Part shown: positions 1-64,000 of the stretch, one piece after another
Layout: every line of letters starts with the position of its first letter
Position numbering within the stretch: position 1 is the first letter of the stretch
Origin: Oleiharenicola sp.
GTDB taxonomy: Bacteria; Verrucomicrobiota; Verrucomicrobiia; Opitutales; Opitutaceae
Length of the DNA stretch: 64,000 nt
Assembly: GCA_025363455.1 (NCBI GenBank)
Contig: JANYDW010000063.1
Location: 1 to 64,000, forward strand
Direction of reading: 5' to 3'
The notes under the pieces: generated by a model
What the model was told of the DNA's origin: nothing
The model's input: only the letters and a program-made list of their open reading frames with translations
Database searches by the model: none
Translations under genes and position numbers: made by a program

Positions 1-232
1 GAGATCCCTCGGCCAACAAGGGGGCGTTCGGCACTACATCGCCTTCGCGCACGCGGCTCCCTCCTAAGCGAAACGCCGCTGTCGGACCCTCTCCTCTGAA
101 ACTTTTTTCACCCACCGCTCAAACTGACGAACTCGGGTTAAAAAAGTATTAACCATTGGTGAGCGTTTTTTGTCATGGGTAGGGCGGAGCGGCCCGCTCC
201 GCCGCGGCTCACCGGGCCGGTGCGCCCTACCA
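1..232. other. window edge, no supported gene
   Basis: No gene is supported here. Plus-strand frames entering from the left edge stop at about 66, 99 and 150, so the 3' end of a gene starting outside the window could be present but cannot be proven. A minus-strand open stretch over about 64-156 could encode a basic peptide of about 30 residues, which is too short to support. The right part (179-230) is a REP-like palindrome. Confidence 0.4.
179..230. repeat. REP-like palindrome with GTAG foot
   Basis: The sequence starts with GTAGGGC, contains the hairpin GGCGGAGC/GCTCCGCC and ends with GCGCCCTAC, so the outer ends pair as GTAGGGC/GCCCTAC. It lies downstream of the sialate O-acetylesterase stop. 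It has the same architecture (GTAG...CTAC) as several other intergenic repeats in the window. Confidence 0.6.
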
Positions 233-1756
233 TTACCAGCCATCTGAGCGGAAGGGGGCGGCGGGCAGGCCGGCGGCGTTGAAGAGCGAGACCACCGGGG
301 CGTTGGTGTAGGCGTGGCGCACCGCGACTGGCTCGGCGACTTCGGCTGAGCTGACGAGCACCGAGGTGCCGTCGATCTTCGCCGTCGCGGGATGAAAAGC
401 ATGGTCTGCTCCGGCGAGCTCGAAGCCCGTGATTTCCGGCGTCGTGCTTTTGAGGCCATCGGCGAAACTGAACCGCACGCGCAAGGTCGCGCCCTCGCGC
501 GTGATCGCCTGCAGGACCGGACCCGACCACGCGACGTTCCGCATGTCATGGATTTGGTTGAGCGCGATCAACGCGAGGCGTTCGCCCACCGGTCGCTTGT
601 TGGTGGGATGCAGATTGTCCGGCTGATCGTTGTCGATGATGACGGCCACGGCCGCGCCCGGCACATGCCAGGCGGACTCCTGCGCCTCGCGGAGCTGCGC
701 CCAGCTGCGGCCGGTGGCCTTGCCGTTGTCCGAATAATTGGGCAGCTGCACCACGAAAAAGGGGAAGTCGCCCAGCGGCCACGCGGCGCGCCACGATTGG
801 ATGAGGGCGGGCAGCAGTTCGGCATAGGCGTGCTGTTGGCCGACATTGCTTTCCCCCTGATACCAAAGCGCACCGCGCAAGGCGTAGGGAACGAAGGGAG
901 CGATCATGCCGTTGTAGAGGCGCGCCGGCGCGAAGCCCGAGCCAGGCCCCATGGGCGGGCGCGGCCATGCCATGGTGATCTTTGTGCCCTTGCTGCGTAA
1001 TTCCTCCTGCGCCTTTTGCCAGGCGGCTTCCAGGCCGGGCTGCGCGGCATAGCGCTCGGGCCACACCTTCAGGGCCTCCTGCCATTTGGCGTTCAGCGCC
1101 GGCCACCCGTGGGTGGTGCGCAACACCGGCTCGGGGATCCACGACTCGATCGCCGTGCCGCCCCACGAGGCGTTCAAAATTCCGACGGGGACGTTGAGTT
1201 TGGCCGAAATGGACTGGGCAAAGAAATAACCCACCGCGGTGAAGCCGCCGAGCGTGTCGGGCCCGGCCACCAGCCAGCCGGAGTTTTTCACGTGGCCCAC
1301 AGGAAGATCGGCGCCGACATGGTCCACGCGCAGGTGACGGATGAGCGGGTTGGCGGGCTTGGCTTTCTCCTCGGCAAAGCCGGGGGTGTTTTTCATCTCC
1401 CACTCCATGTTGGACTGGCCCGACGCGAGCCATACCTCGCCCACGACGACGTCATGCAGGGTGACTGTGGCCGTGCCGTCCGCCACCACCAGGTCGCCGC
1501 CGGTGGCGTTGGCCGGCATGGGATCAAGATCAGCGCGCCAGATGCCGGCGGTATTGACGCGGGTTTGCTTGGTTTGGCCGCTGAACGAGATGGTCACCGT
1601 TGCGCCCGGCTGGTCACTCGAGCCCCAGACCGGGACGAAAACTTCTCGCTGCAGGACGGCGTGGTCGGTGAAGGCCGGGGCCAGTTCGAGAGCGGTGAGA
1701 ATATTCTGCAGGAGAACGCCGGTGGCAAAGAATACGGCGAGGCGAAGGACTTTCAT
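233..1756 (-). CDS. sialate O-acetylesterase (SGNH family), secreted
   Basis: Predicted secreted carbohydrate esterase of the sialate O-acetylesterase family, which removes acetyl groups from sialic acids or other glycans. The 507-residue protein begins with an N-terminal hydrophobic segment typical of a signal peptide (residues 1-25). The SGNH block I motif GQSNMEWE is at 113-120 with nucleophile Ser115, YQGESN is at 299-304, and the Asp/His block DNLHP is at 380-384. The ATG at 1756 is chosen because it places the signal peptide at the N-terminus; an upstream in-frame start would add 16 residues in front of it. It is divergent from the CE15-type esterase gene starting at 1889, so the two may share a promoter region. 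Substrate is inferred; xylan or other acetylated plant glycans are also possible. Confidence 0.9.
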
Positions 1757-1888
1757 GGGACGGTGGGCAATCAACTCCCAAACCACTGCGCTCGCAATCC
1801 GCATTTGCGTCCCTTGCGGCCCGGTGTTTGCTCGAGCTGTGCCTCACCCCTGCGTCAACTTCTGGCTGGATTCCGGGCGCAACTGACG

Positions 1889-3181
1889 ATGGCCATATCG
1901 CGCTCCGTCCTCTTGCTCGCCCTTGCCACTACTGCCATGAGCCTGCGCGCGAATTCGCCGCCGACCAACTACGACGAAGCGCGCGTCCCGCCCTACGCCC
2001 TGCCGGAGATCCTGCGGTTGGCAGAAGGCAGTTCCGTGGCCGATGTCGCGACCTGGCGTGCACGCCGCCGGCCCGAGTTACTCGCGCTTTTCGCCGCTCA
2101 AGTTTATGGCCGCACCCCGGCCGGCCGGCCCGCTGGGATGCATTGGCAGGTCATCGCCGTTGACCGTGCCGCACTAGGCGGCCGCGCCACGCGCAAGGAA
2201 ATCACGGTCTGGGTCGCGCCGGGCACCTCCGGTCCGCATTTCAGCCTTCTGATCTACCAGCCGAATGGCGCTGCGGTGCCCCCGGCTATTTTTCTCGGCC
2301 TGAATTTTTACGGCAATCACACCGTGCATGCCGACCCGGGCATCGCACTGCCGGACTCTTGGGTGCCGAACAGGGAGAAGGCGGGCGTGACGGACAACCG
2401 GGCCAGCGCCGCCATGCGGGGCGTGGAAACGGCGCAATGGCAGGTTGAAACCGTGGTCAACCGCGGCTACGCGACGGCAACCATTTATTGCGGTGACCTC
2501 TGCCCTGACCATGCAGACGGGTTGGCGGGAAACATAGCTGCCGGCTTCGGCGGCAGGCCAGGCACCGAGGATCGCCCCGCCGATGCTTGGGGGGCGGTTG
2601 GCGTTTGGGCCTGGGGGCTAAGTCGGGCACTCGATGTGCTCGCGGAGGATTCCAGCCTCGACGCGCGGCGGGTTGCGGTGCACGGCCACTCGCGGCTCGG
2701 CAAGGCGGCGCTCTGGGCGGCGGCGCAGGACGAGCGATTCGCCCTGGTGATCTCTAATGAGTCGGGTTGCGGCGGCGCGGCGCTGAGCAAGCGACTCTTC
2801 GGCGAAACGGTGGGTGACATCAACCGTCAGTTTCCCCACTGGTTCGCCCGCAATTTCCGGCGCTTCAACGAAAACGAAGCGGCCCTGCCGGTCGACCAGC
2901 ACCAGCTGCTGGCGTTGCTGGCGCCGCGACCGCTCTACGTGGCCTCGGCCGAGGAAGATCGCTGGGCGGATCCGCACGGTGAATTCCTCGCCGCGCAGGC
3001 TGCCGGCGCTGCCTATGGTCTCTTTGGCCAGGCTGGCGTAGGGTCCGGGGCGCTGCCGGCGCCTGGCGTCCCCGTGGGGGACGCGTTGCGCTACCACATC
3101 CGCCCGGGTCCGCACGACATCACCCCGTACGACTGGGCGCAGTACCTCGGTTTCGCTGACCACTGGCTGCAATCGCACTGA
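1889..3181 (+). CDS. glucuronoyl methylesterase-like protein (CE15 type)
   Basis: A 430-residue secreted alpha/beta hydrolase resembling CE15 4-O-methyl-glucuronoyl methylesterases, which cut the ester link between glucuronoxylan and lignin. It has a signal peptide (about 1-21). The characteristic nucleophile motif GHSRLGK is at 266-272 (Ser268), the conserved NESG segment follows at 290-293, and the catalytic His is likely in GPHD at 407-410. The open frame extends upstream to 1016 but that part is antisense to the esterase gene, so the ATG at 1889 directly before the signal peptide is used. The SDR gene follows 7 bp after the stop, suggesting co-transcription. CE15 assignment is from motif memory; substrate is not proven. 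Confidence 0.85.
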
Positions 3182-3188
3182 TCCTCTC

Positions 3189-4031
3189 ATGCCCTCACTC
3201 GCCGGCCAGGTCGTCATCATCACCGGAGCCTCCGCCGGCATCGGCGAGGAGACCGCGCGCCGGCTGGTGCGCGGCGGGGCGAAGGTCGTCATCACTGCCC
3301 GCCGGCCGGACCGGCTCGACGCTCTCGCGCTTGAGCTGGACGCGACTGGCGCGAACGTGCTGGCCGTGCCGGGTGACATCACCAGCGACGCCGACCGTCG
3401 GAAGCTCGTGGCGGCTGCGCTGGCGAAATTCGGTCGCATCGACGGCTTGGTGAACAACGCCGGCTACGGCACGCGCGGTCCGGTCGAGATCGTGCCGGTC
3501 GACCTGATCCGGAAAAATTACGAGACGAACATCTTTTCCCTCATTGCCCTCACGCAGCTCGTGGTGCCCGCGATGCGCGAGCGCGGCAGTGGTTGCATCG
3601 TCAACATCGGTTCCGTGGCCGGCAAGATTGCCCGCCCGCTCTCAAGCATCTACGACTCGACCAAGCATGCACTGGAAGCGCTCACCGACGGCTTGCGCGG
3701 CGAATTGAAACCCTTCGGCGTGCGCGTGACGCTCATCCGCCCCGGGTTCATTGCCACGGAATTTGTCGAGGCGGCGAACACGGTGTCAGCCGACGTGGTC
3801 GCCAACGCCGGACCCTACGCGGCCTACTACAAGGGCTACGGCGAGAGCACGAAAACCATGCGCCGCATCGCGGGCGTGCCCGACGACATCGCCCGGTTGG
3901 TGGAACGCGCGCTCACCAGTGACAACCCCGCCCCGCGCTACAGCGGCCCTTTCCATGCCAAGATAATGTTGCTCCTGAAATGGATCCTGCCGGATCGGGC
4001 GCTGGCCTGGGTCGTCCGACTGAAGTCGTGA
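3189..4031 (+). CDS. short-chain dehydrogenase/reductase
   Basis: A 280-residue classical SDR. It shows the NAD(P) binding motif TGASAGIG (12-19), NNAG at 89-92, the catalytic Ser near 142 and YxxxK at 155-159 (Tyr155, Lys159). The Arg in the TARR segment near 37-39 suggests an NADP(H) preference. The last 35 residues form a hydrophobic tail (KIMLLLKWILPDRALAWVV) unusual for soluble SDRs and suggestive of membrane association. It follows the CE15-type esterase by 7 bp. The 3' end of the gene is present in two further, decayed copies at 4938-5040 and 5583-5686. Substrate unknown. Confidence 0.85.
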   Translation: MPSLAGQVVIITGASAGIGEETARRLVRGGAKVVITARRPDRLDALALELDATGANVLAVPGDITSDADRRKLVAAALAKFGRIDGLVNNAGYGTRGPVEIVPVDLIRKNYETNIFSLIALTQLVVPAMRERGSGCIVNIGSVAGKIARPLSSIYDSTKHALEALTDGLRGELKPFGVRVTLIRPGFIATEFVEAANTVSADVVANAGPYAAYYKGYGESTKTMRRIAGVPDDIARLVERALTSDNPAPRYSGPFHAKIMLLLKWILPDRALAWVVRLKS

Positions 4032-4348
4032 TCGACCTAGATTCCGCAGATGAAATGGCCACAAAGAGCACAAAAAACACAAAAGCAGAAAGTTCAGAGC
4101 CGGCCTCCCACGGAAAGGATTCATTGCCCGAGTGAACAGTTCGAGGCTCAGAGCCAGTCTTGGTTGTCCTGAGCATGATCTATTGTGCTGCCCCTCGACC
4201 GGCTCGCGGCCCTAAGTGGATTCGACTTCGCTCACCACCTTGGGCCTGTCGAAGGGCTTGTCGAACGGGGAAACCGACGCCCACCCTATTGCATCGTTCT
4301 GGCTCTGCGCTCTTCGCGAGCTTTGCGTTTCAACGGCGTTTTCTAGGA
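4032..4348. other. intergenic region made of dispersed repeats
   Basis: No gene seen. It holds a GGCCAC...GCACAAAAAACACAAAA repeat (4056-4085), a palindromic stretch rich in GTCGAA/TTCGAC words around 4195-4268, the word GGAAACCGACGCCCACC (about 4270-4286) that recurs near 14285 and, with one change, near 54116, and a stretch near 4305-4340 resembling the common AACGCAAAGCTCGCGAAGAG intergenic repeat. Confidence 0.5.
4056..4085. repeat. GGCCAC/CACAAAA dispersed repeat
   Basis: The motif GGCCACAAAGAGCACAAAAA recurs in variant form at 5046-5076, 43366-43440 and, inverted, 43588-43617. It begins about 24 bp after the SDR stop codon, and a second copy stands at a similar distance after the pseudogene tail ending at 5040. 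Confidence 0.6.
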
Positions 4349-4639
4349 TCAATCGTTCCCGAGGATGCGGCCCATCTGCGACTCGAAGATTTCGTAGATC
4401 AGCTTTCTTTCCTCGGCAAACACACACTCGATGGTTTGGCCGGTAGTGTAGCGGAAGATCACCCGATAGCGCGCCACCTTCAGCCGATAGTAACCGGAAA
4501 GTTGGTCGCCCAGTGCCTTGATATCGCCCTTTTCCTCCGCGAGGCCGAGCACCGCGCGCTTGAAGGCCCGCCGATGTTCCAGACCCAGCGTCGTGGCGAA
4601 AACCCAGACTTGCGGGCGGATTTTAACCTTGAAACTCAC
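4349..4639 (-). CDS. RelE/ParE-family toxin
   Basis: A 96-residue basic protein of the RelE/ParE toxin superfamily, whose members are typically ribosome-dependent mRNA endonucleases or gyrase poisons. Visible family features are the N-terminal beta strand FKVKIRP, the central LSGYYRLKVARYRVIFRY block (RelE-like strand with Arg/Tyr residues) and the C-terminal hydrophobic segment ending in FESQMGRILG. Its ATG overlaps the stop of the upstream antitoxin by four bases (ATGA), the usual translational coupling of such pairs. Which toxin mechanism applies cannot be read from sequence alone. Confidence 0.85.
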   Translation of the reverse strand: MSFKVKIRPQVWVFATTLGLEHRRAFKRAVLGLAEEKGDIKALGDQLSGYYRLKVARYRVIFRYTTGQTIECVFAEERKLIYEIFESQMGRILGND

Positions 4640-4884
4640 TCGGGCAGATCGGCCGCGTCACGGAGCTTCCCTTTGCCTGCCTCGGCGTCACGGATGGCCT
4701 GCATGGCCGCCGGGTTGGCCAGCAGCTCCATCGTCTCGGCAATGGCGGCCAGGCGTTCGGCGCCGATCAGATAGGCCACCGGCTGGTCATGCCGGGTGAT
4801 GGTCGCGAGATCGCCCCGTTCGGCCGTGCGGACCACGGCGGCGAGGCTGCGCTGGGCCTCCTTGATAGTGTATGCCTTTTTCAT
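4636..4884 (-). CDS. Phd/YefM-family antitoxin
   Basis: An 82-residue antitoxin. The N-terminal half (KKAYTIKEAQRSLAAVVRTA, then ITRHDQPVAYLIG) is the Phd/YefM dimerisation and DNA-binding fold; the C-terminal half is charged and probably wraps the toxin. It precedes and overlaps the toxin gene by 4 bp. ATG at 4884 is preferred; an ATG at 4896 would add MPFS. A perfect 9-bp inverted repeat (TATGCCTTT/AAAGGCATA, 4871-4897) straddles the start and is a likely autoregulatory operator. The module sits between the intact SDR gene and a decayed copy of its 3' end. Confidence 0.85.
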   Translation of the reverse strand: MKKAYTIKEAQRSLAAVVRTAERGDLATITRHDQPVAYLIGAERLAAIAETMELLANPAAMQAIRDAEAGKGKLRDAADLPE

Positions 4885-4897
4885 GGAGAAAGGCATA
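4871..4897. promoter_or_regulatory. inverted repeat over antitoxin start, probable TA operator
   Basis: TATGCCTTT (4871-4879) and AAAGGCATA (4889-4897) form a perfect 9-bp inverted repeat with a 9-bp spacer containing the antitoxin ATG. Phd/YefM proteins are known to repress their own operons through such palindromes. Confidence 0.55.
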
Positions 4898-4937
4898 CCA
4901 GGCTTTCCCCAAGCGTCAAGTCCGGCCCCACAACCAT

Positions 4938-5040
4938 CCACCCCGCGCGACAACGCCCCTTCCACGCCAGGATATTTCTGTTCCTCCGCTGGCTCCTGCC
5001 CGACCGCGCCATCGCGTGGATCAGACGACTGAAGGGCTGA
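4938..5040 (+). pseudogene. SDR 3'-end remnant, copy 2
   Basis: This stretch aligns along its length with the last 104 bases of the SDR gene (3928-4031). The remnant reads PFHARIFLFLRWLLPDRAIAW and ends in RRLKG plus stop, against PFHAKIMLLLKWILPDRALAW and VRLKS plus stop in the intact gene. One base is missing upstream of the PFHA codons, so the frame is broken. No SDR catalytic part remains upstream; the toxin-antitoxin genes occupy that place. Confidence 0.7.
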
Positions 5041-5322
5041 GGGATTGGCCACGAAAAGCACAAGAAACACAAAAATAGGGCGGGGAACTGCGGATGCGCT
5101 GGAGGGTCGGGCTCCCGGCTGACCGCAGCGATCCACCCGAGAGAGCACGATTCGGCAAGCTGTAGGAGGGGCTTTCAGGTCAGCCATAGTCTTGGCGACG
5201 GCTGAACGCCCCGATTCCAAAGGCATCCGATCCTGTTTAACCACAGATGAACACGGATAGACACAGATGGGAACGCCGGTCCAAACGCGGACGTCGCGGA
5301 AAGCGCGGAGGCGGACAACCTG
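5041..5322. other. intergenic repeats
   Basis: Contains a GGCCACGAAAAGCACAAGAAACACAAAA-type repeat (5046-5076), a GTAGGAGGGGC half-element at 5162, and a CACAGATGAACACGGATAGACACAGAT-type repeat (5238-5270). No coding region is supported. Confidence 0.5.
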
Positions 5323-5526
5323 CTAACCAGTGCTGATCTGCCCCAGCTCAACCCAGTGAGCCGGGTTTCTATCGTCGATTTTACGCGCCAACCGTCGTTT
5401 GAAAGCGACGTTCGTTTTCGGTTTCGAGGAAGATTCCCTTTCAAGACGGGCCACAAATTTCTCAACCATGCGAAGTTGATCGGGCGAGAGAGACTTCAGG
5501 TCCTTTCGCAGATTCCGCAGGTTCAT
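5323..5526 (-). CDS. small protein of unknown function
   Basis: A 67-residue charged ORF beginning MNLRNLRKDLKSLSPDQLRM. The N-terminal half looks helical and amphipathic, the C-terminal half is basic. I do not recognise a family. It lies between the second and third copies of the SDR tail, the position equivalent to that of the toxin-antitoxin pair in the previous interval, so an orphan antitoxin is possible but unproven. It could also be a spurious ORF. Confidence 0.35.
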   Translation of the reverse strand: MNLRNLRKDLKSLSPDQLRMVEKFVARLERESSSKPKTNVAFKRRLARKIDDRNPAHWVELGQISTG

Positions 5527-5843
5527 GCCTACACTCTGCCCCGGGCCTAGTTTACGTCAACGGGGGAAACGGCCGCTAGCCTCCGCCCCGCGCTACAGCG
5601 GCCCTTTCCACGCCGAGATCTTACTGCTCCTGCGCTGGGTCTTCCTCGATGCCGCCATCGCGTGGATAATGCGGCTGAAGAGCTGAGGCACTTCGAATAG
5701 AGCATGAGACATAAAAAGATCGTCGCTGCAAAACAAAGTCTCGCACGCTAAAGTGATGGTTGCAACCAGGGGCAGTAGCTGACTCGCGATTGCGCAGGGC
5801 AGCGATGCGCTAAGTTAAGCGCCGTCTATAGGCAGCACAGTTC
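5527..5843. other. gene-poor stretch with SDR remnant
   Basis: Apart from the SDR tail remnant at 5583-5686, nothing recognisable is seen; 5687-5843 is unremarkable non-coding sequence before the uvrC stop codon. Confidence 0.4.
5583..5686 (+). pseudogene. SDR 3'-end remnant, copy 3
   Basis: 104 bases aligning without gaps to the last 104 bases of the SDR gene at 3928-4031. It reads in frame APRYSGPFHAEILLLLRWVF, then LDAAIAWIMRLKS and a stop; APRYSGPFHA is identical to the intact protein. No start codon or catalytic region is present upstream. Confidence 0.75.
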
Positions 5844-7331
5844 TCAGTCCGGCGCGGCGCTCGTCGGTCGGGCTTCAGCGAGGAACGCCCGCAATTGCGT
5901 CGCGAACTTAGGGCCGAAGCCCGGCGCCTCGGCGATTTGATCGGCGGTGGCAGCGCGGAGTTTGTCGATTGAGCCGAAGTGGGCGAGGAGGACCGCCTTC
6001 CGCTTTTCGCCGAGGCCCGGGACGTCATCGAGGATGCTCTCCTTGATCTTCCGCGAACGGAGATCGGCATTGTAGGTGTTGGCGAACCGGTGGGCTTCGT
6101 CGCGCAGACGCTGGAGCAGGTTCAGCCCCGGGTGGTTGAGCGGCAGGTTGAGCGGCACCCGGGCGTCGGGGAAGATGATCGTCTCGTGTTTCTTCGCCAA
6201 GCCGATGAGCGCGGGCGGCGGACATTCGAGCGCGAGGAACGATTTCAGGGCGGCGGCGATCTGCCCGCGACCGCCATCGATGACGACGAGGTCGGGGAAC
6301 ATTTTCTTCTCCGCAATGAGCCGGCGATACCGGCGGCCGACGACCTCCTCCATCGCCTTGAAATCGTCATTGCCGATGAAGCTCTTGATCGAGAATCGCC
6401 GGTACTGGTCCTTGTCCGGCACGCCCTCGGTGAAGTGGACCATCGAGGCGACGACGAAGGTGCCGCTGATGTGCGAGATGTCGAAGCACTCCATGTGCAT
6501 CGGTGGCGACTCGAGGCCCAGCGCCTCCGACAACGAGCGCAGGGCCTCGGCGTTGGGCTGGAGGCGGGTGAAGTCGCGGGTGAACTTGCGCGTGCGCGCC
6601 AGCGTACGTTCGAGCGCGAGCACGACGTCGCGCAGCTCGGCGGCCTTCTCGTATTCCTGTTTGACGGAGCGGGCGGTCATCTCATCACGCAGGGCCTTGA
6701 GCCACTCGCGTGACTTGCCGTCGAGGAAGGCGCAGGCCTGATCGATGCGCGCGCGGTAGTCGGCGGCGCTGACCTCGTTGGGCCAGCCGGAGAGCTCGGC
6801 GCGCACGTCGTCGTAGAGCCGCCAGCGGCCGTCGGGCAGCTTGGCCGGGCGCGAGTCACCCAGCAGTACGCCAAACTGCTTGCGCATGGACGAGAGCGTG
6901 CGGCGGAGCAGGTCGGAGTGGGCGAAGGGCCCGAAATAACGCGAGCGGTCGTCCTTACGGAAGCGCGTGAGCGTAAAGCGAGGCATCTCGTCGTCGGTGC
7001 CAAGGCGGACGAGAAGGAAGCGCTTGTCGTCGGTGAAGTCGGTGTTGTATTTGGGCCGCCACTGCTTGATCAGCTTGCCCTCGAGCAGCAGGGCCTCGGG
7101 CTCGGACTTCACCTCGATGATTTCGAAATCGGTGACCATCTCGACGAGCGTGCGGATCTTGGGTTGGTGGCGAAGGACGCGGGCCCGGCCGGCCTGGAAG
7201 TAGGTCGAGACGCGTTTTTTCAGGCTCTTGGCCTTGCCCACATAGATGATGCGGCCCAGCCGGTCCTTCATGAGGTAGACACCGGGACCGGCGGGCAGGG
7301 CGCGGACTTTTTCCTTGAGGTCGGCGGGCAT
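5844..7331 (-). CDS. uvrC: UvrABC system protein C
   Basis: Excinuclease subunit C of nucleotide excision repair, making the incisions on both sides of a UvrB-marked lesion. Domains in order: GIY-YIG nuclease (GPGVYLMKD ... GRIIYVGKAKSLKKR, about 13-40), UVR motif (EYEKAAELRDVVLALE, around 210-225), RNase H-like endonuclease domain (ECFDISHISGT; later DGGRGQIAAAL), and helix-hairpin-helix at the C-terminus (DDVPGLGEKRKAVLLAHFGS). At 495 residues it is shorter than the E. coli protein (610). The ATG at 7331 is used because the preceding open frame is REP-like sequence. It is a single gene with no obvious operon partner. Confidence 0.93.
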   Translation of the reverse strand: MPADLKEKVRALPAGPGVYLMKDRLGRIIYVGKAKSLKKRVSTYFQAGRARVLRHQPKIRTLVEMVTDFEIIEVKSEPEALLLEGKLIKQWRPKYNTDFTDDKRFLLVRLGTDDEMPRFTLTRFRKDDRSRYFGPFAHSDLLRRTLSSMRKQFGVLLGDSRPAKLPDGRWRLYDDVRAELSGWPNEVSAADYRARIDQACAFLDGKSREWLKALRDEMTARSVKQEYEKAAELRDVVLALERTLARTRKFTRDFTRLQPNAEALRSLSEALGLESPPMHMECFDISHISGTFVVASMVHFTEGVPDKDQYRRFSIKSFIGNDDFKAMEEVVGRRYRRLIAEKKMFPDLVVIDGGRGQIAAALKSFLALECPPPALIGLAKKHETIIFPDARVPLNLPLNHPGLNLLQRLRDEAHRFANTYNADLRSRKIKESILDDVPGLGEKRKAVLLAHFGSIDKLRAATADQIAEAPGFGPKFATQLRAFLAEARPTSAAPD

Positions 7332-7380
7332 ATGAGAGGGGAAAACTGGATTTGTCGTCGCGAGTCTGGTCGGGCCGGAC

Positions 7381-7431
7381 GGGGCGATCCATCTAGCTGG
7401 ATTGCTTCGTCGCTGCGCTGCTCGCAATGAC
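7381..7431 (-). repeat. CATTGCGAGGAGCGCAGCGA-type repeat
   Basis: Read on the minus strand this begins TGTCATTGCGAGCAGCGCAG and continues to CGAAGCAATCC, matching the two elements flanking the GIY-YIG gene (9065-9150 and 9452-9539). Confidence 0.7.
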
Positions 7432-7525
7432 AGAATTAACGAACCGCCGGTCGCCGGCGGGCATCGCCGGACAGGGAGCACGAAAATCCGCAAAAGTCAG
7501 CCCTCGGGTTTTCGGGTGGCAAACT

Positions 7526-7580
7526 GTAGCGGCGGCCTATGACCGCCGATTCTGAGACGGCGCTCATCGAGCGCCTCTAC
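7526..7580. repeat. REP-like palindrome with GTAG foot
   Basis: GTAGCGGCGGCCTATGACCG opens the element and GCGCTCATCGAGCGCCTCTAC closes it, giving two internal hairpins (GGCGG/CCGCC and GGCGCTC/GAGCGCC). The copy at 15761-15817 is built from the same words. Confidence 0.65.
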
Positions 7581-7705
7581 AGTAAACGGATCCGCCGTTC
7601 CCCGCCAATGAACCAGCGCCGGCGCCAGCGCGGACTCTAACGAGCTGGACGCCGCCATGCTGGCATTTTGTCCGAAAGGGGCTACGGTACCTGAGTCGGT
7701 CCTCC

Positions 7706-9028
7706 ATGGCACATTCCCTGGCACACAGTGATCCTTCGCGCAACGGCGCGACTACAACCTCCCTCCGCTACGAACTCCTCACCCTCGGTGACGAGCTCCT
7801 GCTTGGGCTGACCGAGAATACCCACCTGACTTGGATCGGGGCCGAGCTCGGCCGGCGCGGCGTGCTGCTCCAGCGCAACGTCACCGTAACCGACGAGGCC
7901 GATGCCATCGCGGCCCAGTTCCGCGAGAGCTGGGCGCGCGCGGACGTCGTCATCACGACCGGCGGGCTCGGGCCGACCTGCGACGACCGCACGCGCGAGG
8001 TGCTGGCCGAGGTGCTCGGGCAGAAGCTGGTTTTCGAGTCGAAGATCGAGGAGGCCATCCGCGCCCGTTTCGCCAAGTATCAGCGCGTGCCCACGGCCAA
8101 CAATCTCAAGCAGGCCTGGCGTTTCGAGCGCGGCGACGTGCTCCCCAACGGCAACGGCACGGCGCCGGGCCTCTGGGTCGAGCAGGAGGGCAAGATTCTC
8201 ATCATGCTACCCGGCCCGCCCAACGAACTGCAGCCGATGTTCACCGAGCAGGTCATCCCGCGTCTGGCCGCACTCGGCCGGCTCTCCGACCGCGAAGCTT
8301 ACATCCAGATCCGCTCAATCGGGGTGGGCGAGTCGTCCCTTGAGACCCTGTTCCAATGCACCTTCAGCCGCAGCCCCGGGCTCGGCATCGCCTTCTGCGC
8401 GCATCAAGGCCAGGTAGACTGCCGCATCAGCTCGCCCGACGGGCGCTACGGCATGGAGAAGCTGCATGCCATCGCCGGCGAGTGCGCCGCGCTCCTGGGC
8501 GACAACCTCATGTGCTTCGGCCATGACAGCCTCGCGCAAGTCGTCGCCGACCAGCTAAAGCTCCAAGGACGCACGCTCGCGGTGGCCGAGGCCAGCACCG
8601 GCGGCCTGCTGTCGAACGCCTTCGCCGATCTCTGCGGCGCGTGCAAATTTTTCCAAGGCGGCATCGTCAGCACCAGCAACGAGGCGAAGATGCTCATGCT
8701 GGAGTGTCCCGAGTGTTTGCTGAAGCAGCATGGCGCGGTCAGTGCGGAATGCGCCGTGGCCATGGCGAGCGGCGTCGCGGAGAGGCTCGGCGCCGACTAC
8801 GGGCTGGCAATCACGGGTTTTTCCGGCCCGTGCACAGGGGAGGGGGAGAATCCCGTGGGCAGCATCTACATCGGCCTGCACGCGCCGGGGGGCGACTGGG
8901 CCAAGCACCTCAACATCCCCGGCCCGCGGTCGGCCGTAAAGCTGCGGGCGGTCAACGACGCCATCGACTGGCTCCGCCGGGAGGTCATGAAGGAATCCCG
9001 CCGCATCGCGGCCCCGCAGGTGAATTGA
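7706..9028 (+). CDS. cinA: CinA family protein (nicotinamide-nucleotide amidase)
   Basis: Two-domain CinA protein, 440 residues. The N-terminal MoaB/Mog-like domain (about 22-190; LTLGDELLLG, TTGGLGPTCDDRTREVL, MLPGPPNE) is the COG1058-type pyrophosphatase part. The C-terminal domain (about 275-430; GGIVSTSNEAK, ITGFSGPCTGEGENPVGSIYIGL) is the PncC amidase, which deamidates NMN and other pyridine nucleotides. The usual ESCTGG active-site motif reads EASTGG here, so deamidase activity deserves caution. ATG at 7706; the first ~20 residues are extra compared with the family and the true start could be slightly downstream. Confidence 0.9.
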   Translation: MAHSLAHSDPSRNGATTTSLRYELLTLGDELLLGLTENTHLTWIGAELGRRGVLLQRNVTVTDEADAIAAQFRESWARADVVITTGGLGPTCDDRTREVLAEVLGQKLVFESKIEEAIRARFAKYQRVPTANNLKQAWRFERGDVLPNGNGTAPGLWVEQEGKILIMLPGPPNELQPMFTEQVIPRLAALGRLSDREAYIQIRSIGVGESSLETLFQCTFSRSPGLGIAFCAHQGQVDCRISSPDGRYGMEKLHAIAGECAALLGDNLMCFGHDSLAQVVADQLKLQGRTLAVAEASTGGLLSNAFADLCGACKFFQGGIVSTSNEAKMLMLECPECLLKQHGAVSAECAVAMASGVAERLGADYGLAITGFSGPCTGEGENPVGSIYIGLHAPGGDWAKHLNIPGPRSAVKLRAVNDAIDWLRREVMKESRRIAAPQVN

Positions 9029-9064
9029 GGGTGAGACACGCATCGTCGTTTCCTTTTCTTGGTT

Positions 9065-9150
9065 TGTCATTGCGAGGAGCGCAGCGACGAAGCAATCCAG
9101 CGCTAACCACTGGATCGCCACGGCTGGCCATGCCAGCCTCGCGATGACAG
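9065..9150. repeat. CATTGCGAG...CTCGCGATGACA repeat, left of GIY-YIG gene
   Basis: Opens TGTCATTGCGAGGAGCGCAG and closes CCTCGCGATGACA, with paired ends (TGTCAT.GCGAG / CTCGCGATGACA). Same orientation and same first 30 or so bases as the element at 9452-9539. Confidence 0.75.
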
Positions 9151-9153
9151 GGT

Positions 9154-9438
9154 CTAGTCGAACCAATCTGCCGCCAGGTCCTTCCAGTTTGGGTTCTCGT
9201 GCTCGATCAATGCCAGCTTCTTGGCGCGTGAACCCGCCTTGATCTGCTTTTCTCGATTGATGGCCCTTGAGATATCCTGCCACCTTTCAAAGTAGACCAA
9301 TTGGTTCAGCCCATATTGGGCTGAAAATCCGGGCAGCACCTTGTTCTTATGCTGCCAAACGCGTTTTCGCAGGTCGTTCGTCACACCGGTATAAAGTGTG
9401 CCATTCCGGCGATTGGTCATGATGTAAACGTAATACAC
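9154..9438 (-). CDS. GIY-YIG nuclease family protein
   Basis: A 94-residue stand-alone GIY-YIG domain. The motif appears as YYVYIMTN at residues 2-9 and LYTGVTNDLRKRVWQHK at 15-31 (Tyr, Gly, Arg and His of the family), with the later catalytic Glu in NREKQIK. Proteins of this YhbQ-like group are short, single-domain nucleases of uncertain role. The gene is placed exactly between two direct copies of a palindromic repeat, with only 3-14 bp of spacing, and is antiparallel to its neighbours, which suggests that gene and repeats arrived as a unit. Confidence 0.88.
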   Translation of the reverse strand: MYYVYIMTNRRNGTLYTGVTNDLRKRVWQHKNKVLPGFSAQYGLNQLVYFERWQDISRAINREKQIKAGSRAKKLALIEHENPNWKDLAADWFD

Positions 9439-9451
9439 ATCAGGCCCGACC

Positions 9452-9539
9452 TGTCATTGCGAGGAGCGCAGCGACGAAGCAACCCAGAATAGGGAGCTGG
9501 ATCGCCGCGGTCCCGCGGGCGCGGGACCTCGCGATGACA
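9452..9539. repeat. CATTGCGAG...CTCGCGATGACA repeat, right of GIY-YIG gene
   Basis: Second direct copy of the repeat at 9065-9150. The first ~32 bases are almost identical (GCAATCC versus GCAACCC); the central loop differs; the end GCGATGACA is shared. Confidence 0.75.
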
Positions 9540-9609
9540 AGTCGGGGAAAGTATAAGGGGCAAAAATCTTCGTGCGCTTTCGCGGGTTTCGTGGGCAAAT
9601 CCCCGCCCG

Positions 9610-10716
9610 ATGCCCGCTGTCTCCAAGCCCTTCATCTTCGTCTGCGGTCCCGACGATTTCCTCGTCGGCCGCCTGGGCAAGGAACGCTTCGAGGAACTGG
9701 CGACCGCGGCGCAGGCCGACGACTTCTCCCGCGAGATCGTCAGCGGCTTCGCCGGCAACGTCGACGAGGTCGAGACCGCCATCAACCGTTTCCGCGACGC
9801 CGTGCAAACGGTGCCGATGTTCGGCGGCAAGCGCGTGGTATGGCTGAAGGACGTGAGCTTCCTCGCCGACTCCGTGACGGGGCGGGCCGAGGGTACACTG
9901 AAGCAGGTCGAGGCCCTGCAGGAATTGCTGGAGAAGGTGAACCCCGACGAGGTTTCGGTCGTGATCACCGCCGCGCCGGTGGACCGCCGTCGTAGTTTCC
10001 CGAAATGGTGCGAGGCCAACGCCGACTTCACGCTCACGGGCGACGGTGACAACGCCGCGGAGGCGCTGGTGGGCGTGGCGCTGGCCGAAGCCAGGGAGTG
10101 CGGCGCGACTTTCGGACCGGGCGCGGTCGAGATCTTGCTGACGAAGGTCGGGACCAACACGCGTCTCCTCACTGAGGAAGTGCGCAAGCTGGCGACCTAC
10201 GCCGGCGCGGGTGCGGTGATCGAGGAGGCCCAGGTCATTGAGCTGACGCCGAACCAGGCCGAGGGCGATTTCTTCGAGTCGGCCGACCGTTTCTTCGCCG
10301 GTGATCTGCACGGCACATTGCACGCGCTGGAGAAACATTTCTTCGCCGGCGGCGACGCGCGTCCCGTGCTCTCGTCGCTGCAGAACCGCAACCGCATCCT
10401 CATCCAGGCGCGAGTGCTCATCGACGCGGGCGACCTGCGCATGCCCGGGCCCTATGGCTTCGACAAGGCGGCGTGGGCTCGCGCCCAGTCCATCTACGCG
10501 AAGCACTTCGGCGGCGATGCCGAGAAGAGTTCATACCACCTCTTCACCCAGAACCAGTGGTATGCCGGCAAGCTCGTGAGCACCGGCCGGCTGCCAGGTC
10601 TGCGCCGACTGATCGACAACCAGCAGGAGTTCATCGGAGCCTTCGAGGAGATCATCCGCCGGCCCGATGAGCAAGAGACGGTGCTCCGCGACATGGCCGT
10701 GCGGTGCCTGACATGA
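9610..10716 (+). CDS. holA: DNA polymerase III subunit delta
   Basis: Clamp-loader delta subunit, 368 residues, needed to open the sliding clamp. Family features: N-terminal FIFVCGPDDFLVGR (about 8-21), the segment VPMFGGKRVVWLKDV typical of the delta N-terminal domain, and the lid/collar segment (FFESADRFFAGDLHGTLHALEKHFFAGGDARPVLSSLQNRNR) and C-terminal helices. ATG at 9610. The next gene begins inside its stop codon (ATGA overlap at 10713), so they are probably co-translated. Confidence 0.88.
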   Translation: MPAVSKPFIFVCGPDDFLVGRLGKERFEELATAAQADDFSREIVSGFAGNVDEVETAINRFRDAVQTVPMFGGKRVVWLKDVSFLADSVTGRAEGTLKQVEALQELLEKVNPDEVSVVITAAPVDRRRSFPKWCEANADFTLTGDGDNAAEALVGVALAEARECGATFGPGAVEILLTKVGTNTRLLTEEVRKLATYAGAGAVIEEAQVIELTPNQAEGDFFESADRFFAGDLHGTLHALEKHFFAGGDARPVLSSLQNRNRILIQARVLIDAGDLRMPGPYGFDKAAWARAQSIYAKHFGGDAEKSSYHLFTQNQWYAGKLVSTGRLPGLRRLIDNQQEFIGAFEEIIRRPDEQETVLRDMAVRCLT

Positions 10717-11675
10717 AGATCTTCCGCCTGTGGTTCGGAATTCTGGCCGTAGCGGTGGCGCTCCTGCCCGCCAGGATGCACGCAGATTTTGAGGTGGTGG
10801 AGTACGATGGGCAAACCGACTGGGTGCGGCACGATTTCATTGGCTGGGTCCGCGTGGAGCAATCGGTGAAGCCGGCAAAATTAGCGCGAGGCACGGCGGC
10901 GGTAACCCTGAAGGTGATCGAGAAACTCGCCGGCGAGGAGGCTGCGCCCACGCTCACGCTGGAATATGAGGCTGCGACGGCGAAGCCGAACGGCGAGGGG
11001 TCGGAGCCGGCGAGCAAGCACCTTTGGAACGAGGACCTGCCGGAACACCGGGAATACTTTGTATTCCTCAACCGTCTCGGCAACGGCGCGTACTGGTGCG
11101 GGGAGCAGCGGGAATTTCCGGTCCGCGACGGTACCATCATTGGTCTGCCCGGGGCCTACGGGGTGCTGGGGGGCGGGGAGGCGACGCCGCGGGTGCACGA
11201 GTTGCTCGCCCGGGCCCGGACGGCGCTGCCCGCCATGCAGGTGCGCACCGGAAGACCGGACTTCAGGCCTCCACTCGTTGAGAAAGGCCGTCCTTCCGAA
11301 ACTCCACAGCAAAGCTTCGAACGGATCCGAGCCGCCTTGCAGGCCGGGGATTCGAGAGAGTTGGACCGCTGCATTCATTCGCCCGATGGGTCGGCCCCCA
11401 AGGGCCTGCGCACGCTGCTGCAGCAGGAGCGGGAACATCTCGTGGCCTGGCCGGTGCAGTGGCAGGCGGTCTTGGAGGACAAGGCCGTGGTGGTGCTCGG
11501 ACCGCCAGGCCAGCCCTCGACCACGCTTTACCTGATGCGCCGCGGACCGCGGTGGCTCCTGCTCAACACCCTGCCCGATATGGAGGCCGGTCGCCTCCAG
11601 CTGAACTTGCTGATGACCGAAAGCCAGTTTGCGATCCTGACGGTGGTGCTGGAGCGAGAGTACCGCGCCAGGTAG
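10713..11675 (+). CDS. secreted protein of unknown function
   Basis: 320 residues starting with a signal peptide (MKIFRLWFGILAVAVALL, then cleavage near RMHA). No domain recognised. The region after the signal peptide (about 25-150) contains a VEYDGQTDWVRHDFIGWVRVEQ segment and looks like a beta-rich domain; the C-terminal ~130 residues (after PQQSFERIRAALQAGD) resemble a small helical-beta module seen in lipoprotein-like proteins. The ATG at 10713 overlaps the holA stop; a GTG at 10704 would add three residues and is less likely. Confidence 0.65.
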   Translation: MKIFRLWFGILAVAVALLPARMHADFEVVEYDGQTDWVRHDFIGWVRVEQSVKPAKLARGTAAVTLKVIEKLAGEEAAPTLTLEYEAATAKPNGEGSEPASKHLWNEDLPEHREYFVFLNRLGNGAYWCGEQREFPVRDGTIIGLPGAYGVLGGGEATPRVHELLARARTALPAMQVRTGRPDFRPPLVEKGRPSETPQQSFERIRAALQAGDSRELDRCIHSPDGSAPKGLRTLLQQEREHLVAWPVQWQAVLEDKAVVVLGPPGQPSTTLYLMRRGPRWLLLNTLPDMEAGRLQLNLLMTESQFAILTVVLEREYRAR

Positions 11676-11701
11676 GCGGCGCGAACCCGAACTTCCCTTC
11701 T

Positions 11702-11785
11702 GTCATCCTGAGCGGAGTGAAGTAGCCACTTGGTCGGCGTGCGCGATGAAGTCACCTTGGATCCTTCGCTCCGCTCAGGATGACG
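11702..11785. repeat. GTCATCCTGAGCGGAGTGAAG inverted repeat
   Basis: GTCATCCTGAGCGGAGTGAA at the left pairs with CTTCGCTCCGCTCAGGATGAC at the right, around a 40-base loop. It lies between two convergent genes (stops at 11675 and 11811), so it may also act as a bidirectional stop signal. A half copy occurs near 18330-18350. Confidence 0.65.
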
Positions 11786-11810
11786 GTAGCGCGGGTTCGC
11801 CGGCCCGTCA

Positions 11811-12497
11811 TCACTTCATCCCGCCGAAAATCAGGAACGGAATGCGGCGCCAGAAGCACTCGGGATCGGCAAAGCCGGCTTCACCCACCAGCCGGAGCTC
11901 TGTCATCAGCGGCGGATAGTAGTCCTCGTGCGCCCAGCTGGCGAAATGCGCGCGGGCCTGCGGCTCAGTGATGCCGTGCGGAGCCATGGCGTCGACCCAC
12001 TCCTGGTAGGAGAATTCCCGCAGCGCGCCACCCGTGGCGATGGCGGTGTCGGCGTTAAGGAACACCCCACCGGGCTTCAAGGCGGTGAAAATGTTGCGGT
12101 AGATCGCGCCTTTGACCGCCAGGTCCTTCACGTGGTGCAGCGCGATGCAGGCGACCACGGCGTCGCAGGGGGTCAGTGGTTCCGTGAACGAGCGCTCCAC
12201 GTAGCGCACCCGCTCGCCGAAGCGAGCGCAGCGTTCGCGGGCGACTCCCAGCATGGCACGGTCGATGTCCCAAATCTCCACTTCAGCCTGCGGGAGCGTG
12301 TCAGCCACGGCCTCGGCCAAGGCACCGGTGCCGCCGCCGAGGTCGAGCACACGCGTGCGCCGGTCCGCCGGCAGCAACTTGCGGAGCAGTGCCATGTGCG
12401 CTTCGCGCATCGCGGCATAGCCCGGCACAAGCTGGCGGATCAGCCGGTCGTAGTCGGTGACGTTGAGCTTGAGGTGTCCTTCGACCGAGTGGGCCAT
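11811..12497 (-). CDS. class I SAM-dependent methyltransferase
   Basis: 228 residues with a Rossmann-like methyltransferase core: motif I VLDLGGGTGALAEA (50-63), acidic post-I strand VEIWDID (about 73-79), and VVACIALHHVKD (motif IV region). The C-terminal part (FSYQEWVDAMAPHGI ... PECFWRRIPFLIFGG) resembles methyltransferases acting on small molecules. Substrate unknown. Confidence 0.85.
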   Translation of the reverse strand: MAHSVEGHLKLNVTDYDRLIRQLVPGYAAMREAHMALLRKLLPADRRTRVLDLGGGTGALAEAVADTLPQAEVEIWDIDRAMLGVARERCARFGERVRYVERSFTEPLTPCDAVVACIALHHVKDLAVKGAIYRNIFTALKPGGVFLNADTAIATGGALREFSYQEWVDAMAPHGITEPQARAHFASWAHEDYYPPLMTELRLVGEAGFADPECFWRRIPFLIFGGMK

Positions 12498-12571
12498 GGG
12501 GGAAAGGTTGGAGGTTGAGGGTAGAGAAAGGAAAGTCAGAAACTGCAGGGTGAGTTCGCTGACCCCATAGG

Positions 12572-12643
12572 GTAGGGGCCGATCTCCGAGCGGCCCGTCA
12601 GGATGTACCCATGACGCCGGCCCGCCGGGAGGTTGGGCCCTAC
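12572..12643. repeat. REP-like palindrome with GTAG foot
   Basis: GTAGGGGCC at the left and TTGGGCCCTAC at the right pair at the ends, with CGGCCCG/CGGCCCG-type words inside. A CCGCGGGATCAGCGATCTCG half-element ending in CCCTAC follows at about 12676-12702. Both fall in the divergent region between the methyltransferase and purB. Confidence 0.5.
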
Positions 12644-12744
12644 CAACGACGCAACCAGGGTTAATCCTAAGTAATCCGCGGGATCAGCGATCTCGCCCTA
12701 CAGTCTTGCCACCCAGCGGGACGGCGGTTAGCCGTGGTCACCTT

Positions 12745-14184
12745 GTGAAGCCGACCACCCCTCCTGCCGAATCCATCCCCAACGTGCTCGCCGAACGCTA
12801 TGCTTCGGCCGCGATGCAGGAGATCTGGTCCGCCCATGGGCGCATTTTGCTTGAGCGGGATTTCTGGATCGCGGTGATGAAGGCCCAGCGCGATCTCGGC
12901 GTCGCCATCCCCGCCGACGCGATCAAAGACTACGAACGCGTACGCGGCGAGGTGAACCTGGACCGCATCAAGGAACGCGAGCGCGTCACCCTCCACGACG
13001 TGAAGGCCCGGCTCGAGGAATTTTCCGAACTGGCCCAGCGCCAGTTCATCCATCTTGGCCTCACCAGCCGGGACCTGACGGAGAACGTCGAGCAGCTGCA
13101 GGTCGCCCGCGCGTTGCAACTGGTGCGCTTCAAGGCCGCCGCCGCCCTCCACCTGCTGGCGAAGCGCGCCGCGGAGTATCGCGACGTGATGATCACGGGC
13201 CGGACGCATAACGTCCCCGCGCAGCCGACCACCTTGGGCAAGCGCCTGGCGATGTTTGGCCAGGAGATGCTGATTGCCCACGCGCGGCTCGACGACCTGA
13301 TTTCCCGCTACCCGGTACGTGGCCTTAAGGGCGCGGTCGGCACGCAGCTTGACCAGCTCACGCTCCTCGGCGGCGACACCGACAAGGTGGACCAGCTTGA
13401 GGGTCGCATCATCAAGCACCTCGGGTTCAAGGCGGCCTTCAGCGCCGTCGGCCAGGTTTACCCGCGCAGCCTCGACTTCGACACGGTCAGCGCGCTGCAC
13501 CAGGTAGGCGCCGCCGCCGCCAGCTGCACGACGACGCTCCGGCTCATGGCCGGCGCAGGCTTGCTCACCGAGGGGTTCCAGGACGGGCAGGTCGGCTCTT
13601 CCGCGATGCCGCACAAGGTCAACGCGCGGAACTGCGAGCGCGTCTGTGGCTTCTCCACCATTCTTTCCGGCTACGTAACGATGACGGCGAACCTCGCCGG
13701 CCACCAGTGGAACGAGGGCGACGTGTCGTGCTCGGTCGTGCGCCGGGTGGCGCTGCCCGACGCCTTTTTCGCGATCGACGGCCTGTTCGAGACCTACCTC
13801 ACCGTGTTGCGGCAGCTCGAGGCATTCCCTGCCGCCATCGCCGCCGAGAACGAGCGGAACCTGCCGTTCCTCGCCACCACGACGATCTTGATGGAAGCGG
13901 TGAAGGGCGGCGCCGGCCGCGAGACCGCGCACGAGGCGATCAAGGAGCACGCGCTCGCTGCGGCCAAGGCCCTGCGCAACGGGGGTGACGCCGACCTGCT
14001 GGCTCGGCTGGCCACGGACAAGCGCATCGGTCTCGGCAAAAAGAAACTCACGGCGGTGCTGGCCCAAAGCGAACGCTTTGTCGGCGCGGCCCCGCACCAG
14101 GTCGACGCCTTCGTCGCCGCGGTCGCGCCGCTGGTGAAGAAAAACAAGGGCGCCGCCGACTACCGTCCGGGCAAGCTGCTCTGA
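12745..14184 (+). CDS. purB: adenylosuccinate lyase
   Basis: Fumarase/aspartase superfamily enzyme of purine synthesis, converting SAICAR to AICAR and adenylosuccinate to AMP. It has GRTHNVPAQPTT (about 152-163; catalytic His), the signature SSAMPHKVNARNCE (285-298) carrying the flexible catalytic loop, and LGLTSRDLTEN (105-115). Start is uncertain: the open frame begins with a TTG at 12706, but the GTG at 12745 gives an N-terminus (VKPTTPPAESIPNVLAERYA) closest to family members. 479 residues from this start, normal for the family. Confidence 0.92.
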   Translation: MKPTTPPAESIPNVLAERYASAAMQEIWSAHGRILLERDFWIAVMKAQRDLGVAIPADAIKDYERVRGEVNLDRIKERERVTLHDVKARLEEFSELAQRQFIHLGLTSRDLTENVEQLQVARALQLVRFKAAAALHLLAKRAAEYRDVMITGRTHNVPAQPTTLGKRLAMFGQEMLIAHARLDDLISRYPVRGLKGAVGTQLDQLTLLGGDTDKVDQLEGRIIKHLGFKAAFSAVGQVYPRSLDFDTVSALHQVGAAAASCTTTLRLMAGAGLLTEGFQDGQVGSSAMPHKVNARNCERVCGFSTILSGYVTMTANLAGHQWNEGDVSCSVVRRVALPDAFFAIDGLFETYLTVLRQLEAFPAAIAAENERNLPFLATTTILMEAVKGGAGRETAHEAIKEHALAAAKALRNGGDADLLARLATDKRIGLGKKKLTAVLAQSERFVGAAPHQVDAFVAAVAPLVKKNKGAADYRPGKLL

Positions 14185-14219
14185 GGCCGGGCGTTCGGGC
14201 GAAAATATTTTCCGGTTTT

Positions 14220-14300
14220 TCGGCAGGTGGTCGCCGATTTCCGCATCGGCGACAGGCCGCAACCCACCCGCAAGCGTCGGTGTGGAAACCGACGCCCACC
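14220..14300. repeat. GTCGCCGATTTCCGCATCGG...GAAACCGACGCCCACC element
   Basis: Two hairpin-like parts, GTCGCCGAT..ATCGGCGAC and CGTCGGTGTGGAAACCGACG, ending in CCCACC. Parts recur near 4270-4286 and 54080-54133. It lies in the purB-pfp spacer. Confidence 0.5.
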
Positions 14301-14411
14301 TTAATTTTCCCCCGCCGGGAGATTTGATTTGCCAGTCCGCGCGGCGGGAGCTTTTTTGACCGTTCCCGTTCATTAGTTCATTTCTATTCCCGCTTTAACA
14401 CCACCACCACC

Positions 14412-15668
14412 ATGGCAGAACTCGTAGGAAACTGTCTTATCGGCCAGACCGGCGGCCCATCCGCCGTCATCAACGCCAGCGTCGCCGGCGTCGTCTCCGA
14501 AGCCCTCAATCATGCCTGCATCGAAGAGGTGTACGGCTCCCTCAACGGCGTGCTTGGTCTCCTCGGCGAGGATTTCGTTGATCTCGCGGCCGAGTCCCAG
14601 CAGGCCATCCGCGGCCTCCGCTTCACGCCGGGCGCGGCCCTCGGCTCCTGCCGGTCCAAGCTGAAGAAGCCCGCCGATTTCGAACGCGTGCTCGAGGTCT
14701 TCAAGGCCCACAACATCCGTTACTATTTCCACGTCGGCGACGCCGATTCCCAGGAGAACGCCGCCAAGATCGCCGAACTCGCCGCCACCTCGGGTTACGA
14801 CCTCCGTGTCATCGGCGTCCCGAAGACGATCGAGAACGACATGCCCGCCACCGACCACTGCCCCGGCTATGGCAGCGCGATCAAGTACATCGGCGCCACG
14901 GTCAAGGAGCTCGCGCTCGATGCCGAGGCCATTGGCCAGAGCGATCTTGTCACGCTCGTTGAGGTCATGGGCCGCAACACCGGCTGGCTCGCCGCCGGGT
15001 CGTCGCTCGCCAAGCGCCGCGACCATCCGAACGATCCCCCGCATCTCGTCTATCTCCCGGAGGTGCCTTTCACCAACGAGAAGTTCCTTGATGATGTCCG
15101 TCGCGTGCTCAAGCGCGAGAAACACTGCGTCGTGGTCGTCGGCGAAGGCCTCGTGGACAAGGACGGCAATTACGTCGCCGTCGAGACCAGCTCCAACGAT
15201 GCGGCCGGTCACACTTCGCTGGGTGGCGTCGGTGAGCTCCTTAAGGATCTCGTCGAGCAGCAGCTCAGCGTGAAGGCTCGGGTCGCGCGCCTCGGTATCA
15301 CCCAGCGCGCTGCTGCCCATCTCTCCTCCAAGACGGATGCCGACGAGGCGTTTCTCGTCGGCCAGGCCGCGGTGAAGGCCGCCGTCAACGGCGAGACCGC
15401 CAAGCTCGTCACGCTCGTGCGCGGCGACGGCGAGATCTACACCTGCGAGACCGGCCTCTCCAACCTGAGCGATGTGGTCGGCAACGTGAAGCGGCTCCCG
15501 AAAGAGTGGATCAACGAGGACGGCGTCAGCCTGAACTTCCAGTTCTTCCGTTACGCCACCCCGCTCATCCAGGGCGAGGTTGCGGTGCCCTTCGACAACG
15601 GTCTGCCCGCCTACGCCAAGCTCGCCCGCGAGAGTGTCGACAAGACGCTCCCCAGCTTCGAGGGCTGA
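14412..15668 (+). CDS. pyrophosphate-dependent phosphofructokinase
   Basis: 418 residues. Phosphorylates fructose 6-phosphate using PPi, reversibly, in glycolysis and gluconeogenesis. Evidence: GGPSAVIN at 14-21, GDADSQEN at 109-116 and PKTIEND at 137-143; the Lys in PKT, in place of the Gly of ATP enzymes (PGTIDND), and an Asp-containing phosphate-donor loop mark the PPi-type clade. The MGRNTGWLAAGSSLAK substrate segment follows. The ATG comes after an ACCACCACC run with no Shine-Dalgarno sequence. A strong terminator follows at 15726-15756. Confidence 0.9.
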   Translation: MAELVGNCLIGQTGGPSAVINASVAGVVSEALNHACIEEVYGSLNGVLGLLGEDFVDLAAESQQAIRGLRFTPGAALGSCRSKLKKPADFERVLEVFKAHNIRYYFHVGDADSQENAAKIAELAATSGYDLRVIGVPKTIENDMPATDHCPGYGSAIKYIGATVKELALDAEAIGQSDLVTLVEVMGRNTGWLAAGSSLAKRRDHPNDPPHLVYLPEVPFTNEKFLDDVRRVLKREKHCVVVVGEGLVDKDGNYVAVETSSNDAAGHTSLGGVGELLKDLVEQQLSVKARVARLGITQRAAAHLSSKTDADEAFLVGQAAVKAAVNGETAKLVTLVRGDGEIYTCETGLSNLSDVVGNVKRLPKEWINEDGVSLNFQFFRYATPLIQGEVAVPFDNGLPAYAKLARESVDKTLPSFEG

Positions 15669-15725
15669 GTTTCTTGTCATCGCGAGGCGCAATAGCGCCG
15701 TGGCGATCCAGCCTGATTACTTCCG

Positions 15726-15756
15726 AGAGCCGGTCACCGCGACCGGCTCTTTTTTT
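15726..15756 (+). terminator. rho-independent terminator after PPi-PFK
   Basis: AGAGCCGGTC/GACCGGCTCT, a perfect 10-bp stem with a 5-base loop followed by six T. An identical stem is used after the SPFH gene at 18106. Confidence 0.9.
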
Positions 15757-15760
15757 GGCT

Positions 15761-15817
15761 GTAGCGGCGCTCTATGAGCGCCGTCCTTCCGAGTCGGCGG
15801 TCATAGACCGCCGCTAC
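15761..15817. repeat. REP-like palindrome with GTAG foot
   Basis: GTAGCGGCGCTCTATGAGCG opens and GCGGTCATAGACCGCCGCTAC closes the element; the inner hairpins are CGGCGCTC/GAGCGCCG and CGGCGGTC/GACCGCCG. Built from the same words as 7526-7580. Confidence 0.7.
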
Positions 15818-15825
15818 AACGCATT

Positions 15826-16107
15826 TCACCGCCGGGCCTTTTTCGTCTCCCGCGCAAAGAGGCTGTGCTCGATCCCGAACTCCACCACGGCCAGGACGAA
15901 AAATCCCGGATACATCGACTTGCGGCTCGGCCACCAGACGGTTTTAAGGCGCTCAAGCGTCAGGGTGATGCCACCGCCCCGTTGCCGGACGAAGTAGAGG
16001 AATTCCTCCCGCAGCGCCTCGTCCGCCCGGAGGACCTTCAGCACGGGCGCCAACCGGCGTTCCAGGTATTCACGTTCTGCTGAGGTGACCGCCTTGGCTT
16101 TGGGCAT
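15826..16107 (-). CDS. small conserved-looking protein of unknown function
   Basis: 93 residues, charged and apparently folded (EREYLERRLAPVLKVLRADE ... REEFLYFVRQ, then a Trp-containing WWPSRKSMYPGFFVLAVVEF hydrophobic segment). No family recognised. It is on the opposite strand to both neighbours; the open frame, composition and ATG at 16107 support it as a gene, but not strongly. Confidence 0.55.
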   Translation of the reverse strand: MPKAKAVTSAEREYLERRLAPVLKVLRADEALREEFLYFVRQRGGGITLTLERLKTVWWPSRKSMYPGFFVLAVVEFGIEHSLFARETKKARR

Positions 16108-16264
16108 GCCGGGAACATGCTCCGCGTCCGGTAAAAATCAAATGCATAAAGCTGAGGAGTAAAGCGCTGTAATAAAAGCACGGTGTTATAATACGGTTAA
16201 GGTTGTGTCCGGCCCGGCCCCGGTCAGGCTCGCGGTTGTTCGAGAACTTCAACCCTCTCCCGTT

Positions 16265-18079
16265 ATGAACATGAATACCCTCATTCTGCTCCTCACGCTG
16301 TTCGGTGCGCTGGTGGTGCTGAGCCTTAGCTACCGGTTCTTCCTGCGCCTGTTTGGCGTCGTCATCGTGCCCAACAACGGCGCCGGAATCGTAACCAAAA
16401 AATTCCGGCTGGGCGGGACCAACGCCACCCTCCCGGACGGCAAGATCATCGCCCTGGCGGGCGAGGCCGGTCTTCAGGCCGACACCCTGGCCCCGGGCCT
16501 GCACACCTGGCTCTGGCTCTGGCCCTGGCAATACTCGGTCTCGATCGTGCCGTTCGTCACCATCGAGGAAGGCCAGATCGGCATCGTCGAGTCCCGCGAC
16601 GGCGTGCCACTCTCCGGCGGCCGCGTGCTCGCGGGGCAGGTGGACTGCGATTCATACCAGAATGCCCGCGCCTTCCTCCAGCACGGCGGCCAGCGCGGTC
16701 CGCAGATCACCGTCATCCCGCCGGGCACCTACCGCATCAACACCGCACTCTTCACGGTCACGGATGTCCCGGTCCTCGAGATCAAGGACAACAAGGTCGG
16801 CGTCGTGACCACCAAGGAGGGCCGCGGTCTGCCGACGGGCGAGATCGCCGGTGTCAAGGTCGACGGGCACAACTCCTTCCAGGAGGGTGAATCCTTCCTC
16901 AAGGCCGGCGGCTTCAAGGGCCTGCAGGAGCAGGTGCTCCTCGCCGGCCGCTACTTCATCAACCCGCAGTTTGCCACGGTGGAGACGGTGGAGATGACGG
17001 AAGTGCCCATCGCGTACGCCGGCGTCGTAATCGCCTATGTGGGCGAGGTCGGCGCGGACGTCACGGGCGAGGGTTTCCGCCACGGCAATCTCGTGGAAAA
17101 GGGCAAGAAGGGCGTCTGGGCCGAGCCGCTCGACCCGGGTCGTTACGCCATCAACCCGCGGACGCACCGCGTGGAAAATGTCCCGACCGCGAACGTCGTG
17201 CTCAACTGGGCCACGGGCAAGAGCGAGGCGCACAAACTCGACGAGAAGCTCTCCACCATCACGGTGCGCTCCTCCGACGGCTTCAAGTTCAACCTCGACG
17301 TCTCGCAGATCATCCACATCCCGCGCAATGACGCGCCCAAAGTCATCGCGCGCTTCGGCAGCATGGTGAACCTCGTCACGCAGGTGCTCGAGCCCACCAT
17401 CGGCAACTACTTCCGCAACGCGGCCCAGAACTCTGATGTCATCGAGTTCCTCAAGTCGCGCCCAGCCCGCCAGGCCGACGCCCGGAAGCAGATCTCCGAG
17501 GCCCTCGACGACTACAATGTCGGCGCCGTGGACACGCTTATCGGCGACATCACGCCGCCGGACGAGCTCATGAAGACGCTCACCGACCGCAAGATCGCCG
17601 AGCAGGAGCGCGTCACCTACGAGACCCAGCGGCAGGCGGAGATCGTCCGCAAGGAACTCCAGCAGGCCAAGGCCATCGCCGACACGCAGGCGAGGGTCGT
17701 GGACTCGGAACGCAGCGTGGCCATCGCCGAGTACGCGGCGCAGGCTGCCGTGAAACGCGCCGAGGGCGAGGCCCGGGCCAAGACGACGAACGCCGAGGCC
17801 GACGCCGGCGTCATCAAGCTGGTCGGTGCCGCCGAGGCTGAGAAGACGCAGAAGATCGGTCTGGCCGAGGCTGCGGTCATCAAGCAGAAGGCCGAGGCCA
17901 TCAATCGCGAGAGCTACGTCGCCATCGAGGTGGCGCGGGCCCTCGCGAGCAGTGGCCAGAAGCTGGTGCCCGACATCGTGTCCGGCGGGACGGGCGGGAC
18001 GTCGTCGATCGTCGAGATGCTCGCCGCCCAGATGTTCCGGGACCGGTTGAACACCCCGGTGACCGTGGCCAAGAATTGA
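16265..18079 (+). CDS. SPFH/flotillin-like membrane protein
   Basis: 604 residues. An N-terminal transmembrane segment (about 4-32) is followed by a long beta-rich part with repeated sub-motifs (GQIGIVESRDGVPLSGG, NKVGVVTTKEGRGLPTG), an SPFH/band 7 domain (about 330-460) and an Ala/Glu/Lys-rich coiled coil (about 450-560), ending in a Gly/Ser linker and a short helical tail. Flotillin-like proteins scaffold membrane microdomains. Start at ATG 16265 just before the TM segment; a second ATG two codons later is possible. A terminator follows at 18106. Confidence 0.85.
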   Translation: MNMNTLILLLTLFGALVVLSLSYRFFLRLFGVVIVPNNGAGIVTKKFRLGGTNATLPDGKIIALAGEAGLQADTLAPGLHTWLWLWPWQYSVSIVPFVTIEEGQIGIVESRDGVPLSGGRVLAGQVDCDSYQNARAFLQHGGQRGPQITVIPPGTYRINTALFTVTDVPVLEIKDNKVGVVTTKEGRGLPTGEIAGVKVDGHNSFQEGESFLKAGGFKGLQEQVLLAGRYFINPQFATVETVEMTEVPIAYAGVVIAYVGEVGADVTGEGFRHGNLVEKGKKGVWAEPLDPGRYAINPRTHRVENVPTANVVLNWATGKSEAHKLDEKLSTITVRSSDGFKFNLDVSQIIHIPRNDAPKVIARFGSMVNLVTQVLEPTIGNYFRNAAQNSDVIEFLKSRPARQADARKQISEALDDYNVGAVDTLIGDITPPDELMKTLTDRKIAEQERVTYETQRQAEIVRKELQQAKAIADTQARVVDSERSVAIAEYAAQAAVKRAEGEARAKTTNAEADAGVIKLVGAAEAEKTQKIGLAEAAVIKQKAEAINRESYVAIEVARALASSGQKLVPDIVSGGTGGTSSIVEMLAAQMFRDRLNTPVTVAKN

Positions 18080-18105
18080 GCCGCGCCGCAGCCTTCAGCT
18101 ACTCG

Positions 18106-18135
18106 AGAGCCGGTCATTGCGACCGGCTCTTTTTT
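18106..18135 (+). terminator. rho-independent terminator after SPFH gene
   Basis: AGAGCCGGTC/GACCGGCTCT 10-bp stem, loop ATTGC, then five T. The stem is identical to that at 15726-15750. Confidence 0.9.
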
Positions 18136-18269
18136 ATTCCCTGTGGGTCCAATACCCCGGAGCTTGCTCCGACTTGGACTGGGCGGGTGGGAGCGTGCTT
18201 GCACGCGATGTTTGGTGAACGAATCGCGACCAAGGTCGCTCCCACAAAACCAAACCAAGGGACTTGGCG
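18136..18269. repeat. 134-bp dispersed repeat, copy 1
   Basis: Matches 34417-34550 with only two differences that I can see (GACTTGG for GGCTTGG, and AAGGGAC for AGGGGAC). It contains a palindrome GTGGGAGCGTGCTTGCACGC ... GGTCGCTCCCAC of the GTGGGAGC...GCTCCCAC type. Confidence 0.85.
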
Positions 18270-18428
18270 ACCGCGGTTGCGGGAGAAGAATCCTAGGGGT
18301 CGTCGTGGCTTGCTCCAACCAAATGGATCCATCGCTCCACTCAGGATGACGGAGGCGTGTGGTTGTGGAGGGGGTTTTGTGCCCCGACTGCTTCGTGGCC
18401 GATATCCGGTCGGGGCGTAAAGCCCCTC

Positions 18429-19694
18429 CTACAGTTTTGCCGACGCGGTCAGCTTCCACCCGGCGTAGAGCGGGTAGAGTTCACTCGGGGCCGTGACATA
18501 CCAGCTGTAACCATTGCGGCGCTCGAGCGACAACTCGGCGACATCGTAATGGATCATGCGATCGCGTTCGCCGAAGATGGGTTTGCCCGTGCCTATTTCG
18601 TAGAGCCGGGCCCAGAGTGGGGGCGCATCGGCCTTTGCCATGAGGCCGGTGCCGGCCGGGGATTTGCGGTCCCAAGCGACGCCATGCAGCACGTGACGGT
18701 CGAACCAAGCCATCGCCCCGTGGACCGCCGCGGCGACGTCCGGATCGGGCTGCGGCAGGGTCATGAGGAAGCGCACCAGTTCCACGCTTTCGCGGGAGCA
18801 TTCACCAATGGGCTCAAAGTTTCGGGCGGCGCAGGGGAGGAGCGTCAGCGCATCGTGCTGCTGGCCCCAGGTGGTGGGATGGCCCGCCGCATCCCGCAGC
18901 TGGCAGGCAAGCACGTTGCGCAGCCCGAGGCGAAACCGCTCGCGCGCTTGCCCGACCGACTCTGCCGGCACGAAGTCCAGGCCCGGTTCACCGTTCCCGA
19001 TGGCGTGGAGCAGTTCCAAAATGTGCACCACCGCGTCGTCGTTGTACGTGATGGCGTCATGGTAGCCGCCGGCGAGCGGGTAGATCTGCGGCCAGCCACC
19101 GTTGGGATATTGCGAATTAAAAATATAGGTCACGCCGCGGAGAAAGCTCGCACGCCAGGTCGTGAGCCGCGGCGCGGCGGCGGGTGCGGCCATGGCCGCG
19201 TGACTGACGCGCGTGAGGAAGAAGAGCTCGGTGATCGTGGAATCGTTGTCGTAGGTGCCGCCGCTGTACTCGTCGTGTTCATTGTCGACCGGTCGGAAAT
19301 CGCGGGAGTAATCCCCTCCTTTGGTCCAGGCGCCAACCGGGGTCTGCCAGGTAATGAGGTGGTCGGCGAGGGCCCGGGCTTCCTCGGAGGCATACCAGGC
19401 GTCAGGGGCTTTGAGATTGAGCTTGGTGCTGTAAATGGCGGGGATCGGCGCGCCACCCAAGGGGCGGCTGGGGGCGAGTTCCCGGCCTTTCCGCGAAGGA
19501 AGCAGCTTCTCCTGGGCCAGGGATTTTTCCCAGTAGGCGCGCCAGGCCGGTTGGTCGGCCGCGGGCAGCGCCGCGATGCGTTCCGCAGTCACGGGCCGGA
19601 AGGCATCAGCCGGCCAGGGCCGGGGGGCGTCCTTGGCGCAGAGGGTGGCGGCGAGCGCAGCGAAGACCAGATAACGGGCAGGCAGGGTGCGCAT
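18429..19694 (-). CDS. pectate lyase (PL10 type), secreted
   Basis: 421 residues with a signal peptide (about 1-20). Resembles PelA/Pel-15E family 10 polysaccharide lyases, which cleave polygalacturonate by beta-elimination. Recognisable blocks: the segment with TKGGDYSRDF and SGGTYDNDSTITEL, NSQYPNGGWPQIYPLAGGYH, ITYNDDAVVHILELL, WGQQHD and CAARNFEPIGECSRESVELVRFLM. Family catalysis depends on Arg and Asp residues within these blocks. It supports a pectin-degrading lifestyle together with the CE15 and GH88 genes. No operon partner. Confidence 0.88.
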   Translation of the reverse strand: MRTLPARYLVFAALAATLCAKDAPRPWPADAFRPVTAERIAALPAADQPAWRAYWEKSLAQEKLLPSRKGRELAPSRPLGGAPIPAIYSTKLNLKAPDAWYASEEARALADHLITWQTPVGAWTKGGDYSRDFRPVDNEHDEYSGGTYDNDSTITELFFLTRVSHAAMAAPAAAPRLTTWRASFLRGVTYIFNSQYPNGGWPQIYPLAGGYHDAITYNDDAVVHILELLHAIGNGEPGLDFVPAESVGQARERFRLGLRNVLACQLRDAAGHPTTWGQQHDALTLLPCAARNFEPIGECSRESVELVRFLMTLPQPDPDVAAAVHGAMAWFDRHVLHGVAWDRKSPAGTGLMAKADAPPLWARLYEIGTGKPIFGERDRMIHYDVAELSLERRNGYSWYVTAPSELYPLYAGWKLTASAKL

Positions 19695-19761
19695 GGGAGT
19701 GAACGAAAAGTGCGTCGCTCAAGCCCATTCGTCAAACGGCAAGCCGGGGTGGGCGTTCGTT

Positions 19762-19837
19762 GTAGGGCGGGATCGCTGATCCCGCCATAAACCCAGCCTG
19801 GTTTGCGCGGGCGGGCGGGATCAGCGATCCCGGCTAC
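19762..19837. repeat. REP-like palindrome with GTAG foot
   Basis: GTAGGGCGGGATCGCTGATC at the left and GGCGGGATCAGCGATCCCGG..CTAC at the right, each forming its own hairpin (GCGGGATC GCT GATCCCGC) and pairing with each other. A half element with the same words occurs at about 12676-12702. Confidence 0.7.
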
Positions 19838-19860
19838 AGTTTCGATGGCATGCAGCCCAC

Positions 19861-20865
19861 TCAGGCCGCCGGCATCTCGGCCGGGCGCACGGGCAGCACA
19901 ATCCGTTCGGCGAGCCGGAAAATCGTTAGCGTCGCCGGCCGATCAATCGTGTCGGAGGTGAGCAGCTGGTGCAGGTCGGTCACTGTGCGGATCGGAAAGG
20001 TGTCGAGCGCCACGATGACATCACCCTCGCGCAGCCCGGCGGCCACCGCGGGACTGTTGGGGGCGAGATGGGAGACGAGCACCCCGGTGGCCTGGTCGAC
20101 CTGATAGGTACGGGCCACGGCACGGAGCAGCGGAACGGTCTGCCCGCCCACACCGAGGTAGCTGCGGCGCAGGCGCCCGTCCTTGATCAGCCAGCCCGCG
20201 ACCCAGTGGGCCAGGTTGCTGGCGATGGCGAAGCAGATGCCCTGAGCCGGGCGGATGATCGCGGTGTTCACGCCGATCACCTCGGCCCGGGTGTTAAGCA
20301 GCGGGCCGCCGGAGTTGCCCGGGTTCAGGGCGGCGTCGGTCTGGATGATGTTGTCGATCGTGCGGCCAGATTGGGTGCGCAGCGAGCGGCCAAGCCCGCT
20401 CACGACGCCGGCGGTCACGGTTTGCTGGAAGCCCATCGGGCTGCCGAGCGCGATGGCGATCTGGCCGGGGCGCACGCGGTCCGAGTCGGCCAAGGGCAGG
20501 AAGGGCAGGGGTTCGCTGCTCACGCGGACCACCGCGAGGTCGGTGTGCGGATCCTCACCCACGAGGTCGGCGCGCAGCCGGCGGCCGTCGGTCAGGTGCA
20601 CGAACAGTCTCGAGGCGCCATGGACGACGTGACTGTTGGTCAGGGCGTAGCCATCAGGCGAGAGGAAGAAGCCGGAGCCGCTGCCGCCTTCCAGTTTATC
20701 GGCTGAGCGCCGGGTCTGGACCTCGAGGTGGACGACCGCCGCACCGGCGGTGTCCACAGCGGAGCTGACGGCTTCAGAGTAGGCGTCGAGCAGCGGGCCA
20801 TCGTTGGCCGGGGCCGGCAGCGGGCCGGCCACCGCTTCGCGTGGTGATGAGACAAAGGCGACCAT
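19861..20865 (-). CDS. HtrA/Deg-like serine protease with PDZ domain
   Basis: 334 residues. Trypsin-like protease domain with catalytic triad His79 (TNSHVVHG), Asp109 (HTDLAVV) and Ser185 (GNSGGPL), then one PDZ domain (about 235-320; LAPNSPAVAAGLREGDVIVALD). Deg proteases degrade or refold damaged proteins. No signal peptide or TM segment is evident from the ATG at 20865, so it may act in the cytoplasm or the true start may be further upstream. Shorter than E. coli DegP, with only one PDZ. Confidence 0.88.
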   Translation of the reverse strand: MVAFVSSPREAVAGPLPAPANDGPLLDAYSEAVSSAVDTAGAAVVHLEVQTRRSADKLEGGSGSGFFLSPDGYALTNSHVVHGASRLFVHLTDGRRLRADLVGEDPHTDLAVVRVSSEPLPFLPLADSDRVRPGQIAIALGSPMGFQQTVTAGVVSGLGRSLRTQSGRTIDNIIQTDAALNPGNSGGPLLNTRAEVIGVNTAIIRPAQGICFAIASNLAHWVAGWLIKDGRLRRSYLGVGGQTVPLLRAVARTYQVDQATGVLVSHLAPNSPAVAAGLREGDVIVALDTFPIRTVTDLHQLLTSDTIDRPATLTIFRLAERIVLPVRPAEMPAA

Positions 20866-20936
20866 GATGCGGGCAAGATTGCCGCAACGAGCCGTTTCGC
20901 AAATCGGGGGCCGTCGTTGCGCGGCGGGGTCGGACC

Positions 20937-20990
20937 GTAGCGCCGGCGCTCGCCGCCGGGCCGAGGCCTGCCGACAAGCGGCAGCCCTAC
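20937..20990. repeat. REP-like palindrome with GTAG foot
   Basis: GTAGCGCCGGCGCTCGCCGC opens and GCGGCAGCCCTAC closes; inner hairpin CCGGCG/CGCCGG. Lies between the protease and the antiporter genes. Confidence 0.5.
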
Positions 20991-21008
20991 AAAAATCAAA
21001 GATGCGCC

Positions 21009-22619
21009 TCAGTCCTCTGCCGGCACCGGCGAATTCCGGAGGAGGGACTCCTCGTGATCAAGTAGCTGCTGCAACGGGCGGTGGACCTCGTCAGCGATCT
21101 TTGTGTCGCGCCAGAGCTGGTCGATGGTCTGCCGCTCGGCCAGCAGGGCGGTGAGGCGATAGGCATGACCGGCCTTCCGGCGCCGGCGGGCGCTGCGACG
21201 CGTCTCGCTCTCGGCGTCCAGCACGGCGAGGCGGTGCTCATACTCTGAGATTACCTGGGCGAGTGCGGCCGCCTGGTCCGCCGTGGTGGCAGCGGACTCG
21301 AGGCTCCGCAGGGCCTTGAGTCCGGCCGTGACCGCGGTGATGCGGGCCATGCGATCTTCCTGGGCGCGGCTCTGGTCCTCACGCAGGCCGAGTCGCTTGA
21401 TGAGGAATTCGAGAGTCGTGCCTTGCAGGAGGAGCGTCACGGCGATGACGCCGAAGGCCAAAAAAATCACGATGTCGCGGCCGGGGAACGGCGTACCATC
21501 GGGCAGCAGCAGCGGGATGGAAAGAGCGCCGGCCAGGGTGACCGTACCGCGCATGCCGGCCCAGCCGAGCACGAGCGCCGAGGCCGGCCGCGCGGACCGG
21601 GCGCAAACCCCGGTGGCCATGGCCGGCAGGTAAATGCCGGAAAACATCCACGCGAGGCGCGCCACGATGGCGGTGCCGGAAATGAGGGCGGTGAAGCCGA
21701 TCGCCTGCGCGAGGGAGAAATGCTCGCGGACCGCCATGAACAGGGTGGGAAATTGCAGGCCGAGCAGCACGAACGCGATGCCATTGAGCCAGAAAATCAG
21801 CAGGCCCCAGACGGCGAAGGCGCTCTGTCGTGTCTCCGCATCCATCTGCACGGGATCCCGCCAGCCGGAGTAGAGACCGGCGGCGACGACCGCGAGAATA
21901 CCCGACACCCCGGCGGCCTCGGCCGCAAGGTAGGCGACGAAGGGCGTCACCAAGGAAAGAGTGATCTCGATGAGCGGATCCGAGCTCTGCAGGTGCTGGA
22001 GCAGGTCGCGCAGCTTCCCGATGCCATAGCCGGCGGCAAGACCGAGCGCGAAGCCGCCGCAGGACAGCAGCGCGAACTCGGCGGCCCCGCGGGTGAGGGA
22101 GAAACCGGCCCCGACGGCCGCAGCGAGCGCGAACTTGAAGGCGACGAGGCCGGTGGCGTCATTCATCAGGCTTTCGCCGTTGAGCACGGTGGTGAGGCGG
22201 GCGGGAACGCGCAGGCGCTCCGTGATGGCGTTGACCGCCACCGCATCGGTCGGCGAGACGATGGCGCCGAGGGCGAAGGCCATGGCCAGCGGCAGGCCAG
22301 GCACGAGCCACCACGCCACCAGGCCGACGGTTACAGTGGTAAAGATCACGAGACCGATGGCCAGGGTGAGGATCGCGCGCTTGGCGCGCACAAATTCGCG
22401 CAGCGGCATCAGCCAGCCATCGGAAAAGAGCAGCGGCGGCAGGAAGCACAGGAAGAAAAATCCCGGGTCGAGCTGGAGTCGGGGGAACTGCGGGAGCAGC
22501 GCCGCGCCCACGCCGCCGAGCAAGTAGGTTATCAGGGGGGGCCAGGGTAGCCAGCGGCCGATGACGCTCAGGCTGGCGACCAGCAGCAGCAAAATCAGCG
22601 AATGTTCAAAGGCGACCAT
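21009..22619 (-). CDS. Na+/H+ antiporter (CPA1/NhaP type)
   Basis: 536 residues. About 12 membrane segments over residues 1-410, with the CPA1 motifs FLPPLLFSDGW near 60, ALGAIVSPTDAVAV (ion-binding Asp region) near 122-135 and GESLMNDATGLVAF (the ND pair of electroneutral exchangers) near 150-165, and RGTVTLAGALSIPL later. The C-terminal ~125 residues are a charged cytoplasmic helix-rich tail. Exports Na+ for H+ at the inner membrane. Confidence 0.9.
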   Translation of the reverse strand: MVAFEHSLILLLLVASLSVIGRWLPWPPLITYLLGGVGAALLPQFPRLQLDPGFFFLCFLPPLLFSDGWLMPLREFVRAKRAILTLAIGLVIFTTVTVGLVAWWLVPGLPLAMAFALGAIVSPTDAVAVNAITERLRVPARLTTVLNGESLMNDATGLVAFKFALAAAVGAGFSLTRGAAEFALLSCGGFALGLAAGYGIGKLRDLLQHLQSSDPLIEITLSLVTPFVAYLAAEAAGVSGILAVVAAGLYSGWRDPVQMDAETRQSAFAVWGLLIFWLNGIAFVLLGLQFPTLFMAVREHFSLAQAIGFTALISGTAIVARLAWMFSGIYLPAMATGVCARSARPASALVLGWAGMRGTVTLAGALSIPLLLPDGTPFPGRDIVIFLAFGVIAVTLLLQGTTLEFLIKRLGLREDQSRAQEDRMARITAVTAGLKALRSLESAATTADQAAALAQVISEYEHRLAVLDAESETRRSARRRRKAGHAYRLTALLAERQTIDQLWRDTKIADEVHRPLQQLLDHEESLLRNSPVPAED

Positions 22620-22684
22620 GTCGGTTCACGCTATGCGCGGGCCGTGGTTCGTCCAGCGGCATTGGTGCGGGGCTTGGACTGATG

Positions 22685-23815
22685 TCACTTCTTAAACTCG
22701 TAGCCCTTCGCCTTGGCCTGCGATTCCAGCACCTGGAAGGCGTTCAGCTCGAGCACGCCCTCCTTGCCCCCGAGGTCCTTGAGCTTTTCCGCCACCGCAG
22801 TGTCGCGCTTCGCCACGAGGGCGGCGAGCTCGCTTTGCAGGACCCGGCGTTCCTCGATCTTCTTTGCGATCAGTTCCTGGCGGGCGGCGGGCGCCATGGC
22901 CTGCAGCTTCGGGTCGAGCTTCTTCTCGTCGAGCCGGTCGAGGCTTTCGCGACCATTCATGACCTCGACGACGAGGTCGCCCTTGCCCGCGATGACCGAA
23001 CCCGCCTCGCTTTTGTTGAAGTAAGAGGAACGATCGGACATGGCCTCGGACGAGAGGCTGGCCAGCACGGACTTGTTGGCCGCGGCATTGGCCTGCTCGG
23101 CCCGTGAGCCGTAGAGGATGATGGTGGTGTCAAGCTGCACGTTGATCCGCTTGATCTCGTCGTCGTAAGGCGTGTCGATTTTCACGGAGCCGCCGTCCTG
23201 GAGGATCGCCGCATAGGTGCCGTTGGTGAGATTGGCGATTTCGCGCCAGACATCCTCGGTGCCCTCAAGCCGGCCGCATTGCAGGGTATTGATCAAAATG
23301 CCCCGTTCGTTGGCGAGTTTGCAGGACTTCTGGTATTTGAAGTCATCCTGGTAGTCCATGTGGGGCGGGGCGTCGCCGACGAGGAAGATGACGCGCAGCA
23401 CCTCCGGGTCGGTGCTCCACTGCAGGTCGCGCACCGCCTTGTGCAGGGCCTCGTTGACGGATTCCGGCGTGTCGCCGCCGCCCTCGGCGGCGAAGGCGTA
23501 GAGGTGGGTGTAGACTTCGTCGAGATTGCCGGAGAGGCCGAAAACCCTGGTGACATAGGCGTCGCCGCGATCACGGTAGCCCACGAGGCCAAAGCGGATC
23601 TCCGGGGTCGGGTCGGCGGATTTGAGCTTGTTGGCGATGGCCCAGATTTTCTGCTTCGCCCCGGCGATCATGCCGCTCATCGAGCCGGTGGTGTCGAGGA
23701 CGAAGACGACCTCCATGCGCGGCCGGTCGGGCCGGCGGGCGATTTCATGGGCGGAGAGGGCCGGAAAGGAACAGGCGGCCGCGAGGGCGCCGAAGAGAAA
23801 TGATTTGAGTCGCAT
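22685..23815 (-). CDS. secreted von Willebrand factor A domain protein
   Basis: 376 residues. Signal peptide (1-22), then a VWA domain (about 34-210) with an intact MIDAS motif DTTGSMSG (41-48), the later Thr/Asp residues GGGDTPESVNEALHKAV and FLVGDAPPHMDY. The C-terminal ~120 residues are Ala/Lys/Glu-rich and helical. Probably a metal-dependent protein-interaction protein in the periplasm; partner unknown. The open frame extends further upstream but the ATG at 23815 is right at the signal peptide. Confidence 0.82.
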   Translation of the reverse strand: MRLKSFLFGALAAACSFPALSAHEIARRPDRPRMEVVFVLDTTGSMSGMIAGAKQKIWAIANKLKSADPTPEIRFGLVGYRDRGDAYVTRVFGLSGNLDEVYTHLYAFAAEGGGDTPESVNEALHKAVRDLQWSTDPEVLRVIFLVGDAPPHMDYQDDFKYQKSCKLANERGILINTLQCGRLEGTEDVWREIANLTNGTYAAILQDGGSVKIDTPYDDEIKRINVQLDTTIILYGSRAEQANAAANKSVLASLSSEAMSDRSSYFNKSEAGSVIAGKGDLVVEVMNGRESLDRLDEKKLDPKLQAMAPAARQELIAKKIEERRVLQSELAALVAKRDTAVAEKLKDLGGKEGVLELNAFQVLESQAKAKGYEFKK

Positions 23816-23924
23816 GGGGGTAAGACGTTCGGGGAGCGGACATCTTAGAGCGCGGCCCCGGGAAAAAGTGCCATGGGGCGCCACCAATCCTACGTCGCTC
23901 TCAGGATCAGCGGGGATTGAACCT

Positions 23925-23983
23925 GTGGGAGCGAGCTTGCTCGCGATTCGTTCCCGCAACGTCGCGAGCAAGCTCGCTCCCAC
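23925..23983. repeat. perfect 22-bp inverted repeat, REP-like
   Basis: GTGGGAGCGAGCTTGCTCGC-GA (23925-23946) and its exact reverse complement (23962-23983) around a 15-base spacer. Each arm also forms its own small hairpin (GCGAGC TT GCTCGC). Very similar words form the well-known REP sequences of Pseudomonas. Confidence 0.85.
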
Positions 23984-24008
23984 AATACCAGGCCGAAGTC
24001 CCCGGCGG

Positions 24009-25745
24009 TCAGCTCACGGCGGCGTGGACGGCGATTTCCCGCACGCTGCCGGCCTGGTGGCCACTGAACTCGGTGCGCAACTGTTCGCAGTGCGCATGAA
24101 TCGCGCTTTCAAATTTTTGCAGGTTGAAGCTGGGATAGACGCTCTCGCGCAGGATCTGCCATTCCGCCGTCGCCTCGATGGCCATGGCATCTGCCCGGAC
24201 CGGATCGCCGGATGCACCGACGTGGTTGTGTTGGCAGAGGTCGCGGGCAAGGGAGATGATGGCCACGAGGTTGACATCCTCCGTGGCGGCGCCGGGATCA
24301 TCGATCCAGCGCATGACGTTGGCGAAGTGCCGCGAAAGCCCGGAGTGATCGGCGAAATGGGCGGCCAGTTCCATGGTCGTGCAACCGAGAAAGAGTTTTT
24401 CCACCTTGTCCAACGGGAGGCGGTTCTGCTGCGCGTGTTCCAGGATGGCGCGGAAGCCGCCCGGGTGCAGGTAGGCGAGGAGGAGCTTGCCCATGTCGTG
24501 CAACTGGCCGGCGGTCCGGGCGACGGACTCGAGGCTGTTGAACTCCAGGTCGCGGCAGATGATCTGCGCGATGCGGGCGACGCCTCGCTGATAGGTCCAA
24601 TAGCGGGGCCAGCTGAACGTCGGAGGCAAGTTCATGATGCGCTCCTCGATGACAAGGAGACTGCGCGCCTGCTGCTCCAGCCGGATCTCGCCGAGCAAGC
24701 CCACGGCCAGGCGGGCGTCCTCGATGCGGTCGGAATCGTCCCCGGCGGGCGGGTGAGCCTTGTTGGCGGCGAGGAGCATCTGCGCCGAGAGGCCAGGGTC
24801 GCGGGCCACCAGGTCCATCAGCGGGTTGATGCAGGAGGGGTGGCCGTTGGCGACCATCTGGAATGACGCGGCGACGGAGGCAATCACCGGGCAGCCGGGC
24901 AGGGCTTCAATCTCGCGGAACAACCGTTCCCGGCTGAGGAGCGGGCACCGGCCTTCGGCGGGGGCGGCCGCCCAAGTCGCCTGTTCGGCGGTTTCGGGAT
25001 GGGTTTCTTCCGGCGGATTGAAGTCCGGGGAAAGATCGCGCCCGGGGTCGGCCCGGCCGGCGATCAGCAGCGAGCAGAAATTAAGGGCCTCCACGGCGGA
25101 GGGCCATGCGGCCCAGCGGCCCTCGATCGCCAATTCCGCCAGATGTTGGAGGCACTCGACGAGGCACCAGGCGCCGGCGGCCTCGGCGTTGTCGCGCAGC
25201 GGCGCGGTCAGTCGGCCCACGGCGTGCCGATCGGAGTTCTCGGCGCATTTTCGCAGCGGCTCGACCACCCCGCCGAGATCCTGGCGAAGGTCGTCGAGCA
25301 TGCGGTGCAAGCCGGCGGGCGTGTAACCCATCATCTTGCAGAAGGATTTTTCCTCCTCGAAATGGCGGTCACGCCAGGGATTGGCCCCGGCCTTGTCGAG
25401 CTCGGCGAAGATATTGTCATCGTGGTAGGGCTTGATGAGGAAATTCTGGACGCCCAGGCTGACGGCTTGCCGCACGGCGTCGCGACTGCCGTCGGCCGTG
25501 TAGACAATCACGGGCAGAAGCTTGAGCAGCAGGTCGGCTTTCAGTTGGCCGATGAAGGCCAGGCCATTTCCGCTGGGCAGGATCAGCTCGGTGATGACGA
25601 GATCCACGCCTTGATTGCGGCGGAGGATGGTCCACGCTTGGGATGGGGTGTCGACCGCCACGAGTTTATGGTCCCCCCGGGCGAGGATGCCATGCAAGGC
25701 GCGCCTCGCCGTCTCGCTGGGGTCGAGCAATAGGATGCGGGCCAT
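24009..25745 (-). CDS. response regulator with HDOD domain
   Basis: 578 residues. N-terminal receiver domain (about 1-125: RILLLDPSE at the start, VDLVITELILPSGNG with the phospho-acceptor position occupied by Glu in TELIL rather than the usual Asp, IVYTADGS and FLIKPY). A central helical region of ~170 residues follows, then an HDOD domain (about 290-490; LPGCPVIASVAASFQM, HDMGKLLLAYLHPG). HDOD proteins act as non-enzymatic signalling modules. The Glu/Asp alignment is by eye; if correct the receiver may be constitutively active-like. ATG at 25745. Confidence 0.8.
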   Translation of the reverse strand: MARILLLDPSETARRALHGILARGDHKLVAVDTPSQAWTILRRNQGVDLVITELILPSGNGLAFIGQLKADLLLKLLPVIVYTADGSRDAVRQAVSLGVQNFLIKPYHDDNIFAELDKAGANPWRDRHFEEEKSFCKMMGYTPAGLHRMLDDLRQDLGGVVEPLRKCAENSDRHAVGRLTAPLRDNAEAAGAWCLVECLQHLAELAIEGRWAAWPSAVEALNFCSLLIAGRADPGRDLSPDFNPPEETHPETAEQATWAAAPAEGRCPLLSRERLFREIEALPGCPVIASVAASFQMVANGHPSCINPLMDLVARDPGLSAQMLLAANKAHPPAGDDSDRIEDARLAVGLLGEIRLEQQARSLLVIEERIMNLPPTFSWPRYWTYQRGVARIAQIICRDLEFNSLESVARTAGQLHDMGKLLLAYLHPGGFRAILEHAQQNRLPLDKVEKLFLGCTTMELAAHFADHSGLSRHFANVMRWIDDPGAATEDVNLVAIISLARDLCQHNHVGASGDPVRADAMAIEATAEWQILRESVYPSFNLQKFESAIHAHCEQLRTEFSGHQAGSVREIAVHAAVS

Positions 25746-25894
25746 GGGGACGGGGCAACGCACCGGCGCCCGCGGGGTAAGGAGCGGGGCTGGATCGTTG
25801 CGTTGACAAGGAAATCGGCGGGGATGAACCGGCCTTAAGGTAAAAGGTCGGTATGGGTTGCGGCCCCGGCGACCTTGGGCTATTTTGGCCCCCA

Positions 25895-26935
25895 ATGACC
25901 CCCTCCGCCACCCGCCTCATTTTTGTCCTTCTGGGCCTGACCGTGACCGCCTTCGCCCAGCCGAAAGACGGCGAAAGCCCGGCGGACCACCTGCCGCCAT
26001 CCATCGTGCGTCTGACGGCCTTCGGCGAGCGCGCAGACTGGTCGGCCGACGGCAAAAAAATCCTTTTTCTCACCAAGACTTTTGGAGACGCGATGGAGAT
26101 CGACCTCGCCACCCGCGCGATCCGCAACCTCACCGCGCACTACCCTCACCACGGTTACACCCGCGCCCTGTACCTGGCGAATGGCGACATCCTTTTGTCG
26201 GGCCCGGACGTGTTCGACCCGAAAAAAACAGGGCAGGCGCGCAAGGACTGCTTTCTCTCCGTGCTCGACCAGCAGGGCGGAAAGCCGCCGGTCGCGCTCG
26301 GCGTGCGCTGCAACGAAGGGCCGGCTGTGTCGCGGCACAGGCTGCACTTCGCCTGGACGGAATGGACCGACCCGGCCCCGGGTGAGGGCGACCTTTCATC
26401 GTCGAAAATGTTCGAGACCGATGTGGTCTACGCTGACGGGGTGCCCCGGCTTGAAAACCGGCGACTGATCCTCGACAGCCATGACCTCCCATTCCATTGC
26501 ACGATGGAGACGCAGAACTTCCGCGGCCCGGACGAGAAGGAACTCACGTTCAGCGCCTACACGAAGGCGGGCAAGGGCGCCGATGTCTGCGGCGTCAATC
26601 TCGAGACGAAAAAAGTCGTGAAATACACGGATTCCACCGACACCTACGATGAACCCGAGGGCATCTATCCCGACGGTCGCTATACGCTCGTCGAGTGCGA
26701 CCAGCAAAATCACCAGGGCACGGGCCACATCGATCTCTGGCGACTCAAGCTCGACGGCAGCGGCGAATACAAACGGCTGACGCATTTCAGCGACTACCCC
26801 GGCTACAAGTGTTCCAACCCCGTCGTGAGCGACGATGGAAAATTCATCGCGTTTCAAATGGGTCGGTCGGGTGACGCGGCCGGCGTTGGCTACGGGATTT
26901 TCGTTCTGGATCTCGGGCAGGCCGGTTTGAACTGA
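25895..26935 (+). CDS. secreted TolB-like beta-propeller protein
   Basis: 346 residues. Signal peptide (MTPSATRLIFVLLGLTVTAF then AQ), followed by WD40-like PD40 repeats (ADWSADGKKILFLTK, DEPEGIYPDGRYTLVECD, SNPVVSDDGKFIAFQMGRS). Such propellers bind proteins or glycans; no enzymatic motif seen. ATG at 25895 is chosen over an upstream in-frame start because it begins the signal peptide. Function unknown. Confidence 0.75.
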   Translation: MTPSATRLIFVLLGLTVTAFAQPKDGESPADHLPPSIVRLTAFGERADWSADGKKILFLTKTFGDAMEIDLATRAIRNLTAHYPHHGYTRALYLANGDILLSGPDVFDPKKTGQARKDCFLSVLDQQGGKPPVALGVRCNEGPAVSRHRLHFAWTEWTDPAPGEGDLSSSKMFETDVVYADGVPRLENRRLILDSHDLPFHCTMETQNFRGPDEKELTFSAYTKAGKGADVCGVNLETKKVVKYTDSTDTYDEPEGIYPDGRYTLVECDQQNHQGTGHIDLWRLKLDGSGEYKRLTHFSDYPGYKCSNPVVSDDGKFIAFQMGRSGDAAGVGYGIFVLDLGQAGLN

Positions 26936-27170
26936 ACCCGGGGACCCGAACGAAAGAAGGGCCGCCCACCCCTGGACGGCCCCTCATAACTAGCACACGC
27001 CACAGTATGGCTCCCGGAAGGCGCGAAAGAAATGGGGTGTGTGCCTACTGCGGTCCGGCGCGCCCCGGCCCCATCATCGCTTTCGCCGTGCCGCTTAACC
27101 GGATATTGTCAAAGGCTCCGGGGCCGCCCACAGTCACGGATTGTTTCTACAAATCACCGACCCTCCCTCC
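26936..27170. other. 235-bp spacer with hairpins, no gene
   Basis: A GGGCCG..CGGCCC imperfect hairpin at about 26958-26983 could end transcription of the upstream gene but lacks a T-run. Further on, GCACAC/GTGTGC (about 26993-27044) and CAGTA/TACTG could form a pseudoknot-like fold. No known RNA family was recognised. Confidence 0.3.
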
Positions 27171-27881
27171 ATGAAAAGTTCCTCCCTGTCCCTTGTTTTT
27201 CTCCTCTCCGTCGCGACGCTGGCCTTGGCGGCCTGCGGCAAGCCAGCCGCCAAATTAGCGGCTGGCGATGCCTCCACGATCCAGACCGTGGACCAGAAGG
27301 TGAGCTACGGTATCGGATATAACATGGGCACGGGACTGACGCGGGAGAGTGCTCTGACGGTTGACCAAGGGGCACTCATGGCCGGGTTGCAGGATGGCAT
27401 CAGCGGGGGCAAGCCCCGGTTGGCGGAGGCGGATATCCAGGCGGCGTTCACCACGATGCAGCAGAAAGCATCCGCTTTGAGCGCGGCCGCCGGGGAAAAG
27501 CAACTGGCCTCGGGCAAGGAATATTTGGCCAAGAACAAGGCCCGCGGCGGCGTGATCGAGACCGCGTCCGGCCTACAATACGAGGTGCTGGTCAAGGGCA
27601 ACGGCCCGAAGCCGAAGGGGACCGACACCGTGAAGGTGCACTATCATGGCACCTTGGTTGACGGGACGGTCTTCGACAGCTCGGTCCAGCGTGGCCAGCC
27701 CATCGAGTTTGCCGTCACTGGTGTGATCGCGGGCTGGACCGAGGCCCTGCAGCTGATGTCAGTCGGCGACAAATGGAAACTCACCATCCCGCCGGCCCTC
27801 GGTTATGGTTCGCGGGCCAACGGAAAGATTCCCGCGAATGCCGTACTCGTGTTCGAGGTGGAGTTGCTCGGGATCAAGTGA
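27171..27881 (+). CDS. FKBP-type peptidyl-prolyl isomerase, lipoprotein
   Basis: 236 residues. Lipoprotein signal with lipobox LAAC (Cys at about 22). An N-terminal helical dimerisation region of the FkpA/Mip type (DQKVSYGIGYNMGTGL...) precedes the FKBP domain (about 135-236; VKVHYHGTLVDGTVFDSS, GVIAGWTEALQLMSVGDKWKLTIPPALGYG). Assists protein folding in the periplasm, anchored to a membrane. ATG at 27171. Confidence 0.9.
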   Translation: MKSSSLSLVFLLSVATLALAACGKPAAKLAAGDASTIQTVDQKVSYGIGYNMGTGLTRESALTVDQGALMAGLQDGISGGKPRLAEADIQAAFTTMQQKASALSAAAGEKQLASGKEYLAKNKARGGVIETASGLQYEVLVKGNGPKPKGTDTVKVHYHGTLVDGTVFDSSVQRGQPIEFAVTGVIAGWTEALQLMSVGDKWKLTIPPALGYGSRANGKIPANAVLVFEVELLGIK

Positions 27882-27905
27882 GGGGCAGGTACGGGTTGTT
27901 CTAAT

Positions 27906-27928
27906 GTAGGTCGGGCTTTACGCCCGAC
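27906..27928. repeat. GTAG-footed hairpin
   Basis: GTAGGTCGGGCTTTACGCCC followed by GAC; stem GTCGGGC/GCCCGAC. Single-hairpin form of the GTAG repeats; a related GTCGGGGTAAACCCCGGC hairpin follows directly. Confidence 0.5.
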
Positions 27929-27983
27929 AACGCCGTCGTCGGGGTAAACCCCGGCCCGCAACAGGCGGCGTCCCCGGCTGCGT

Positions 27984-28772
27984 TCAATCCGCGGGCTTGG
28001 CGGCCGCCGCCGGCGCATGCAGCCAGGCGGCGTAGCGCTTCACGGCATTCTCCGGCACCACCAGCCGCCAGCGGTCGCCCTCGGCGCGCAGGGAGAACAA
28101 CAATCTTTTCTGCTGCCCCTCGGCATCGAAGATCTTGGCTGAGACGATCGTATCGACCGCCGAAGGATACTCGCCCAAAATCGTCGCGCTGCCGAGCGGC
28201 ACATCCTTGGCGCTCAGGACCGCGACCAGCCGCTCCGGTGAAACAAACTCCTGGCGGAGCTTCTCGGGCAGTTGCGCGTAAAGGGCCAGTGCCTCGGCCT
28301 GGGCGTCGGGCTCAAAGGCCAGCAGGCTGGCAAGGGCTTCGATGTCCCCGCCCGCCGAGGCCCACAGTGCGGTTTCAAGGGCCGCCGCCGGGGTCGCGGC
28401 CCCGCGGTTTTTCCAGAGTGGATGGGCCAGCACGTTTCCGGTCAGGGGAAGCGTAGGTGCAGCTTGTTCGGGCCCCTTCTCGAGGCGGGCGGCGGATTCG
28501 GTGGCTCGGTGCCGCAGCGAGTCGAGTTCCGCCTGCAATTGGGCCACGGCGGCCCGGTCGGCAAACAAGGTATCCAGCTCCGCGGGCGTCGCCTGCGTGG
28601 CGGCCAGACGCTGGTTCTCGGCTTGCAGTCGGGTGTGCTCCCGCACCAAGGCGCGCTGCCCGGCGATCTCGGCGCGCAATCCGACGGCCGTCTGGCGCTG
28701 CCGGCCGAGCATCGCCGCCGCCGCCAAGGCAAGCGCGGCAATCGTCACCCAAGGCCATGGGTTCGTGCGCAT
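27984..28772 (-). CDS. membrane-anchored coiled-coil protein, partner of sigma-TonB gene
   Basis: 262 residues. One N-terminal TM segment (about 7-25), a long coiled coil (about 28-100; LRAEIAGQRALVREHTRLQA, LQAELDSLRHRATESAARLE), then an extracytoplasmic C-terminal domain (about 115-255; VPENAVKRYAAWLH) that I do not recognise. It starts 3 bp after the stop of the sigma-TonB fusion gene, so the two are almost certainly one operon. Both proteins share a TM-plus-coiled-coil plan, which suggests they assemble together. Confidence 0.75.
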   Translation of the reverse strand: MRTNPWPWVTIAALALAAAAMLGRQRQTAVGLRAEIAGQRALVREHTRLQAENQRLAATQATPAELDTLFADRAAVAQLQAELDSLRHRATESAARLEKGPEQAAPTLPLTGNVLAHPLWKNRGAATPAAALETALWASAGGDIEALASLLAFEPDAQAEALALYAQLPEKLRQEFVSPERLVAVLSAKDVPLGSATILGEYPSAVDTIVSAKIFDAEGQQKRLLFSLRAEGDRWRLVVPENAVKRYAAWLHAPAAAAKPAD

Positions 28773-28775
28773 GGC

Positions 28776-30074
28776 TCAAAACCAGTCGCCGGGGGGAACG
28801 GCGTCCGGGTCGGCGTTGAATTCCAACACTTGGGTGACCCGCGTGTTGACCGCCCGGCCGCGGGCGAGGCCCGGCTCAAACTGCCAGGCGGTGACTGCCT
28901 CCAAGGCGGCGGCTTCAAAACCTGCATGGGAGGATTCATCGACCTTGGCTTGCTGTACCTTGCCGGTCGAATCGATCACCAGAGAGACGATGACCTTGCC
29001 GTTGATTCCGGCGGCCCGGAGTGCTGCCGGATAGGCCGGCGCTTTGCGGAAAGTGGCCACGGGTTTTTTGAAGAGTTCCCCGATACGCAGGGTCGGCACC
29101 ACGGCCGGGGCGGCCCGAGTCCGGGCGGGCCGCGAGTCCGTGGCTTGCAACTGGTGCTGGAGCGCGACGGCTTCATCGCGCAGGCGGACCAATTCCGCGT
29201 CGCTGACCTGGAGGGAGGCGGCTTGGTTCACGGTGCGTTCCAACCCGCGGTTCGCCTCGCGCAGGCTGGCGATTGCCCCGCTCTTCGGCGGCAGGGCGAG
29301 GAACTCGGCGCGCAAGGCGTCATTGTTTTTCTCCTGCACGGCGTAGACGCCGGCACCGGTCGCGACGACGATGCTGGCGATTCCGACTTGTAGTTTGGTG
29401 AGGCTCATAAAGGTGACGGCGGCAGCCGTGCTGGTGCCCGCCAGGGCCGCGCCGGTCACGGTGGCGGCGAGGCCAGCCGGGGCGGCGACGATCGCCTGGT
29501 TGGCCAGCGCGAGCGAAAGCGCTGTCGCAGTCGACGTCACCCCGCGCCGGGCGAGTAGTCCCCGCAACTTGTCCACGGCGCGGTCCACCCGCATGCGAGC
29601 AGCGTTGTCGGTGAGCGAAAGTTTCGCGCCGACCTGGGCGAAGTCGCAGCCTTCCAGGTAGCGCAGCAGGATCGCCTCGCGATCGCGTTCATCCATCTCC
29701 GCCAGGGCCTCGTCGAGCACCGGACGCACGCGCTCCCAGTCGAGCGCGGCGGTGGGATCTTGTTCTTGCATGAGTGGGGCCTCCTGTTCGCGGGTTCGCC
29801 GGCGGTGCTCGCCGCGCACCAGCTTGGCGGCGGCGAACCGCGTGCTGGTAAACAGCCAGCCGGCGAGTACCCGGTGGCCGGCCAGCGTCGCCGCCTTCCG
29901 GGCGAGATCGGTGAAGACCAGCTGGGAAACGTCCTGTGCGAGATGGGTGTCGCCATTCACCTGTCGCAGCGCCGCGGAGTACACGAGGTTCAGGTGCCGG
30001 CGCACCAGCTCGGCAAAATCGCCCTCGGAGCGATTTTCGGCGTAACGGCGGAGTAGGGTGGCGTCATCAAGCAT
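28776..30074 (-). CDS. ECF sigma factor fused to TonB C-terminal domain
   Basis: 432 residues, three parts in one frame. (1) ECF sigma: region 2 at about 8-95 (GDFAELVRRHLNLVYSAALR, HLAQDVSQLVFTDLARKAA) and region 4 at about 118-178 (ERDREAILLRYLEGCDFAQV with a helix-turn-helix). (2) An Ala-rich stretch and a TM segment at about 235-252 (VGIASIVVATGAGVYAV), then a coiled coil (270-310). (3) A TonB C-terminal domain at about 345-425 (APAYPAALRAAGINGKVIV, AVTAWQFEPGLARGRAV). TonB domains contact outer-membrane receptors. Membrane-tethered sigma factors with long extensions occur in Verrucomicrobiota; the TonB part is unusual. Start ATG 30074. Confidence 0.85.
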   Translation of the reverse strand: MLDDATLLRRYAENRSEGDFAELVRRHLNLVYSAALRQVNGDTHLAQDVSQLVFTDLARKAATLAGHRVLAGWLFTSTRFAAAKLVRGEHRRRTREQEAPLMQEQDPTAALDWERVRPVLDEALAEMDERDREAILLRYLEGCDFAQVGAKLSLTDNAARMRVDRAVDKLRGLLARRGVTSTATALSLALANQAIVAAPAGLAATVTGAALAGTSTAAAVTFMSLTKLQVGIASIVVATGAGVYAVQEKNNDALRAEFLALPPKSGAIASLREANRGLERTVNQAASLQVSDAELVRLRDEAVALQHQLQATDSRPARTRAAPAVVPTLRIGELFKKPVATFRKAPAYPAALRAAGINGKVIVSLVIDSTGKVQQAKVDESSHAGFEAAALEAVTAWQFEPGLARGRAVNTRVTQVLEFNADPDAVPPGDWF

Positions 30075-30115
30075 GGCGGTTCGACTAATAGCACCCGCCG
30101 GCCGGAAAACCGCAC

Positions 30116-30147
30116 AAAATAAAACGGGCCGGTAAAAACCGGCCCGT
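30116..30147 (-). terminator. rho-independent terminator after cysteine synthase
   Basis: On the minus strand, ACGGGCCGGT TTTT ACCGGCCCGT followed by TTTATTTT. Perfect 10-bp stem (30124-30133 with 30138-30147). Confidence 0.88.
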
Positions 30148-30201
30148 GGGAGTGGGACTGTGTTTCCAAGGATCGAGCAAGCTCGACCCCTACAACTTCG
30201 G

Positions 30202-31290
30202 TCAGGCCGGCGGCGGCATCTGGTAACCGGGCGTGGACTTCGACAGCGCGTCCTCTTCGGGCGACATCAGCTCCACGATGCCCTCGAAGAGCGGTGTCGT
30301 CATATAACGTTCCCCCGTGTCGGGCAGCATCGCCAGAATGACGGACCCCGCGGGCGCTTTCTCGGCAATCTGCATGGCGACGGCAAAAGTGGCGCCGCCG
30401 GAGATCCCCGTAAAGATGCCTTCCTTCTGCGCGAGCTTGCGCGACCACTCGATGCCAGCCGGACCGGGGATCGAGATGAGCTGATCGTAGAATTTTTTGT
30501 CGAGGCCCTCCTGGAGCACGTAGGGAATAAAATCCGGCGTCCAGCCTTGGATGGGGTGCGCCGCCCACGCCGGGTGGCCGACCGACGGGCCATGGTCGGC
30601 GCCACGCGCTTGCGCGGTTCCGCTGGCGACGAGCGCCGCGCTGGCGGGCTCGCTCAGGATGATCTTCGTCTGCGGGCTTTCCTTGCGCAGCACGCGGCCG
30701 ACGCCGCTAAAGGTGCCGCCCGTCCCGTAGCCGGTCACGAAGTAGTCGAGCTTCTTCCCCTTGAAGTCGGCCATGATCTCGCGGCCGGTGGTGTTCTCGT
30801 GGATCATCGCGTTGGCCGCGGTCTCGAACTGCCGGGCGAGGAACCAGCCGTTCTTGTCGGCGAGTTCCTTGGCCTTGAGATACATGCCCATGCCCTTCGC
30901 CGCGCGCGGGGTGAGGACGACCTTGGCCCCGAGAAAGCGCATGAGCTTGCGCCGCTCGATGGAAAAACTGTCCGCCATCGTGACCACGAGTGGATAGCCT
31001 TTGGCGGCACAGACCATGGCGAGTCCGATGCCGGTGTTGCCGCTGGTCGCCTCGACAACGGTCTGGCCGGGCTTCAGTGCGCCACTGCGCTCGGCCTCCT
31101 CGATGATGCTGATGGCGAGGCGGTCCTTGACTGACGCGGCGGGATTGAAGAACTCGGCCTTCACGTAGACGGTGACGTGCTTCGGGGCGAGTTGGTTGAT
31201 GCGGATGCAGGGCGTGTTGCCGATCGTGTCGACGATGCTGTCGTATAGGCGGCCTTGGCCGGTGGTCTTGCGTGGGGCGGAGGAGCTCAT
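30202..31290 (-). CDS. cysK: cysteine synthase (PLP-dependent)
   Basis: 362 residues, O-acetylserine sulfhydrylase family; makes cysteine from O-acetylserine and sulfide. PLP-binding Lys55 is in NPAASVKDR; substrate loop VEATSGNTGIGLAM; phosphate loop TGYGTGGTFSGVGRVL. The C-terminal extension and the insert after ILSEPASAALVA make it somewhat longer than E. coli CysK. ATG at 31290 chosen; the open frame continues upstream without family similarity. Own terminator at 30116. Confidence 0.9.
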   Translation of the reverse strand: MSSSAPRKTTGQGRLYDSIVDTIGNTPCIRINQLAPKHVTVYVKAEFFNPAASVKDRLAISIIEEAERSGALKPGQTVVEATSGNTGIGLAMVCAAKGYPLVVTMADSFSIERRKLMRFLGAKVVLTPRAAKGMGMYLKAKELADKNGWFLARQFETAANAMIHENTTGREIMADFKGKKLDYFVTGYGTGGTFSGVGRVLRKESPQTKIILSEPASAALVASGTAQARGADHGPSVGHPAWAAHPIQGWTPDFIPYVLQEGLDKKFYDQLISIPGPAGIEWSRKLAQKEGIFTGISGGATFAVAMQIAEKAPAGSVILAMLPDTGERYMTTPLFEGIVELMSPEEDALSKSTPGYQMPPPA

Positions 31291-31416
31291 GGGAGGGAAG
31301 AGGTACGCCATTTCCATCCGGCAGGCAAGCGCGGTGCGAGTCACAGCCGAGCGCGACGGGCAGCGCCCCGCCGGGCGGGACAATGCGGTCGCAATGAAAA
31401 GGATTCACGCGGCCGC

Positions 31417-32072
31417 TTAAGGCTGAAGGTCGTGGGCACGGACGGCGCGCCGGCCGGTGAAGATGGCATCGCGGACTTTTTCATAAGGCAGTTCCCGGCC
31501 GGACTGCGCGGCACGCAAGAGCAAGGCGCCGCGGCTCATGTCACCGCGACCAACGAAATCGCGGGGAAAGAGCAGGCGGTCACCGAATAGCTCCAACAAT
31601 ATTTCTCGATACTTCGGCAGGGCGATGCTGCCCAGCAGCACCGCCGTGCCGCCGGCGCCGATTTTACGGGCGAGCGCCCGGGCGTCGCGTTGCAGCGGCC
31701 GCCGGTAGCGGAGATCGTCGACTGCGATGTCGGTGGTCCCAAAAGCCCGCAACTCGGCCGGGCCGACCCAGGTGTCAGGATCCACGAGGCCGGCGTTGGA
31801 GGTGATGACGCGGACGAGATCGCCCCGATCAGCGCGGGCAAAGCGGGTGGCGTAAGTGATCTTGCCCCGAAAATAGAGGCCGCTCGTGAACGTGAAAACG
31901 GCGGCGAGCGACAGGCCTGATGATGGAATTCCTTCGCCAGGGCGAAAGGGGCATGCGGATTCAGGAGCAGCTTGGCGCGCAATCCGCCTGTGTGGGCCGG
32001 AGAAAGCACGAAGATCCGCGGCGTCTTTGCGGGTGGGGCATCGCGGGAGGATTTTCTTCGGACCACAACCAT
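31417..32072 (-). pseudogene. conserved hypothetical gene with internal frameshift
   Basis: Two overlapping frames together give one protein. From an ATG at 32072 (14 bp after the histidine kinase stop) one frame encodes TPRIFVLSPAHTGGLRAKLL and LNPHAPFALAKEF; at about 31920-31935 the coding frame changes and continues as SGLSLAAVFTFTSGLYFRGK to FVGRGDMSRGALLLRAA and a stop at 31417. Joined, these resemble an uncharacterised family with an N-terminal 'LSPAH' strand and a conserved GRGDMSRG segment. One missing base or two extra bases would explain the break. Could be a true pseudogene, a sequencing error or, less likely, programmed frameshifting. About 217 residues if repaired. Confidence 0.65.
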
Positions 32073-32086
32073 GGATTTTCGGCGAC

Positions 32087-33400
32087 CTATTTCCGGCCGG
32101 GCGTCGGATACGAGAGGGGAAACAGGACCCGGATCGTCGTACCGCTCTCGCCCGAGCTGGTAAGTTCGAGACTCGCGTCCAGCAACTCGCAGATCCGCTT
32201 GACGATGGAGAGGCCGATGCCCTCACCGGGATGAGCCTGCGAGGGCACCGGCGTGGTCGAGCCCGCTTCAGCTTGGTCCAGCATGTGCGACTCCCGGCCT
32301 TCCTTTGCCGCCGAGCGGACCTCGGCCTCCCGGGCGGTGATAGTTGCGTCGCGCAGTTGGGAGGCCAGTGGCGCCCCTGGGCCGCCTTGCAATCCCGGGC
32401 CGGTATCCTTGACGATCAGCCACCACTCGGTTTCTTCCCGTCCCCAGCTGACGGTGACACCGCCCTCCTCGGTATATTTCAAGGCATTGAAAACCAGATT
32501 TTGTACCAAACGCCGGACTTTGTGAGCGTCACCCTCCACCCGCAGAGTCGCCGGGCCTTCCGTGCGCAGATAGAGTCGCCGCGCGATGGCATGTGGCTGT
32601 GACATCCGACAGAAATCACCGAGCAAGACGGCGGCGTCAAAGGGGGCCGCGTGGCGGTGCTCCTGGCCGGCCTCAAGCCGGGCCAGGTCCATGAGTTCGC
32701 TGAGCATGCTGCTGACAGCCGACACCCCGGCCTGCAACATGGTCGAAAATTCTGACCGGTCCGTTCCCGCGAGGTCGGGTGAACCCAATAGTTCTGCCAC
32801 TGAGCCCACGGATTGCACATCACCGCGGAGATCGTGCACGGCTTGGTGGATGAGCTGCGTTCGCCGGTATTCCAGTTCGCGGAGCTGGGCGATGGCGAGC
32901 TCGAGGTCCTTAACCCGACCCGCCGCCTCGGCGCGCTCCATGCGAGCATATTGGTCCGCGCTTTCACTGATACCGTCGTTGATCAGTTGGATGAGTTCGC
33001 GTTGGGCCGTGGCCAGGGCGCGGCGGTCCCAATCGGGTTTGTCCGCGACAAAGTTCTCCAACTCGCGCGCCAGGCAAAGATGAAGACAGCCCCACTCCCG
33101 CATCAGCTCCTGCTGGCGGTAGCCTTGCTGCCAGCGCTGTTGTCCGTGTTTTATTTCCTCGCCGCGCAACTCGCGCGTCGCACAGGCGGCTCCCGATGAA
33201 CCGGGTCGTTTGATGAGCTTCTGTTCGAAGGCGGCCAGAACTTCTGGAATATGGTCGTTGAACTGGGAGCGGGTCAGGGATCCGGCCGTGGTTTGGCGGG
33301 GGTCGGACTGGCTCTCAAGGCGCCAAGCTTCCAAGAGGTGCTCATGGCGCCCGGCGAGGTGCCGCGCCAGTTCTTCCAAACATGTTGCCGTAGGTTGCAT
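32087..33400 (-). CDS. sensor histidine kinase, soluble
   Basis: 437 residues, no TM segment. N-terminal helical domain (about 10-150) similar to RsbRD-type sensor domains, a short coiled coil, then the kinase core: H-box HQAVHDLRGDVQ with His189, N-box NLVFNALKYT (301-310), G1 DTGPGL (332-337) and G2 GEGIGLSIVK (392-401). An insertion of about 55 residues separates G1 from G2, longer than usual. No response regulator gene is adjacent, so the partner is unknown. The frameshifted gene follows 14 bp downstream. Confidence 0.87.
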   Translation of the reverse strand: MQPTATCLEELARHLAGRHEHLLEAWRLESQSDPRQTTAGSLTRSQFNDHIPEVLAAFEQKLIKRPGSSGAACATRELRGEEIKHGQQRWQQGYRQQELMREWGCLHLCLARELENFVADKPDWDRRALATAQRELIQLINDGISESADQYARMERAEAAGRVKDLELAIAQLRELEYRRTQLIHQAVHDLRGDVQSVGSVAELLGSPDLAGTDRSEFSTMLQAGVSAVSSMLSELMDLARLEAGQEHRHAAPFDAAVLLGDFCRMSQPHAIARRLYLRTEGPATLRVEGDAHKVRRLVQNLVFNALKYTEEGGVTVSWGREETEWWLIVKDTGPGLQGGPGAPLASQLRDATITAREAEVRSAAKEGRESHMLDQAEAGSTTPVPSQAHPGEGIGLSIVKRICELLDASLELTSSGESGTTIRVLFPLSYPTPGRK

Positions 33401-33632
33401 AATATCATGGCCGAGCGGGCTCCATCACGGTGGCCGGACAGCGCTTCAATTTGTGAAGACATGGCAGCGGCTGCAAATCTGCGGCCACGGGAAAAACCCG
33501 GATTGATGCATGGAGGATTTGCGAAGCTCGTCCCGTTCGCGCTGGGACGGGGCTTTTGTCCGATTGAAGCCGTCTTGGGCGCTGATCGTTAAGCGGGATT
33601 GCCTCTGGGCGCGGCCGGTGAGGAAATCAGGC
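33401..33632. other. divergent promoter region
   Basis: Lies between the histidine kinase (minus) and the DUF480 gene (plus). A small CGTCCC/GGGACG hairpin is visible near 33530-33550. No gene supported. Confidence 0.35.
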
Positions 33633-34349
33633 ATGCCCGACGCCGATCACCCCGCCCAGGACGCCCCACCCACGCCGGTCACGCTCGATTTTGTGGAGGC
33701 CCGCGTGCTGGGCTGCCTGGTCGAGAAGGAGGCCACGACACCGGATGCCTATCCGCTCTCGCTCAACGCGCTGGTGAACGCGTGCAACCAGAAGAACAAC
33801 CGCGCGCCGGTGACGGACCTCGGCGAGCGGGAGGTCGAGGGCGCGCTGGATCGGCTGCGCGGCAAGCGGCTCGTGACCGCGTTCAGCGGGGCGAATGCCC
33901 GCGCGATCAAGTACCGGCACCGCTTCGGCGAGCGTTTCCCGGTGGAGCCCCTGGCGCAGGCGATGCTGGCGGAGCTGATGTTGCGCGGTCCGCAAACCAC
34001 GGCGGGGCTGCGCGGGAATTGCGAACGCATGGCCGCAGTGCATGACCTGGCCGGCTGCGAGGCTCTGCTAGGGCACCTGGCCGAGCGGGCGGAGCCGTTG
34101 GTCCGCAAGCTGCCGCGCCAGGCCGGACAGAAGGAAGCGCGTTGGGTGCAGCTGCTGACTGGCGAGCCCTCCGTGGAAGAGCTGACGGGAACCTCCGGCG
34201 CCGACGGCGCGCGCGAGCCACTCAAGGTGGCGGTCGCGATGACGCTTCCACCCGAGGTCGAAACGCGCCTGGCCGCACTGGAGGCGGAAGTCACCGCGTT
34301 GAAAACCGAACTGGTTCGCCTGAGAAAATCTTTGGGCGAGACGAACTGA
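33633..34349 (+). CDS. YceH/DUF480 family protein
   Basis: 238 residues. Tandem winged-helix fold of the YceH family: FVEARVLGCLVEKEATTPDAYPLSLNALVNACNQK (about 20-54) is the family hallmark, followed by GALDRLRGKRLVT and AELMLRGPQTTAGLRGNCERM. The C-terminal ~30 residues form a coiled coil. Cellular role is not established for the family. ATG at 33633; the upstream open frame is shadow sequence. Confidence 0.9.
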   Translation: MPDADHPAQDAPPTPVTLDFVEARVLGCLVEKEATTPDAYPLSLNALVNACNQKNNRAPVTDLGEREVEGALDRLRGKRLVTAFSGANARAIKYRHRFGERFPVEPLAQAMLAELMLRGPQTTAGLRGNCERMAAVHDLAGCEALLGHLAERAEPLVRKLPRQAGQKEARWVQLLTGEPSVEELTGTSGADGAREPLKVAVAMTLPPEVETRLAALEAEVTALKTELVRLRKSLGETN

Positions 34350-34416
34350 GGTGAGGCTCGGGGCTTAGCCCGGCGGGCATCTTCGGTGTGGGGCGGGGTC
34401 TCGGAACACCGCCTTG

Positions 34417-34550
34417 ATTCCCTGTGGGTCCAATACCCCGGAGCTTGCTCCGGCTTGGACTGGGCGGGTGGGAGCGTGCTTGCACGCGATGTTTGGTGAA
34501 CGAATCGCGACCAAGGTCGCTCCCACAAAACCAAACCAGGGGACTTGGCG
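34417..34550. repeat. 134-bp dispersed repeat, copy 2
   Basis: Near-identical to 18136-18269 (two visible differences), same orientation, 16 kb away. Confidence 0.85.
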
Positions 34551-34682
34551 GAATGCCCCGGACCTTGCTCCGGGGATCTTTACCTGACGGAATTCGGAAA
34601 TCCCGCCCCACAGTAAAGGTCCTCGGGGCAAGCCCCGAGGCAGTGATCAGACCCGCCAAGCCGCCGTTTCTGGCCGTTTTTT

Positions 34683-34758
34683 TAGGAGCCTGCTTGCAGG
34701 CGATCCGAAACGCCCGCCACCGGACCGACCGCAGAATCGCCTGCAAGCTGGCTCCTAC
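34683..34758. repeat. REP pair of the GTAGGAGC...GCTCCTAC type
   Basis: TAGGAGCCTGCTTGCAGGCGAT (left) and ATCGCCTGCAAGCTGGCTCCTA (right) face each other as an inverted pair. Single copies of the same unit are at 43092-43121 (inside a gene) and 63583-63605. Confidence 0.8.
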
Positions 34759-35046
34759 GTGCCGACCAAGCCGAAGCGCCTGTCGGCCATAGGCCTGGCG
34801 ACGGCCGAAGCTTCGGGATAGTGGACCCACAGTGAATAGACCAGAGCACAGGTGCGTGCGGCAAAGGCAGTCGGGAAACCACCGGAGGGAATCATGGGGG
34901 AAATCGCGGGATAAAACCCCACCCACACCTGAGCAGCCCTGGGATCAGGGCCCCCTTATCATCAGGAACAAAATGAGGTTTACTCGGGGCCACGTCGACG
35001 CGTCACACCGGCTCGTCATAGTCTAGATCACCCAGAAAACAAAATC

Positions 35047-35298
35047 ATGAATACATCACGTCTCCTGCCTCTTGCCGCCACCCTGTGTGCGCTGGCTTTT
35101 CCCTTAGCTTCCCATGCCGAGGGCAATTCGCAAAATAACAACGGTAACAACGGAAATAACGGAAATAACGGCCATCATGAAAACGATGGTGGCAACGCAC
35201 CCGTGCCGGAGCCCGCAGCCTGGCTGTCGATGGGCACGCTCGCCGCTGGCGCGGCCGTCTACGCCCGCCGCCAGATGAAACAGCGGAAAAACGCCTGA
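35047..35298 (+). CDS. short PEP-CTERM protein, predicted exosortase substrate
   Basis: 83 residues: signal peptide (1-24, cut after SHA), a low-complexity Asn/Gly/His linker (about 25-48, repeated NNGN units), and a C-terminal sorting signal made of VPEPAAW (53-59), a hydrophobic helix (LSMGTLAAGAAVYA) and a basic end (RRQMKQRKNA). This is the PEP-CTERM architecture recognised by exosortases. Almost no globular domain remains, so the mature product would be a ~25-30 residue hydrophilic peptide. The exosortase gene follows 74 bp downstream. Confidence 0.85.
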   Translation: MNTSRLLPLAATLCALAFPLASHAEGNSQNNNGNNGNNGNNGHHENDGGNAPVPEPAAWLSMGTLAAGAAVYARRQMKQRKNA

Positions 35299-35372
35299 GT
35301 GCCGCGGAAATTCCCCCGCCCGGTTCGTTGATCCCAGAGAGATCGCGGGCCGCGGCGGCGCATTTCGTTAAA

Positions 35373-36734
35373 GTGAAAAAGCAAGACTTGCTCATTTTTG
35401 GCGGCTTGGCCGGTTTGGGCGCCTTCATCTGGATGCGCGACCTGCGGTGGTGGGATACCGTTGGCGATACCCTGCCCATCCTGACGGCGTTGCCACTTTT
35501 CTATTGGCTGGGCCGTCCGTGGGTCCGTCGACCCGGCGCGACACTGCGGCTGACTACACGGCCGGCCTTGTTGGCGGCCGCCTTGTTTCCCGCCGGAATT
35601 ATTTTGGACAGTGGGTTCGCCCTGGCGCTGGGCTGGACGGCGCTTTTGTGGAGCTGGCTCTCCGCCACATTTGCTGAGTCTCCCGGCGCGTTCCTCCGAA
35701 AGTTACTGATCCTGCCGGTGCTTTCCTTCCCGTGGCTCATGGCGGACTTTGAAAGAATCTCCTGGTGGTTCCGCCTGTCGGGGGCCGCCGCCACGGAAAA
35801 ATTATTGTTGTTGGGGGGCGCCCCGATCGTCCGCGAAGGTACCTTTCTCTGGGCCAATGGCCTTGCGCTGAGCGTCGAGCCGGCCTGCTCCGGGGTGAAT
35901 GGTCTCCAGTCCATGCTCGTTGCCGGCGGGGTGCTGCTCTACCTGAAGCTCAGGCATACGGTGCTGTTTTGGTGGAACCTGCCGGTGTTGGCGGGCGCGG
36001 CATGGCTGGCCCATCTTTTCCGCATCATGATCGCGGCGCTCTGCGGTGTCATGCTCGACCCGGACACGGCCCTGCGCTGGGTTGGTCCGGTCCATGCGTT
36101 CGCTGGCTGGCTGGGCTTGGTGGGCGGGTTCGTGCTTTGTTACGGTTGGTTTGCGTTGCAGGCGTCATGGCTGACCCCGACTCGGGCTGTCAGGCTCAGG
36201 GCCGGAATGGCGAAGCTGCCTTGGCCGGGCCTGGTCCTGCTCGCGTATGGAATTTTTGCTGCTTGGGGCCTGGTGGCTACTTGGCGGGTGGCACCTTACG
36301 ACCGGCTTTCCTGGCTGGCTTTCCTCATCTGGCTGCTGCCGCTCCTCTGGCCCGCCACCACCTCGCTTCCGGCACCCCGACGTTTCGCCCGGCGCCAAGG
36401 CGGATTGTTGTTCGCAGCCTGTGCGATTTTCCTCGCTGCTGCCGCTACGGACGTCAACGCGCTCAATCACGTCGGTCTGGCGATGGTATTGGCCAGTTTC
36501 CAACGGCGTGATGGTGGCCTGATCTGGCTGCTGGGCGCGGCCGCGTGGATGCCGCTGGCGGGATGGTTGGGCAGCCGTCTGGGCATCGCCCCGGCGGGTT
36601 TTTCTATGTGCCGGGTGTTGGCGGCCGCGATCGCAGCCTCGGGCTGGGTCTGGCATTTCGGACGCTTGGCGCGCCCGGCCCCGGCCGCCGCTCGACTGGT
36701 ATGGCCGCGGAGGCGGGTCCGTCATGCGGACTGA
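35373..36734 (+). CDS. exosortase/archaeosortase family protein
   Basis: 453 residues from the GTG at 35373, about 10 or more TM segments. The active-site triad of exosortases is visible: Cys172 in EPACSGVNGLQ, Arg217 in LAHLFRIMI and His241 in GPVHAFAGW. These cleave PEP-CTERM signals and probably transfer the protein to a surface polymer. The C-terminal third (after about 285) is an additional membrane region not found in short exosortases. The start is uncertain: a TTG at 35328 is also in frame. The EpsI-like gene overlaps its 3' end by 11 bp. Confidence 0.87.
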   Translation: MKKQDLLIFGGLAGLGAFIWMRDLRWWDTVGDTLPILTALPLFYWLGRPWVRRPGATLRLTTRPALLAAALFPAGIILDSGFALALGWTALLWSWLSATFAESPGAFLRKLLILPVLSFPWLMADFERISWWFRLSGAAATEKLLLLGGAPIVREGTFLWANGLALSVEPACSGVNGLQSMLVAGGVLLYLKLRHTVLFWWNLPVLAGAAWLAHLFRIMIAALCGVMLDPDTALRWVGPVHAFAGWLGLVGGFVLCYGWFALQASWLTPTRAVRLRAGMAKLPWPGLVLLAYGIFAAWGLVATWRVAPYDRLSWLAFLIWLLPLLWPATTSLPAPRRFARRQGGLLFAACAIFLAAAATDVNALNHVGLAMVLASFQRRDGGLIWLLGAAAWMPLAGWLGSRLGIAPAGFSMCRVLAAAIAASGWVWHFGRLARPAPAAARLVWPRRRVRHAD

Positions 36735-37323
36735 AGCCTTCACCTCCCGACTGCAAAAGGCCCTGTGGCCAGCCATGCTGCTGTCCCTGGCCTGCGGGAC
36801 GGCATGGAGCATTTATCCGGTGGCCGGGGCGGCCGACCGCCTGCGGGAAATTCCGCTGGAACGCGGAATCTTTCACGGTCGCGACATCACCCTGACCGAG
36901 CGCGAAAAAATTGTGCTGGGCCGGGTGGATCTCGTCCATCGAGAGTATACCTTTCCCGGCCGGTCCGCCTATGTGACGGTCATTGATGGCAGCAAGGACC
37001 GCCATGCCGTGCATGACCCACGATATTGCTTCCAGGGTGCGGGCTGGAAGGTGCTGGAGGAAAAACAGCGAGCCGTACCGGGCGGGGAGGGCACTTGGAT
37101 TGCGGCGGAACGGGAGGGCCGCAGATTCGAGGCGGCCTTTTGGTTTTCGAATCAGGGCCGCCGCTATTCATCGGTGGGACGTTACCTTTGGGATACCGTG
37201 GTCCGGCGCGTGACCTTTGGGCGCCTGGGCGGCCAGCCGCTGCTGGTCGTGTTCCAGAGTTACAACGACCGGCCGATCGAGTGGGGTCAGATGGAAACCA
37301 TGATCAATGAACTGCGACTTTAG
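36724..37323 (+). CDS. EpsI-like exosortase-associated protein (DUF3485)
   Basis: 199 residues with an N-terminal TM/signal segment (about 13-36) and an extracytoplasmic domain. VTVIDGSKDRHAVHDPRYCF (about 83-102), followed by QGAGWKVLEE, matches the conserved HDPxYCxQGxGW core of EpsI proteins, which accompany exosortases. Overlaps the exosortase gene by 11 bp (stop at 36732-36734), implying translational coupling. Confidence 0.85.
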   Translation: MRTEAFTSRLQKALWPAMLLSLACGTAWSIYPVAGAADRLREIPLERGIFHGRDITLTEREKIVLGRVDLVHREYTFPGRSAYVTVIDGSKDRHAVHDPRYCFQGAGWKVLEEKQRAVPGGEGTWIAAEREGRRFEAAFWFSNQGRRYSSVGRYLWDTVVRRVTFGRLGGQPLLVVFQSYNDRPIEWGQMETMINELRL

Positions 37324-37481
37324 GCGGCCGACTGGGGTGCCCACAATCAGTCGAGACAGAGCGGGCTGGGATTAACACGAAGAAGCAAAGAAGCGAGGAA
37401 TCGGACTTAGCTACTTTATTCTTGGTGAGACCGCGGCGGACGTGGGTTGCCTTTGGAGAGCAGAGTGGGTTTTATGCCGCT

Positions 37482-38603
37482 ATGAGTTCCGTTCGCTGCC
37501 TAGTCCTTGGTTTGATGGCCGCGGTGGCAGTGCCAGCCGGATTCGCGGGCGCAGCACCGGCCACGGTCATCACGATTTCGGGCGATCAGTTTCTCATTAA
37601 TGGCCGGCCGACTTACCCCGGACGCAACTGGCGGGGACTGAAGGTCGAGGGGCTGCTGCTGAATGCGCGCATGGTCCAAGGGGTGTTCGATGACCTGAAT
37701 CCCGCGACTGCCCGACGCTGGGCGTACCCAGACACGGGGAAATGGGATCCCGACCGTAACACGGACGAGTTTATCGCGGCGATGCCGGCATGGTACGCGT
37801 GCGGGCTCCGGGCCTTCACGATCAACCTCCAAGGCGGTTCACCCGAGGGCTACTCGCGCGAGCAGCCGTGGATCAACTCCGCCTTCCGGCCCGACGGCAG
37901 TCCCGAACCGGCTTATTTCACCCGGATGCAACGCATCATCGAACGCGCGGACGAACTCGGTATGGCAATCATCGTCGGATATTTTTATTTCGGCCAGGAC
38001 CAGCGGCTCGCGGACGAGGCGGTCGTGCTGCGGGCCGTGGATTATACCACCCGCTGGATCTTGAATCATGGTTGGCGTCACGTGCTGGTCGAGGTGGACA
38101 ACGAATGCGACGTGGGCGCCTACGACCACCCGATCCTCCAGCCAGCGCGCGTGACCGAGCTGATCCTGCGGATTCAAGGTCAGACCGTACCGGACGGCCA
38201 CCGCCTGCTCGTGAGCACTTCGTTCAAGGGTGACACGGTCCCGTCGGACAACGTCGTGCGCGCGGCCGATTTCATTTTGCTTCACGGCAACGGAGTAAAG
38301 GCGCCTGCGCGCATCGGAGAGATGGTGCGCCTCACCCGCCAGCTCCCCGGGTACACCGCCAAGCCCATCGTCTTCAATGAGGACGACCATTTCGAGTTTG
38401 AGGCGCCCGCGAACAATTTCGTCGCTGCGCTGGGCGACTATGCGGGATGGGGCTACTTCGATTACCGCTTGAAAGGCGAAGGCTTCCTGGACGGCTATCA
38501 AAGCGTGCCGGTCGACTGGGGCATTCATTCCCCGCGCAAGGCCGCCTTCTTCCGGCTCCTCGCTGAGATCACCGGTTCGACCCCGCCCACCGTCACCAAA
38601 TAG
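37482..38603 (+). CDS. secreted glycoside hydrolase-like TIM-barrel protein
   Basis: 373 residues with a signal peptide (about 1-25). Looks like a clan-A (beta/alpha)8 glycosidase: the HVLVEVDNECD segment (NE pair as in the acid/base motif) and IVFNEDDHFEFEAP (candidate nucleophile Glu) lie at the ends of predicted strands 4 and 7. Also RNWRGLKVEGLLLNARMVQG near the N-terminus. I cannot assign a GH family. ATG at 37482 precedes the signal peptide. Confidence 0.7.
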   Translation: MSSVRCLVLGLMAAVAVPAGFAGAAPATVITISGDQFLINGRPTYPGRNWRGLKVEGLLLNARMVQGVFDDLNPATARRWAYPDTGKWDPDRNTDEFIAAMPAWYACGLRAFTINLQGGSPEGYSREQPWINSAFRPDGSPEPAYFTRMQRIIERADELGMAIIVGYFYFGQDQRLADEAVVLRAVDYTTRWILNHGWRHVLVEVDNECDVGAYDHPILQPARVTELILRIQGQTVPDGHRLLVSTSFKGDTVPSDNVVRAADFILLHGNGVKAPARIGEMVRLTRQLPGYTAKPIVFNEDDHFEFEAPANNFVAALGDYAGWGYFDYRLKGEGFLDGYQSVPVDWGIHSPRKAAFFRLLAEITGSTPPTVTK

Positions 38604-38650
38604 GACGGGACCGGGTGTTGGCGGGCGCGCCCAATAAAAACCGAGGCAGG

Positions 38651-38690
38651 GTTAACCGCTAATGGACTCTAATTTTCGCTAATGAAAACA
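38651..38690. repeat. TTAACC-ctaatgg-actaat repeat
   Basis: GTTAACCGCTAATGGACTCT and following AATTTTCGCTAATG. The same words form the hairpin elements at 43454-43546 and 47183-47272; this is a one-armed copy. Confidence 0.6.
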
Positions 38691-38695
38691 GGGTA

Positions 38696-38908
38696 TCAGC
38701 GATTACCTTCGTGGTAGCCGATCTTGCGCTTGGGTGGTTCGGGTGGTCGCGTGGGTGGGGCGAGCAAGGGCTGAAGGCGGTGCCAGAGCATGCGTAGGCC
38801 GCTATCGTGCTCCAGCAGAGTCTTGTCGATTTCTGCCAGTCGCTTCATGATGACGGCATTGCTGGCGAGCTCCGCGTTTATATGATTGGGCGCAGGGGCG
38901 GCGGGCAC
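38696..38908 (-). pseudogene. small ORF, possible tail of an ORF6N/KilA-N-type protein
   Basis: 70 residues (GTG start at 38908): an amphipathic helix (IMKRLAEIDKTLLEHDSGLR, then LWHRLQPLLAPP) and a Pro-rich, basic end with KRKIGYHEGNR. This pattern (coiled coil, then a PPxPPKRxIGF-like tail) resembles the C-terminus of ORF6N-domain phage-type proteins. The N-terminal domain is absent; the frame stays open upstream through the antitoxin operator. I treat it as a likely gene remnant, with moderate doubt. Confidence 0.4.
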
Positions 38909-38950
38909 AGTGGCAGCCCGGGCGGGAGCCGGCTTGACGGCGTCGGTGAC

Positions 38951-38970
38951 ATGGACAGGATCCTGTCCAT
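38951..38970. promoter_or_regulatory. perfect 20-bp palindrome at antitoxin start
   Basis: ATGGACAGGATCCTGTCCAT is its own reverse complement and ends directly at the ATG of the Phd/YefM antitoxin gene. Probable operator for autorepression by the antitoxin-toxin complex. Confidence 0.7.
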
Positions 38971-39234
38971 ATGAAAGCCATCACCTACACCGCCGCCCGG
39001 GAGAATCTGGCCGCCACCATGGACCGAGTGTGCGAAGACGCGGAGGCCGTGGTCATCACGCGCAATCGCGACCAGGCGGTGGTGATGGTTTCGCTGGCGG
39101 AATACCAGGCGCTGGAGGAGACGGCCTACCTCACGCGCAGCCCGAAGAACGCTGCTCGCTTGCGCTCGGCGCTCCGGGCCATGGCGAAGGGTCGCGGCAA
39201 GGTGCGCAAGCTGATCGAGCCGGCCAAGCCATGA
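38971..39234 (+). CDS. Phd/YefM-family antitoxin
   Basis: 87 residues with the family N-terminus MKAITYTAARENLAATMDRV, the strand VVITRNRDQAVVMVSLAEYQ (DNA-binding and dimerisation core) and a charged C-terminal toxin-binding part (LTRSPKNAARLRSALRAMAK). Overlaps the YoeB gene by 4 bp. A perfect palindrome abuts the start codon, leaving no room for a leader-borne ribosome site downstream of it. Confidence 0.93.
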   Translation: MKAITYTAARENLAATMDRVCEDAEAVVITRNRDQAVVMVSLAEYQALEETAYLTRSPKNAARLRSALRAMAKGRGKVRKLIEPAKP

Positions 39235-39485
39235 ACCTCGTGTTCACGCCGGAGGCTTGGCAGGATTACCTGCACTGGCAGGCCACCGACGCCCGGCAGG
39301 TGAAGCGCATCAACCACCTGTTGAAGGAAATTCTCCGGGAGCCCTTTGGCGGCATCGGCAAGCCCGAGCCGCTCAAACATGAATACCAGGGCTGCTGGTC
39401 CCGCCGGATCGACGGGGAGCACCGCGTGGTTTACAAGGTGAGTGGAACCAGCGTGTGGCTCCTGCAACTGCGCTATCACTATTGA
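39231..39485 (+). CDS. yoeB: YoeB-family toxin
   Basis: 84 residues. Txe/YoeB toxins cut mRNA at the ribosome. Family features: FTPEAWQDYLHW (3-16), RINHLLKEILREPFGGIGKP (26-45), EPLKHEYQGCWSRRIDGEHR with the catalytic Glu/Arg (46-65), and the conserved C-terminal LRYHY with catalytic His83. All expected residues are present, so the toxin looks functional. Confidence 0.94.
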   Translation: MNLVFTPEAWQDYLHWQATDARQVKRINHLLKEILREPFGGIGKPEPLKHEYQGCWSRRIDGEHRVVYKVSGTSVWLLQLRYHY

Positions 39486-39747
39486 GGCCGACATACCGGG
39501 CACCTCGGAATACTCGACCAGACCCCGCCCTTCGGCCCGCTGGCCCGGAAGCGGACCCAACTATTCGCAACATGACCCCCTCGGATCGGCCAGGCCCGCA
39601 TTCCCCCGACTGGCGCCGGGGAATGCAGGAAGAGGCGCGGTGCTTCCGTCGCCCGCCCCGACGCGGGGCAGGCCGTTTCCGGGTGGAAGCCATGAAGGAA
39701 GGACAGGTCCCAAGGCCCGTGGTTGCGGGACAGGAAAATCCCCTGCT
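39486..39747. other. spacer between convergent genes
   Basis: Contains a GCATTCCCC/GGGGAATGC hairpin at about 39598-39626 that could terminate transcription from either side. No gene supported. Confidence 0.4.
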
Positions 39748-40497
39748 TCAGCGCTTCCGGGCTTTCGCGATTTTGGTCGGGCGGCCAAAAAGTTCCGCCA
39801 GGCCGGTTGCGAAGGCGATGGGCAAGCAATTGAAATGATTCTTTCCTGGAAACCGGCGCACCGTGACCTCCAGGTTGGGGAAGGCGAGTTCGCCCAGTTG
39901 GGTTTCCAGCCGGGCCAGATCGCGGATCATCGATTCAGTGTCTTTTTTCCCCACGCTCAGGAATAGCTTGCCCGGCAGTTCCGGTTGCCGGGCGTGGGCC
40001 GCACCAACCTGATCCAGGATTTTTCCATGGCCCCACCAGATCGAGGGTGAGCCGGCAAGATGATGAGTGAAGAAAGGCTCCGGCTGAAACAGCGCATCAA
40101 GCACCAACAGCGCCCCGAGTGAATAGCCCGCGATGCCACGCAATTCATCGCGGATCGGGTAGCGGCGCATCAGCTCCGGCCAGAGCGTGTTTTTCAGAAA
40201 GGCTCGGAACTTCGCGGCGCCTCCGCTGGAAGGCTCGTCGTGGGCACGAACGGGGGTGTAGTCGCGCGCGCGCTTGTTCACGGGCTTGGAAAAACTCCCG
40301 CCATAGCCCACGCCGACGATCAGGAGTGGCATTCTGCTCGCGGCCGCGTCACGAGCCTTCACGGCGGGGGCAAACATGTCGTCGCCATCCAGGACGATGA
40401 CGGCCATCCACGGCCCCGGCGCCTTGGGCTTCCGTACCTGAATCCAATACTCCGTGCCGGTCTCAGGTGATGGAAGGGTGAAGGTCGGTTTCGGCAT
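39748..40497 (-). CDS. esterase of the alpha/beta hydrolase fold (esterase D / Fes-like)
   Basis: 249 residues, no signal peptide. Similar to the putative esterase family including siderophore esterases: WMAVIVLDGDDMF (about 30-42), oxyanion/nucleophile region IAGYSLGALLVLDALF (nucleophile Ser in GYSLG), SPSIWWGHGKIL and the C-terminal His in FPGKNHFNCLP. Substrate not known. Confidence 0.82.
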   Translation of the reverse strand: MPKPTFTLPSPETGTEYWIQVRKPKAPGPWMAVIVLDGDDMFAPAVKARDAAASRMPLLIVGVGYGGSFSKPVNKRARDYTPVRAHDEPSSGGAAKFRAFLKNTLWPELMRRYPIRDELRGIAGYSLGALLVLDALFQPEPFFTHHLAGSPSIWWGHGKILDQVGAAHARQPELPGKLFLSVGKKDTESMIRDLARLETQLGELAFPNLEVTVRRFPGKNHFNCLPIAFATGLAELFGRPTKIAKARKR

Positions 40498-40734
40498 GAC
40501 GGCTTGCCAGTTAGACTAGTCCGAAACCCATCTCAGTCGAGCGAACCCCAAGCCCTATGGCCTGACTCCGTTCAATTTCCCGGCCCTCCGGATACGCGTC
40601 CTGACCCTCTGGCTCGGTCCGTGAGATAAAAGTGTGGGGACGATTAGGCGTCAAGCGACCTGACCCTCTCGGCTCGCCCGGCCGCGGCTGACAAAAAACT
40701 CGCGACAGTACAGTTAGGCCGTCAGTATCGGGGT

Positions 40735-41502
40735 ATGTCCGAATCCACGTTCGAACAAAGATTTCTTCAATGCATCGACGAGATGAGTAGCAGTGGGTGC
40801 TCGGATGCACAGATGACGGATTGCTTGCGAAATCTTGGTGCCAGCGCCGTCTATTCCGCGGGGAAATTCGTAATATCCGAGAAGGATTGGGCGAGCTTGG
40901 TCTGCCAAGACGATTTCGTGATTAAAGCGATTCGGAAGCTGAAGCCTGCCCAAGCATGGCGCGGAGTTCCCAAGAACCAAAATCTGGTCAGAGATCCATT
41001 TCTAGAAGCGTGCCGGGCTGCCGAACTCAGGCTCCCCTCACGGACTGTCGAAGCCAGGTGGAAAGAGGCTATGACTGCGGCAGCGGATACGACAGACACG
41101 GAACTTCAATCCTTCCGCACACGGCTTCTAGGAAGCGTTTTGCATCATACCGGTGTTGAATTGTCAGCTGACGAGCTTGGAGTGTTTCTCGGCGGATCAA
41201 CCATTCAGGCCGTACTGAAACGTCGCTTCCAAGAGTCTAGCTGCGTCAATAAGGGGCGGACACCGAAGCAGAAGATTTTGGCTCATGGCGATCACGACTC
41301 GGGCCACGCTCAAAGGCAAAAAGTAATACCCCCAGACCGTGTGCGAACGGTCAGCCCGAATCGGTCTGCCGACAAAAAAGAGAAAATCCTTCAGAGTATC
41401 GACAATCGGCTCGATACGGCGAACCGCCTCAAAGCGTTAAGCATGCAGGATGATATGAGACGAATGGGCGAAGATTTGGCCGATCAACTATTTGGCGGAT
41501 GA
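40735..41502 (+). CDS. unknown protein in AT-rich island
   Basis: 255 residues. I do not recognise it. The N-terminal third is acidic (FEQRFLQCIDEMSSSGCSDA), there is an LHHTGVELSADELGVFLGG segment around 137-155, and a basic, hydrophilic linker (about 170-215) before a C-terminal helix with MQDDMRRMGEDLADQLFGG. No TM or signal peptide. DNA here is visibly richer in A/T than the surrounding genes, suggesting lateral gain. It heads a run of same-strand ORFs up to 42483. Confidence 0.65.
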   Translation: MSESTFEQRFLQCIDEMSSSGCSDAQMTDCLRNLGASAVYSAGKFVISEKDWASLVCQDDFVIKAIRKLKPAQAWRGVPKNQNLVRDPFLEACRAAELRLPSRTVEARWKEAMTAAADTTDTELQSFRTRLLGSVLHHTGVELSADELGVFLGGSTIQAVLKRRFQESSCVNKGRTPKQKILAHGDHDSGHAQRQKVIPPDRVRTVSPNRSADKKEKILQSIDNRLDTANRLKALSMQDDMRRMGEDLADQLFGG

Positions 41503-41818
41503 TCGGATCACCGACATAGTCACTGGATATCAGAATGCACGAAGCAGCCTGTTGACTACGCCACTCATGGTGAAGCGAGATGGCGGGTCCACGAAACTGT
41601 CAACTATTTCTAAGCTCTTGAGGACAATAAGATACGAAGGAATAACAACAAGAAAGGCACGGCCTCGTTACTATCTAAGCATGAGGCAATATCATTGTAC
41701 ATTTCGTATCCCGCCAACGATCAAGATCGGCTGGCTTAACACCGGTATATTTACCGGTGTCACTATTCAAAATCAACGTTCGGCTAAGCTGAATGGTGAA
41801 ACAACAACTTCATCATGA
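41492..41818 (+). CDS. doubtful ORF between two island genes
   Basis: 108-residue ORF overlapping the preceding gene by 11 bp and the following by 4 bp (ATGA). The overlaps would suit an operon, but the translated sequence is Ser/Thr/Arg-rich with no recognisable fold, and the DNA contains a clear inverted repeat (41739-41760), so this may instead be the promoter region of the next gene. Confidence 0.3.
   Translation: MADDRITDIVTGYQNARSSLLTTPLMVKRDGGSTKLSTISKLLRTIRYEGITTRKARPRYYLSMRQYHCTFRIPPTIKIGWLNTGIFTGVTIQNQRSAKLNGETTTSS
41739..41760. promoter_or_regulatory. 9-bp inverted repeat upstream of DUF4160 gene
   Basis: ACACCGGTA TATT TACCGGTGT, perfect arms with a 4-base spacer, 55 bp upstream of the ATG at 41815. 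Position and symmetry fit an operator. Confidence 0.45.
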
Positions 41819-42483
41819 GTGGTCCAAATTCAGCGGACGAAAATACCAATTTCATCGTGCAGTTTACCGAACTCACTGATGAGTCGGTTCTGAGCGAAGC
41901 CGAGAGGAAATATATTGCTGCTCATCGAGAGGGCTCGTTTCCCAATGGAAAGCTTGGCAGGAAATCAGATGGGTCGCTTAACCTCTATACGATTCATCCG
42001 AGGCTAGGGCCACTCTGTGCGGCAATCACTCTCCCAACTGATCCCGTCGCGCTGAAGGCTAAGCTTAAAGAAGACCATGACTTTGTTGAAAAATTTAAGC
42101 GTGGAGCAAAAGCAGAAAGCCCGACCGAAATCGAGGTGAAGTTCGAAGATGATTCACTCGCGGATCTAGAGGGAAGCCTTCAAGGCGCGCACAAAGATCT
42201 TGCCAGAAAAGCAGAGCAACTTTCGACCGCAAAAGAGGTTGGAAGAACGAACGGTCTCACGATGGCGATTCTCTCTGATGAACACGCTCCCCCGCATTTT
42301 CGGGTCCGTTACCAAGGCGAGACTGCAAATTTTAGAATCAAAGATGGCGAACACATAAACGGCGGTCTTAAGCAGCATCATAAAGCCATTAAGAAATGGC
42401 ATGCGGTTAATAAACAAAAACTGATTGCAACATGGGACAGCACACGTCCGTCAGATTGCCCCGTTGGAAAATACAGAGAGTAG
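41815..42483 (+). CDS. protein with C-terminal DUF4160-like domain
   Basis: 222 residues. The N-terminal ~140 residues are unknown and include a helical, charged part (LADLEGSLQGAHKDLARKAE). The C-terminal part (about 148-208; ILSDEHAPPHFRVRYQGETA, ... GGLKQHHKAIKKWHAVNKQK, LIATW) matches the DUF4160 pattern (H.PPHFHV.Y ... W...h...L...W). DUF4160 proteins are usually short and stand alone or beside DUF2442; the N-terminal extension is unusual. AT-rich like its neighbour. Confidence 0.7.
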   Translation: MSGPNSADENTNFIVQFTELTDESVLSEAERKYIAAHREGSFPNGKLGRKSDGSLNLYTIHPRLGPLCAAITLPTDPVALKAKLKEDHDFVEKFKRGAKAESPTEIEVKFEDDSLADLEGSLQGAHKDLARKAEQLSTAKEVGRTNGLTMAILSDEHAPPHFRVRYQGETANFRIKDGEHINGGLKQHHKAIKKWHAVNKQKLIATWDSTRPSDCPVGKYRE

Positions 42484-42515
42484 TTCGGTAAAAGGAGCCC
42501 AAGACTTGATAATCC

Positions 42516-43352
42516 TCAGAGACGAGGAACGACCAGGCCGCCGTCGACCATGATGACCTGGCCGGTGGAGAACGGCAGATCGCCGCGGGCGAGGGAGGCG
42601 ACGGCTTTGCCGACATCCTCGGGGAAACCCCAGCGGGGTTGGATGTTCAGGCCGCCGGCGATCAGTTTGTCGTATTTTTCCGTTACGCCGGCGGTCATGT
42701 CGGTCTTGATGACGCCTGGGCGGACTTCGTAGACGGGGATGCCGTCGGGGCCGAGGCGGGTGGCGAAGAGTTGCGACATCATGCTCAGGCCGGCCTTGGC
42801 GATGCAGTATTCACCGCGGGTGATCGAGACGACCGTGGCGGAGATCGAGGTGATATTGACGATGCAGCCGGAGAAAGCCGGGTCGGCCTTCTTGGCGGCG
42901 ACCATGTCGCGGGCGAAAGCCTGGGTGAGGAAGAACACGCCCCGCAGATTCGTGCTCATGACATAATCGTAGCTCTCTTCCGAGGTCTCGAGCAGATCGG
43001 CTCTTACTTTGGGCGCTACACCCGCATTGTTCACGAGCACGAAGGAGCGAGTAGCGAGTAGCGGGTAGCGAGTAGAGTCGATCCCGGCAGCCGAACCATC
43101 GCCTGCAAGCAGGCTCCTACAAAAGGCATGGGTCGCGACGAGGATCGCGGCACGGCCTTCGCTGCTGCCGATGTCGCCGCGGGCGTAGCCGACTTTCACG
43201 CCATAGGCACGGAGCTTCGCGAGGGGTTCGGACACGGCGGATTCCTCACGGACGCCGTTAATGACGAGGTCCCATTTCTCGGCGGCGAGCTTTTCGGCGA
43301 TGCCGAAGCCAATTCCACGGGATCCACCGGTGACGAGTGCTACTTTATTCAT
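42516..43352 (-). CDS. SDR (3-ketoacyl-ACP reductase-like) with REP-derived insert
   Basis: 278 residues. NAD(P) motif TGGSRGIG (8-15), NNAG, catalytic Ser in NITSISAT and YCIAK, C-terminal VDGG. Probably reduces or oxidises a sugar acid or ketone within the uronate cluster. Odd: between GRAAI and VLVNNAG the protein has about 34 residues where relatives have about 12. The extra codons (DNA about 43046-43125) include the REP word GTAGGAGCCTGCTTGCAGGC and an ACTCGCTACCCGCTACTCGC run, kept in frame. ATG at 43352. Confidence 0.88.
   Translation of the reverse strand: MNKVALVTGGSRGIGFGIAEKLAAEKWDLVINGVREESAVSEPLAKLRAYGVKVGYARGDIGSSEGRAAILVATHAFCRSLLAGDGSAAGIDSTRYPLLATRSFVLVNNAGVAPKVRADLLETSEESYDYVMSTNLRGVFFLTQAFARDMVAAKKADPAFSGCIVNITSISATVVSITRGEYCIAKAGLSMMSQLFATRLGPDGIPVYEVRPGVIKTDMTAGVTEKYDKLIAGGLNIQPRWGFPEDVGKAVASLARGDLPFSTGQVIMVDGGLVVPRL
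43092..43121 (-). repeat. REP unit inside the SDR coding sequence
   Basis: On the minus strand TGTAGGAGCCTGCTTGCAGG then CGATGG; the same unit as 34683-34704 and 63583-63605, here within an open reading frame. Confidence 0.8.
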
Positions 43353-43365
43353 GAGAGGAGAGGTT

Positions 43366-43619
43366 TGGCCACAAAAGGCACAGAAGGCGCAAAACAAGGC
43401 AGGGGAGATTGGCCACGAAAAACACGAGAAACACAAAAAGAAGGCAGGGCGGGGTTAACCAATGGATACTAATCATCACTAATGACGGAAGGGGTTTGGT
43501 TCGAAGACCCGGCGTGGATTTTCATTAGTGTGGATTAGTGGTTAAAACGGTTTGGAACTCCGTGCCTCTGTGGCTCAAGTTCTGGTTTTTTTGATTTTTG
43601 CGTTTTTTGTGGCCAATCC
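43366..43619. repeat. nested palindromic element, 43366-43619
   Basis: Outer arms: GATTGGCCACGAAAAACAC (from 43409) and GCGTTTTTTGTGGCCAATC (to 43617). Inner arms: GTTAACCAATGGATACTAAT (from 43454) and ATTAGTGTGGATTAGTGGTTAA (to about 43543). A further GGCCACAAAAGGCACAGAAG copy stands at 43368. The element fills the spacer between the SDR gene and the Gfo/Idh gene. Confidence 0.75.
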
Positions 43620-44768
43620 TCAGGTGAGTTTTGGGACGTCCACCCAGGCTCGTTTGGCCCACGAGGCCAAGCCCAACTCGGCCAGCTGTACGCCCTTGGC
43701 GCCCTCGTGGAGGCTCCACGGGAACGGGCTCCCGGTGACGACATGCTTCAGGAACAACTCCCACTGGACCTTGAAGGCATTGTCGTAGGCGCCTTGGTCG
43801 GGGACGCGCGTCCAGCCGTCCTTGTACTTGATCGGGCTGTCGATGTCGGGATTCCAGGTGCAGCGCGGCGTGGCGGCGAGGGCCTGGGCCTTGCAGTCGC
43901 GCAGGCCGGCGACGGCCGAGCCGTGCGTGCCATCCACCTGCAGCGTGAGCAGGTCGTCGCGGTCGACGCGGACATCCCACGAGGAGTTGAAGTGGCAGAT
44001 GACGCCGTTCACCAGCTCGAATGTCGCGTAGGCGGAGTCGTCGGCCGTGCATTTGTAGGGTTTGCCGTTTTCGTCCCAACGCGTGGGGATGTGCGTCGCG
44101 CCGAGGCAGGTGAGGGACTTCACCTCGCCGAAAAGGTTTTGGATGACGTACTGCCAGTGGCAGAGCATGTCGACGATGATGCCACCGTCGTCCTCCTTGC
44201 GGTAATTCCATGACGGGCGCTGGAGTTTTTCGAATTCGCCCGTGAACACCCAGTAGCCGAACTCGCCGCGCACGGAGAGGATTTTGCCGAAGAAGCCGGT
44301 GTCGATGAGGTATTTCAACTTCAGGAGGCCGGGAAGCCAGAGCTTGTCCTGCACGACGCCGTTCTTGAGTCCGGCGGCAGTGACCTCCTTGGCGATAGCG
44401 AGCGCCTCGGCGGAGGTCGTGGCGGTGGGCTTCTCGCAATAGATGTGTTTTTTCGCGGCGATGGCCTTGCGGACGCCGGCGGGGCGTTGGCCGGTGAGGG
44501 TGGAGTCGAAGTAGATCTGGTTGTCGGCCTTGGCCAGCTCGGCATCGAGATTGGTCGAGATGCGTGACACACCGGTGCGGGCAGCGAGGGCTTTGAGCTT
44601 CTCCTCGCTGCGGCCGACGAGGACCGGGTCGGGCATGATGAGCTCGGAGTCGGAGAGCTTCACGCCGCCCTGGTCGATGATGGCCTTAATGGAGCGGATG
44701 AGGTGCTGGTTGGTGCCCATGCGTCCTGTGACGCCATTCATGATGATGCCGATTTTGTGAACTTTCAT
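43620..44768 (-). CDS. Gfo/Idh/MocA family oxidoreductase
   Basis: 382 residues. N-terminal Rossmann part (KIGIIMNGVTGRMGTNQHLI, 5-24) and the family EKP motif in HIYCEKPTATT (Lys of EKP, about 107-117), then the alpha/beta C-terminal domain (GGIIVDMLCHWQYVIQNLFG). NAD(P)-dependent sugar or sugar-acid oxidation is likely. Co-directional with the isomerase gene upstream (95-bp gap) and the SDR downstream. Confidence 0.9.
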   Translation of the reverse strand: MKVHKIGIIMNGVTGRMGTNQHLIRSIKAIIDQGGVKLSDSELIMPDPVLVGRSEEKLKALAARTGVSRISTNLDAELAKADNQIYFDSTLTGQRPAGVRKAIAAKKHIYCEKPTATTSAEALAIAKEVTAAGLKNGVVQDKLWLPGLLKLKYLIDTGFFGKILSVRGEFGYWVFTGEFEKLQRPSWNYRKEDDGGIIVDMLCHWQYVIQNLFGEVKSLTCLGATHIPTRWDENGKPYKCTADDSAYATFELVNGVICHFNSSWDVRVDRDDLLTLQVDGTHGSAVAGLRDCKAQALAATPRCTWNPDIDSPIKYKDGWTRVPDQGAYDNAFKVQWELFLKHVVTGSPFPWSLHEGAKGVQLAELGLASWAKRAWVDVPKLT

Positions 44769-44863
44769 AGAGGAGAGGTTTGTGCCCGCGAATAACGCGA
44801 ATGAACGCGAATAGGATCGGGCAGGATTTGTGTGATTGGCGTGATTAGCGGGCGGTTAGTCGT

Positions 44864-45700
44864 TCAGACGTGGTCTTTGTACGCTTGGACGATTTTCTTG
44901 AGGAATTCGTTCTGATCGGTGGCCCAGAGGCGCGTGCTGAAGACTTCGACCTCGTTGAAGCCGTTGAAGCCGGCGGCTTCGACCCACGCGCGGATTTGGC
45001 GGAGCGGGATGCAGCCTTCGCCCATGAGGCCGCGGTCGAGGAGCAGGTCGGTGGTTGGCGTGCGCCAGTCGCAGACGTGGTAGGCGAAGAGGGCCTTGAG
45101 CCGGCCACAGCGGGCGATTTCCTGCTCCAGCGCCGGATCCCACCAGAGATGATAGACGTCGGCTGCGACGCCGACCCAGGGCGACTTGAGCTGCTCGACC
45201 ATGTCATTGGCCTGGGCCAGGGTATTCACCGCCGAGCGCGAGTCGGCATACATCGGGTGAAGCGGCTCGATGGCGAGCTTCACGCCGGCGGCCTGGCACT
45301 CGGGCAGGAGCGCGGCGATGCCGTCGACGATCTGCTTGCGTGATTCGCTCAGCGGCTGGCCCGGGACAGCGCCGCAGACGAGAACGATGAGCGGCGCGCC
45401 AAGGAGCTGCGCTTCAAAAATGGCGAGGCGATTGTCTTCAAGGGCCTTCGTCCGACCGGCGGCCGTGGCGGCCGGAAAAAATCCTCCACGGCAGAGCGAC
45501 ACGATGGACAGTCCCTGGTCGCGCAGCATCCGGCCGGTCTGGGCGATGTCGCGGCCGGCGAGCGTGTCACGCCAGACGGTGATGCCCTTCACGCCCGCCG
45601 CGGCGAACTCAGCCGCCGCCGTCTCGATCGCCCACGGCTTGGTGGTGATCGTGTGGATGCAGAGGCGGCTCAGGTCGGGGAGTGGAGAGGAAGGGTTCAT
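44864..45700 (-). CDS. sugar phosphate isomerase/epimerase (xylose isomerase-like TIM barrel)
   Basis: 278 residues. AP-endonuclease-2-type TIM barrel: AAAEFAAAGVKGITVWRDTL near the N-terminus, KLAIEPLHPMYADSRSAVNT (metal-ligand Glu), VGVAADVYHLWWDPALEQEI (His/Asp), GEGCIPLRQIRAWVEAAGFN and a late Glu in NEVEVFS. Probably isomerises a ketose or keto-acid made by neighbouring enzymes. ATG at 45700. Confidence 0.87.
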   Translation of the reverse strand: MNPSSPLPDLSRLCIHTITTKPWAIETAAAEFAAAGVKGITVWRDTLAGRDIAQTGRMLRDQGLSIVSLCRGGFFPAATAAGRTKALEDNRLAIFEAQLLGAPLIVLVCGAVPGQPLSESRKQIVDGIAALLPECQAAGVKLAIEPLHPMYADSRSAVNTLAQANDMVEQLKSPWVGVAADVYHLWWDPALEQEIARCGRLKALFAYHVCDWRTPTTDLLLDRGLMGEGCIPLRQIRAWVEAAGFNGFNEVEVFSTRLWATDQNEFLKKIVQAYKDHV

Positions 45701-45711
45701 GGCGGCTTGGG

Positions 45712-45780
45712 TCGTTCTCATTCTCGTAATTCGTTCTCATTCTCTCAAGAGAACGAGAAGGAGTAGGAGAACGAGAACGA
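45712..45780. repeat. GAGAACGAGAA palindrome
   Basis: TCGTTCTCATTCTCGTAATT ... against GGAGTAGGAGAACGAGAACGA; an imperfect ~69-bp inverted repeat built from TTCTCATTCTC and GAGAACGAGAA words, in the spacer between the isomerase and GH88 genes. Confidence 0.65.
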
Positions 45781-45788
45781 TGGAAGAG

Positions 45789-47168
45789 TCATTTCAAACA
45801 TCCAAAGAAGGTATAGTAGGGCTTGTTCTCGATGATGCGCTGGAGGGTGAGGGCGGCTTCGCGGAGGTGGTAGTCGCCCCACATGCAGGCCTCGCCACAA
45901 GGGACCTTTCGGCCGGGCGGGATGTAGTCCCAGCCGTTCGGGCGATGATAGACGGTATGCAGCAGCAGGCCCTGGTGCGTCGGGTCAATACCGAGGTAGG
46001 CGTCGCTGAGGAGAGTGCGCATCGTGGTGAGGCCTGCCTGCCAGTATTTTTTGCCTTCCGGCGTGGTCTCGCCGAGGTAGCGGGCGAGGCGGAACAGGCC
46101 CTGCACGCCGATAGCGGCCGCGGAGCTGTCCACGGGCTCGTGGTCGTTGCAGGGTTCGGCGTTGCGCGTACGCCAGTCGCCGAGGCGGTGGAGATTCGGC
46201 GCGCCGGCGTCCCAATACGGGATGCCGTCGAGCGCGGTGTTGGCGATAAACCAGTCGCAAGTGGCGCGGGCGCCCTTGAGGAGAATGGCTTCCCAGTGGG
46301 CGCGGCCGCCGAGTGATGCGAGGTCGGCGTCGGGGACGGTCTTGAGGAACTCGAGTTCCTCGGCGAAACCCACCATCGCCCATGAGAGGCCGCGGGTCCA
46401 GGTGGTGAAGCCGGAGAAGCCCTGCTGCGAGTTCGGGCAACGGAAGCGTCCGTCATTGGTATTGAAGATCGCCTCATGCGTCGTGCGGCCGCGCTCGGCG
46501 GGGACGTCGTAACTGTCACGGCCCTCGCCGTAGTAGATCGAGTATTTCGCCGTCGCGTCGATGTGCTGCAGACCGCGCTCGAGGAGCGAGTGGGCGGCGT
46601 CGTTCTCGCCCATGAGGCGATGGCCGAGCCGGTGCGCGACCATGAGGATGCGGACGGAGCGGATGGTATCGACGAAGAGGGACTGCGGGCCGTTGAAGGA
46701 ATAGATATATCCTCCTCCGCCATGAATCCTCGACCAGCGCGCGGCCTGGACGGCCCCGGAGGCCTTGATCGCCAGCTCGCAGAACTCGACCTGGTCGGCC
46801 GGGAGCCGGCCCTCGCGCTGGAGGCGGAGCCAGTTGCCGTAGGTGCTCAGGTTGTTGAAGCCGTGGTCGTGCACACCGGTGTGCGAGACATGCGAGGCCA
46901 TGCGGGCGACGGTCAGCTTCTGCGCGGAATCAGCGAAGCGCTGCTCGCCGGTGGCATCGAACTGGAGGAAGGCGGAGCCGTAGTTGAAGCCCTCGGTCCA
47001 CTCGGTCCAGCCGCGCGCGGTGTATTTGCCGGCGGCGGTGAAGACGGGCGAGCCCTTGGCCGGATCGTATTCCTTGAAGATCAGGTCGATCTTCTGCCCG
47101 GAAAGTTGCCAGAATTTCTGGAGCGCAGGCGCGAGGGCGGGGGCTTGAAGTTGTTCGTCGATACGCAT
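45789..47168 (-). CDS. unsaturated glucuronyl hydrolase (GH88)
   Basis: 459 residues, no signal peptide, so cytoplasmic. GH88 enzymes hydrolyse the unsaturated uronic acid left by polysaccharide lyases. Family blocks: ARGWTEWTEGFNYGS, HDHGFNNLSTYGNWLRLQRE, SLFVDTIRSVR (catalytic Asp region), TTWTRGLSWAMVGFAEELEF, VDSSAAAIGVQGLFRLAR, and the final CGEACMWGDYHLREA. Placed among sugar-acid genes as expected. Confidence 0.92.
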   Translation of the reverse strand: MRIDEQLQAPALAPALQKFWQLSGQKIDLIFKEYDPAKGSPVFTAAGKYTARGWTEWTEGFNYGSAFLQFDATGEQRFADSAQKLTVARMASHVSHTGVHDHGFNNLSTYGNWLRLQREGRLPADQVEFCELAIKASGAVQAARWSRIHGGGGYIYSFNGPQSLFVDTIRSVRILMVAHRLGHRLMGENDAAHSLLERGLQHIDATAKYSIYYGEGRDSYDVPAERGRTTHEAIFNTNDGRFRCPNSQQGFSGFTTWTRGLSWAMVGFAEELEFLKTVPDADLASLGGRAHWEAILLKGARATCDWFIANTALDGIPYWDAGAPNLHRLGDWRTRNAEPCNDHEPVDSSAAAIGVQGLFRLARYLGETTPEGKKYWQAGLTTMRTLLSDAYLGIDPTHQGLLLHTVYHRPNGWDYIPPGRKVPCGEACMWGDYHLREAALTLQRIIENKPYYTFFGCLK

Positions 47169-47182
47169 GGGGAAAAGGCGGG

Positions 47183-47272
47183 GTTAACCACTAATGAACA
47201 CTAATTGGTCACTAATCTGGGAAGTCCGGACTGATCGGGATTAGTGTCCATTAGTGTGGATTAGTGGTTAAA
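47183..47272. repeat. TTAACCACTAATG hairpin element
   Basis: GTTAACCACTAATGAACACT ... and ATTAGTGTGGATTAGTGGTTAA are inverted arms about 25 bases long with an internal spacer. Same family as 43454-43546. Confidence 0.8.
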
Positions 47273-47289
47273 TTCCGGATGGCTTCGGT

Positions 47290-47826
47290 TCAGTAGCGTT
47301 TATCTTTTCTGAGGTGCAAAATAACGAACTCCGAGTCGGCGAGGGACTCGTAGGAGTGCTGCTGGATGGCGTCGAACTGAATGCTGTCGCCCGTGCTGAG
47401 CTCGACGGCCTCGTGCGGCAGGGTGAGTCGGATGCGGCCGCTGGTGACCCAGCAGACCTCGGTGTCGTCGTGGTGGATCTCCGGGCGGTTGACCTTGGCG
47501 CCCTTGGGCGCCGAGCCGAGGTGGGCGACGACGTTGGCGTACTTGACCTGGCGGAACTTGAAGTCGCCGGAGCGGTAAGACTTCTCCGCAGTGCGGTGGG
47601 CGAGGTCGGACTCGCACATGGCGAGCAGGTCGGTGGCGCTGAGGCCGAAGGCGCGGGCGAGGCGATAAAGGGTGTCGAGCTCGGCCGACTGCTGGTTGCG
47701 CTCGAGCTTGGAGATGACGCCGACGGAAACACCCGACGCTTCGGAGAGGGCGGCCAAAGTCAGGTCGTGCTGGTCGCGCAAGGTGCGCAGCACGGAGAAG
47801 TCGAACTTTGGGGCAGCGGGGGGCAT
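47290..47826 (-). CDS. XRE-family regulator with cupin domain
   Basis: 178 residues. N-terminal helix-turn-helix (about 10-64; LRDQHDLTLAALSEASGVSV then GVISKLERNQ) and C-terminal cupin (about 105-175; VNRPEIHHDDTEVCWVTSGR, GDSIQFDAIQQHSYESL). The cupin probably senses a small sugar acid. Likely controls the GH88-isomerase-oxidoreductase-SDR genes downstream on the same strand. ATG at 47826. Confidence 0.9.
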   Translation of the reverse strand: MPPAAPKFDFSVLRTLRDQHDLTLAALSEASGVSVGVISKLERNQQSAELDTLYRLARAFGLSATDLLAMCESDLAHRTAEKSYRSGDFKFRQVKYANVVAHLGSAPKGAKVNRPEIHHDDTEVCWVTSGRIRLTLPHEAVELSTGDSIQFDAIQQHSYESLADSEFVILHLRKDKRY

Positions 47827-47910
47827 GTTTCGCTGTCGGACAAAAACAGGCCTTATATAGGCGTCAACGAAAAAGACATATTGCCGTAATTTCACTCAGT
47901 CGGGTTGTCA

Positions 47911-48018
47911 ACACACCCCGGCGCTGCGCGCCACCCCTCTCCAAGAGGGGACCAGAGACACCTGCCAGCTGCCCTGAATCCCCACTGGAGAGGGGGGCCC
48001 GACAGGGCGGGGTGTGTC
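47911..48018. repeat. CACACCCCG...CGGGGTGTG palindrome
   Basis: Outer arms ACACACCCCG and CGGGGTGTGT; inner CCCCTCTCCAAGAGGGGAC and CTGGAGAGGGGGGCCCGACAGGG. An intergenic element of a type common in several bacterial genomes, in the upstream region of the regulator gene. Confidence 0.65.
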
Positions 48019-48045
48019 GGGCGGGGGCAACTTAACGGAGCAGCA

Positions 48046-49026
48046 CTAGGTCGACGTATCGTAGACCTGCGGGGTGATGAGGGCCTGCAGGGGGCGGTCC
48101 GCCGCATACGCCCGCAGATTGTTGAGGGCAAATTCGCCGGCATCGCGCCGCCGTTCGGTGGTCGGACCGGCCAGGTGAGGGGTGAGCGTGACGTTGGACA
48201 GGCCACGCAAGCCCGAATCCGCGGCCAAGGATTCCACCGAAAAAACATCCAGGCCGACCATGATCCTCCCCTCCTGCGCGATCCGGAGCAGCGCGGCCTC
48301 GTCGACCGCGGCCCCGCGACCGACATTGACGAAGACCCCGCCGGGCCGGATGAGCCGCAGCAGCCGTTCGGTCACGCTGCCGGCGGTCTCCGGGATCAGG
48401 GGGGCCAGTTCTACAATGACATCGTTGTCGGCGAACAGAGCCTCGAGCGAGGCCGCGCGCCGGACGCCATAGCGGGCCTCGGTGGCGGCATCCACATCGG
48501 GAGCAAAGGCCGTGATGGAACAGTCAAACGGGCGCAACAGTCCGACGAGTTCACGGGCGACCGGGCCGAAACCATGCAGGCCAACGCGACGGCCAAAGAG
48601 CGAAGCCGTCTCGGTGTGGTCGTCCTTCCAGCCGCCGTCGCGATGCAGGGCGAAGGTCCAGTGCGTCGCCCGACGCAAGCCGGCCAGCACGTGAAACAGC
48701 GCCCACTCGGCGACGATGCGGCTGATGGAACCACCCCAGTTTGAAACCAGCAGGCCCGCCTCGATTTGCCGGCGACTGACGAGTTTCCTGACGGAACCCG
48801 AAAGATGGCAGACGTAGCGCAGGCTGGGGGGCAACGGCGCGGGCAGCGGCGGGGTTTTCCAACAGGTGATCAGAATCTCGGGGTCGTGGTCGGCCAGCAC
48901 CGCGCCAAAGTCCGCGGCCGCCAGCGCGCCGGGGTCGACCTGCGCGAAGCGGCCCGACAGGCCCCGCACGCCGGCGAGCAGGGGCTCCGCTCCCGGGAGC
49001 GCTCGAAGGTGGCATGAGCGCGCCAC
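48046..49026 (-). CDS. D-isomer-specific 2-hydroxyacid dehydrogenase, paralogue A
   Basis: 326 residues. Rossmann motif GLHGFGPVARELVGLL, catalytic Arg in VNVGRGA, Glu in GLDVFSVE and His in TPHLAGPT. Ends in VYDTST, exactly like the paralogue at 58320-59324, and the central region (NWGGSISRIVAEWALFH) is nearly the same. Acts on an unknown 2-keto or 2-hydroxy acid, perhaps from uronate breakdown. Lies between the fucosidase and the regulator on the same strand. Confidence 0.9.
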   Translation of the reverse strand: MARSCHLRALPGAEPLLAGVRGLSGRFAQVDPGALAAADFGAVLADHDPEILITCWKTPPLPAPLPPSLRYVCHLSGSVRKLVSRRQIEAGLLVSNWGGSISRIVAEWALFHVLAGLRRATHWTFALHRDGGWKDDHTETASLFGRRVGLHGFGPVARELVGLLRPFDCSITAFAPDVDAATEARYGVRRAASLEALFADNDVIVELAPLIPETAGSVTERLLRLIRPGGVFVNVGRGAAVDEAALLRIAQEGRIMVGLDVFSVESLAADSGLRGLSNVTLTPHLAGPTTERRRDAGEFALNNLRAYAADRPLQALITPQVYDTST

Positions 49027-49086
49027 GCAGACGCCATCACGACCGGTCGCGCAGACGCGCCGGCCAGATGGAGGGAGCTGAGCCGC

Positions 49087-50514
49087 TCAACGTTCGATCT
49101 TGGTCCCCTCGATTTCGACCACCAGGACGGTGCCGATCGAGTCGTTCACCCAGCGGTCCGGGTTGACGAACCGCCGCCCATCGGCCGCGGTCTTGAGTTC
49201 GAGCGGACTGCGTTTGGCGTCGGCCAGCGCGTAAACGGAGCTGATCTTGTTTTTGAAATTGGGGAGCGTGAAGACGGCGAGCGGGCCGTCACGCTCGATC
49301 TTGAAGAGCGTGAAGTAGAACTTCCCGGGCTTGGTGGTGCAGCGCCAGTCGTTGAAGCCGAGAAAGACGGGTTTGCCGGCGCGGTCCTTCAGGTTGCCGG
49401 CATAATCGCCGAACTCCTCGCCGAAGGGGGAGCGCCCGGCCCCGTAGATCGCCTCGCCGTTGACCTTCAACCAGGCCCCGACCTGCCGGAGGTTGTCCTG
49501 GCTGGGTTGCGGGATGACGCCATTGGCCATCGGCCCGACGTTGAGCAGGTAATTGCCGCCCTTGGAGACGATGTCGACGAGCTTGAAGATCATTTCGCCG
49601 GGCGACTTCCAGTTGTGGTCGTCGGAACGATAGCCCCAGGTCTGGTTCAGGGTGGCCGGCACCTCGAAGGGGTCGTCGCTGGCCTTGGGTGGGACGACGT
49701 TGTCGCCCGTGCTCTGGTAGTCGCCGACCGTGCCGAGGCGGCCGTCGATGAGCGTGGTGGGCTGCAGGGCGCGCACCATGTCGGTCAGGGCCTTGCCGCG
49801 ATACTGCTGGTTGTCATCCCGCATGAGCTGCGGGGTGTCGAACCAGATGAGGCAGATCGGCCCGTAGTTGGTCAGGAGCTCACGGAGCTGCGGCTCGACC
49901 TTGGTCTTGAGATAGCCGTCAAACGAGCCGTCCTTGTCCTTCGCCGCGTTGCTGGGAAAATCCCAATCATTGCCGGCGCCGCCGCGCTCGTGCCAGTCCT
50001 GTGATTGCGAGTAATAGACGCCGAAGCGCAGGCCGCGCTTGGCGCAGGCGGCCGCGAGCTCCTTGATGATGTCGCGCTTGAACGGCGTGGCGTCGACGAC
50101 GTTGTAGCGGCTGGCCGCAGACTTGAAGAGGGCGAAGCCGTCATGGTGCTTCGAGGTGATGACGACGTATTTCATGCCCGCGTCCTGCGCCAGTTGCGCC
50201 CATGCGTCGGCGTCGAACTGGACTGGGTTAAACTGCGTCGCGAGCTGCTCGTATTCGGCGACGGGAATCTTCATCCGGTTCATGACCCACTCGCCGATGC
50301 CGGGCGAGCGCTCGCCCTTCCAGTAGCCGGCGGGGATGGCATAGAGGCCCCAGTGGATGAAGAGGCCGAACTTGTCATGGCGGAACCAGGCGAGGCGCTG
50401 TTCCTTGGCCGCCGGGCCTTCCGGATCGGCCGGCGGCGCATCCGCGGCGGAGAGCAAGGCGGCGCACGCGCCCAGGAGCAGGCAGGAGAAAAGAAAGCGC
50501 TGGCGGGATTTCAT
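49087..50514 (-). CDS. alpha-L-fucosidase (GH29), secreted
   Basis: 475 residues with a signal peptide (about 1-23). GH29 hallmarks: FRHDKFGLFIHWGLYAIPAG (about 43-62), YVVITSKHHDGFALFKS (about 115-131), FGVYYSQSQDWHE, the nucleophile Asp in CLIWFDTP (about 232-239) and GNYLLNVGPMANG. Releases terminal fucose. Divergent from the TonB receptor gene at 50712, with a shared 197-bp promoter region. Confidence 0.93.
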   Translation of the reverse strand: MKSRQRFLFSCLLLGACAALLSAADAPPADPEGPAAKEQRLAWFRHDKFGLFIHWGLYAIPAGYWKGERSPGIGEWVMNRMKIPVAEYEQLATQFNPVQFDADAWAQLAQDAGMKYVVITSKHHDGFALFKSAASRYNVVDATPFKRDIIKELAAACAKRGLRFGVYYSQSQDWHERGGAGNDWDFPSNAAKDKDGSFDGYLKTKVEPQLRELLTNYGPICLIWFDTPQLMRDDNQQYRGKALTDMVRALQPTTLIDGRLGTVGDYQSTGDNVVPPKASDDPFEVPATLNQTWGYRSDDHNWKSPGEMIFKLVDIVSKGGNYLLNVGPMANGVIPQPSQDNLRQVGAWLKVNGEAIYGAGRSPFGEEFGDYAGNLKDRAGKPVFLGFNDWRCTTKPGKFYFTLFKIERDGPLAVFTLPNFKNKISSVYALADAKRSPLELKTAADGRRFVNPDRWVNDSIGTVLVVEIEGTKIER

Positions 50515-50711
50515 GGGTATTGTTCCGGGGTTGAGGAGACGTCCGTACCGCTGACAGGCAAAGCCCGTCCTGCGGGCCGGGTGAAGCCTGCCGGTGGTTA
50601 CATGGTTAAGTCAACGCGGCGGAAAGCCAGGCTAAGAGGCGGTATCTAATAATAACCATGCCGTAGCCTAGATAACAATTCGCTTGTATTCGTTATTAAT
50701 TCATAATTATT
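50515..50711. promoter_or_regulatory. divergent promoter region, fucosidase / TonB receptor
   Basis: The right half (50640-50711) is strikingly A/T-rich in a G/C-rich neighbourhood. It contains CTAATAATAACCATGCC (50646-50662) and ATTAATTCATAATTATTATG (about 50695-50714), similar to ATTAATAATTATTACATGCC upstream of the symporter (62415-62434). Possible operator for the local LacI regulator. Confidence 0.4.
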
Positions 50712-53108
50712 ATGCCTTCAACCCCCAAGCGTATGACCCCTGTTTACCCTGTTGCATTCACGCGGGCCCGGGCAGCTGGCTGCTGCTGCCTGGCCCTCCT
50801 CGCCCTCCGGGCCGCCGCCCAGACCGCCGCCCCGGCTCCCACCTCCGACACGGTGGTACTGCCCACCTTCACGGTGTCGACCAGCCAGGATGTCGGCTAC
50901 CGCGCCGCCAACTCAGTCTCGGCCACGCGCGTGGACACGCCGATCAAGGACCTGCCGTTCGCGATCAGCGCGTTTACGCAGCAGTTCATCACTGACATCG
51001 GCGCGCGCGACCTGTTCGACGTCGTGCAGTACGCGCCGAGCGTCACCAGCGCGGGCCGGGAATTCAACGCGGGCAACGCGGTCTACACGATCCGGGGGTA
51101 CGACCAGGCGCCCCAACACAACGGCTTCGTCGGCGAGGGCTACGTCGACACCGCCTCGATCGAGCGCGTCGAGGTGGTGAAGGGCCCGTCCTCGCTGCTT
51201 TACGGCCAGGTCGCACCCGGTGGGACCGTCAACTACATCACCAAGCGTGCGGGCGAAAAAGCCCAGACCATCATCAACGGCCAGTTCGGCACCCAGAATT
51301 TCTGGCGCACCTCCCTCGACCTCAACCAGCCGCTCGTCGGCCGGAAGCTCCTGTTCCGCTTCAACGGCGTGTATGAGAATGGCCGCGACAACATCAAGCC
51401 GAGCGGCCAGAAAACCCGCATCCTCGCCCCGACGCTCACCTGGAAGGTCAACGACCGCGTTGCGCTGACCCTGGACTACCAGTGGTTCCAACGCCGGGAG
51501 AAGCCCGAGGGCGCACAGCTCAAGCCCAACACCGAGATCGTCGGCCTGCCCGGCACCAACGGGATCCTGAGCGCCACCGGCCTGTTGATCAACCCGCTCA
51601 ACAACATCGATCCGGGTTTCCTGACCTACTATCCGCTGCCGGCGGATTTCAATTACGCCTCCCGGAACGATCACCGGGACACCGACTATGAGTCGCTCAA
51701 CGCGGAGCTGACGGTAAAGTTGACCGACCACTGGAACGCCCGCGCCAACTTCAACTGGAACAAGCGCCGGGTCGCCCAAAAGCTCACGGGCCTTGGCGCC
51801 GTGAGCATCACCGTGCCGACCAGCTACTACCCGGCGGGGGCGACCCTCCCGATCTCGGCCGCGAACTACAAGCTGGCGGCCTACGCCTATGCCGCCGACC
51901 TCCTCAACAACATCACCCTGGCGCTGCAGGCACCCCAGGCCCAACTCGGCCGGCGCAAACGCCTCCAGGAGGACTGGGGTTTTGGCGCGACTTCCCAGGT
52001 CGAGTTCGCGGGCAGCTTTGTCGTACCCGGCGCCAAGCTCAAGCCCCTCGTCGGCTTTTACTACAACGAGTCCCAGAGCAAGAGCCGCCTGCGCTCGAGC
52101 GCGACGGCGAATTTCTTTCCGGTCTGGGACATAAAAAACCCGGCCACCTGGGACTACAACACGAACTTCGACGTCAATGAGCAGCCGCTCACGACGAACT
52201 CGCGCTCCCCGGCCCGCAGTGCCGCCGCCTACGGCATCCTCAATGCCAGCTTCCTGAACGACCGCTTGAACGCGATGGTCGGCGCACGCTACAACGAATC
52301 CTCGGGTGCGACCGACAACTTCCTCACCCCCACTTCGAGCGTGGCCAAGGTGTCCGCGAAGAAAACCACGCCACAAGCTGGGATGGGCTGGAAGCTCAGC
52401 AACGACATGATGGTCTACGGCTCGTACAGCCAGTCCTACGTGAACAACGCGGCCGCCCTCCAGCGCGAGAACGTGCCCATCGGCCCGGCGGCTCCCACCA
52501 CCTCCGACGGCTACGAGCTCGGCCTGAAAACCGACTTCCTTGGCGGACGTGTGTCCTCCACGGTCGCCCTCTACACGATCGACCAGCGGGACCGCATCCT
52601 GCGCTTCAACTCCTTCAACGCCCTGGGCGTCACCGTGACCAACAGCCTGCAAGGCACCATCGACCGCAGCGAAGGCGTCGAGGTCGAGCTGACCTGGTCT
52701 CCGCTCGACAACTGGCAGATCTATGTGAGCGCCGCGCGGGACAACATCCGCGTGACCAAGGTCCCGGCCGGGGAGGAGGCTTTCCTCGGTGCCAACCCGG
52801 AGGCGACCGTCCGCGACCTGGCCAACCTGTGGACCCGCTACAGCTTCACGGGTGGATTAAAGGGCCTGTGGGTCGGGGCCGGCTTCAACTACTCCGGCAA
52901 AAAGGCGCAGCGCACCAACAACCCGGCGCTCTACCTTCCCGGGGAAACGCTCTACAATTCAGCCATTGGCTTCGATTGGAAACAGGAAGGTCACGACCTG
53001 AGCGCCGTGGTAAACTGGCAGAACATGGCCGACATTGAGTATTTCCCGGCCAACCAGCAGCGCGGCCAGCCCGGGCGCATTACGGCTTCATTCACCGCCA
53101 AGTTCTAA
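50712..53108 (+). CDS. TonB-dependent receptor
   Basis: 798 residues. Signal peptide (about 1-36), plug domain (about 60-180; IKDLPFAISAFTQQFITDIG, SIERVEVVKGPSSLLYGQVA, GGTVNYITKR) and a 22-strand-type barrel ending in GRITASFTAKF with the terminal aromatic residue. The plug resembles siderophore-type receptors, but the genomic setting (fucosidase, lyase, symporter) suggests glycan uptake. No SusD gene next to it. A terminator follows at 53132. Confidence 0.9.
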   Translation: MPSTPKRMTPVYPVAFTRARAAGCCCLALLALRAAAQTAAPAPTSDTVVLPTFTVSTSQDVGYRAANSVSATRVDTPIKDLPFAISAFTQQFITDIGARDLFDVVQYAPSVTSAGREFNAGNAVYTIRGYDQAPQHNGFVGEGYVDTASIERVEVVKGPSSLLYGQVAPGGTVNYITKRAGEKAQTIINGQFGTQNFWRTSLDLNQPLVGRKLLFRFNGVYENGRDNIKPSGQKTRILAPTLTWKVNDRVALTLDYQWFQRREKPEGAQLKPNTEIVGLPGTNGILSATGLLINPLNNIDPGFLTYYPLPADFNYASRNDHRDTDYESLNAELTVKLTDHWNARANFNWNKRRVAQKLTGLGAVSITVPTSYYPAGATLPISAANYKLAAYAYAADLLNNITLALQAPQAQLGRRKRLQEDWGFGATSQVEFAGSFVVPGAKLKPLVGFYYNESQSKSRLRSSATANFFPVWDIKNPATWDYNTNFDVNEQPLTTNSRSPARSAAAYGILNASFLNDRLNAMVGARYNESSGATDNFLTPTSSVAKVSAKKTTPQAGMGWKLSNDMMVYGSYSQSYVNNAAALQRENVPIGPAAPTTSDGYELGLKTDFLGGRVSSTVALYTIDQRDRILRFNSFNALGVTVTNSLQGTIDRSEGVEVELTWSPLDNWQIYVSAARDNIRVTKVPAGEEAFLGANPEATVRDLANLWTRYSFTGGLKGLWVGAGFNYSGKKAQRTNNPALYLPGETLYNSAIGFDWKQEGHDLSAVVNWQNMADIEYFPANQQRGQPGRITASFTAKF

Positions 53109-53131
53109 GTGACTGGTTTTTTGTCAGGGTC

Positions 53132-53163
53132 GCAGGCCGTCCTTGGGGGACGGCCTGCTTTTT
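53132..53163 (+). terminator. rho-independent terminator after TonB receptor
   Basis: GCAGGCCGTCC / GGACGGCCTGC, an 11-bp stem with a 5-base loop, followed by five T. Confidence 0.9.
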
Positions 53164-53227
53164 CCCCGCCGCCACCGTGGTGGCGCGCTTGCGCGCCGGA
53201 TGATTGGGGCCCACGCTCGACGGCCTG

Positions 53228-54025
53228 ATGTCCTACACCCGCGTCCTTTCCACCCTGGGTTGCCCGGAACTCACCTTCGAGGCGGCGGTGGCGCTGGCCC
53301 GGCGCCACGGCCTCGGAGCCATCGAGCTCCGGGCGCTGGCGGGCTCCATGGACTTGCCGGCGCATTTCGCCGCCCTGTACGGCACACCGGAAAAATTGGC
53401 GGAGCAGGCCCGGGCGCTGGGCGTGAAGGTTACCGGGCTCTGCACCTCGCTGAAGGCGGTGGGCGGCACCGCGGCGGACCGGGAAGCTTTTCTGCAATTC
53501 ATCCCATGGGCCGACGCACTGGGCGTGCCGTGGCTGCGGGTCTTCGATGCCGGCAAGAGTGCCGATGCGGCTGAGCTCGCCGAGGCAGCAGCCACGGTGC
53601 AGTGGTGGCGCGAGTTGCGGGCTAAGAACGGTTGGAAGACGGACATCATGATCGAGACGCATGACTCGCTGCTGACGGGTGCGGTGATCACGCGGTTTCT
53701 CGCGGCGGCGCCGGGCACGGCGATCCGCTGGGACACACACCACACGTGGAAGAAGGGCGGCGAGGATCCGGTCGTTACGTGGCACGCGATCAAGCACGCA
53801 GTCGTTTCGATCGACGTGAAGGACAGCATCAGCCGGCCCTCGGCGAAACATGCCTGGACCTACGTGCTGCCAGGTGATGGGGAATTCCCCATCGCGCCAT
53901 TGCGCGAAATCCTGCGGGCCGGCTATGTCGGTCCCGTGAGTCTGGAATGGGAAAAACTCTGGCACCCATACTTGCCGACGCTCGACGAGGCGCTGGCCAT
54001 CGCAGAGCTGCGCGACTGGTGGTAG
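53228..54025 (+). CDS. sugar phosphate isomerase/epimerase (TIM barrel)
   Basis: 265 residues of the AP-endonuclease-2-like family: FEAAVALARRHGLGAIELRA, DIMIETHDSLLTG (metal-ligand Glu), IRWDTHHTW (Asp/His), VVSIDVKDS and a late Glu in VSLEWEKLWHPYLP. ATG at 53228 chosen over an upstream TTG at 53204. Only this gene and the TonB receptor are on the plus strand in this catabolic region. Confidence 0.83.
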   Translation: MSYTRVLSTLGCPELTFEAAVALARRHGLGAIELRALAGSMDLPAHFAALYGTPEKLAEQARALGVKVTGLCTSLKAVGGTAADREAFLQFIPWADALGVPWLRVFDAGKSADAAELAEAAATVQWWRELRAKNGWKTDIMIETHDSLLTGAVITRFLAAAPGTAIRWDTHHTWKKGGEDPVVTWHAIKHAVVSIDVKDSISRPSAKHAWTYVLPGDGEFPIAPLREILRAGYVGPVSLEWEKLWHPYLPTLDEALAIAELRDWW

Positions 54026-54049
54026 GGCGCGGATTCCGCTCCGCGCCGT

Positions 54050-54135
54050 CCGGCGGGCAAGGGACTGCCCGCCCCAGGGGGTCGCTGATTTCCCTATCGG
54101 CGGCATGGCGCGGGGTGGAAACCGATGCCCACCTG
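54050..54135. repeat. GTCGCTGATTTCC...GAAACCGATGCCCACC element
   Basis: Contains CGGCGGGCAAGGGACTGCCC hairpin words followed by GTCGCTGATTTCCCTATCGG and GGGGTGGAAACCGATGCCCACC, a relative of the element at 14220-14300. Lies between two convergent genes. Confidence 0.45.
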
Positions 54136-54148
54136 CGAGCTGGCCGAA

Positions 54149-56317
54149 TCACGGCCCCAGCGCCCGACCATCGACCCGCAGGTAGGTGCCGTCGCGGACA
54201 AAGTGGTTGAGGATCTTGCCGGACAGGTCGCGGCGGACGATGACAAGCGAGGCGTCGGTTTCGACGCCCTCCTCGGATATCGGGCGAGATTTGCACGAGG
54301 CAATAATCAGGGTTTTTTCGGTGGCGGAGGTGACGACCACAGTCGAGAAGCTATTTTCGGTGCCATGGTTGACGGAGGAGTTGACAGAGAAGGGAACGGA
54401 TTCGTTGGCCGCGGCGGGTTTGAGCAAGATGATCCCTGGCACCCCGACCTCATATTCGATCTCGAGATAAGGAAAGGCGGCGAAATCACCTTTGATGTAG
54501 GTGAGTTCTCCATTCCTTTCCGCGCACGATTTGGCGCCGGCGATCCAAGCGCGGAGATTGCCTGACGGGCCGTAACGGTCGGCGGAATAGTTCCAGATTG
54601 TTTCCGTGCGATTGTGGGAGAGGGTTCCTCGGCCGCCATGGAGATAGGCCTTCACTTCGCCGGGCAGCCGGGCCTCGACGCGGTCGATGACGGCGTAGTA
54701 GTCACCGGCGATCCAGAAAATCGCGCGGTGCCACGCGGCCTTCTGGCCGAAGAAAGCGGACTTCTCCTCGCCGACGAGGCCGGGCTGCTCCACGCGGAAG
54801 GAAACGGGCGGCGTGGCGTTGGTGGCCACCTTGTCGGCGGGCTGGCCGTCGAAGGTGAGCGTGTTGTGGGCCGGCGCCTTATTATACCAGGCGGTGCGCT
54901 CCGCTCCGGTATAGGTCCCGCGAGAGTAGCCGCTGTCGGAGCTCATCATCTGGCCTTCGGCCTCGAGGATGAAGCTCAGCTGGTCGTCATGGTTGTGGTT
55001 GTCGGCCACGGCGACGCCATGGAAAAGCAGGTAACGCTGGCCGGACCCTGTGGCGGTCCAGCTGTTGCGGAGGACAGTCTGGCCGCCGGAGAGGAAGACA
55101 CTGGGCGGGGCGTCGGGGGCCGTGGCGCGAAGCGTGGCGTCGTGGGTGAGAAGTTCATCCATTTCGAGCGAATAGTCCCAGCTCGCACCCGTGTAGTTGA
55201 AGCCACTGTCCGCGCTTTCCTTTTCGAATGGAGCCAGATCGCAGGTGGCGTAGCTCCAGGAGAGAAGCTCCGCGAGCGGAGCCGTGGAGTGCAGCCGGGT
55301 CTTGGCGTGACGGTAGGCGGGAGCGACCAAGTGGGTCGGCGTCGGGCGCAAGTAGGAATCCTCGATGTTCGGCAGCCAGCCGCGACTGTTGCGGATCTCG
55401 ATCATGTTCTCGAAGACCGGCTGGAATGCCGTGAAGCCGTCGGCCCCCGAGACATTTCGGTAGTGGTAGAGGAAGGGGACGAAATTAATCAGCGAGAACG
55501 TCAGGTAGTGGCTGCCCTCACGGTAAATGCCGTCACCGCTGAAGAAGTAGCGGGTGTTCTTGTTGGCGGCTTCGAGGGCCCGGCCGAGCCACGCTTTCGC
55601 GCGCGGATCGGAGGAGAGGGTCAACGCGATCGAACCAAGTCCCCATGCCGGCTTGGACAAGTGATTGTGCGGGCTATCGGGCGTCCACGCGTAGAGATTT
55701 TCGTAAACGAACTGCGCTTCGCGGGCGAGGCGGGCACGGATTTTCCGGTCTGCCTCCGGCGTGAGCAGTGGCTGGATACAATCGTACGCGTGGCCGTAGT
55801 TCTGCAGCCACGAGCCGCGGTATATTTCATCCACGGCGCTGCCCTGAACCTTGGCATCCAGCTCAAAGATCGGTCCGTCATAGGCGCGTAGGAGCAATTC
55901 CTCGGTGCGGCGCTGATGATTGGCCCGGGCCTCCGCGCTATCGGCAAACAGGGCCAGCAGGGCATGGGCGCGGGCCGCGATGGACATCGCGCCATAGTAT
56001 TTGTGGATGGCCTCAGCCTGGCCGTGCGCCATGGGCGCTGGGGGCGGGGCTTGTGAAAGATCAGCCAGCTTTTGCACGGCGGCCCAGCGGTGACGGGCGA
56101 AGTCGTCGGCCGCGAAAGTTGCCTTTAGCGCGGGCAAGTCGCCCGCCGTGAACCAGAGCGAAGGGTGAGTCTCCTGCGCCGGTAGCATGGGCTCCGCGGG
56201 CAGGGCGAAACCGGTATAGGAATCATAGAGCCCGGCGGGAGCCTGATCGCGGCCGGAGCAGGGCAGGATCGCGCACCAGGTCGCTCCCACGAGAAGAAGG
56301 ATTCGGACGGATTTCAT
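54149..56317 (-). CDS. heparinase II/III family protein, secreted
   Basis: 722 residues with a signal peptide (about 1-23). An N-terminal alpha/alpha toroid (about 90-400; WTPDSPHNHLSKPAWGLGSI, DGIYREGSHYLTFSLINFVP) precedes the heparinase II/III-like beta-sandwich (about 420-640; AVADNHNHDDQLSFILEAEG, SDSGYSRGTYTG, AHNTLTFDGQ). Such enzymes cleave uronate-containing polysaccharides by beta-elimination; the products would feed the GH88 hydrolase. Exact substrate (alginate, heparin-like or other) cannot be told. A 12-bp palindrome lies just upstream. Confidence 0.87.
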   Translation of the reverse strand: MKSVRILLLVGATWCAILPCSGRDQAPAGLYDSYTGFALPAEPMLPAQETHPSLWFTAGDLPALKATFAADDFARHRWAAVQKLADLSQAPPPAPMAHGQAEAIHKYYGAMSIAARAHALLALFADSAEARANHQRRTEELLLRAYDGPIFELDAKVQGSAVDEIYRGSWLQNYGHAYDCIQPLLTPEADRKIRARLAREAQFVYENLYAWTPDSPHNHLSKPAWGLGSIALTLSSDPRAKAWLGRALEAANKNTRYFFSGDGIYREGSHYLTFSLINFVPFLYHYRNVSGADGFTAFQPVFENMIEIRNSRGWLPNIEDSYLRPTPTHLVAPAYRHAKTRLHSTAPLAELLSWSYATCDLAPFEKESADSGFNYTGASWDYSLEMDELLTHDATLRATAPDAPPSVFLSGGQTVLRNSWTATGSGQRYLLFHGVAVADNHNHDDQLSFILEAEGQMMSSDSGYSRGTYTGAERTAWYNKAPAHNTLTFDGQPADKVATNATPPVSFRVEQPGLVGEEKSAFFGQKAAWHRAIFWIAGDYYAVIDRVEARLPGEVKAYLHGGRGTLSHNRTETIWNYSADRYGPSGNLRAWIAGAKSCAERNGELTYIKGDFAAFPYLEIEYEVGVPGIILLKPAAANESVPFSVNSSVNHGTENSFSTVVVTSATEKTLIIASCKSRPISEEGVETDASLVIVRRDLSGKILNHFVRDGTYLRVDGRALGP

Positions 56318-56325
56318 GCATCGGT

Positions 56326-56352
56326 CACTTGTAACCTAATAGGTTACAAGTG
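56326..56352. promoter_or_regulatory. 12-bp inverted repeat upstream of heparinase gene
   Basis: CACTTGTAACCT AAT AGGTTACAAGTG, perfect arms, overlapping the stop codon of the DUF2264 gene and ending 9 bp before the heparinase ATG. It could be an operator or an attenuating hairpin; there is no T-run. Confidence 0.5.
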
Positions 56353-58251
56353 GGTGCGGGGCGACAGCGTTGGCAGGGACCAGTGACGGATCTCCCAGTC
56401 GCCCAATTTCGGATGAGTGAGTTTCCAGTCGCCGGCGGTGCCGGAGGCGACGCGCCAGGGGGTGGATGCGGGGTGATCAGTGCCGGCCCACGATAGGGCG
56501 GCGAGGATCACGGGACCGGTGAGGCGCGCGGTTTTCACCACGGGCGTGGCGTGATACGGCGCGGCGACGTGGCGGCGATCGGTCGAGTCGTCGAGCCGGA
56601 CGTCCCACTCCGCGCCACCGAAGCCGAGCAGGGGCTGGAGCGCGGTGCCCTTCTCGCCGTTGAAAACGGCGAGGGTGGAACCCGCCGTCCCCGGCGGGTT
56701 CAAGCTCGTCCGGAGTCCGGGCTCCACCTGTTGCATCGGCAGTGCGAAGCCGCCTACTCGTAGCACGACGGGCTGGCGGGCGTCGCAATGATGGACGTGC
56801 AGCAGCCAACCGGCGCGCCAGAAAACGAAGGTCTCGACCGAGGTGTTCACCTGGCCGGTCTTGCAGCCCAGGTTCCAACTGTAGCCGAGATGATCGTCGG
56901 TCAGCTCGACGGCGACGGTGGAGTGGCGGCCGAAAATGCGGCCGTCATCGAGGTGCGCGGTGAGCGCGCTGTCGAGGGACACATTTGAGATCTCCGGAAA
57001 AGCATAGGTGAAGTGGACGCCGGTGCGGTAGCTGAGCTTGCTCCATTTCCACGCCCCATAGCGGAGCTGGGTGTTACCGACCATCGAGCCGGCATTGAGG
57101 ATCTCGACGTCACCGCCGGGCACGCTGCGGGTGACGAGACCCGGGGCGGGCATCACGCGGACAAAGCCATGCTCCGCCGGCAGAAGTTGTTCGTCGTCGG
57201 TCCAGAACGCATGGGTAGGCGGCAGCAGGAGCGGGGTGAAGCCCTTGGCCGTCCAGTAAGGCGAGGCGGCACAGGAATATTGCTCGACGATTTTGTCGAA
57301 GCGGTCGGTGAAACCCGCGGCGAGGCAGCCCTGCTTTTGATAGATGGGGCGGGTCAGGAAGAAATCAAGGTTGCGCGTGCAGAGCCGGCGCAACCGGCCG
57401 GGAGCGAGGTCAGTGCAGTTTTCCACGAGGGCGAGGCCGAAGACATTGAGGCCGTTGAATCGGTAGGTGATCGAGCGGCCGAAGGCGGGATGCTCCCCGC
57501 TGGCGGCGAAGAAATGCTGGTAGTCGTCGACAAATAATTTTGCCCAGTTGCGCCAACGGGCGGCGCGGGCCGGATCGGTCGCGCCATGGAGGTGTGTCCA
57601 CATGAGGCCGTAGAAGTGGAAGGCATAGGCGTTGTAGTGGTCGTAGGCCTGGTTGATGCCGTCCTCAAACCAGCCGCCGCCGCGGTGCATGGTCTCCAGC
57701 TGGTTGAGGTGCGCCGTGATCACGGCCCGGTCGGTGCGGTGGGCGCAGCTCTGTTGCCCGAGGAACTCGAGAATGTGCACCGACATGAACAGGTGGTTGT
57801 TGTTGACGATGCCGCCGCCGCGGCAGGTGGCGAACCAGCGGCAGACCTGCGCCTGTTCGTCGGGCGTGAGCGGGGTCCACAGATCGCGGGTGGCGAGCTG
57901 GAGTGCGATGGACATCAGGCCCATCTCGACATGGTGCTGATGGTACGAGGCGTCGGGGCCCCAGTAGTGGGGACCGCTGGGGTCGGTGCCGGCGACCAGT
58001 CCCGCCCGAAACCACGTGGCGAGTTTTTCGCGGAACACCGCGTCCTCGGGTTGCGGGACGGACTGGAGCCAGAACGCCGCCAATGTGAGCGGGCGGGCAA
58101 AACTCTCCAACCGGTCAGCCTGTTTGTCGTGGTCGCTGATCGCGCCGGCAATGGCCAGGTCGGCCCGACCGGGCTGCATGAGGGCGGCCAGCGGCTCGAG
58201 CAGGCGGCGGGCCGAATCCTGCCAGTGGCGATACGGGGAAGGCTGGGGCAT
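56344..58251 (-). CDS. DUF2264 domain protein
   Basis: 635 residues, no signal peptide. DUF2264 is an alpha/alpha toroid family found in polysaccharide loci: WGPDASYHQHHVEMGLMSIAL, GGGIVNNNHLFMSVHILEFL, GGGWFEDGINQAYDHYNAYA and FHFYGLMWTHLHG, GRSITYRFNGLNVFGLAL. Possibly a glycan-acting hydrolase or lyase. Followed 26 bp later by the heparinase gene on the same strand, preceded by the dehydrogenase paralogue B. Confidence 0.85.
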   Translation of the reverse strand: MPQPSPYRHWQDSARRLLEPLAALMQPGRADLAIAGAISDHDKQADRLESFARPLTLAAFWLQSVPQPEDAVFREKLATWFRAGLVAGTDPSGPHYWGPDASYHQHHVEMGLMSIALQLATRDLWTPLTPDEQAQVCRWFATCRGGGIVNNNHLFMSVHILEFLGQQSCAHRTDRAVITAHLNQLETMHRGGGWFEDGINQAYDHYNAYAFHFYGLMWTHLHGATDPARAARWRNWAKLFVDDYQHFFAASGEHPAFGRSITYRFNGLNVFGLALVENCTDLAPGRLRRLCTRNLDFFLTRPIYQKQGCLAAGFTDRFDKIVEQYSCAASPYWTAKGFTPLLLPPTHAFWTDDEQLLPAEHGFVRVMPAPGLVTRSVPGGDVEILNAGSMVGNTQLRYGAWKWSKLSYRTGVHFTYAFPEISNVSLDSALTAHLDDGRIFGRHSTVAVELTDDHLGYSWNLGCKTGQVNTSVETFVFWRAGWLLHVHHCDARQPVVLRVGGFALPMQQVEPGLRTSLNPPGTAGSTLAVFNGEKGTALQPLLGFGGAEWDVRLDDSTDRRHVAAPYHATPVVKTARLTGPVILAALSWAGTDHPASTPWRVASGTAGDWKLTHPKLGDWEIRHWSLPTLSPRTHL

Positions 58252-58319
58252 TTTCGATTGGGGATTCTCGATTTTCGAGGGGCGGAGGCGCCGCCTGATT
58301 TTCTAGAAATCGAAAATCC

Positions 58320-59324
58320 CTAGGTGCTGGTGTCGTACACCGCGGGGGTGATGACGGCCTGCAGCGGCCGGTCGGCCGCGTAGGCGGCGAGATTCTCCAA
58401 GGCAAATCTGCCGGCATCACGCCGTCGGTCGGAGGTCGGGCCCGCGATGTGCGGCGTGAGCGTGACGTTGCGCAGCCCGCGGAAGGGCGAGTCGACGGGC
58501 AGCGGTTCGACGCCGTAGACGTCCAGCCCGATCATGATTTTACCCTCCTGGGCGACGCGCAGCAAAGCAGCCTCGTTCACGACCGCGCCGCGGCCGACAT
58601 TAACGAAGACCCCGCCCGGGCGGATGAGGCGAAGATGTTTTTCCTGCACAGCGCCCTCGGTGTGGGAATTTAACGGGGCGAGTTCGACGATGATGTCATT
58701 CTCGGCGAAGAGCGCCTCCAGTGACGGCGCCCGGCTGATGCCGTGCCTGGCCTCGATCTGGCGAGTGAGATCGGGCGCGAAACTGGTGATCGTGACATTG
58801 AAGGGGCGGAGCAGCTGGACGAGTTCGCGGGCAATCTGCCCGAAGCCGTGCAGACCGATGCGACGGCCAAAAAGCGAGGCGGTCTCGGTGCCGCCGTTTT
58901 TCCATCCACCCTCATTGTGCATGGCGAGGGTCCAGTGGGTGGCGCGGCGCAAGCAGGAGAGGATGTGGAAAAGCGCCCATTCCGCGACGATCCGGCTGAT
59001 GGAGCCTCCCCAATTGGTCACGAGCAGGCCCCGCTCTAGTTGCTCGCGGCTGACCAGGCGGCGGATGGATCCGCAGAGATAGCACACGTAGCGGAGTCGC
59101 GGCGGCAGGGTGGCGGGCAGCGGCGGGGTTTTCCAGCAGGCCAGCAACACCTCGGGATCGGTCGCGGCGAAAATCGCGGCAAAATCAGCGGCAGACTTTC
59201 CCGTCGGATCCCAAGTTGAAAAAACGGGACTGATGTTCCGCACCTGTCCGAACAACGGCTCGGGCAGGAAATCACGAAGTTCCTCGGGGGTGAGCGTGGC
59301 GAGAAGGGCAGTGGGGGGCGGCAT
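58320..59324 (-). CDS. D-isomer-specific 2-hydroxyacid dehydrogenase, paralogue B
   Basis: 334 residues. GLHGFGQIARELVQLL, catalytic Arg in VNVGRGA, Glu in GLDVYGVEP and His in TPHIAGPT, terminal VYDTST. Close paralogue of the product of 48046-49026. The N-terminal ~50 residues differ most, which may alter substrate choice. Followed by the DUF2264 gene, preceded by the ManA-like gene (12 bp gap). Confidence 0.9.
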   Translation of the reverse strand: MPPPTALLATLTPEELRDFLPEPLFGQVRNISPVFSTWDPTGKSAADFAAIFAATDPEVLLACWKTPPLPATLPPRLRYVCYLCGSIRRLVSREQLERGLLVTNWGGSISRIVAEWALFHILSCLRRATHWTLAMHNEGGWKNGGTETASLFGRRIGLHGFGQIARELVQLLRPFNVTITSFAPDLTRQIEARHGISRAPSLEALFAENDIIVELAPLNSHTEGAVQEKHLRLIRPGGVFVNVGRGAVVNEAALLRVAQEGKIMIGLDVYGVEPLPVDSPFRGLRNVTLTPHIAGPTSDRRRDAGRFALENLAAYAADRPLQAVITPAVYDTST

Positions 59325-59336
59325 GGGGACAAGGGG

Positions 59337-60413
59337 TCAGAGCGGAGGCAGGCATTCCAGAATCTCGCAACCGGGGGTGGGGGCGTATTCCAGCGTGAGG
59401 CCGGCCGGGCAGAAATATTTGTCGTACCGCCGGAGGGAGTGGGTCTCGCCACCGACCGTGATGGTGCAGGTGCCGGCCGTGAGAATGCCGATGTGGAAAC
59501 TGGTCTCGTGCTTGGCGGCCGGTCCGGCGAGGTGCGTCTTGAGCACGCGGAAGCAGGGGGTCTGGGCGGGACCGAGCAGCTCATCCTGCCGCGAACCGGG
59601 CCCAAGGTCGCGCGCGAGCCGAGGGCGACAGCGGTAGTCGCGTTCGATGGTTTCCCGCGAGTAGCGGTTGAAGTTGATGAGCGAGAGACCGAATTCGAGG
59701 CCGCGACCCATGAAACGGGCGGCCTCGGGCAGGACATAGCCCGCCCGCTCGAACTCATAGCGCACGGCGAAATCGGTGGGTTCCTGGATTTCGATCATGA
59801 AGACGCCTTCGCCCAGCGCATGGGGAAAACCGCCGGGAATCAAAAAGGTGTCGCCGATCTCCACCGGGATCTTCTCGAAACAGCGCTCCATCGCTGCGGT
59901 GTCCTGCGTCTCGATCCAGCGGGCGAGCTCGGTGGGCGCCGGGGGATTTTGGAAACCCATGTAAAGATAGGGGGCGGTGATACCTTCGCGCACGCCCAGG
60001 ATATGGTAGGCCTCGGTCTTGCCGCTGGGCGAATGGAGGAACTTTTGGGCGAACTCGCGCGAGGGATGGCACTGGAAATGGAGCCGGATGGCCGAGTCGA
60101 GGAACTTGACCAGCAGCATCGGCGCGGGGCCGTGACGGTCGAGGTGCGGCGCGCCGAGAAAATAGGTGGCATCGGATGCGATTAGCTCGCGGAAGTCGTG
60201 GGTCACACCGCCGACCACGACTGGCGAGACGCCCTCGTAATGCTGCTCGCGTCCCGGGATGGTGGAGCGGGTGACGGAGCCGATCCAGTCCTCGGCAAGG
60301 TGGGAGTCCTGCGGGGTCGGGGCGCCGGCGAGACGATCAAGGGTGGCACCGCCCGGGTAGGTGCGCCACACCCGGTTGGCCGGAAGCAGAACGAGTTTAT
60401 TCCGATGGTCCAT
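59337..60413 (-). CDS. class I mannose-6-phosphate isomerase-like protein
   Basis: 358 residues. Type I PMI cupin: zinc-site segments LHFQCHPS (His), KTEAYHILGVRE (Glu) and PGGFPHALGEGVFMIEIQEP (His), and an Arg-containing region AVRYEFERAG. Interconverts mannose 6-phosphate and fructose 6-phosphate or an analogue. A C-terminal cupin-like portion (SFHIGILTAGTCTITVGGET) resembles sugar-binding cupins. ATG at 60413. Confidence 0.88.
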   Translation of the reverse strand: MDHRNKLVLLPANRVWRTYPGGATLDRLAGAPTPQDSHLAEDWIGSVTRSTIPGREQHYEGVSPVVVGGVTHDFRELIASDATYFLGAPHLDRHGPAPMLLVKFLDSAIRLHFQCHPSREFAQKFLHSPSGKTEAYHILGVREGITAPYLYMGFQNPPAPTELARWIETQDTAAMERCFEKIPVEIGDTFLIPGGFPHALGEGVFMIEIQEPTDFAVRYEFERAGYVLPEAARFMGRGLEFGLSLINFNRYSRETIERDYRCRPRLARDLGPGSRQDELLGPAQTPCFRVLKTHLAGPAAKHETSFHIGILTAGTCTITVGGETHSLRRYDKYFCPAGLTLEYAPTPGCEILECLPPL

Positions 60414-60421
60414 GGTCGGGA

Positions 60422-60631
60422 TCAGATGACGGCGCTTAAACCCCCATCGACCGTGAGGATCCCGCCGTTGATGAAGTCGGCGGCGGGCGAGGCAAGAAAA
60501 ACGCAGGCGCCGGTCAGATCGTCGGCCAAGCCCCAGCGTCCGGCCGGTGCCGCCGGTGCGCGCCCGATGCCTGGGGAGGATCCGGTAACCAAAGCGCGGC
60601 GGCCCGCGAGGTGGAAGGAAGGCGAGGGCAT
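60422..60631 (-). pseudogene. SDR remnant with internal deletion
   Basis: 69 codons join the N-terminus of an SDR ([20 protein letters not shown]) directly to its C-terminus ([20 protein letters not shown], then [19 protein letters not shown]). The catalytic Ser-Tyr-Lys part, about 170 residues, is missing, and the frame is kept. The end resembles gluconate 5-dehydrogenase/KduD-type SDRs, fitting the cluster's uronate theme. Lies between the symporter and ManA-like genes. Confidence 0.75.
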
Positions 60632-60637
60632 GGGTAA

Positions 60638-62389
60638 TTACGGTTGGGCGGGGCGGCGGGAGATGAAAATAAGGGCCAGACCGACGATGGCGACCAGGCC
60701 GCCGCAGCCCAGAAAGGCGAGGCGGCCGTTGAGCGGGTTGGGAATCATCGCGAGCAGGAGTACAAAACTGCCATAGGTCAGAGAGAGCCACCCCACGGCG
60801 GCAGCTTGACGAGAGTCATTGGCCGCGGCGGCACCCTCCTCTCGGTTGAAGTCGATCGGCGTGTCGAGACGGGTGAGGAAATTTTCCACCTCGGCCCGGT
60901 GGGCCGCCGGACTGGCCCGCCAGAAAAGGGTCGTGAACAGGAACCAGGTGGTGCCCAGCGCGACATTGCCAAACAACTGGATGCCTTGGCGCCAATATTC
61001 CCGCGAGGCGGCATCGAGCACGTGGTCCGGGCTGAAATGTTGCGCCGCCCACTCAGGCGACAGGGTCCGGTCAATCAGCAGGGAACCGATGAATCCCACG
61101 AGCACCGTGCTCCACCCCGACCAGGAGGGCGTGCGCCGGATGAGCAGGGCCAGCACCAACGGCACCGTGATGGGCACCCCGATCAGGATGGTCACCCGCT
61201 GCATGTAGAGGAAAAGGTTGAACTCCTTCAGCTGGCTCATGCGCAGGGCGACCGCGATGATGGTGAGGCCCAGGCCCAGCGTGATGATCTTGCCGGCCTT
61301 GAGCAGGTGGGCGTCGGCGGCCGATGGGCGGCACACCGGTTGGTAGAAATTCTTGATGAAGATACCCGCGCTCTTGTTGAGGCCGGCGTCCATCGCCGAC
61401 ATCGTGGCGGCGAAGATCCCGCTCACGAGCAACCCCAACATGCCCACGGGGGCCACGGCGCGGGTGATGGCGATGAAGGCCGCCTCATCGGGGTGATCGA
61501 GGGTGGGGAACTGGCTGTGCAGATCGGGAAACAGCGCACGCGCGGCCATCGGCGGAATAAACCAGATCACAATGCCCACGAGATACAGGCCGCTGCCGAG
61601 CAACCCCGCCCAGCGGGCCTGCCGGCTGTCCTTGACGCTGAGATACCGATTCGCGTCCAGCAGGTTATTGCAGCTGATCAGTTGTTTCAGCAGCATCGCC
61701 GCGCACCAGAGCGCGAGAAAGTCCTTGTTTCCGAGTGCGCCGAGATCGAGGTGGGCGGCGGGCAGCCGGGCGACGAATCCGCCCCAGCCGCCCAGATGGA
61801 GCAGGGCGAGCACGGTGATGGTCAGGCAGACGGGCATGAGGATCAGCATCTGGATGAAATCGCCGGCGATGACGGCCCAGCTGCCCCCCAGCAGCGCGAT
61901 GGAGAGCACCACCAGACCGAGGACGACAATGGTCAGGGCGAGGTCGAAACCGAAGACCGCCGCGAAAAACACCGCCACCGCGTTGAGGTGGAGCGTGGCC
62001 TGCAGGGTGCCGAGCGGCAGCTGGAACCAGGTGAAAACCTGCTCGTTGACCCGGCCGAAGCGCAAGCGCACGGCCTCGATGCCCGTGACCACGCGCATCT
62101 GGCGGAACTTGGGGGCAAAGTGCAGGGCGCTGAGCAGGAAGCCGAGGGAGTTCGCGATGTAGATGACGATGATCGGCCACCCGTCACCGTAGGCTTTGCT
62201 CGCCGCGCCGGTCAGGGTCCAGGCGCTGAACGACATCATGAACGCCGAGCCGCCCACCATCCACCAGAGGGCTTTCCCGCCCCCGCGGAAATAATCGCTG
62301 ACGTTGGTGACAAACCGGCGGAACACCCAACTGATCGCCAGCATGAAGCAGAAATAGAAGACCAGGACGGCGTAATCGTAGCGGGTCAT
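60638..62389 (-). CDS. SSS-family sodium:solute symporter
   Basis: 583 residues, about 14 TM segments. Sodium-solute symporter features: MMSFSAWTLTGAASKAYGDG near the N-terminus, an Asn-rich SCNNLLDANRYLSVKDSRQA segment, SGIFAATMSAMDAGLNKSAG. Probably imports a mono- or disaccharide (uronate or fucose). Upstream of it lies a short A/T-rich spacer and then the LacI gene, so LacI control is likely. Confidence 0.9.
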   Translation of the reverse strand: MTRYDYAVLVFYFCFMLAISWVFRRFVTNVSDYFRGGGKALWWMVGGSAFMMSFSAWTLTGAASKAYGDGWPIIVIYIANSLGFLLSALHFAPKFRQMRVVTGIEAVRLRFGRVNEQVFTWFQLPLGTLQATLHLNAVAVFFAAVFGFDLALTIVVLGLVVLSIALLGGSWAVIAGDFIQMLILMPVCLTITVLALLHLGGWGGFVARLPAAHLDLGALGNKDFLALWCAAMLLKQLISCNNLLDANRYLSVKDSRQARWAGLLGSGLYLVGIVIWFIPPMAARALFPDLHSQFPTLDHPDEAAFIAITRAVAPVGMLGLLVSGIFAATMSAMDAGLNKSAGIFIKNFYQPVCRPSAADAHLLKAGKIITLGLGLTIIAVALRMSQLKEFNLFLYMQRVTILIGVPITVPLVLALLIRRTPSWSGWSTVLVGFIGSLLIDRTLSPEWAAQHFSPDHVLDAASREYWRQGIQLFGNVALGTTWFLFTTLFWRASPAAHRAEVENFLTRLDTPIDFNREEGAAAANDSRQAAAVGWLSLTYGSFVLLLAMIPNPLNGRLAFLGCGGLVAIVGLALIFISRRPAQP

Positions 62390-62468
62390 GGGTGGGGAGG
62401 GGAAGCACAGCCCATATTAATAATTATTACATGCCAAGCTATAAATGAAGCCGGTGGGGCCCGGGCGC
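62390..62468. promoter_or_regulatory. symporter promoter region with TAATAATTATTA palindrome
   Basis: TAATAATTATTA (62417-62428) is a perfect palindrome in an A/T-rich stretch (62413-62450) ahead of the symporter start. Related sequence occurs upstream of the TonB receptor gene. Confidence 0.5.
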
Positions 62469-63512
62469 CTACCGGGCGGGGCCGGTCGAGTTGCCCACCA
62501 CGAGGGGCGCAGGCAGCACGAGGTCGCTGTACCCCTCGGCGGGCACGCCTTCGCCGGCGATCAGGCGGGCGGCGGCCTCGCCCAGCTTGTCGGGGCTGGT
62601 GCCGGCGCCGGTGATGCGCAGGGTCCCTTCCACGCTCAGGCGCGAGACGTCGGCCGAGGCCAGGCTGATGTCACCCGGCACCTTCCAGCCCTCGCGTTGC
62701 AGGGCCAGGGCGGCCCCGTAGGACATCTGCGTGTTGTAGGTGACGAAGGCGGTGGGAAAATCCTTCCGCCGGGCGAGTGGCAGCAGCGAATGGATGGCCT
62801 CCGCCCCCTCGGCGCGGTCTGCCTGCTGCACGACAATGGTATAGCGCGAATCCAGCTTGAGGCCGAGCGGCTGCAGGGCGGCGGTGAGCGCGGCGAGCCG
62901 GGCGTCGTGCCGGCCGAGGCCGGCGTTGCCGCCGAGCCATCCGATGCGTTGGTGGCCGAGGTTGAACAAGTGTCGGACCAGCGCGTTGAGGGCCTCGGGT
63001 TCGTTGCCCAGCACGGAGTGGCAGAGCCCGTGATAGCGCGCCGACACGGCGACGACGCGCCGGGTGAGCTTGCACAGTTCGGCCATGAAGGGCCGGGCGA
63101 CCTCGCCCAGCACAACGACCCCACCGAGCCGGTTGCTGGGGTGAAAAAACTGGCGCAGCTTCGCCGGCGTGAGCTCGTCCTCGGCGCCGAGGAAGACCAG
63201 CCGGTGGCCGAGGCGTTCCAGTTCCTGGTGAAGGCCGTGCTGCACGTGGCCGAAGTAGGCACTGGGGATGTAGAGCCGCAACGGTGCGCGCAAAATGTAA
63301 CCGATCTGCCCCACGAGCGACGCGTCGGGGGTCGATTCCACCCGCATGCCTTTCGGCAGGTAGCCCTGGCTGATGGCGCGGTCCCAGATTCGTCGGTAAG
63401 TGTCGGGGTTGATGCCGGCGCTGCGCCCATTGAGCGCCAGCGAGACGAGGGCCTGGGACACACCGAGTTCCTTGGCGAGGAGGGTCTGGGAGATCTTCTT
63501 CTTGGGTCGCAC
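62469..63512 (-). CDS. LacI-family transcriptional regulator
   Basis: 347 residues from a GTG. DNA-binding domain (about 5-60; ISQTLLAKELGVSQALVSLA, NGRSAGINPDTYRRIWDRA) and periplasmic-binding-protein-like ligand domain (about 65-340; VFLGAEDELTPAKLRQFF, GGVVVLGEVARP, RIGWLGGNAGLGRHDARLAA, DISLASADVS, TGAGTSPDKLGEAAARLI). Expected to repress the symporter and perhaps the TonB receptor until a sugar binds. Confidence 0.92.
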   Translation of the reverse strand: MRPKKKISQTLLAKELGVSQALVSLALNGRSAGINPDTYRRIWDRAISQGYLPKGMRVESTPDASLVGQIGYILRAPLRLYIPSAYFGHVQHGLHQELERLGHRLVFLGAEDELTPAKLRQFFHPSNRLGGVVVLGEVARPFMAELCKLTRRVVAVSARYHGLCHSVLGNEPEALNALVRHLFNLGHQRIGWLGGNAGLGRHDARLAALTAALQPLGLKLDSRYTIVVQQADRAEGAEAIHSLLPLARRKDFPTAFVTYNTQMSYGAALALQREGWKVPGDISLASADVSRLSVEGTLRITGAGTSPDKLGEAAARLIAGEGVPAEGYSDLVLPAPLVVGNSTGPAR

Positions 63513-63582
63513 ACGCCGACCATTGATAACTATGAGCTGGATTCAACGACTTATTACTAAAGATCCTCGGGACCGACGTGGA

Positions 63583-63605
63583 ATCGCCTGCAAGCAGGCT
63601 CCTAC
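63583..63605. repeat. REP unit
   Basis: ATCGCCTGCAAGCAGGCTCC followed by TAC; the reverse complement of GTAGGAGCCTGCTTGCAGGC-type units at 34683 and 43092. Confidence 0.75.
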
Positions 63606-63632
63606 ATTCCATCCCCAGAAGCCGACGCTGGG

Positions 63633-64000
63633 TCACACCAGCTCGCTGAGCTTGCGGGCCTGGGGCGAGAGCGCGACCAGGTCGTCCAAGTTGACGGGCT
63701 GGTTCCGCTTGATCGACTCGACGCCGGCGATGCCGACCAGAATGGACGCGGCGCCCTGCTCGTGGCCCGCGAAACGGTGCCAAGGATCAGTGGCGGGCGC
63801 GTCGGCGGCGTAGAAGGAGCGGTTAAGGATCTCATCCGCGCCGCCGTGCGCGCCGGACTGCGCCGGCACCGGGACCAGGTAGCTGTTTTTAAAATGCGGG
63901 AAGACCTTGATCCATTCGCCCTCGGCCTCAGCACCGGGCTTCTCGTCGAGCTTGAAGTCCTTGGGGCGCACGGCGCGGTTCATGTGCGTGCCGATGAACT
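63633..64000 (-). CDS. Gfo/Idh/MocA-type oxidoreductase, partial (C-terminal part)
   Basis: Only the C-terminal ~122 residues lie in the window; the gene continues beyond 64000. Visible: FIGTHMNRAVRPKDF, AHGGADEILNRSF and HEQGAASILVGIAGVESIKR, then NQPVNLDDLVALSP, a pattern typical of the C-terminal end of Gfo/Idh/MocA dehydrogenases that modify sugars. Same strand as the LacI gene. Confidence 0.6.
   Translation of the reverse strand, partial: FIGTHMNRAVRPKDFKLDEKPGAEAEGEWIKVFPHFKNSYLVPVPAQSGAHGGADEILNRSFYAADAPATDPWHRFAGHEQGAASILVGIAGVESIKRNQPVNLDDLVALSPQARKLSELV

Follow-up and report, generated by a model that had tools for sequence, protein, structure and literature searches.

How the status of outer-membrane transport is relayed to transcription is known mainly from systems that combine a signaling domain on a receptor with a FecR-type anti-sigma factor. 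The anti-sigma domain of IutY from Pseudomonas putida is of this FecR type. In IutY, a cytosolic ECF sigma factor and a periplasmic regulatory part are joined in one membrane polypeptide, a single-chain sigma/anti-sigma fusion that is described as being cut by Prc and RseP and whose system is tied to an iron-carrier receptor (PMC5411451). ECF52 (SCO4117 of Streptomyces) similarly unites a sigma factor, a transmembrane (TM) segment, and a binding-domain extension, and regulation of its own gene is reported (PMC5826349). As far as these two accounts describe them, single-chain sigma-TM-sensor proteins are thus already known (PMC5411451, PMC5826349). In the FoxI-FoxR-FoxA system, the signal of a TonB-dependent receptor reaches an ECF sigma factor, and FoxR is described as protected from proteolysis by the signaling domain of the receptor (PMC11637429). 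C-terminal regulatory extensions of sigma factors are also known (PMC8103513), among them those of ECF41 and ECF42, which regulate the sigma factor (in part from PMC8103513).

The window analyzed here, a stretch of 64,000 nucleotides from Oleiharenicola sp. (Opitutaceae, contig JANYDW010000063.1), encodes a protein of comparable single-chain layout, with the following features.

28776..30074, minus strand: gene of the sigma-TM-coiled coil-TonB_C fusion, 432 amino acids, stop included
29541..30074, minus strand: ECF sigma domain with regions 2 and 4, residues 1-178 (Pfam, NCBIfam TIGR02937, AlphaFold2, Foldseek)
29397..29540, minus strand: family-wide hydrophobic, Ala-rich linker, about residues 179-226 (alignments and hydropathy; pLDDT mostly <50)
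29334..29393, minus strand: main TM segment, about residues 228-247, without the SxxxH motor motif of TonB (hydropathy)
29133..29282, minus strand: long helix or coiled coil, predicted periplasmic, residues 265-314 (AlphaFold2)
28815..29042, minus strand: TonB_C domain, residues 345-420 (Pfam E 7.1e-19; TMt 0.84-0.86 to receptor-bound TonB)
28779..28784, minus strand: Trp-Phe (WF) tail, residues 431-432, the C-terminus (8/8 aligned fusions; 39/184 sigma ORFs)

Architecture, topology, and family of the fusion

The original prediction that a single polypeptide combines an ECF sigma factor, a TM helix, a coiled coil, and a TonB domain is borne out by the unbroken 432-residue frame, by Pfam, by hydropathy, and by AlphaFold2. 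Pfam places Sigma70_r2 at residues 23-91 (E 4.9e-6), Sigma70_r4_2 at residues 120-170 (E 5e-10), and TonB_C at the position listed, all above the curated cutoffs, and finds no match to sigma region 3; the fusion therefore has the domain content of an ECF sigma factor (sigma-70 family group 4), with regions 2 and 4 and without region 3. Among the best 25 of 76 rows of the NCBIfam search, only the broad ECF superfamily model TIGR02937 (66.2 bits against a cutoff of 42.9) and tonB_Cterm exceed their cutoffs, and Sig-70_gvs1, the model of a Rhodopirellula/Verrucomicrobium family, stays below its own (47.7 bits against 124.55). The two AlphaFold2 alignments (18 and 20 rows) drew on the window and its related loci only. 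In the model of the fusion, from 18 rows, the sigma part and the TonB fold are confident, a helix spans residues 265-314, and pLDDT falls below 50 at residues 192-248 and in the last residues. In Foldseek, the sigma part matches the ECF sigma factors 1or7 and 4nqw, and the TonB part matches 6i97_D (TMt 0.86) and 2gsk_B (TMt 0.84), which are TonB bound to the receptors FoxA and BtuB, so that the TonB fold, too, is supported by the predicted structure. A TonB-dependent receptor gene lies at 50733-53108 on the plus strand, about 20 kb from the fusion (barrel E 5.9e-34, plug E 1.8e-16).

The orientation of the protein in the membrane can be approached from hydropathy, charge, and the origin of its domains. 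Hydropathy in the linker region peaks in the 19-mer 228-246 (Kyte-Doolittle 1.76), and a second 19-mer at 194-212 comes nearly as high (1.73); if both crossed the membrane, TonB_C would be cytoplasmic. Across 58 family members, the mean net charge around the main segment is positive on its N-terminal and negative on its C-terminal side. In addition, the TonB_C, TPR, and ExbD donors considered below are all periplasmic in the Ton system, which supports a periplasmic C-terminus of the sigma fusions. Together, these features support placing TonB_C on the periplasmic side, with the second hydrophobic stretch leaving an alternative topology.

A search for the same domain order elsewhere was successful: across 57 genomes, seven full-length relatives align end to end with the fusion at 38-68% identity. 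Four of them come from genomes of one or two contigs (G016, G023, G024, and G033), which excludes an artifact of frame or assembly as the source of the architecture. Of 252 genomes of the family, 95 encode a sigma relative with E ≤1e-60, and at least 48 (counted by hand) hold a match that reaches profile position 391 or beyond of 441, that is, the TonB part. Among the matches listed (80 named loci of 284 relatives), nearly all are from Verrucomicrobiota metagenome assemblies, many of them Opitutaceae. The genome of the window itself encodes four further sigma-TM proteins (L002-L005) with other C-terminal parts, in which no Pfam family is found above its cutoff. Comparison across genomes thus shows the fusion to belong to a large family of proteins predicted to join a sigma factor, a TM segment, and a periplasmic domain.

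Two members of the family deserve separate mention. In Candidatus Synoicihabitans palmerolidicus, which we take to be a symbiont, the copy at L170 3965-5231 is frame-broken between the sigma and TonB parts, and the TonB remnant still ends in WF and is followed by a partner-like gene. A fusion and its partner also occur on a contig labeled Dechloromonas (Pseudomonadota; L118); the protein closest to this fusion in the sigma tree comes from Opitutaceae, so the contig is probably mis-binned.

For the class comparisons that follow, we compiled 184 distinct complete sigma ORFs, excluding incomplete ORFs, sigma matches weaker than 1e-25, duplicates, and hits with a profile match beginning beyond position 25. 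By their C-terminal parts, these comprise 55 TonB-type, 2 TPR, 1 ExbD-like, and 20 Y-type proteins (the Y domain is described below) and 106 classed as "other"; as WF-ended TonB fusions served as queries to retrieve the loci, these counts are not the frequencies of a random sample.

Ton components, the Trp-Phe tail, and the partner gene

The WF end, which closes all of the eight aligned fusions after linkers of differing length, is found in 39 of the 184 sigma ORFs, of which 36 carry TonB_C, 2 a TPR segment (L119 and L122), and 1 an ExbD-like domain (L078). A Ton-component domain is accordingly present in 39/39 ORFs with the WF end, compared with 19/145 without it. The tail is absent from 19 of the 55 TonB-type proteins and from all 20 Y-type and all 106 "other" ORFs. 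On the sigma tree (148 rows, namely, 78 of a named C-terminal class and the first 70 of 99 "other" proteins longer than 330 residues), the WF label changes 16 times against other named classes, with at least 6 of these changes forced by supported branches. The TonB_C tree (95 columns), in which only the fusions of the window's genus adjoin Ton-operon TonBs, is too poorly resolved to tell the number of fusion origins.

The likely donors of these domains lie together in the Ton operon, which in the window's genome is found as follows.

G000:C23, locus L075: Ton operon with exbB, exbD, exbD, tonB, TPR, and a pair of coiled-coil genes (Pfam identifies TonB and TPR; exbB and exbD were assigned by eye and from similarity)

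Within this genome, the closest match of the fusion's TonB_C is the Ton-operon TonB (52%), followed by one at 42%. The TPR segment of L119 finds its best match in the Ton-operon TPR gene next to tonB in five of six genomes searched (in G023 with 52% identity and E 5.6e-28), and in the sixth, G033, it has a weak match elsewhere only. For the ExbD-like domain of L078, the best non-self match is the ExbD beside the same tonB in all five genomes with a hit (six searched). Adjacency to tonB was taken from match coordinates, and the Pfam matches of the exchanged domains are weak (ExbD E 0.009, TPR_1 E 0.002). The exchange of TonB for a TPR or ExbD-like domain in three sister proteins fits a link to the Ton machinery, with two TPR cases and one ExbD case being few.

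These data also bear on the idea that the scaffold is a generic sensor that tries many periplasmic domains, TonB_C being a small binding or dimerizing domain unrelated to the Ton system. Such a reading gains from the 106 "other" and 20 Y-type proteins, which make up most of the relatives, from 20 further stretches of the window's genome with similarity to the fusion's TonB part, and from the occurrence of TonB_C-like domains in stand-alone envelope proteins. However, it does not lead one to expect that the domain is a Ton component throughout the WF subfamily, or that neighbors in one operon give the best matches for the TPR and ExbD-like types, a pattern that would not come from a random draw of periplasmic domains; we regard it as unlikely, if still a serious contender. 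On balance, it appears probable that the fusion reads the Ton system.

What the sigma fusions appear to have taken over is the periplasmic portion of Ton components. The SxxxH motor motif is found in the TM helix of none of the 58 Ton-component sigma proteins, whereas an S...H pattern occurs within the first 110 residues of 17 of 33 sigma-less TonB ORFs of at least 150 residues; this suggests that periplasmic Ton parts, and not the motor-driven part, were copied. The Ton operon of the same genome differs from the fusion in kind, as it includes no sigma factor and its TonB has an N-terminal TM helix with an SxxxH-type sequence and no WF. That the fusion acts as an energized TonB is ruled out by the missing motif. 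A related proposal, that it is chiefly a TonB-like protein with a relic sigma part, could draw on the P-x-[YF]-P motif of TonB_C, which is kept in 44/47 single-domain fusions, but the sigma regions remain conserved, the promoter-like element described below is retained before many of the genes, and the motor motif is lacking in all 58, so that this proposal is hardly credible.

Downstream of the fusion lies a second gene that recurs across the family.

27984..28772, minus strand: partner gene, 262 amino acids, with an N-terminal TM helix, a coiled coil, and a probably NTF2-like domain
28017..28421, minus strand: residues 118-252 of the partner, here called the Y domain, with a probably NTF2-like fold (AlphaFold2 pLDDT mostly >90)

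The partner gene starts 3 bp after the stop codon of the fusion, and its product is a TM-coiled-coil protein, as originally described. AlphaFold2 predicts a helix from residue 6 and, at high confidence, an alpha+beta domain at 118-252. Foldseek returns weak NTF2-like matches for this Y domain (best 3k7c_A, E 1.9e-3, TMt 0.60; none at E ≤0.001).

Among the 172 of 184 sigma ORFs with more than 700 bp of downstream sequence, a Y-domain gene follows 38/38 WF ORFs, 6/18 TonB-type ORFs without WF, 12/19 Y-type ORFs, and 2/97 of the "other" class, the last two being broken copies (L213 with an internal stop and L170, frame-broken). The partner can thus occur without WF, and 12 of the 18 testable TonB-type proteins without WF have no recognized partner; WF without a partner was not seen in the 172 ORFs. 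In 30 of the 38 cases, the partner starts 1-12 bp past the sigma stop (starts chosen by script). An independent-pairs test of the link between WF and partner gave 7 pairs over all rows, with 0 against and a median p of 0.031 (range 0.016-0.125). Restricted to the 56 rows with a Ton component, the test gave 6 pairs (4.0 same, 0 against) and a median p of 0.125, which is not significant; the link is therefore suggestive, and shared ancestry may account for it. In 20/184 ORFs, a Y domain follows the TM segment of the sigma factor itself, which ties this domain to the signaling family.

The original prediction saw in this neighbor a possible partner or anti-sigma factor, and of these two roles only that of a conserved partner stands. 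If TonB_C were to couple receptor state to the sigma factor, with the downstream gene encoding the anti-sigma factor, the adjacency and co-conservation of the two genes would be readily explained. Against this, the partner has few residues before its TM helix, and no anti-sigma family is among the 18 Pfam families matched by the 20 members scanned. Moreover, the Y domain behind the TM segment of sigma paralogues would lie on the outer side if their C-terminus is periplasmic. With neither space for a cytoplasmic anti-sigma domain nor a Pfam match to one, we reject the partner as a classical anti-sigma factor and consider this version of receptor coupling very unlikely. A hydrophobic stretch is found near the N-terminus of 37/38 partners (the 38th, L207, is cut short), and the protein looks like a periplasmic co-sensor, as judged from sequence and structure prediction.

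Whether the WF tail serves an interaction with this partner is, in our estimation, evenly balanced. A V/I-P dipeptide at partner residues 191-192 is shared by 32/38 WF-partnered Y domains and 0/40 others in one alignment, a difference that we keep as a lead only, as relatedness confounds it; the partner of L092 has L-P in its place. The surrounding residues 189-194 (window 28191-28208) may be regarded as a candidate docking site for the WF tail.

Promoter-like element and lipoprotein gene

Upstream of the fusion, two features were found.

30089..30117, minus strand: promoter-like element with the consensus TTGTGCGRTTT N7 GGCGGGTGCTA, 14 bp before the ATG
30124..30147, minus strand: intrinsic-terminator-like hairpin just upstream of the element, with the longest stem (10 pairs)

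Before the fusion, the element reads TTGTGCGGTTT-N7-GGCGGGTGCTA, which was matched in 0 of 100 shuffles. Within four mismatches, it is present in 76 of 181 sigma upstream regions (of the 184 ORFs), mostly 10-16 bp before the start, compared with 0 for reversed and 0 for shuffled controls. By class, this corresponds to 20/36 WF TonB genes (thus missing before 16), 14/18 TonB genes without WF, 5/20 Y-type, 37/104 "other," and 0/3 TPR/ExbD-type genes. The -35-like part TTTGTKCGRTTT alone, at up to one mismatch, occurs in 95/181 regions against 0 in the reversed and about 0.3 in the shuffled control. Judged by eye, the -10-like part differs between sigma classes and TTTGTKCGRTTT is common across the sigma-TM family, which suggests family-wide autoregulation with class-specific recognition of the -10 part. 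Of the 91 rows in which a site could be placed, 13 show an inverted repeat of five pairs between element and start codon, against a chance expectation of about 0.036 for each row.

Across the 252 genomes, 43 sites with zero to two mismatches were counted by hand, of which 37 precede sigma-family genes, 3 precede a lipoprotein gene, 1 lies at a contig end, and 2 precede nothing evident. At three mismatches, 76 real hits stand against about 60 for the reversed pattern (hand count; mismatch levels of the control unspecified), so that such hits are no evidence alone and only the 43 sites are interpreted as a set. Given this promoter-like element, the sigma factor may regulate its own gene; control of this kind through a bipartite promoter is frequent among ECF sigma factors, if not general.

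A terminator scan of 3.7 kb gave 6 hairpin sites, where shuffled sequence gave 3.4, and the one with the longest stem, at 30124-30147, probably ends the PALP-family gene at 30202-31317; the sigma gene would then start its own unit. This PALP-family gene, behind which the fusion stands, is cysteine-synthase-like. At another locus (L070, G052:C1 53000-65711), five tandem sigma-TM paralogues lie directly before sulfate-assimilation-like genes, judged by their starts only. From these two neighborhoods, a sulfur link of the sigma-TM family is possible.

The lipoprotein, here called Z, has about 190 residues, with an invariant lipobox-like Cys in 10/10 aligned sequences and a divergent TonB_C, which matches the Pfam model at E ≤0.1 in 9 of 10 members (best 1.8e-5). 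It is present in 31/252 genomes at E 1e-15 and lies within 2.5 kb of 12/53 TonB-type sigma genes for which 700 bp or more of upstream sequence is available, compared with 1/97 "other," 0/18 Y-type, and 0/3 TPR/ExbD-type genes. In G007, G010, G012, G014, G017, and G018, six genomes from the genus of the window, Z is present and a sigma relative at E 1e-60 is absent. In the window's own genome, Z is an open frame outside the window (contig C38, L270 940-1485, plus strand) that, as the first member, scores 18.2 bits for TonB_C against a cutoff of 24.6. It lies directly before a second, frame-broken sigma-TonB copy (G000:C38, locus L270/L312), and a form of the element with three mismatches precedes this copy. 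A three-mismatch site in G023 precedes the gene of a secreted-looking 134-residue TonB_C protein.

Proposed mechanism and relation to described systems

When these observations are placed together, the fusion could be a one-piece, autoregulated cell-surface-signaling sigma factor that reads the Ton complex through borrowed Ton parts, a proposal that we consider to have an even chance of being correct. Its own TM helix would keep the sigma domain at the inner membrane, with the copy of TonB_C sampling what the TonB of the cell samples, be it receptor TonB boxes or further parts of the Ton system, and with the WF tail covered by the Y domain of the partner or by whatever the complex binds. A change in Ton traffic would then undock the periplasmic part, which could be trimmed from its C-terminus before a site-2 protease cuts the TM helix. 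The freed sigma factor would transcribe its own operon and, where present, the lipoprotein gene. We infer that the WF end could serve as a recognition signal for a protease or for the partner. The genome of the window has a Peptidase_M50 match (the site-2 protease family) and three Peptidase_S41 matches, which are general types.

Release of the sigma factor by proteolysis, suggested by analogy, falls slightly short of an even chance in our assessment. The periplasmic part could instead switch conformation or recruit target DNA with the sigma factor still tethered, and the few targets visible through the element, namely, family sigma genes and the lipoprotein gene, would leave few promoters to reach. 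As cleavage is required in IutY according to the account of that protein, this tethered action seems quite unlikely (PMC5411451). Taking the release model further, it could be speculated that Opitutaceae use a new class of transmembrane signaling in which a sigma factor is built into the Ton machinery, wears one part of the Ton operon, and is latched by its WF end to an NTF2-like partner, its release yielding more of itself and Z to compete for the same sites, so that Ton demand and not one ligand is sensed; as a whole, this picture is doubtful. If true, a sigma factor carrying Ton parts would be a shortcut able to report how heavily the transport motor is loaded. TonB, ExbD, and TPR domains replace one another on a shared scaffold that keeps its two-residue tail and its partner, which offers a direct handle for dissection, and the targets predicted from the promoter-like element are open to verification.

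A sigma-TonB fusion was not found in the titles and abstract starts of the open-license papers searched, and in a recent study of Ton and Tol force transducers the term "sigma factor" is absent from the main text as available (PMC12204202). Compared with the three separate proteins of FoxI-FoxR-FoxA, where the signaling domain is described on the receptor (PMC11637429), the locus described here would gather sigma factor and Ton component in one chain. ECF52 differs in its zinc finger, proline-rich extension, and carbohydrate-binding domain and is described as exclusive to Actinobacteria, with no Ton components named in the parts of that report considered (PMC5826349). IutY carries a periplasmic anti-sigma domain, whereas the window fusion has TonB_C (TPR or ExbD-like domains in its sisters), the WF tail, and a separate partner gene. 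At E values up to 1, no Pfam FecR hit is found in the fusion or the partner, with FecR matches present elsewhere in the genome. The extensions of ECF41 and ECF42 are SnoaL-like or TPR domains and are cytoplasmic, and SnoaL_2 has an NTF2-like fold. In the fusion described here, by comparison, a TM segment separates the extension from the sigma domain, and the domain that is probably NTF2-like belongs to a second protein. Relative to these described systems, the new elements are the sensor parts, the WF tail, the partner, and the lipoprotein.
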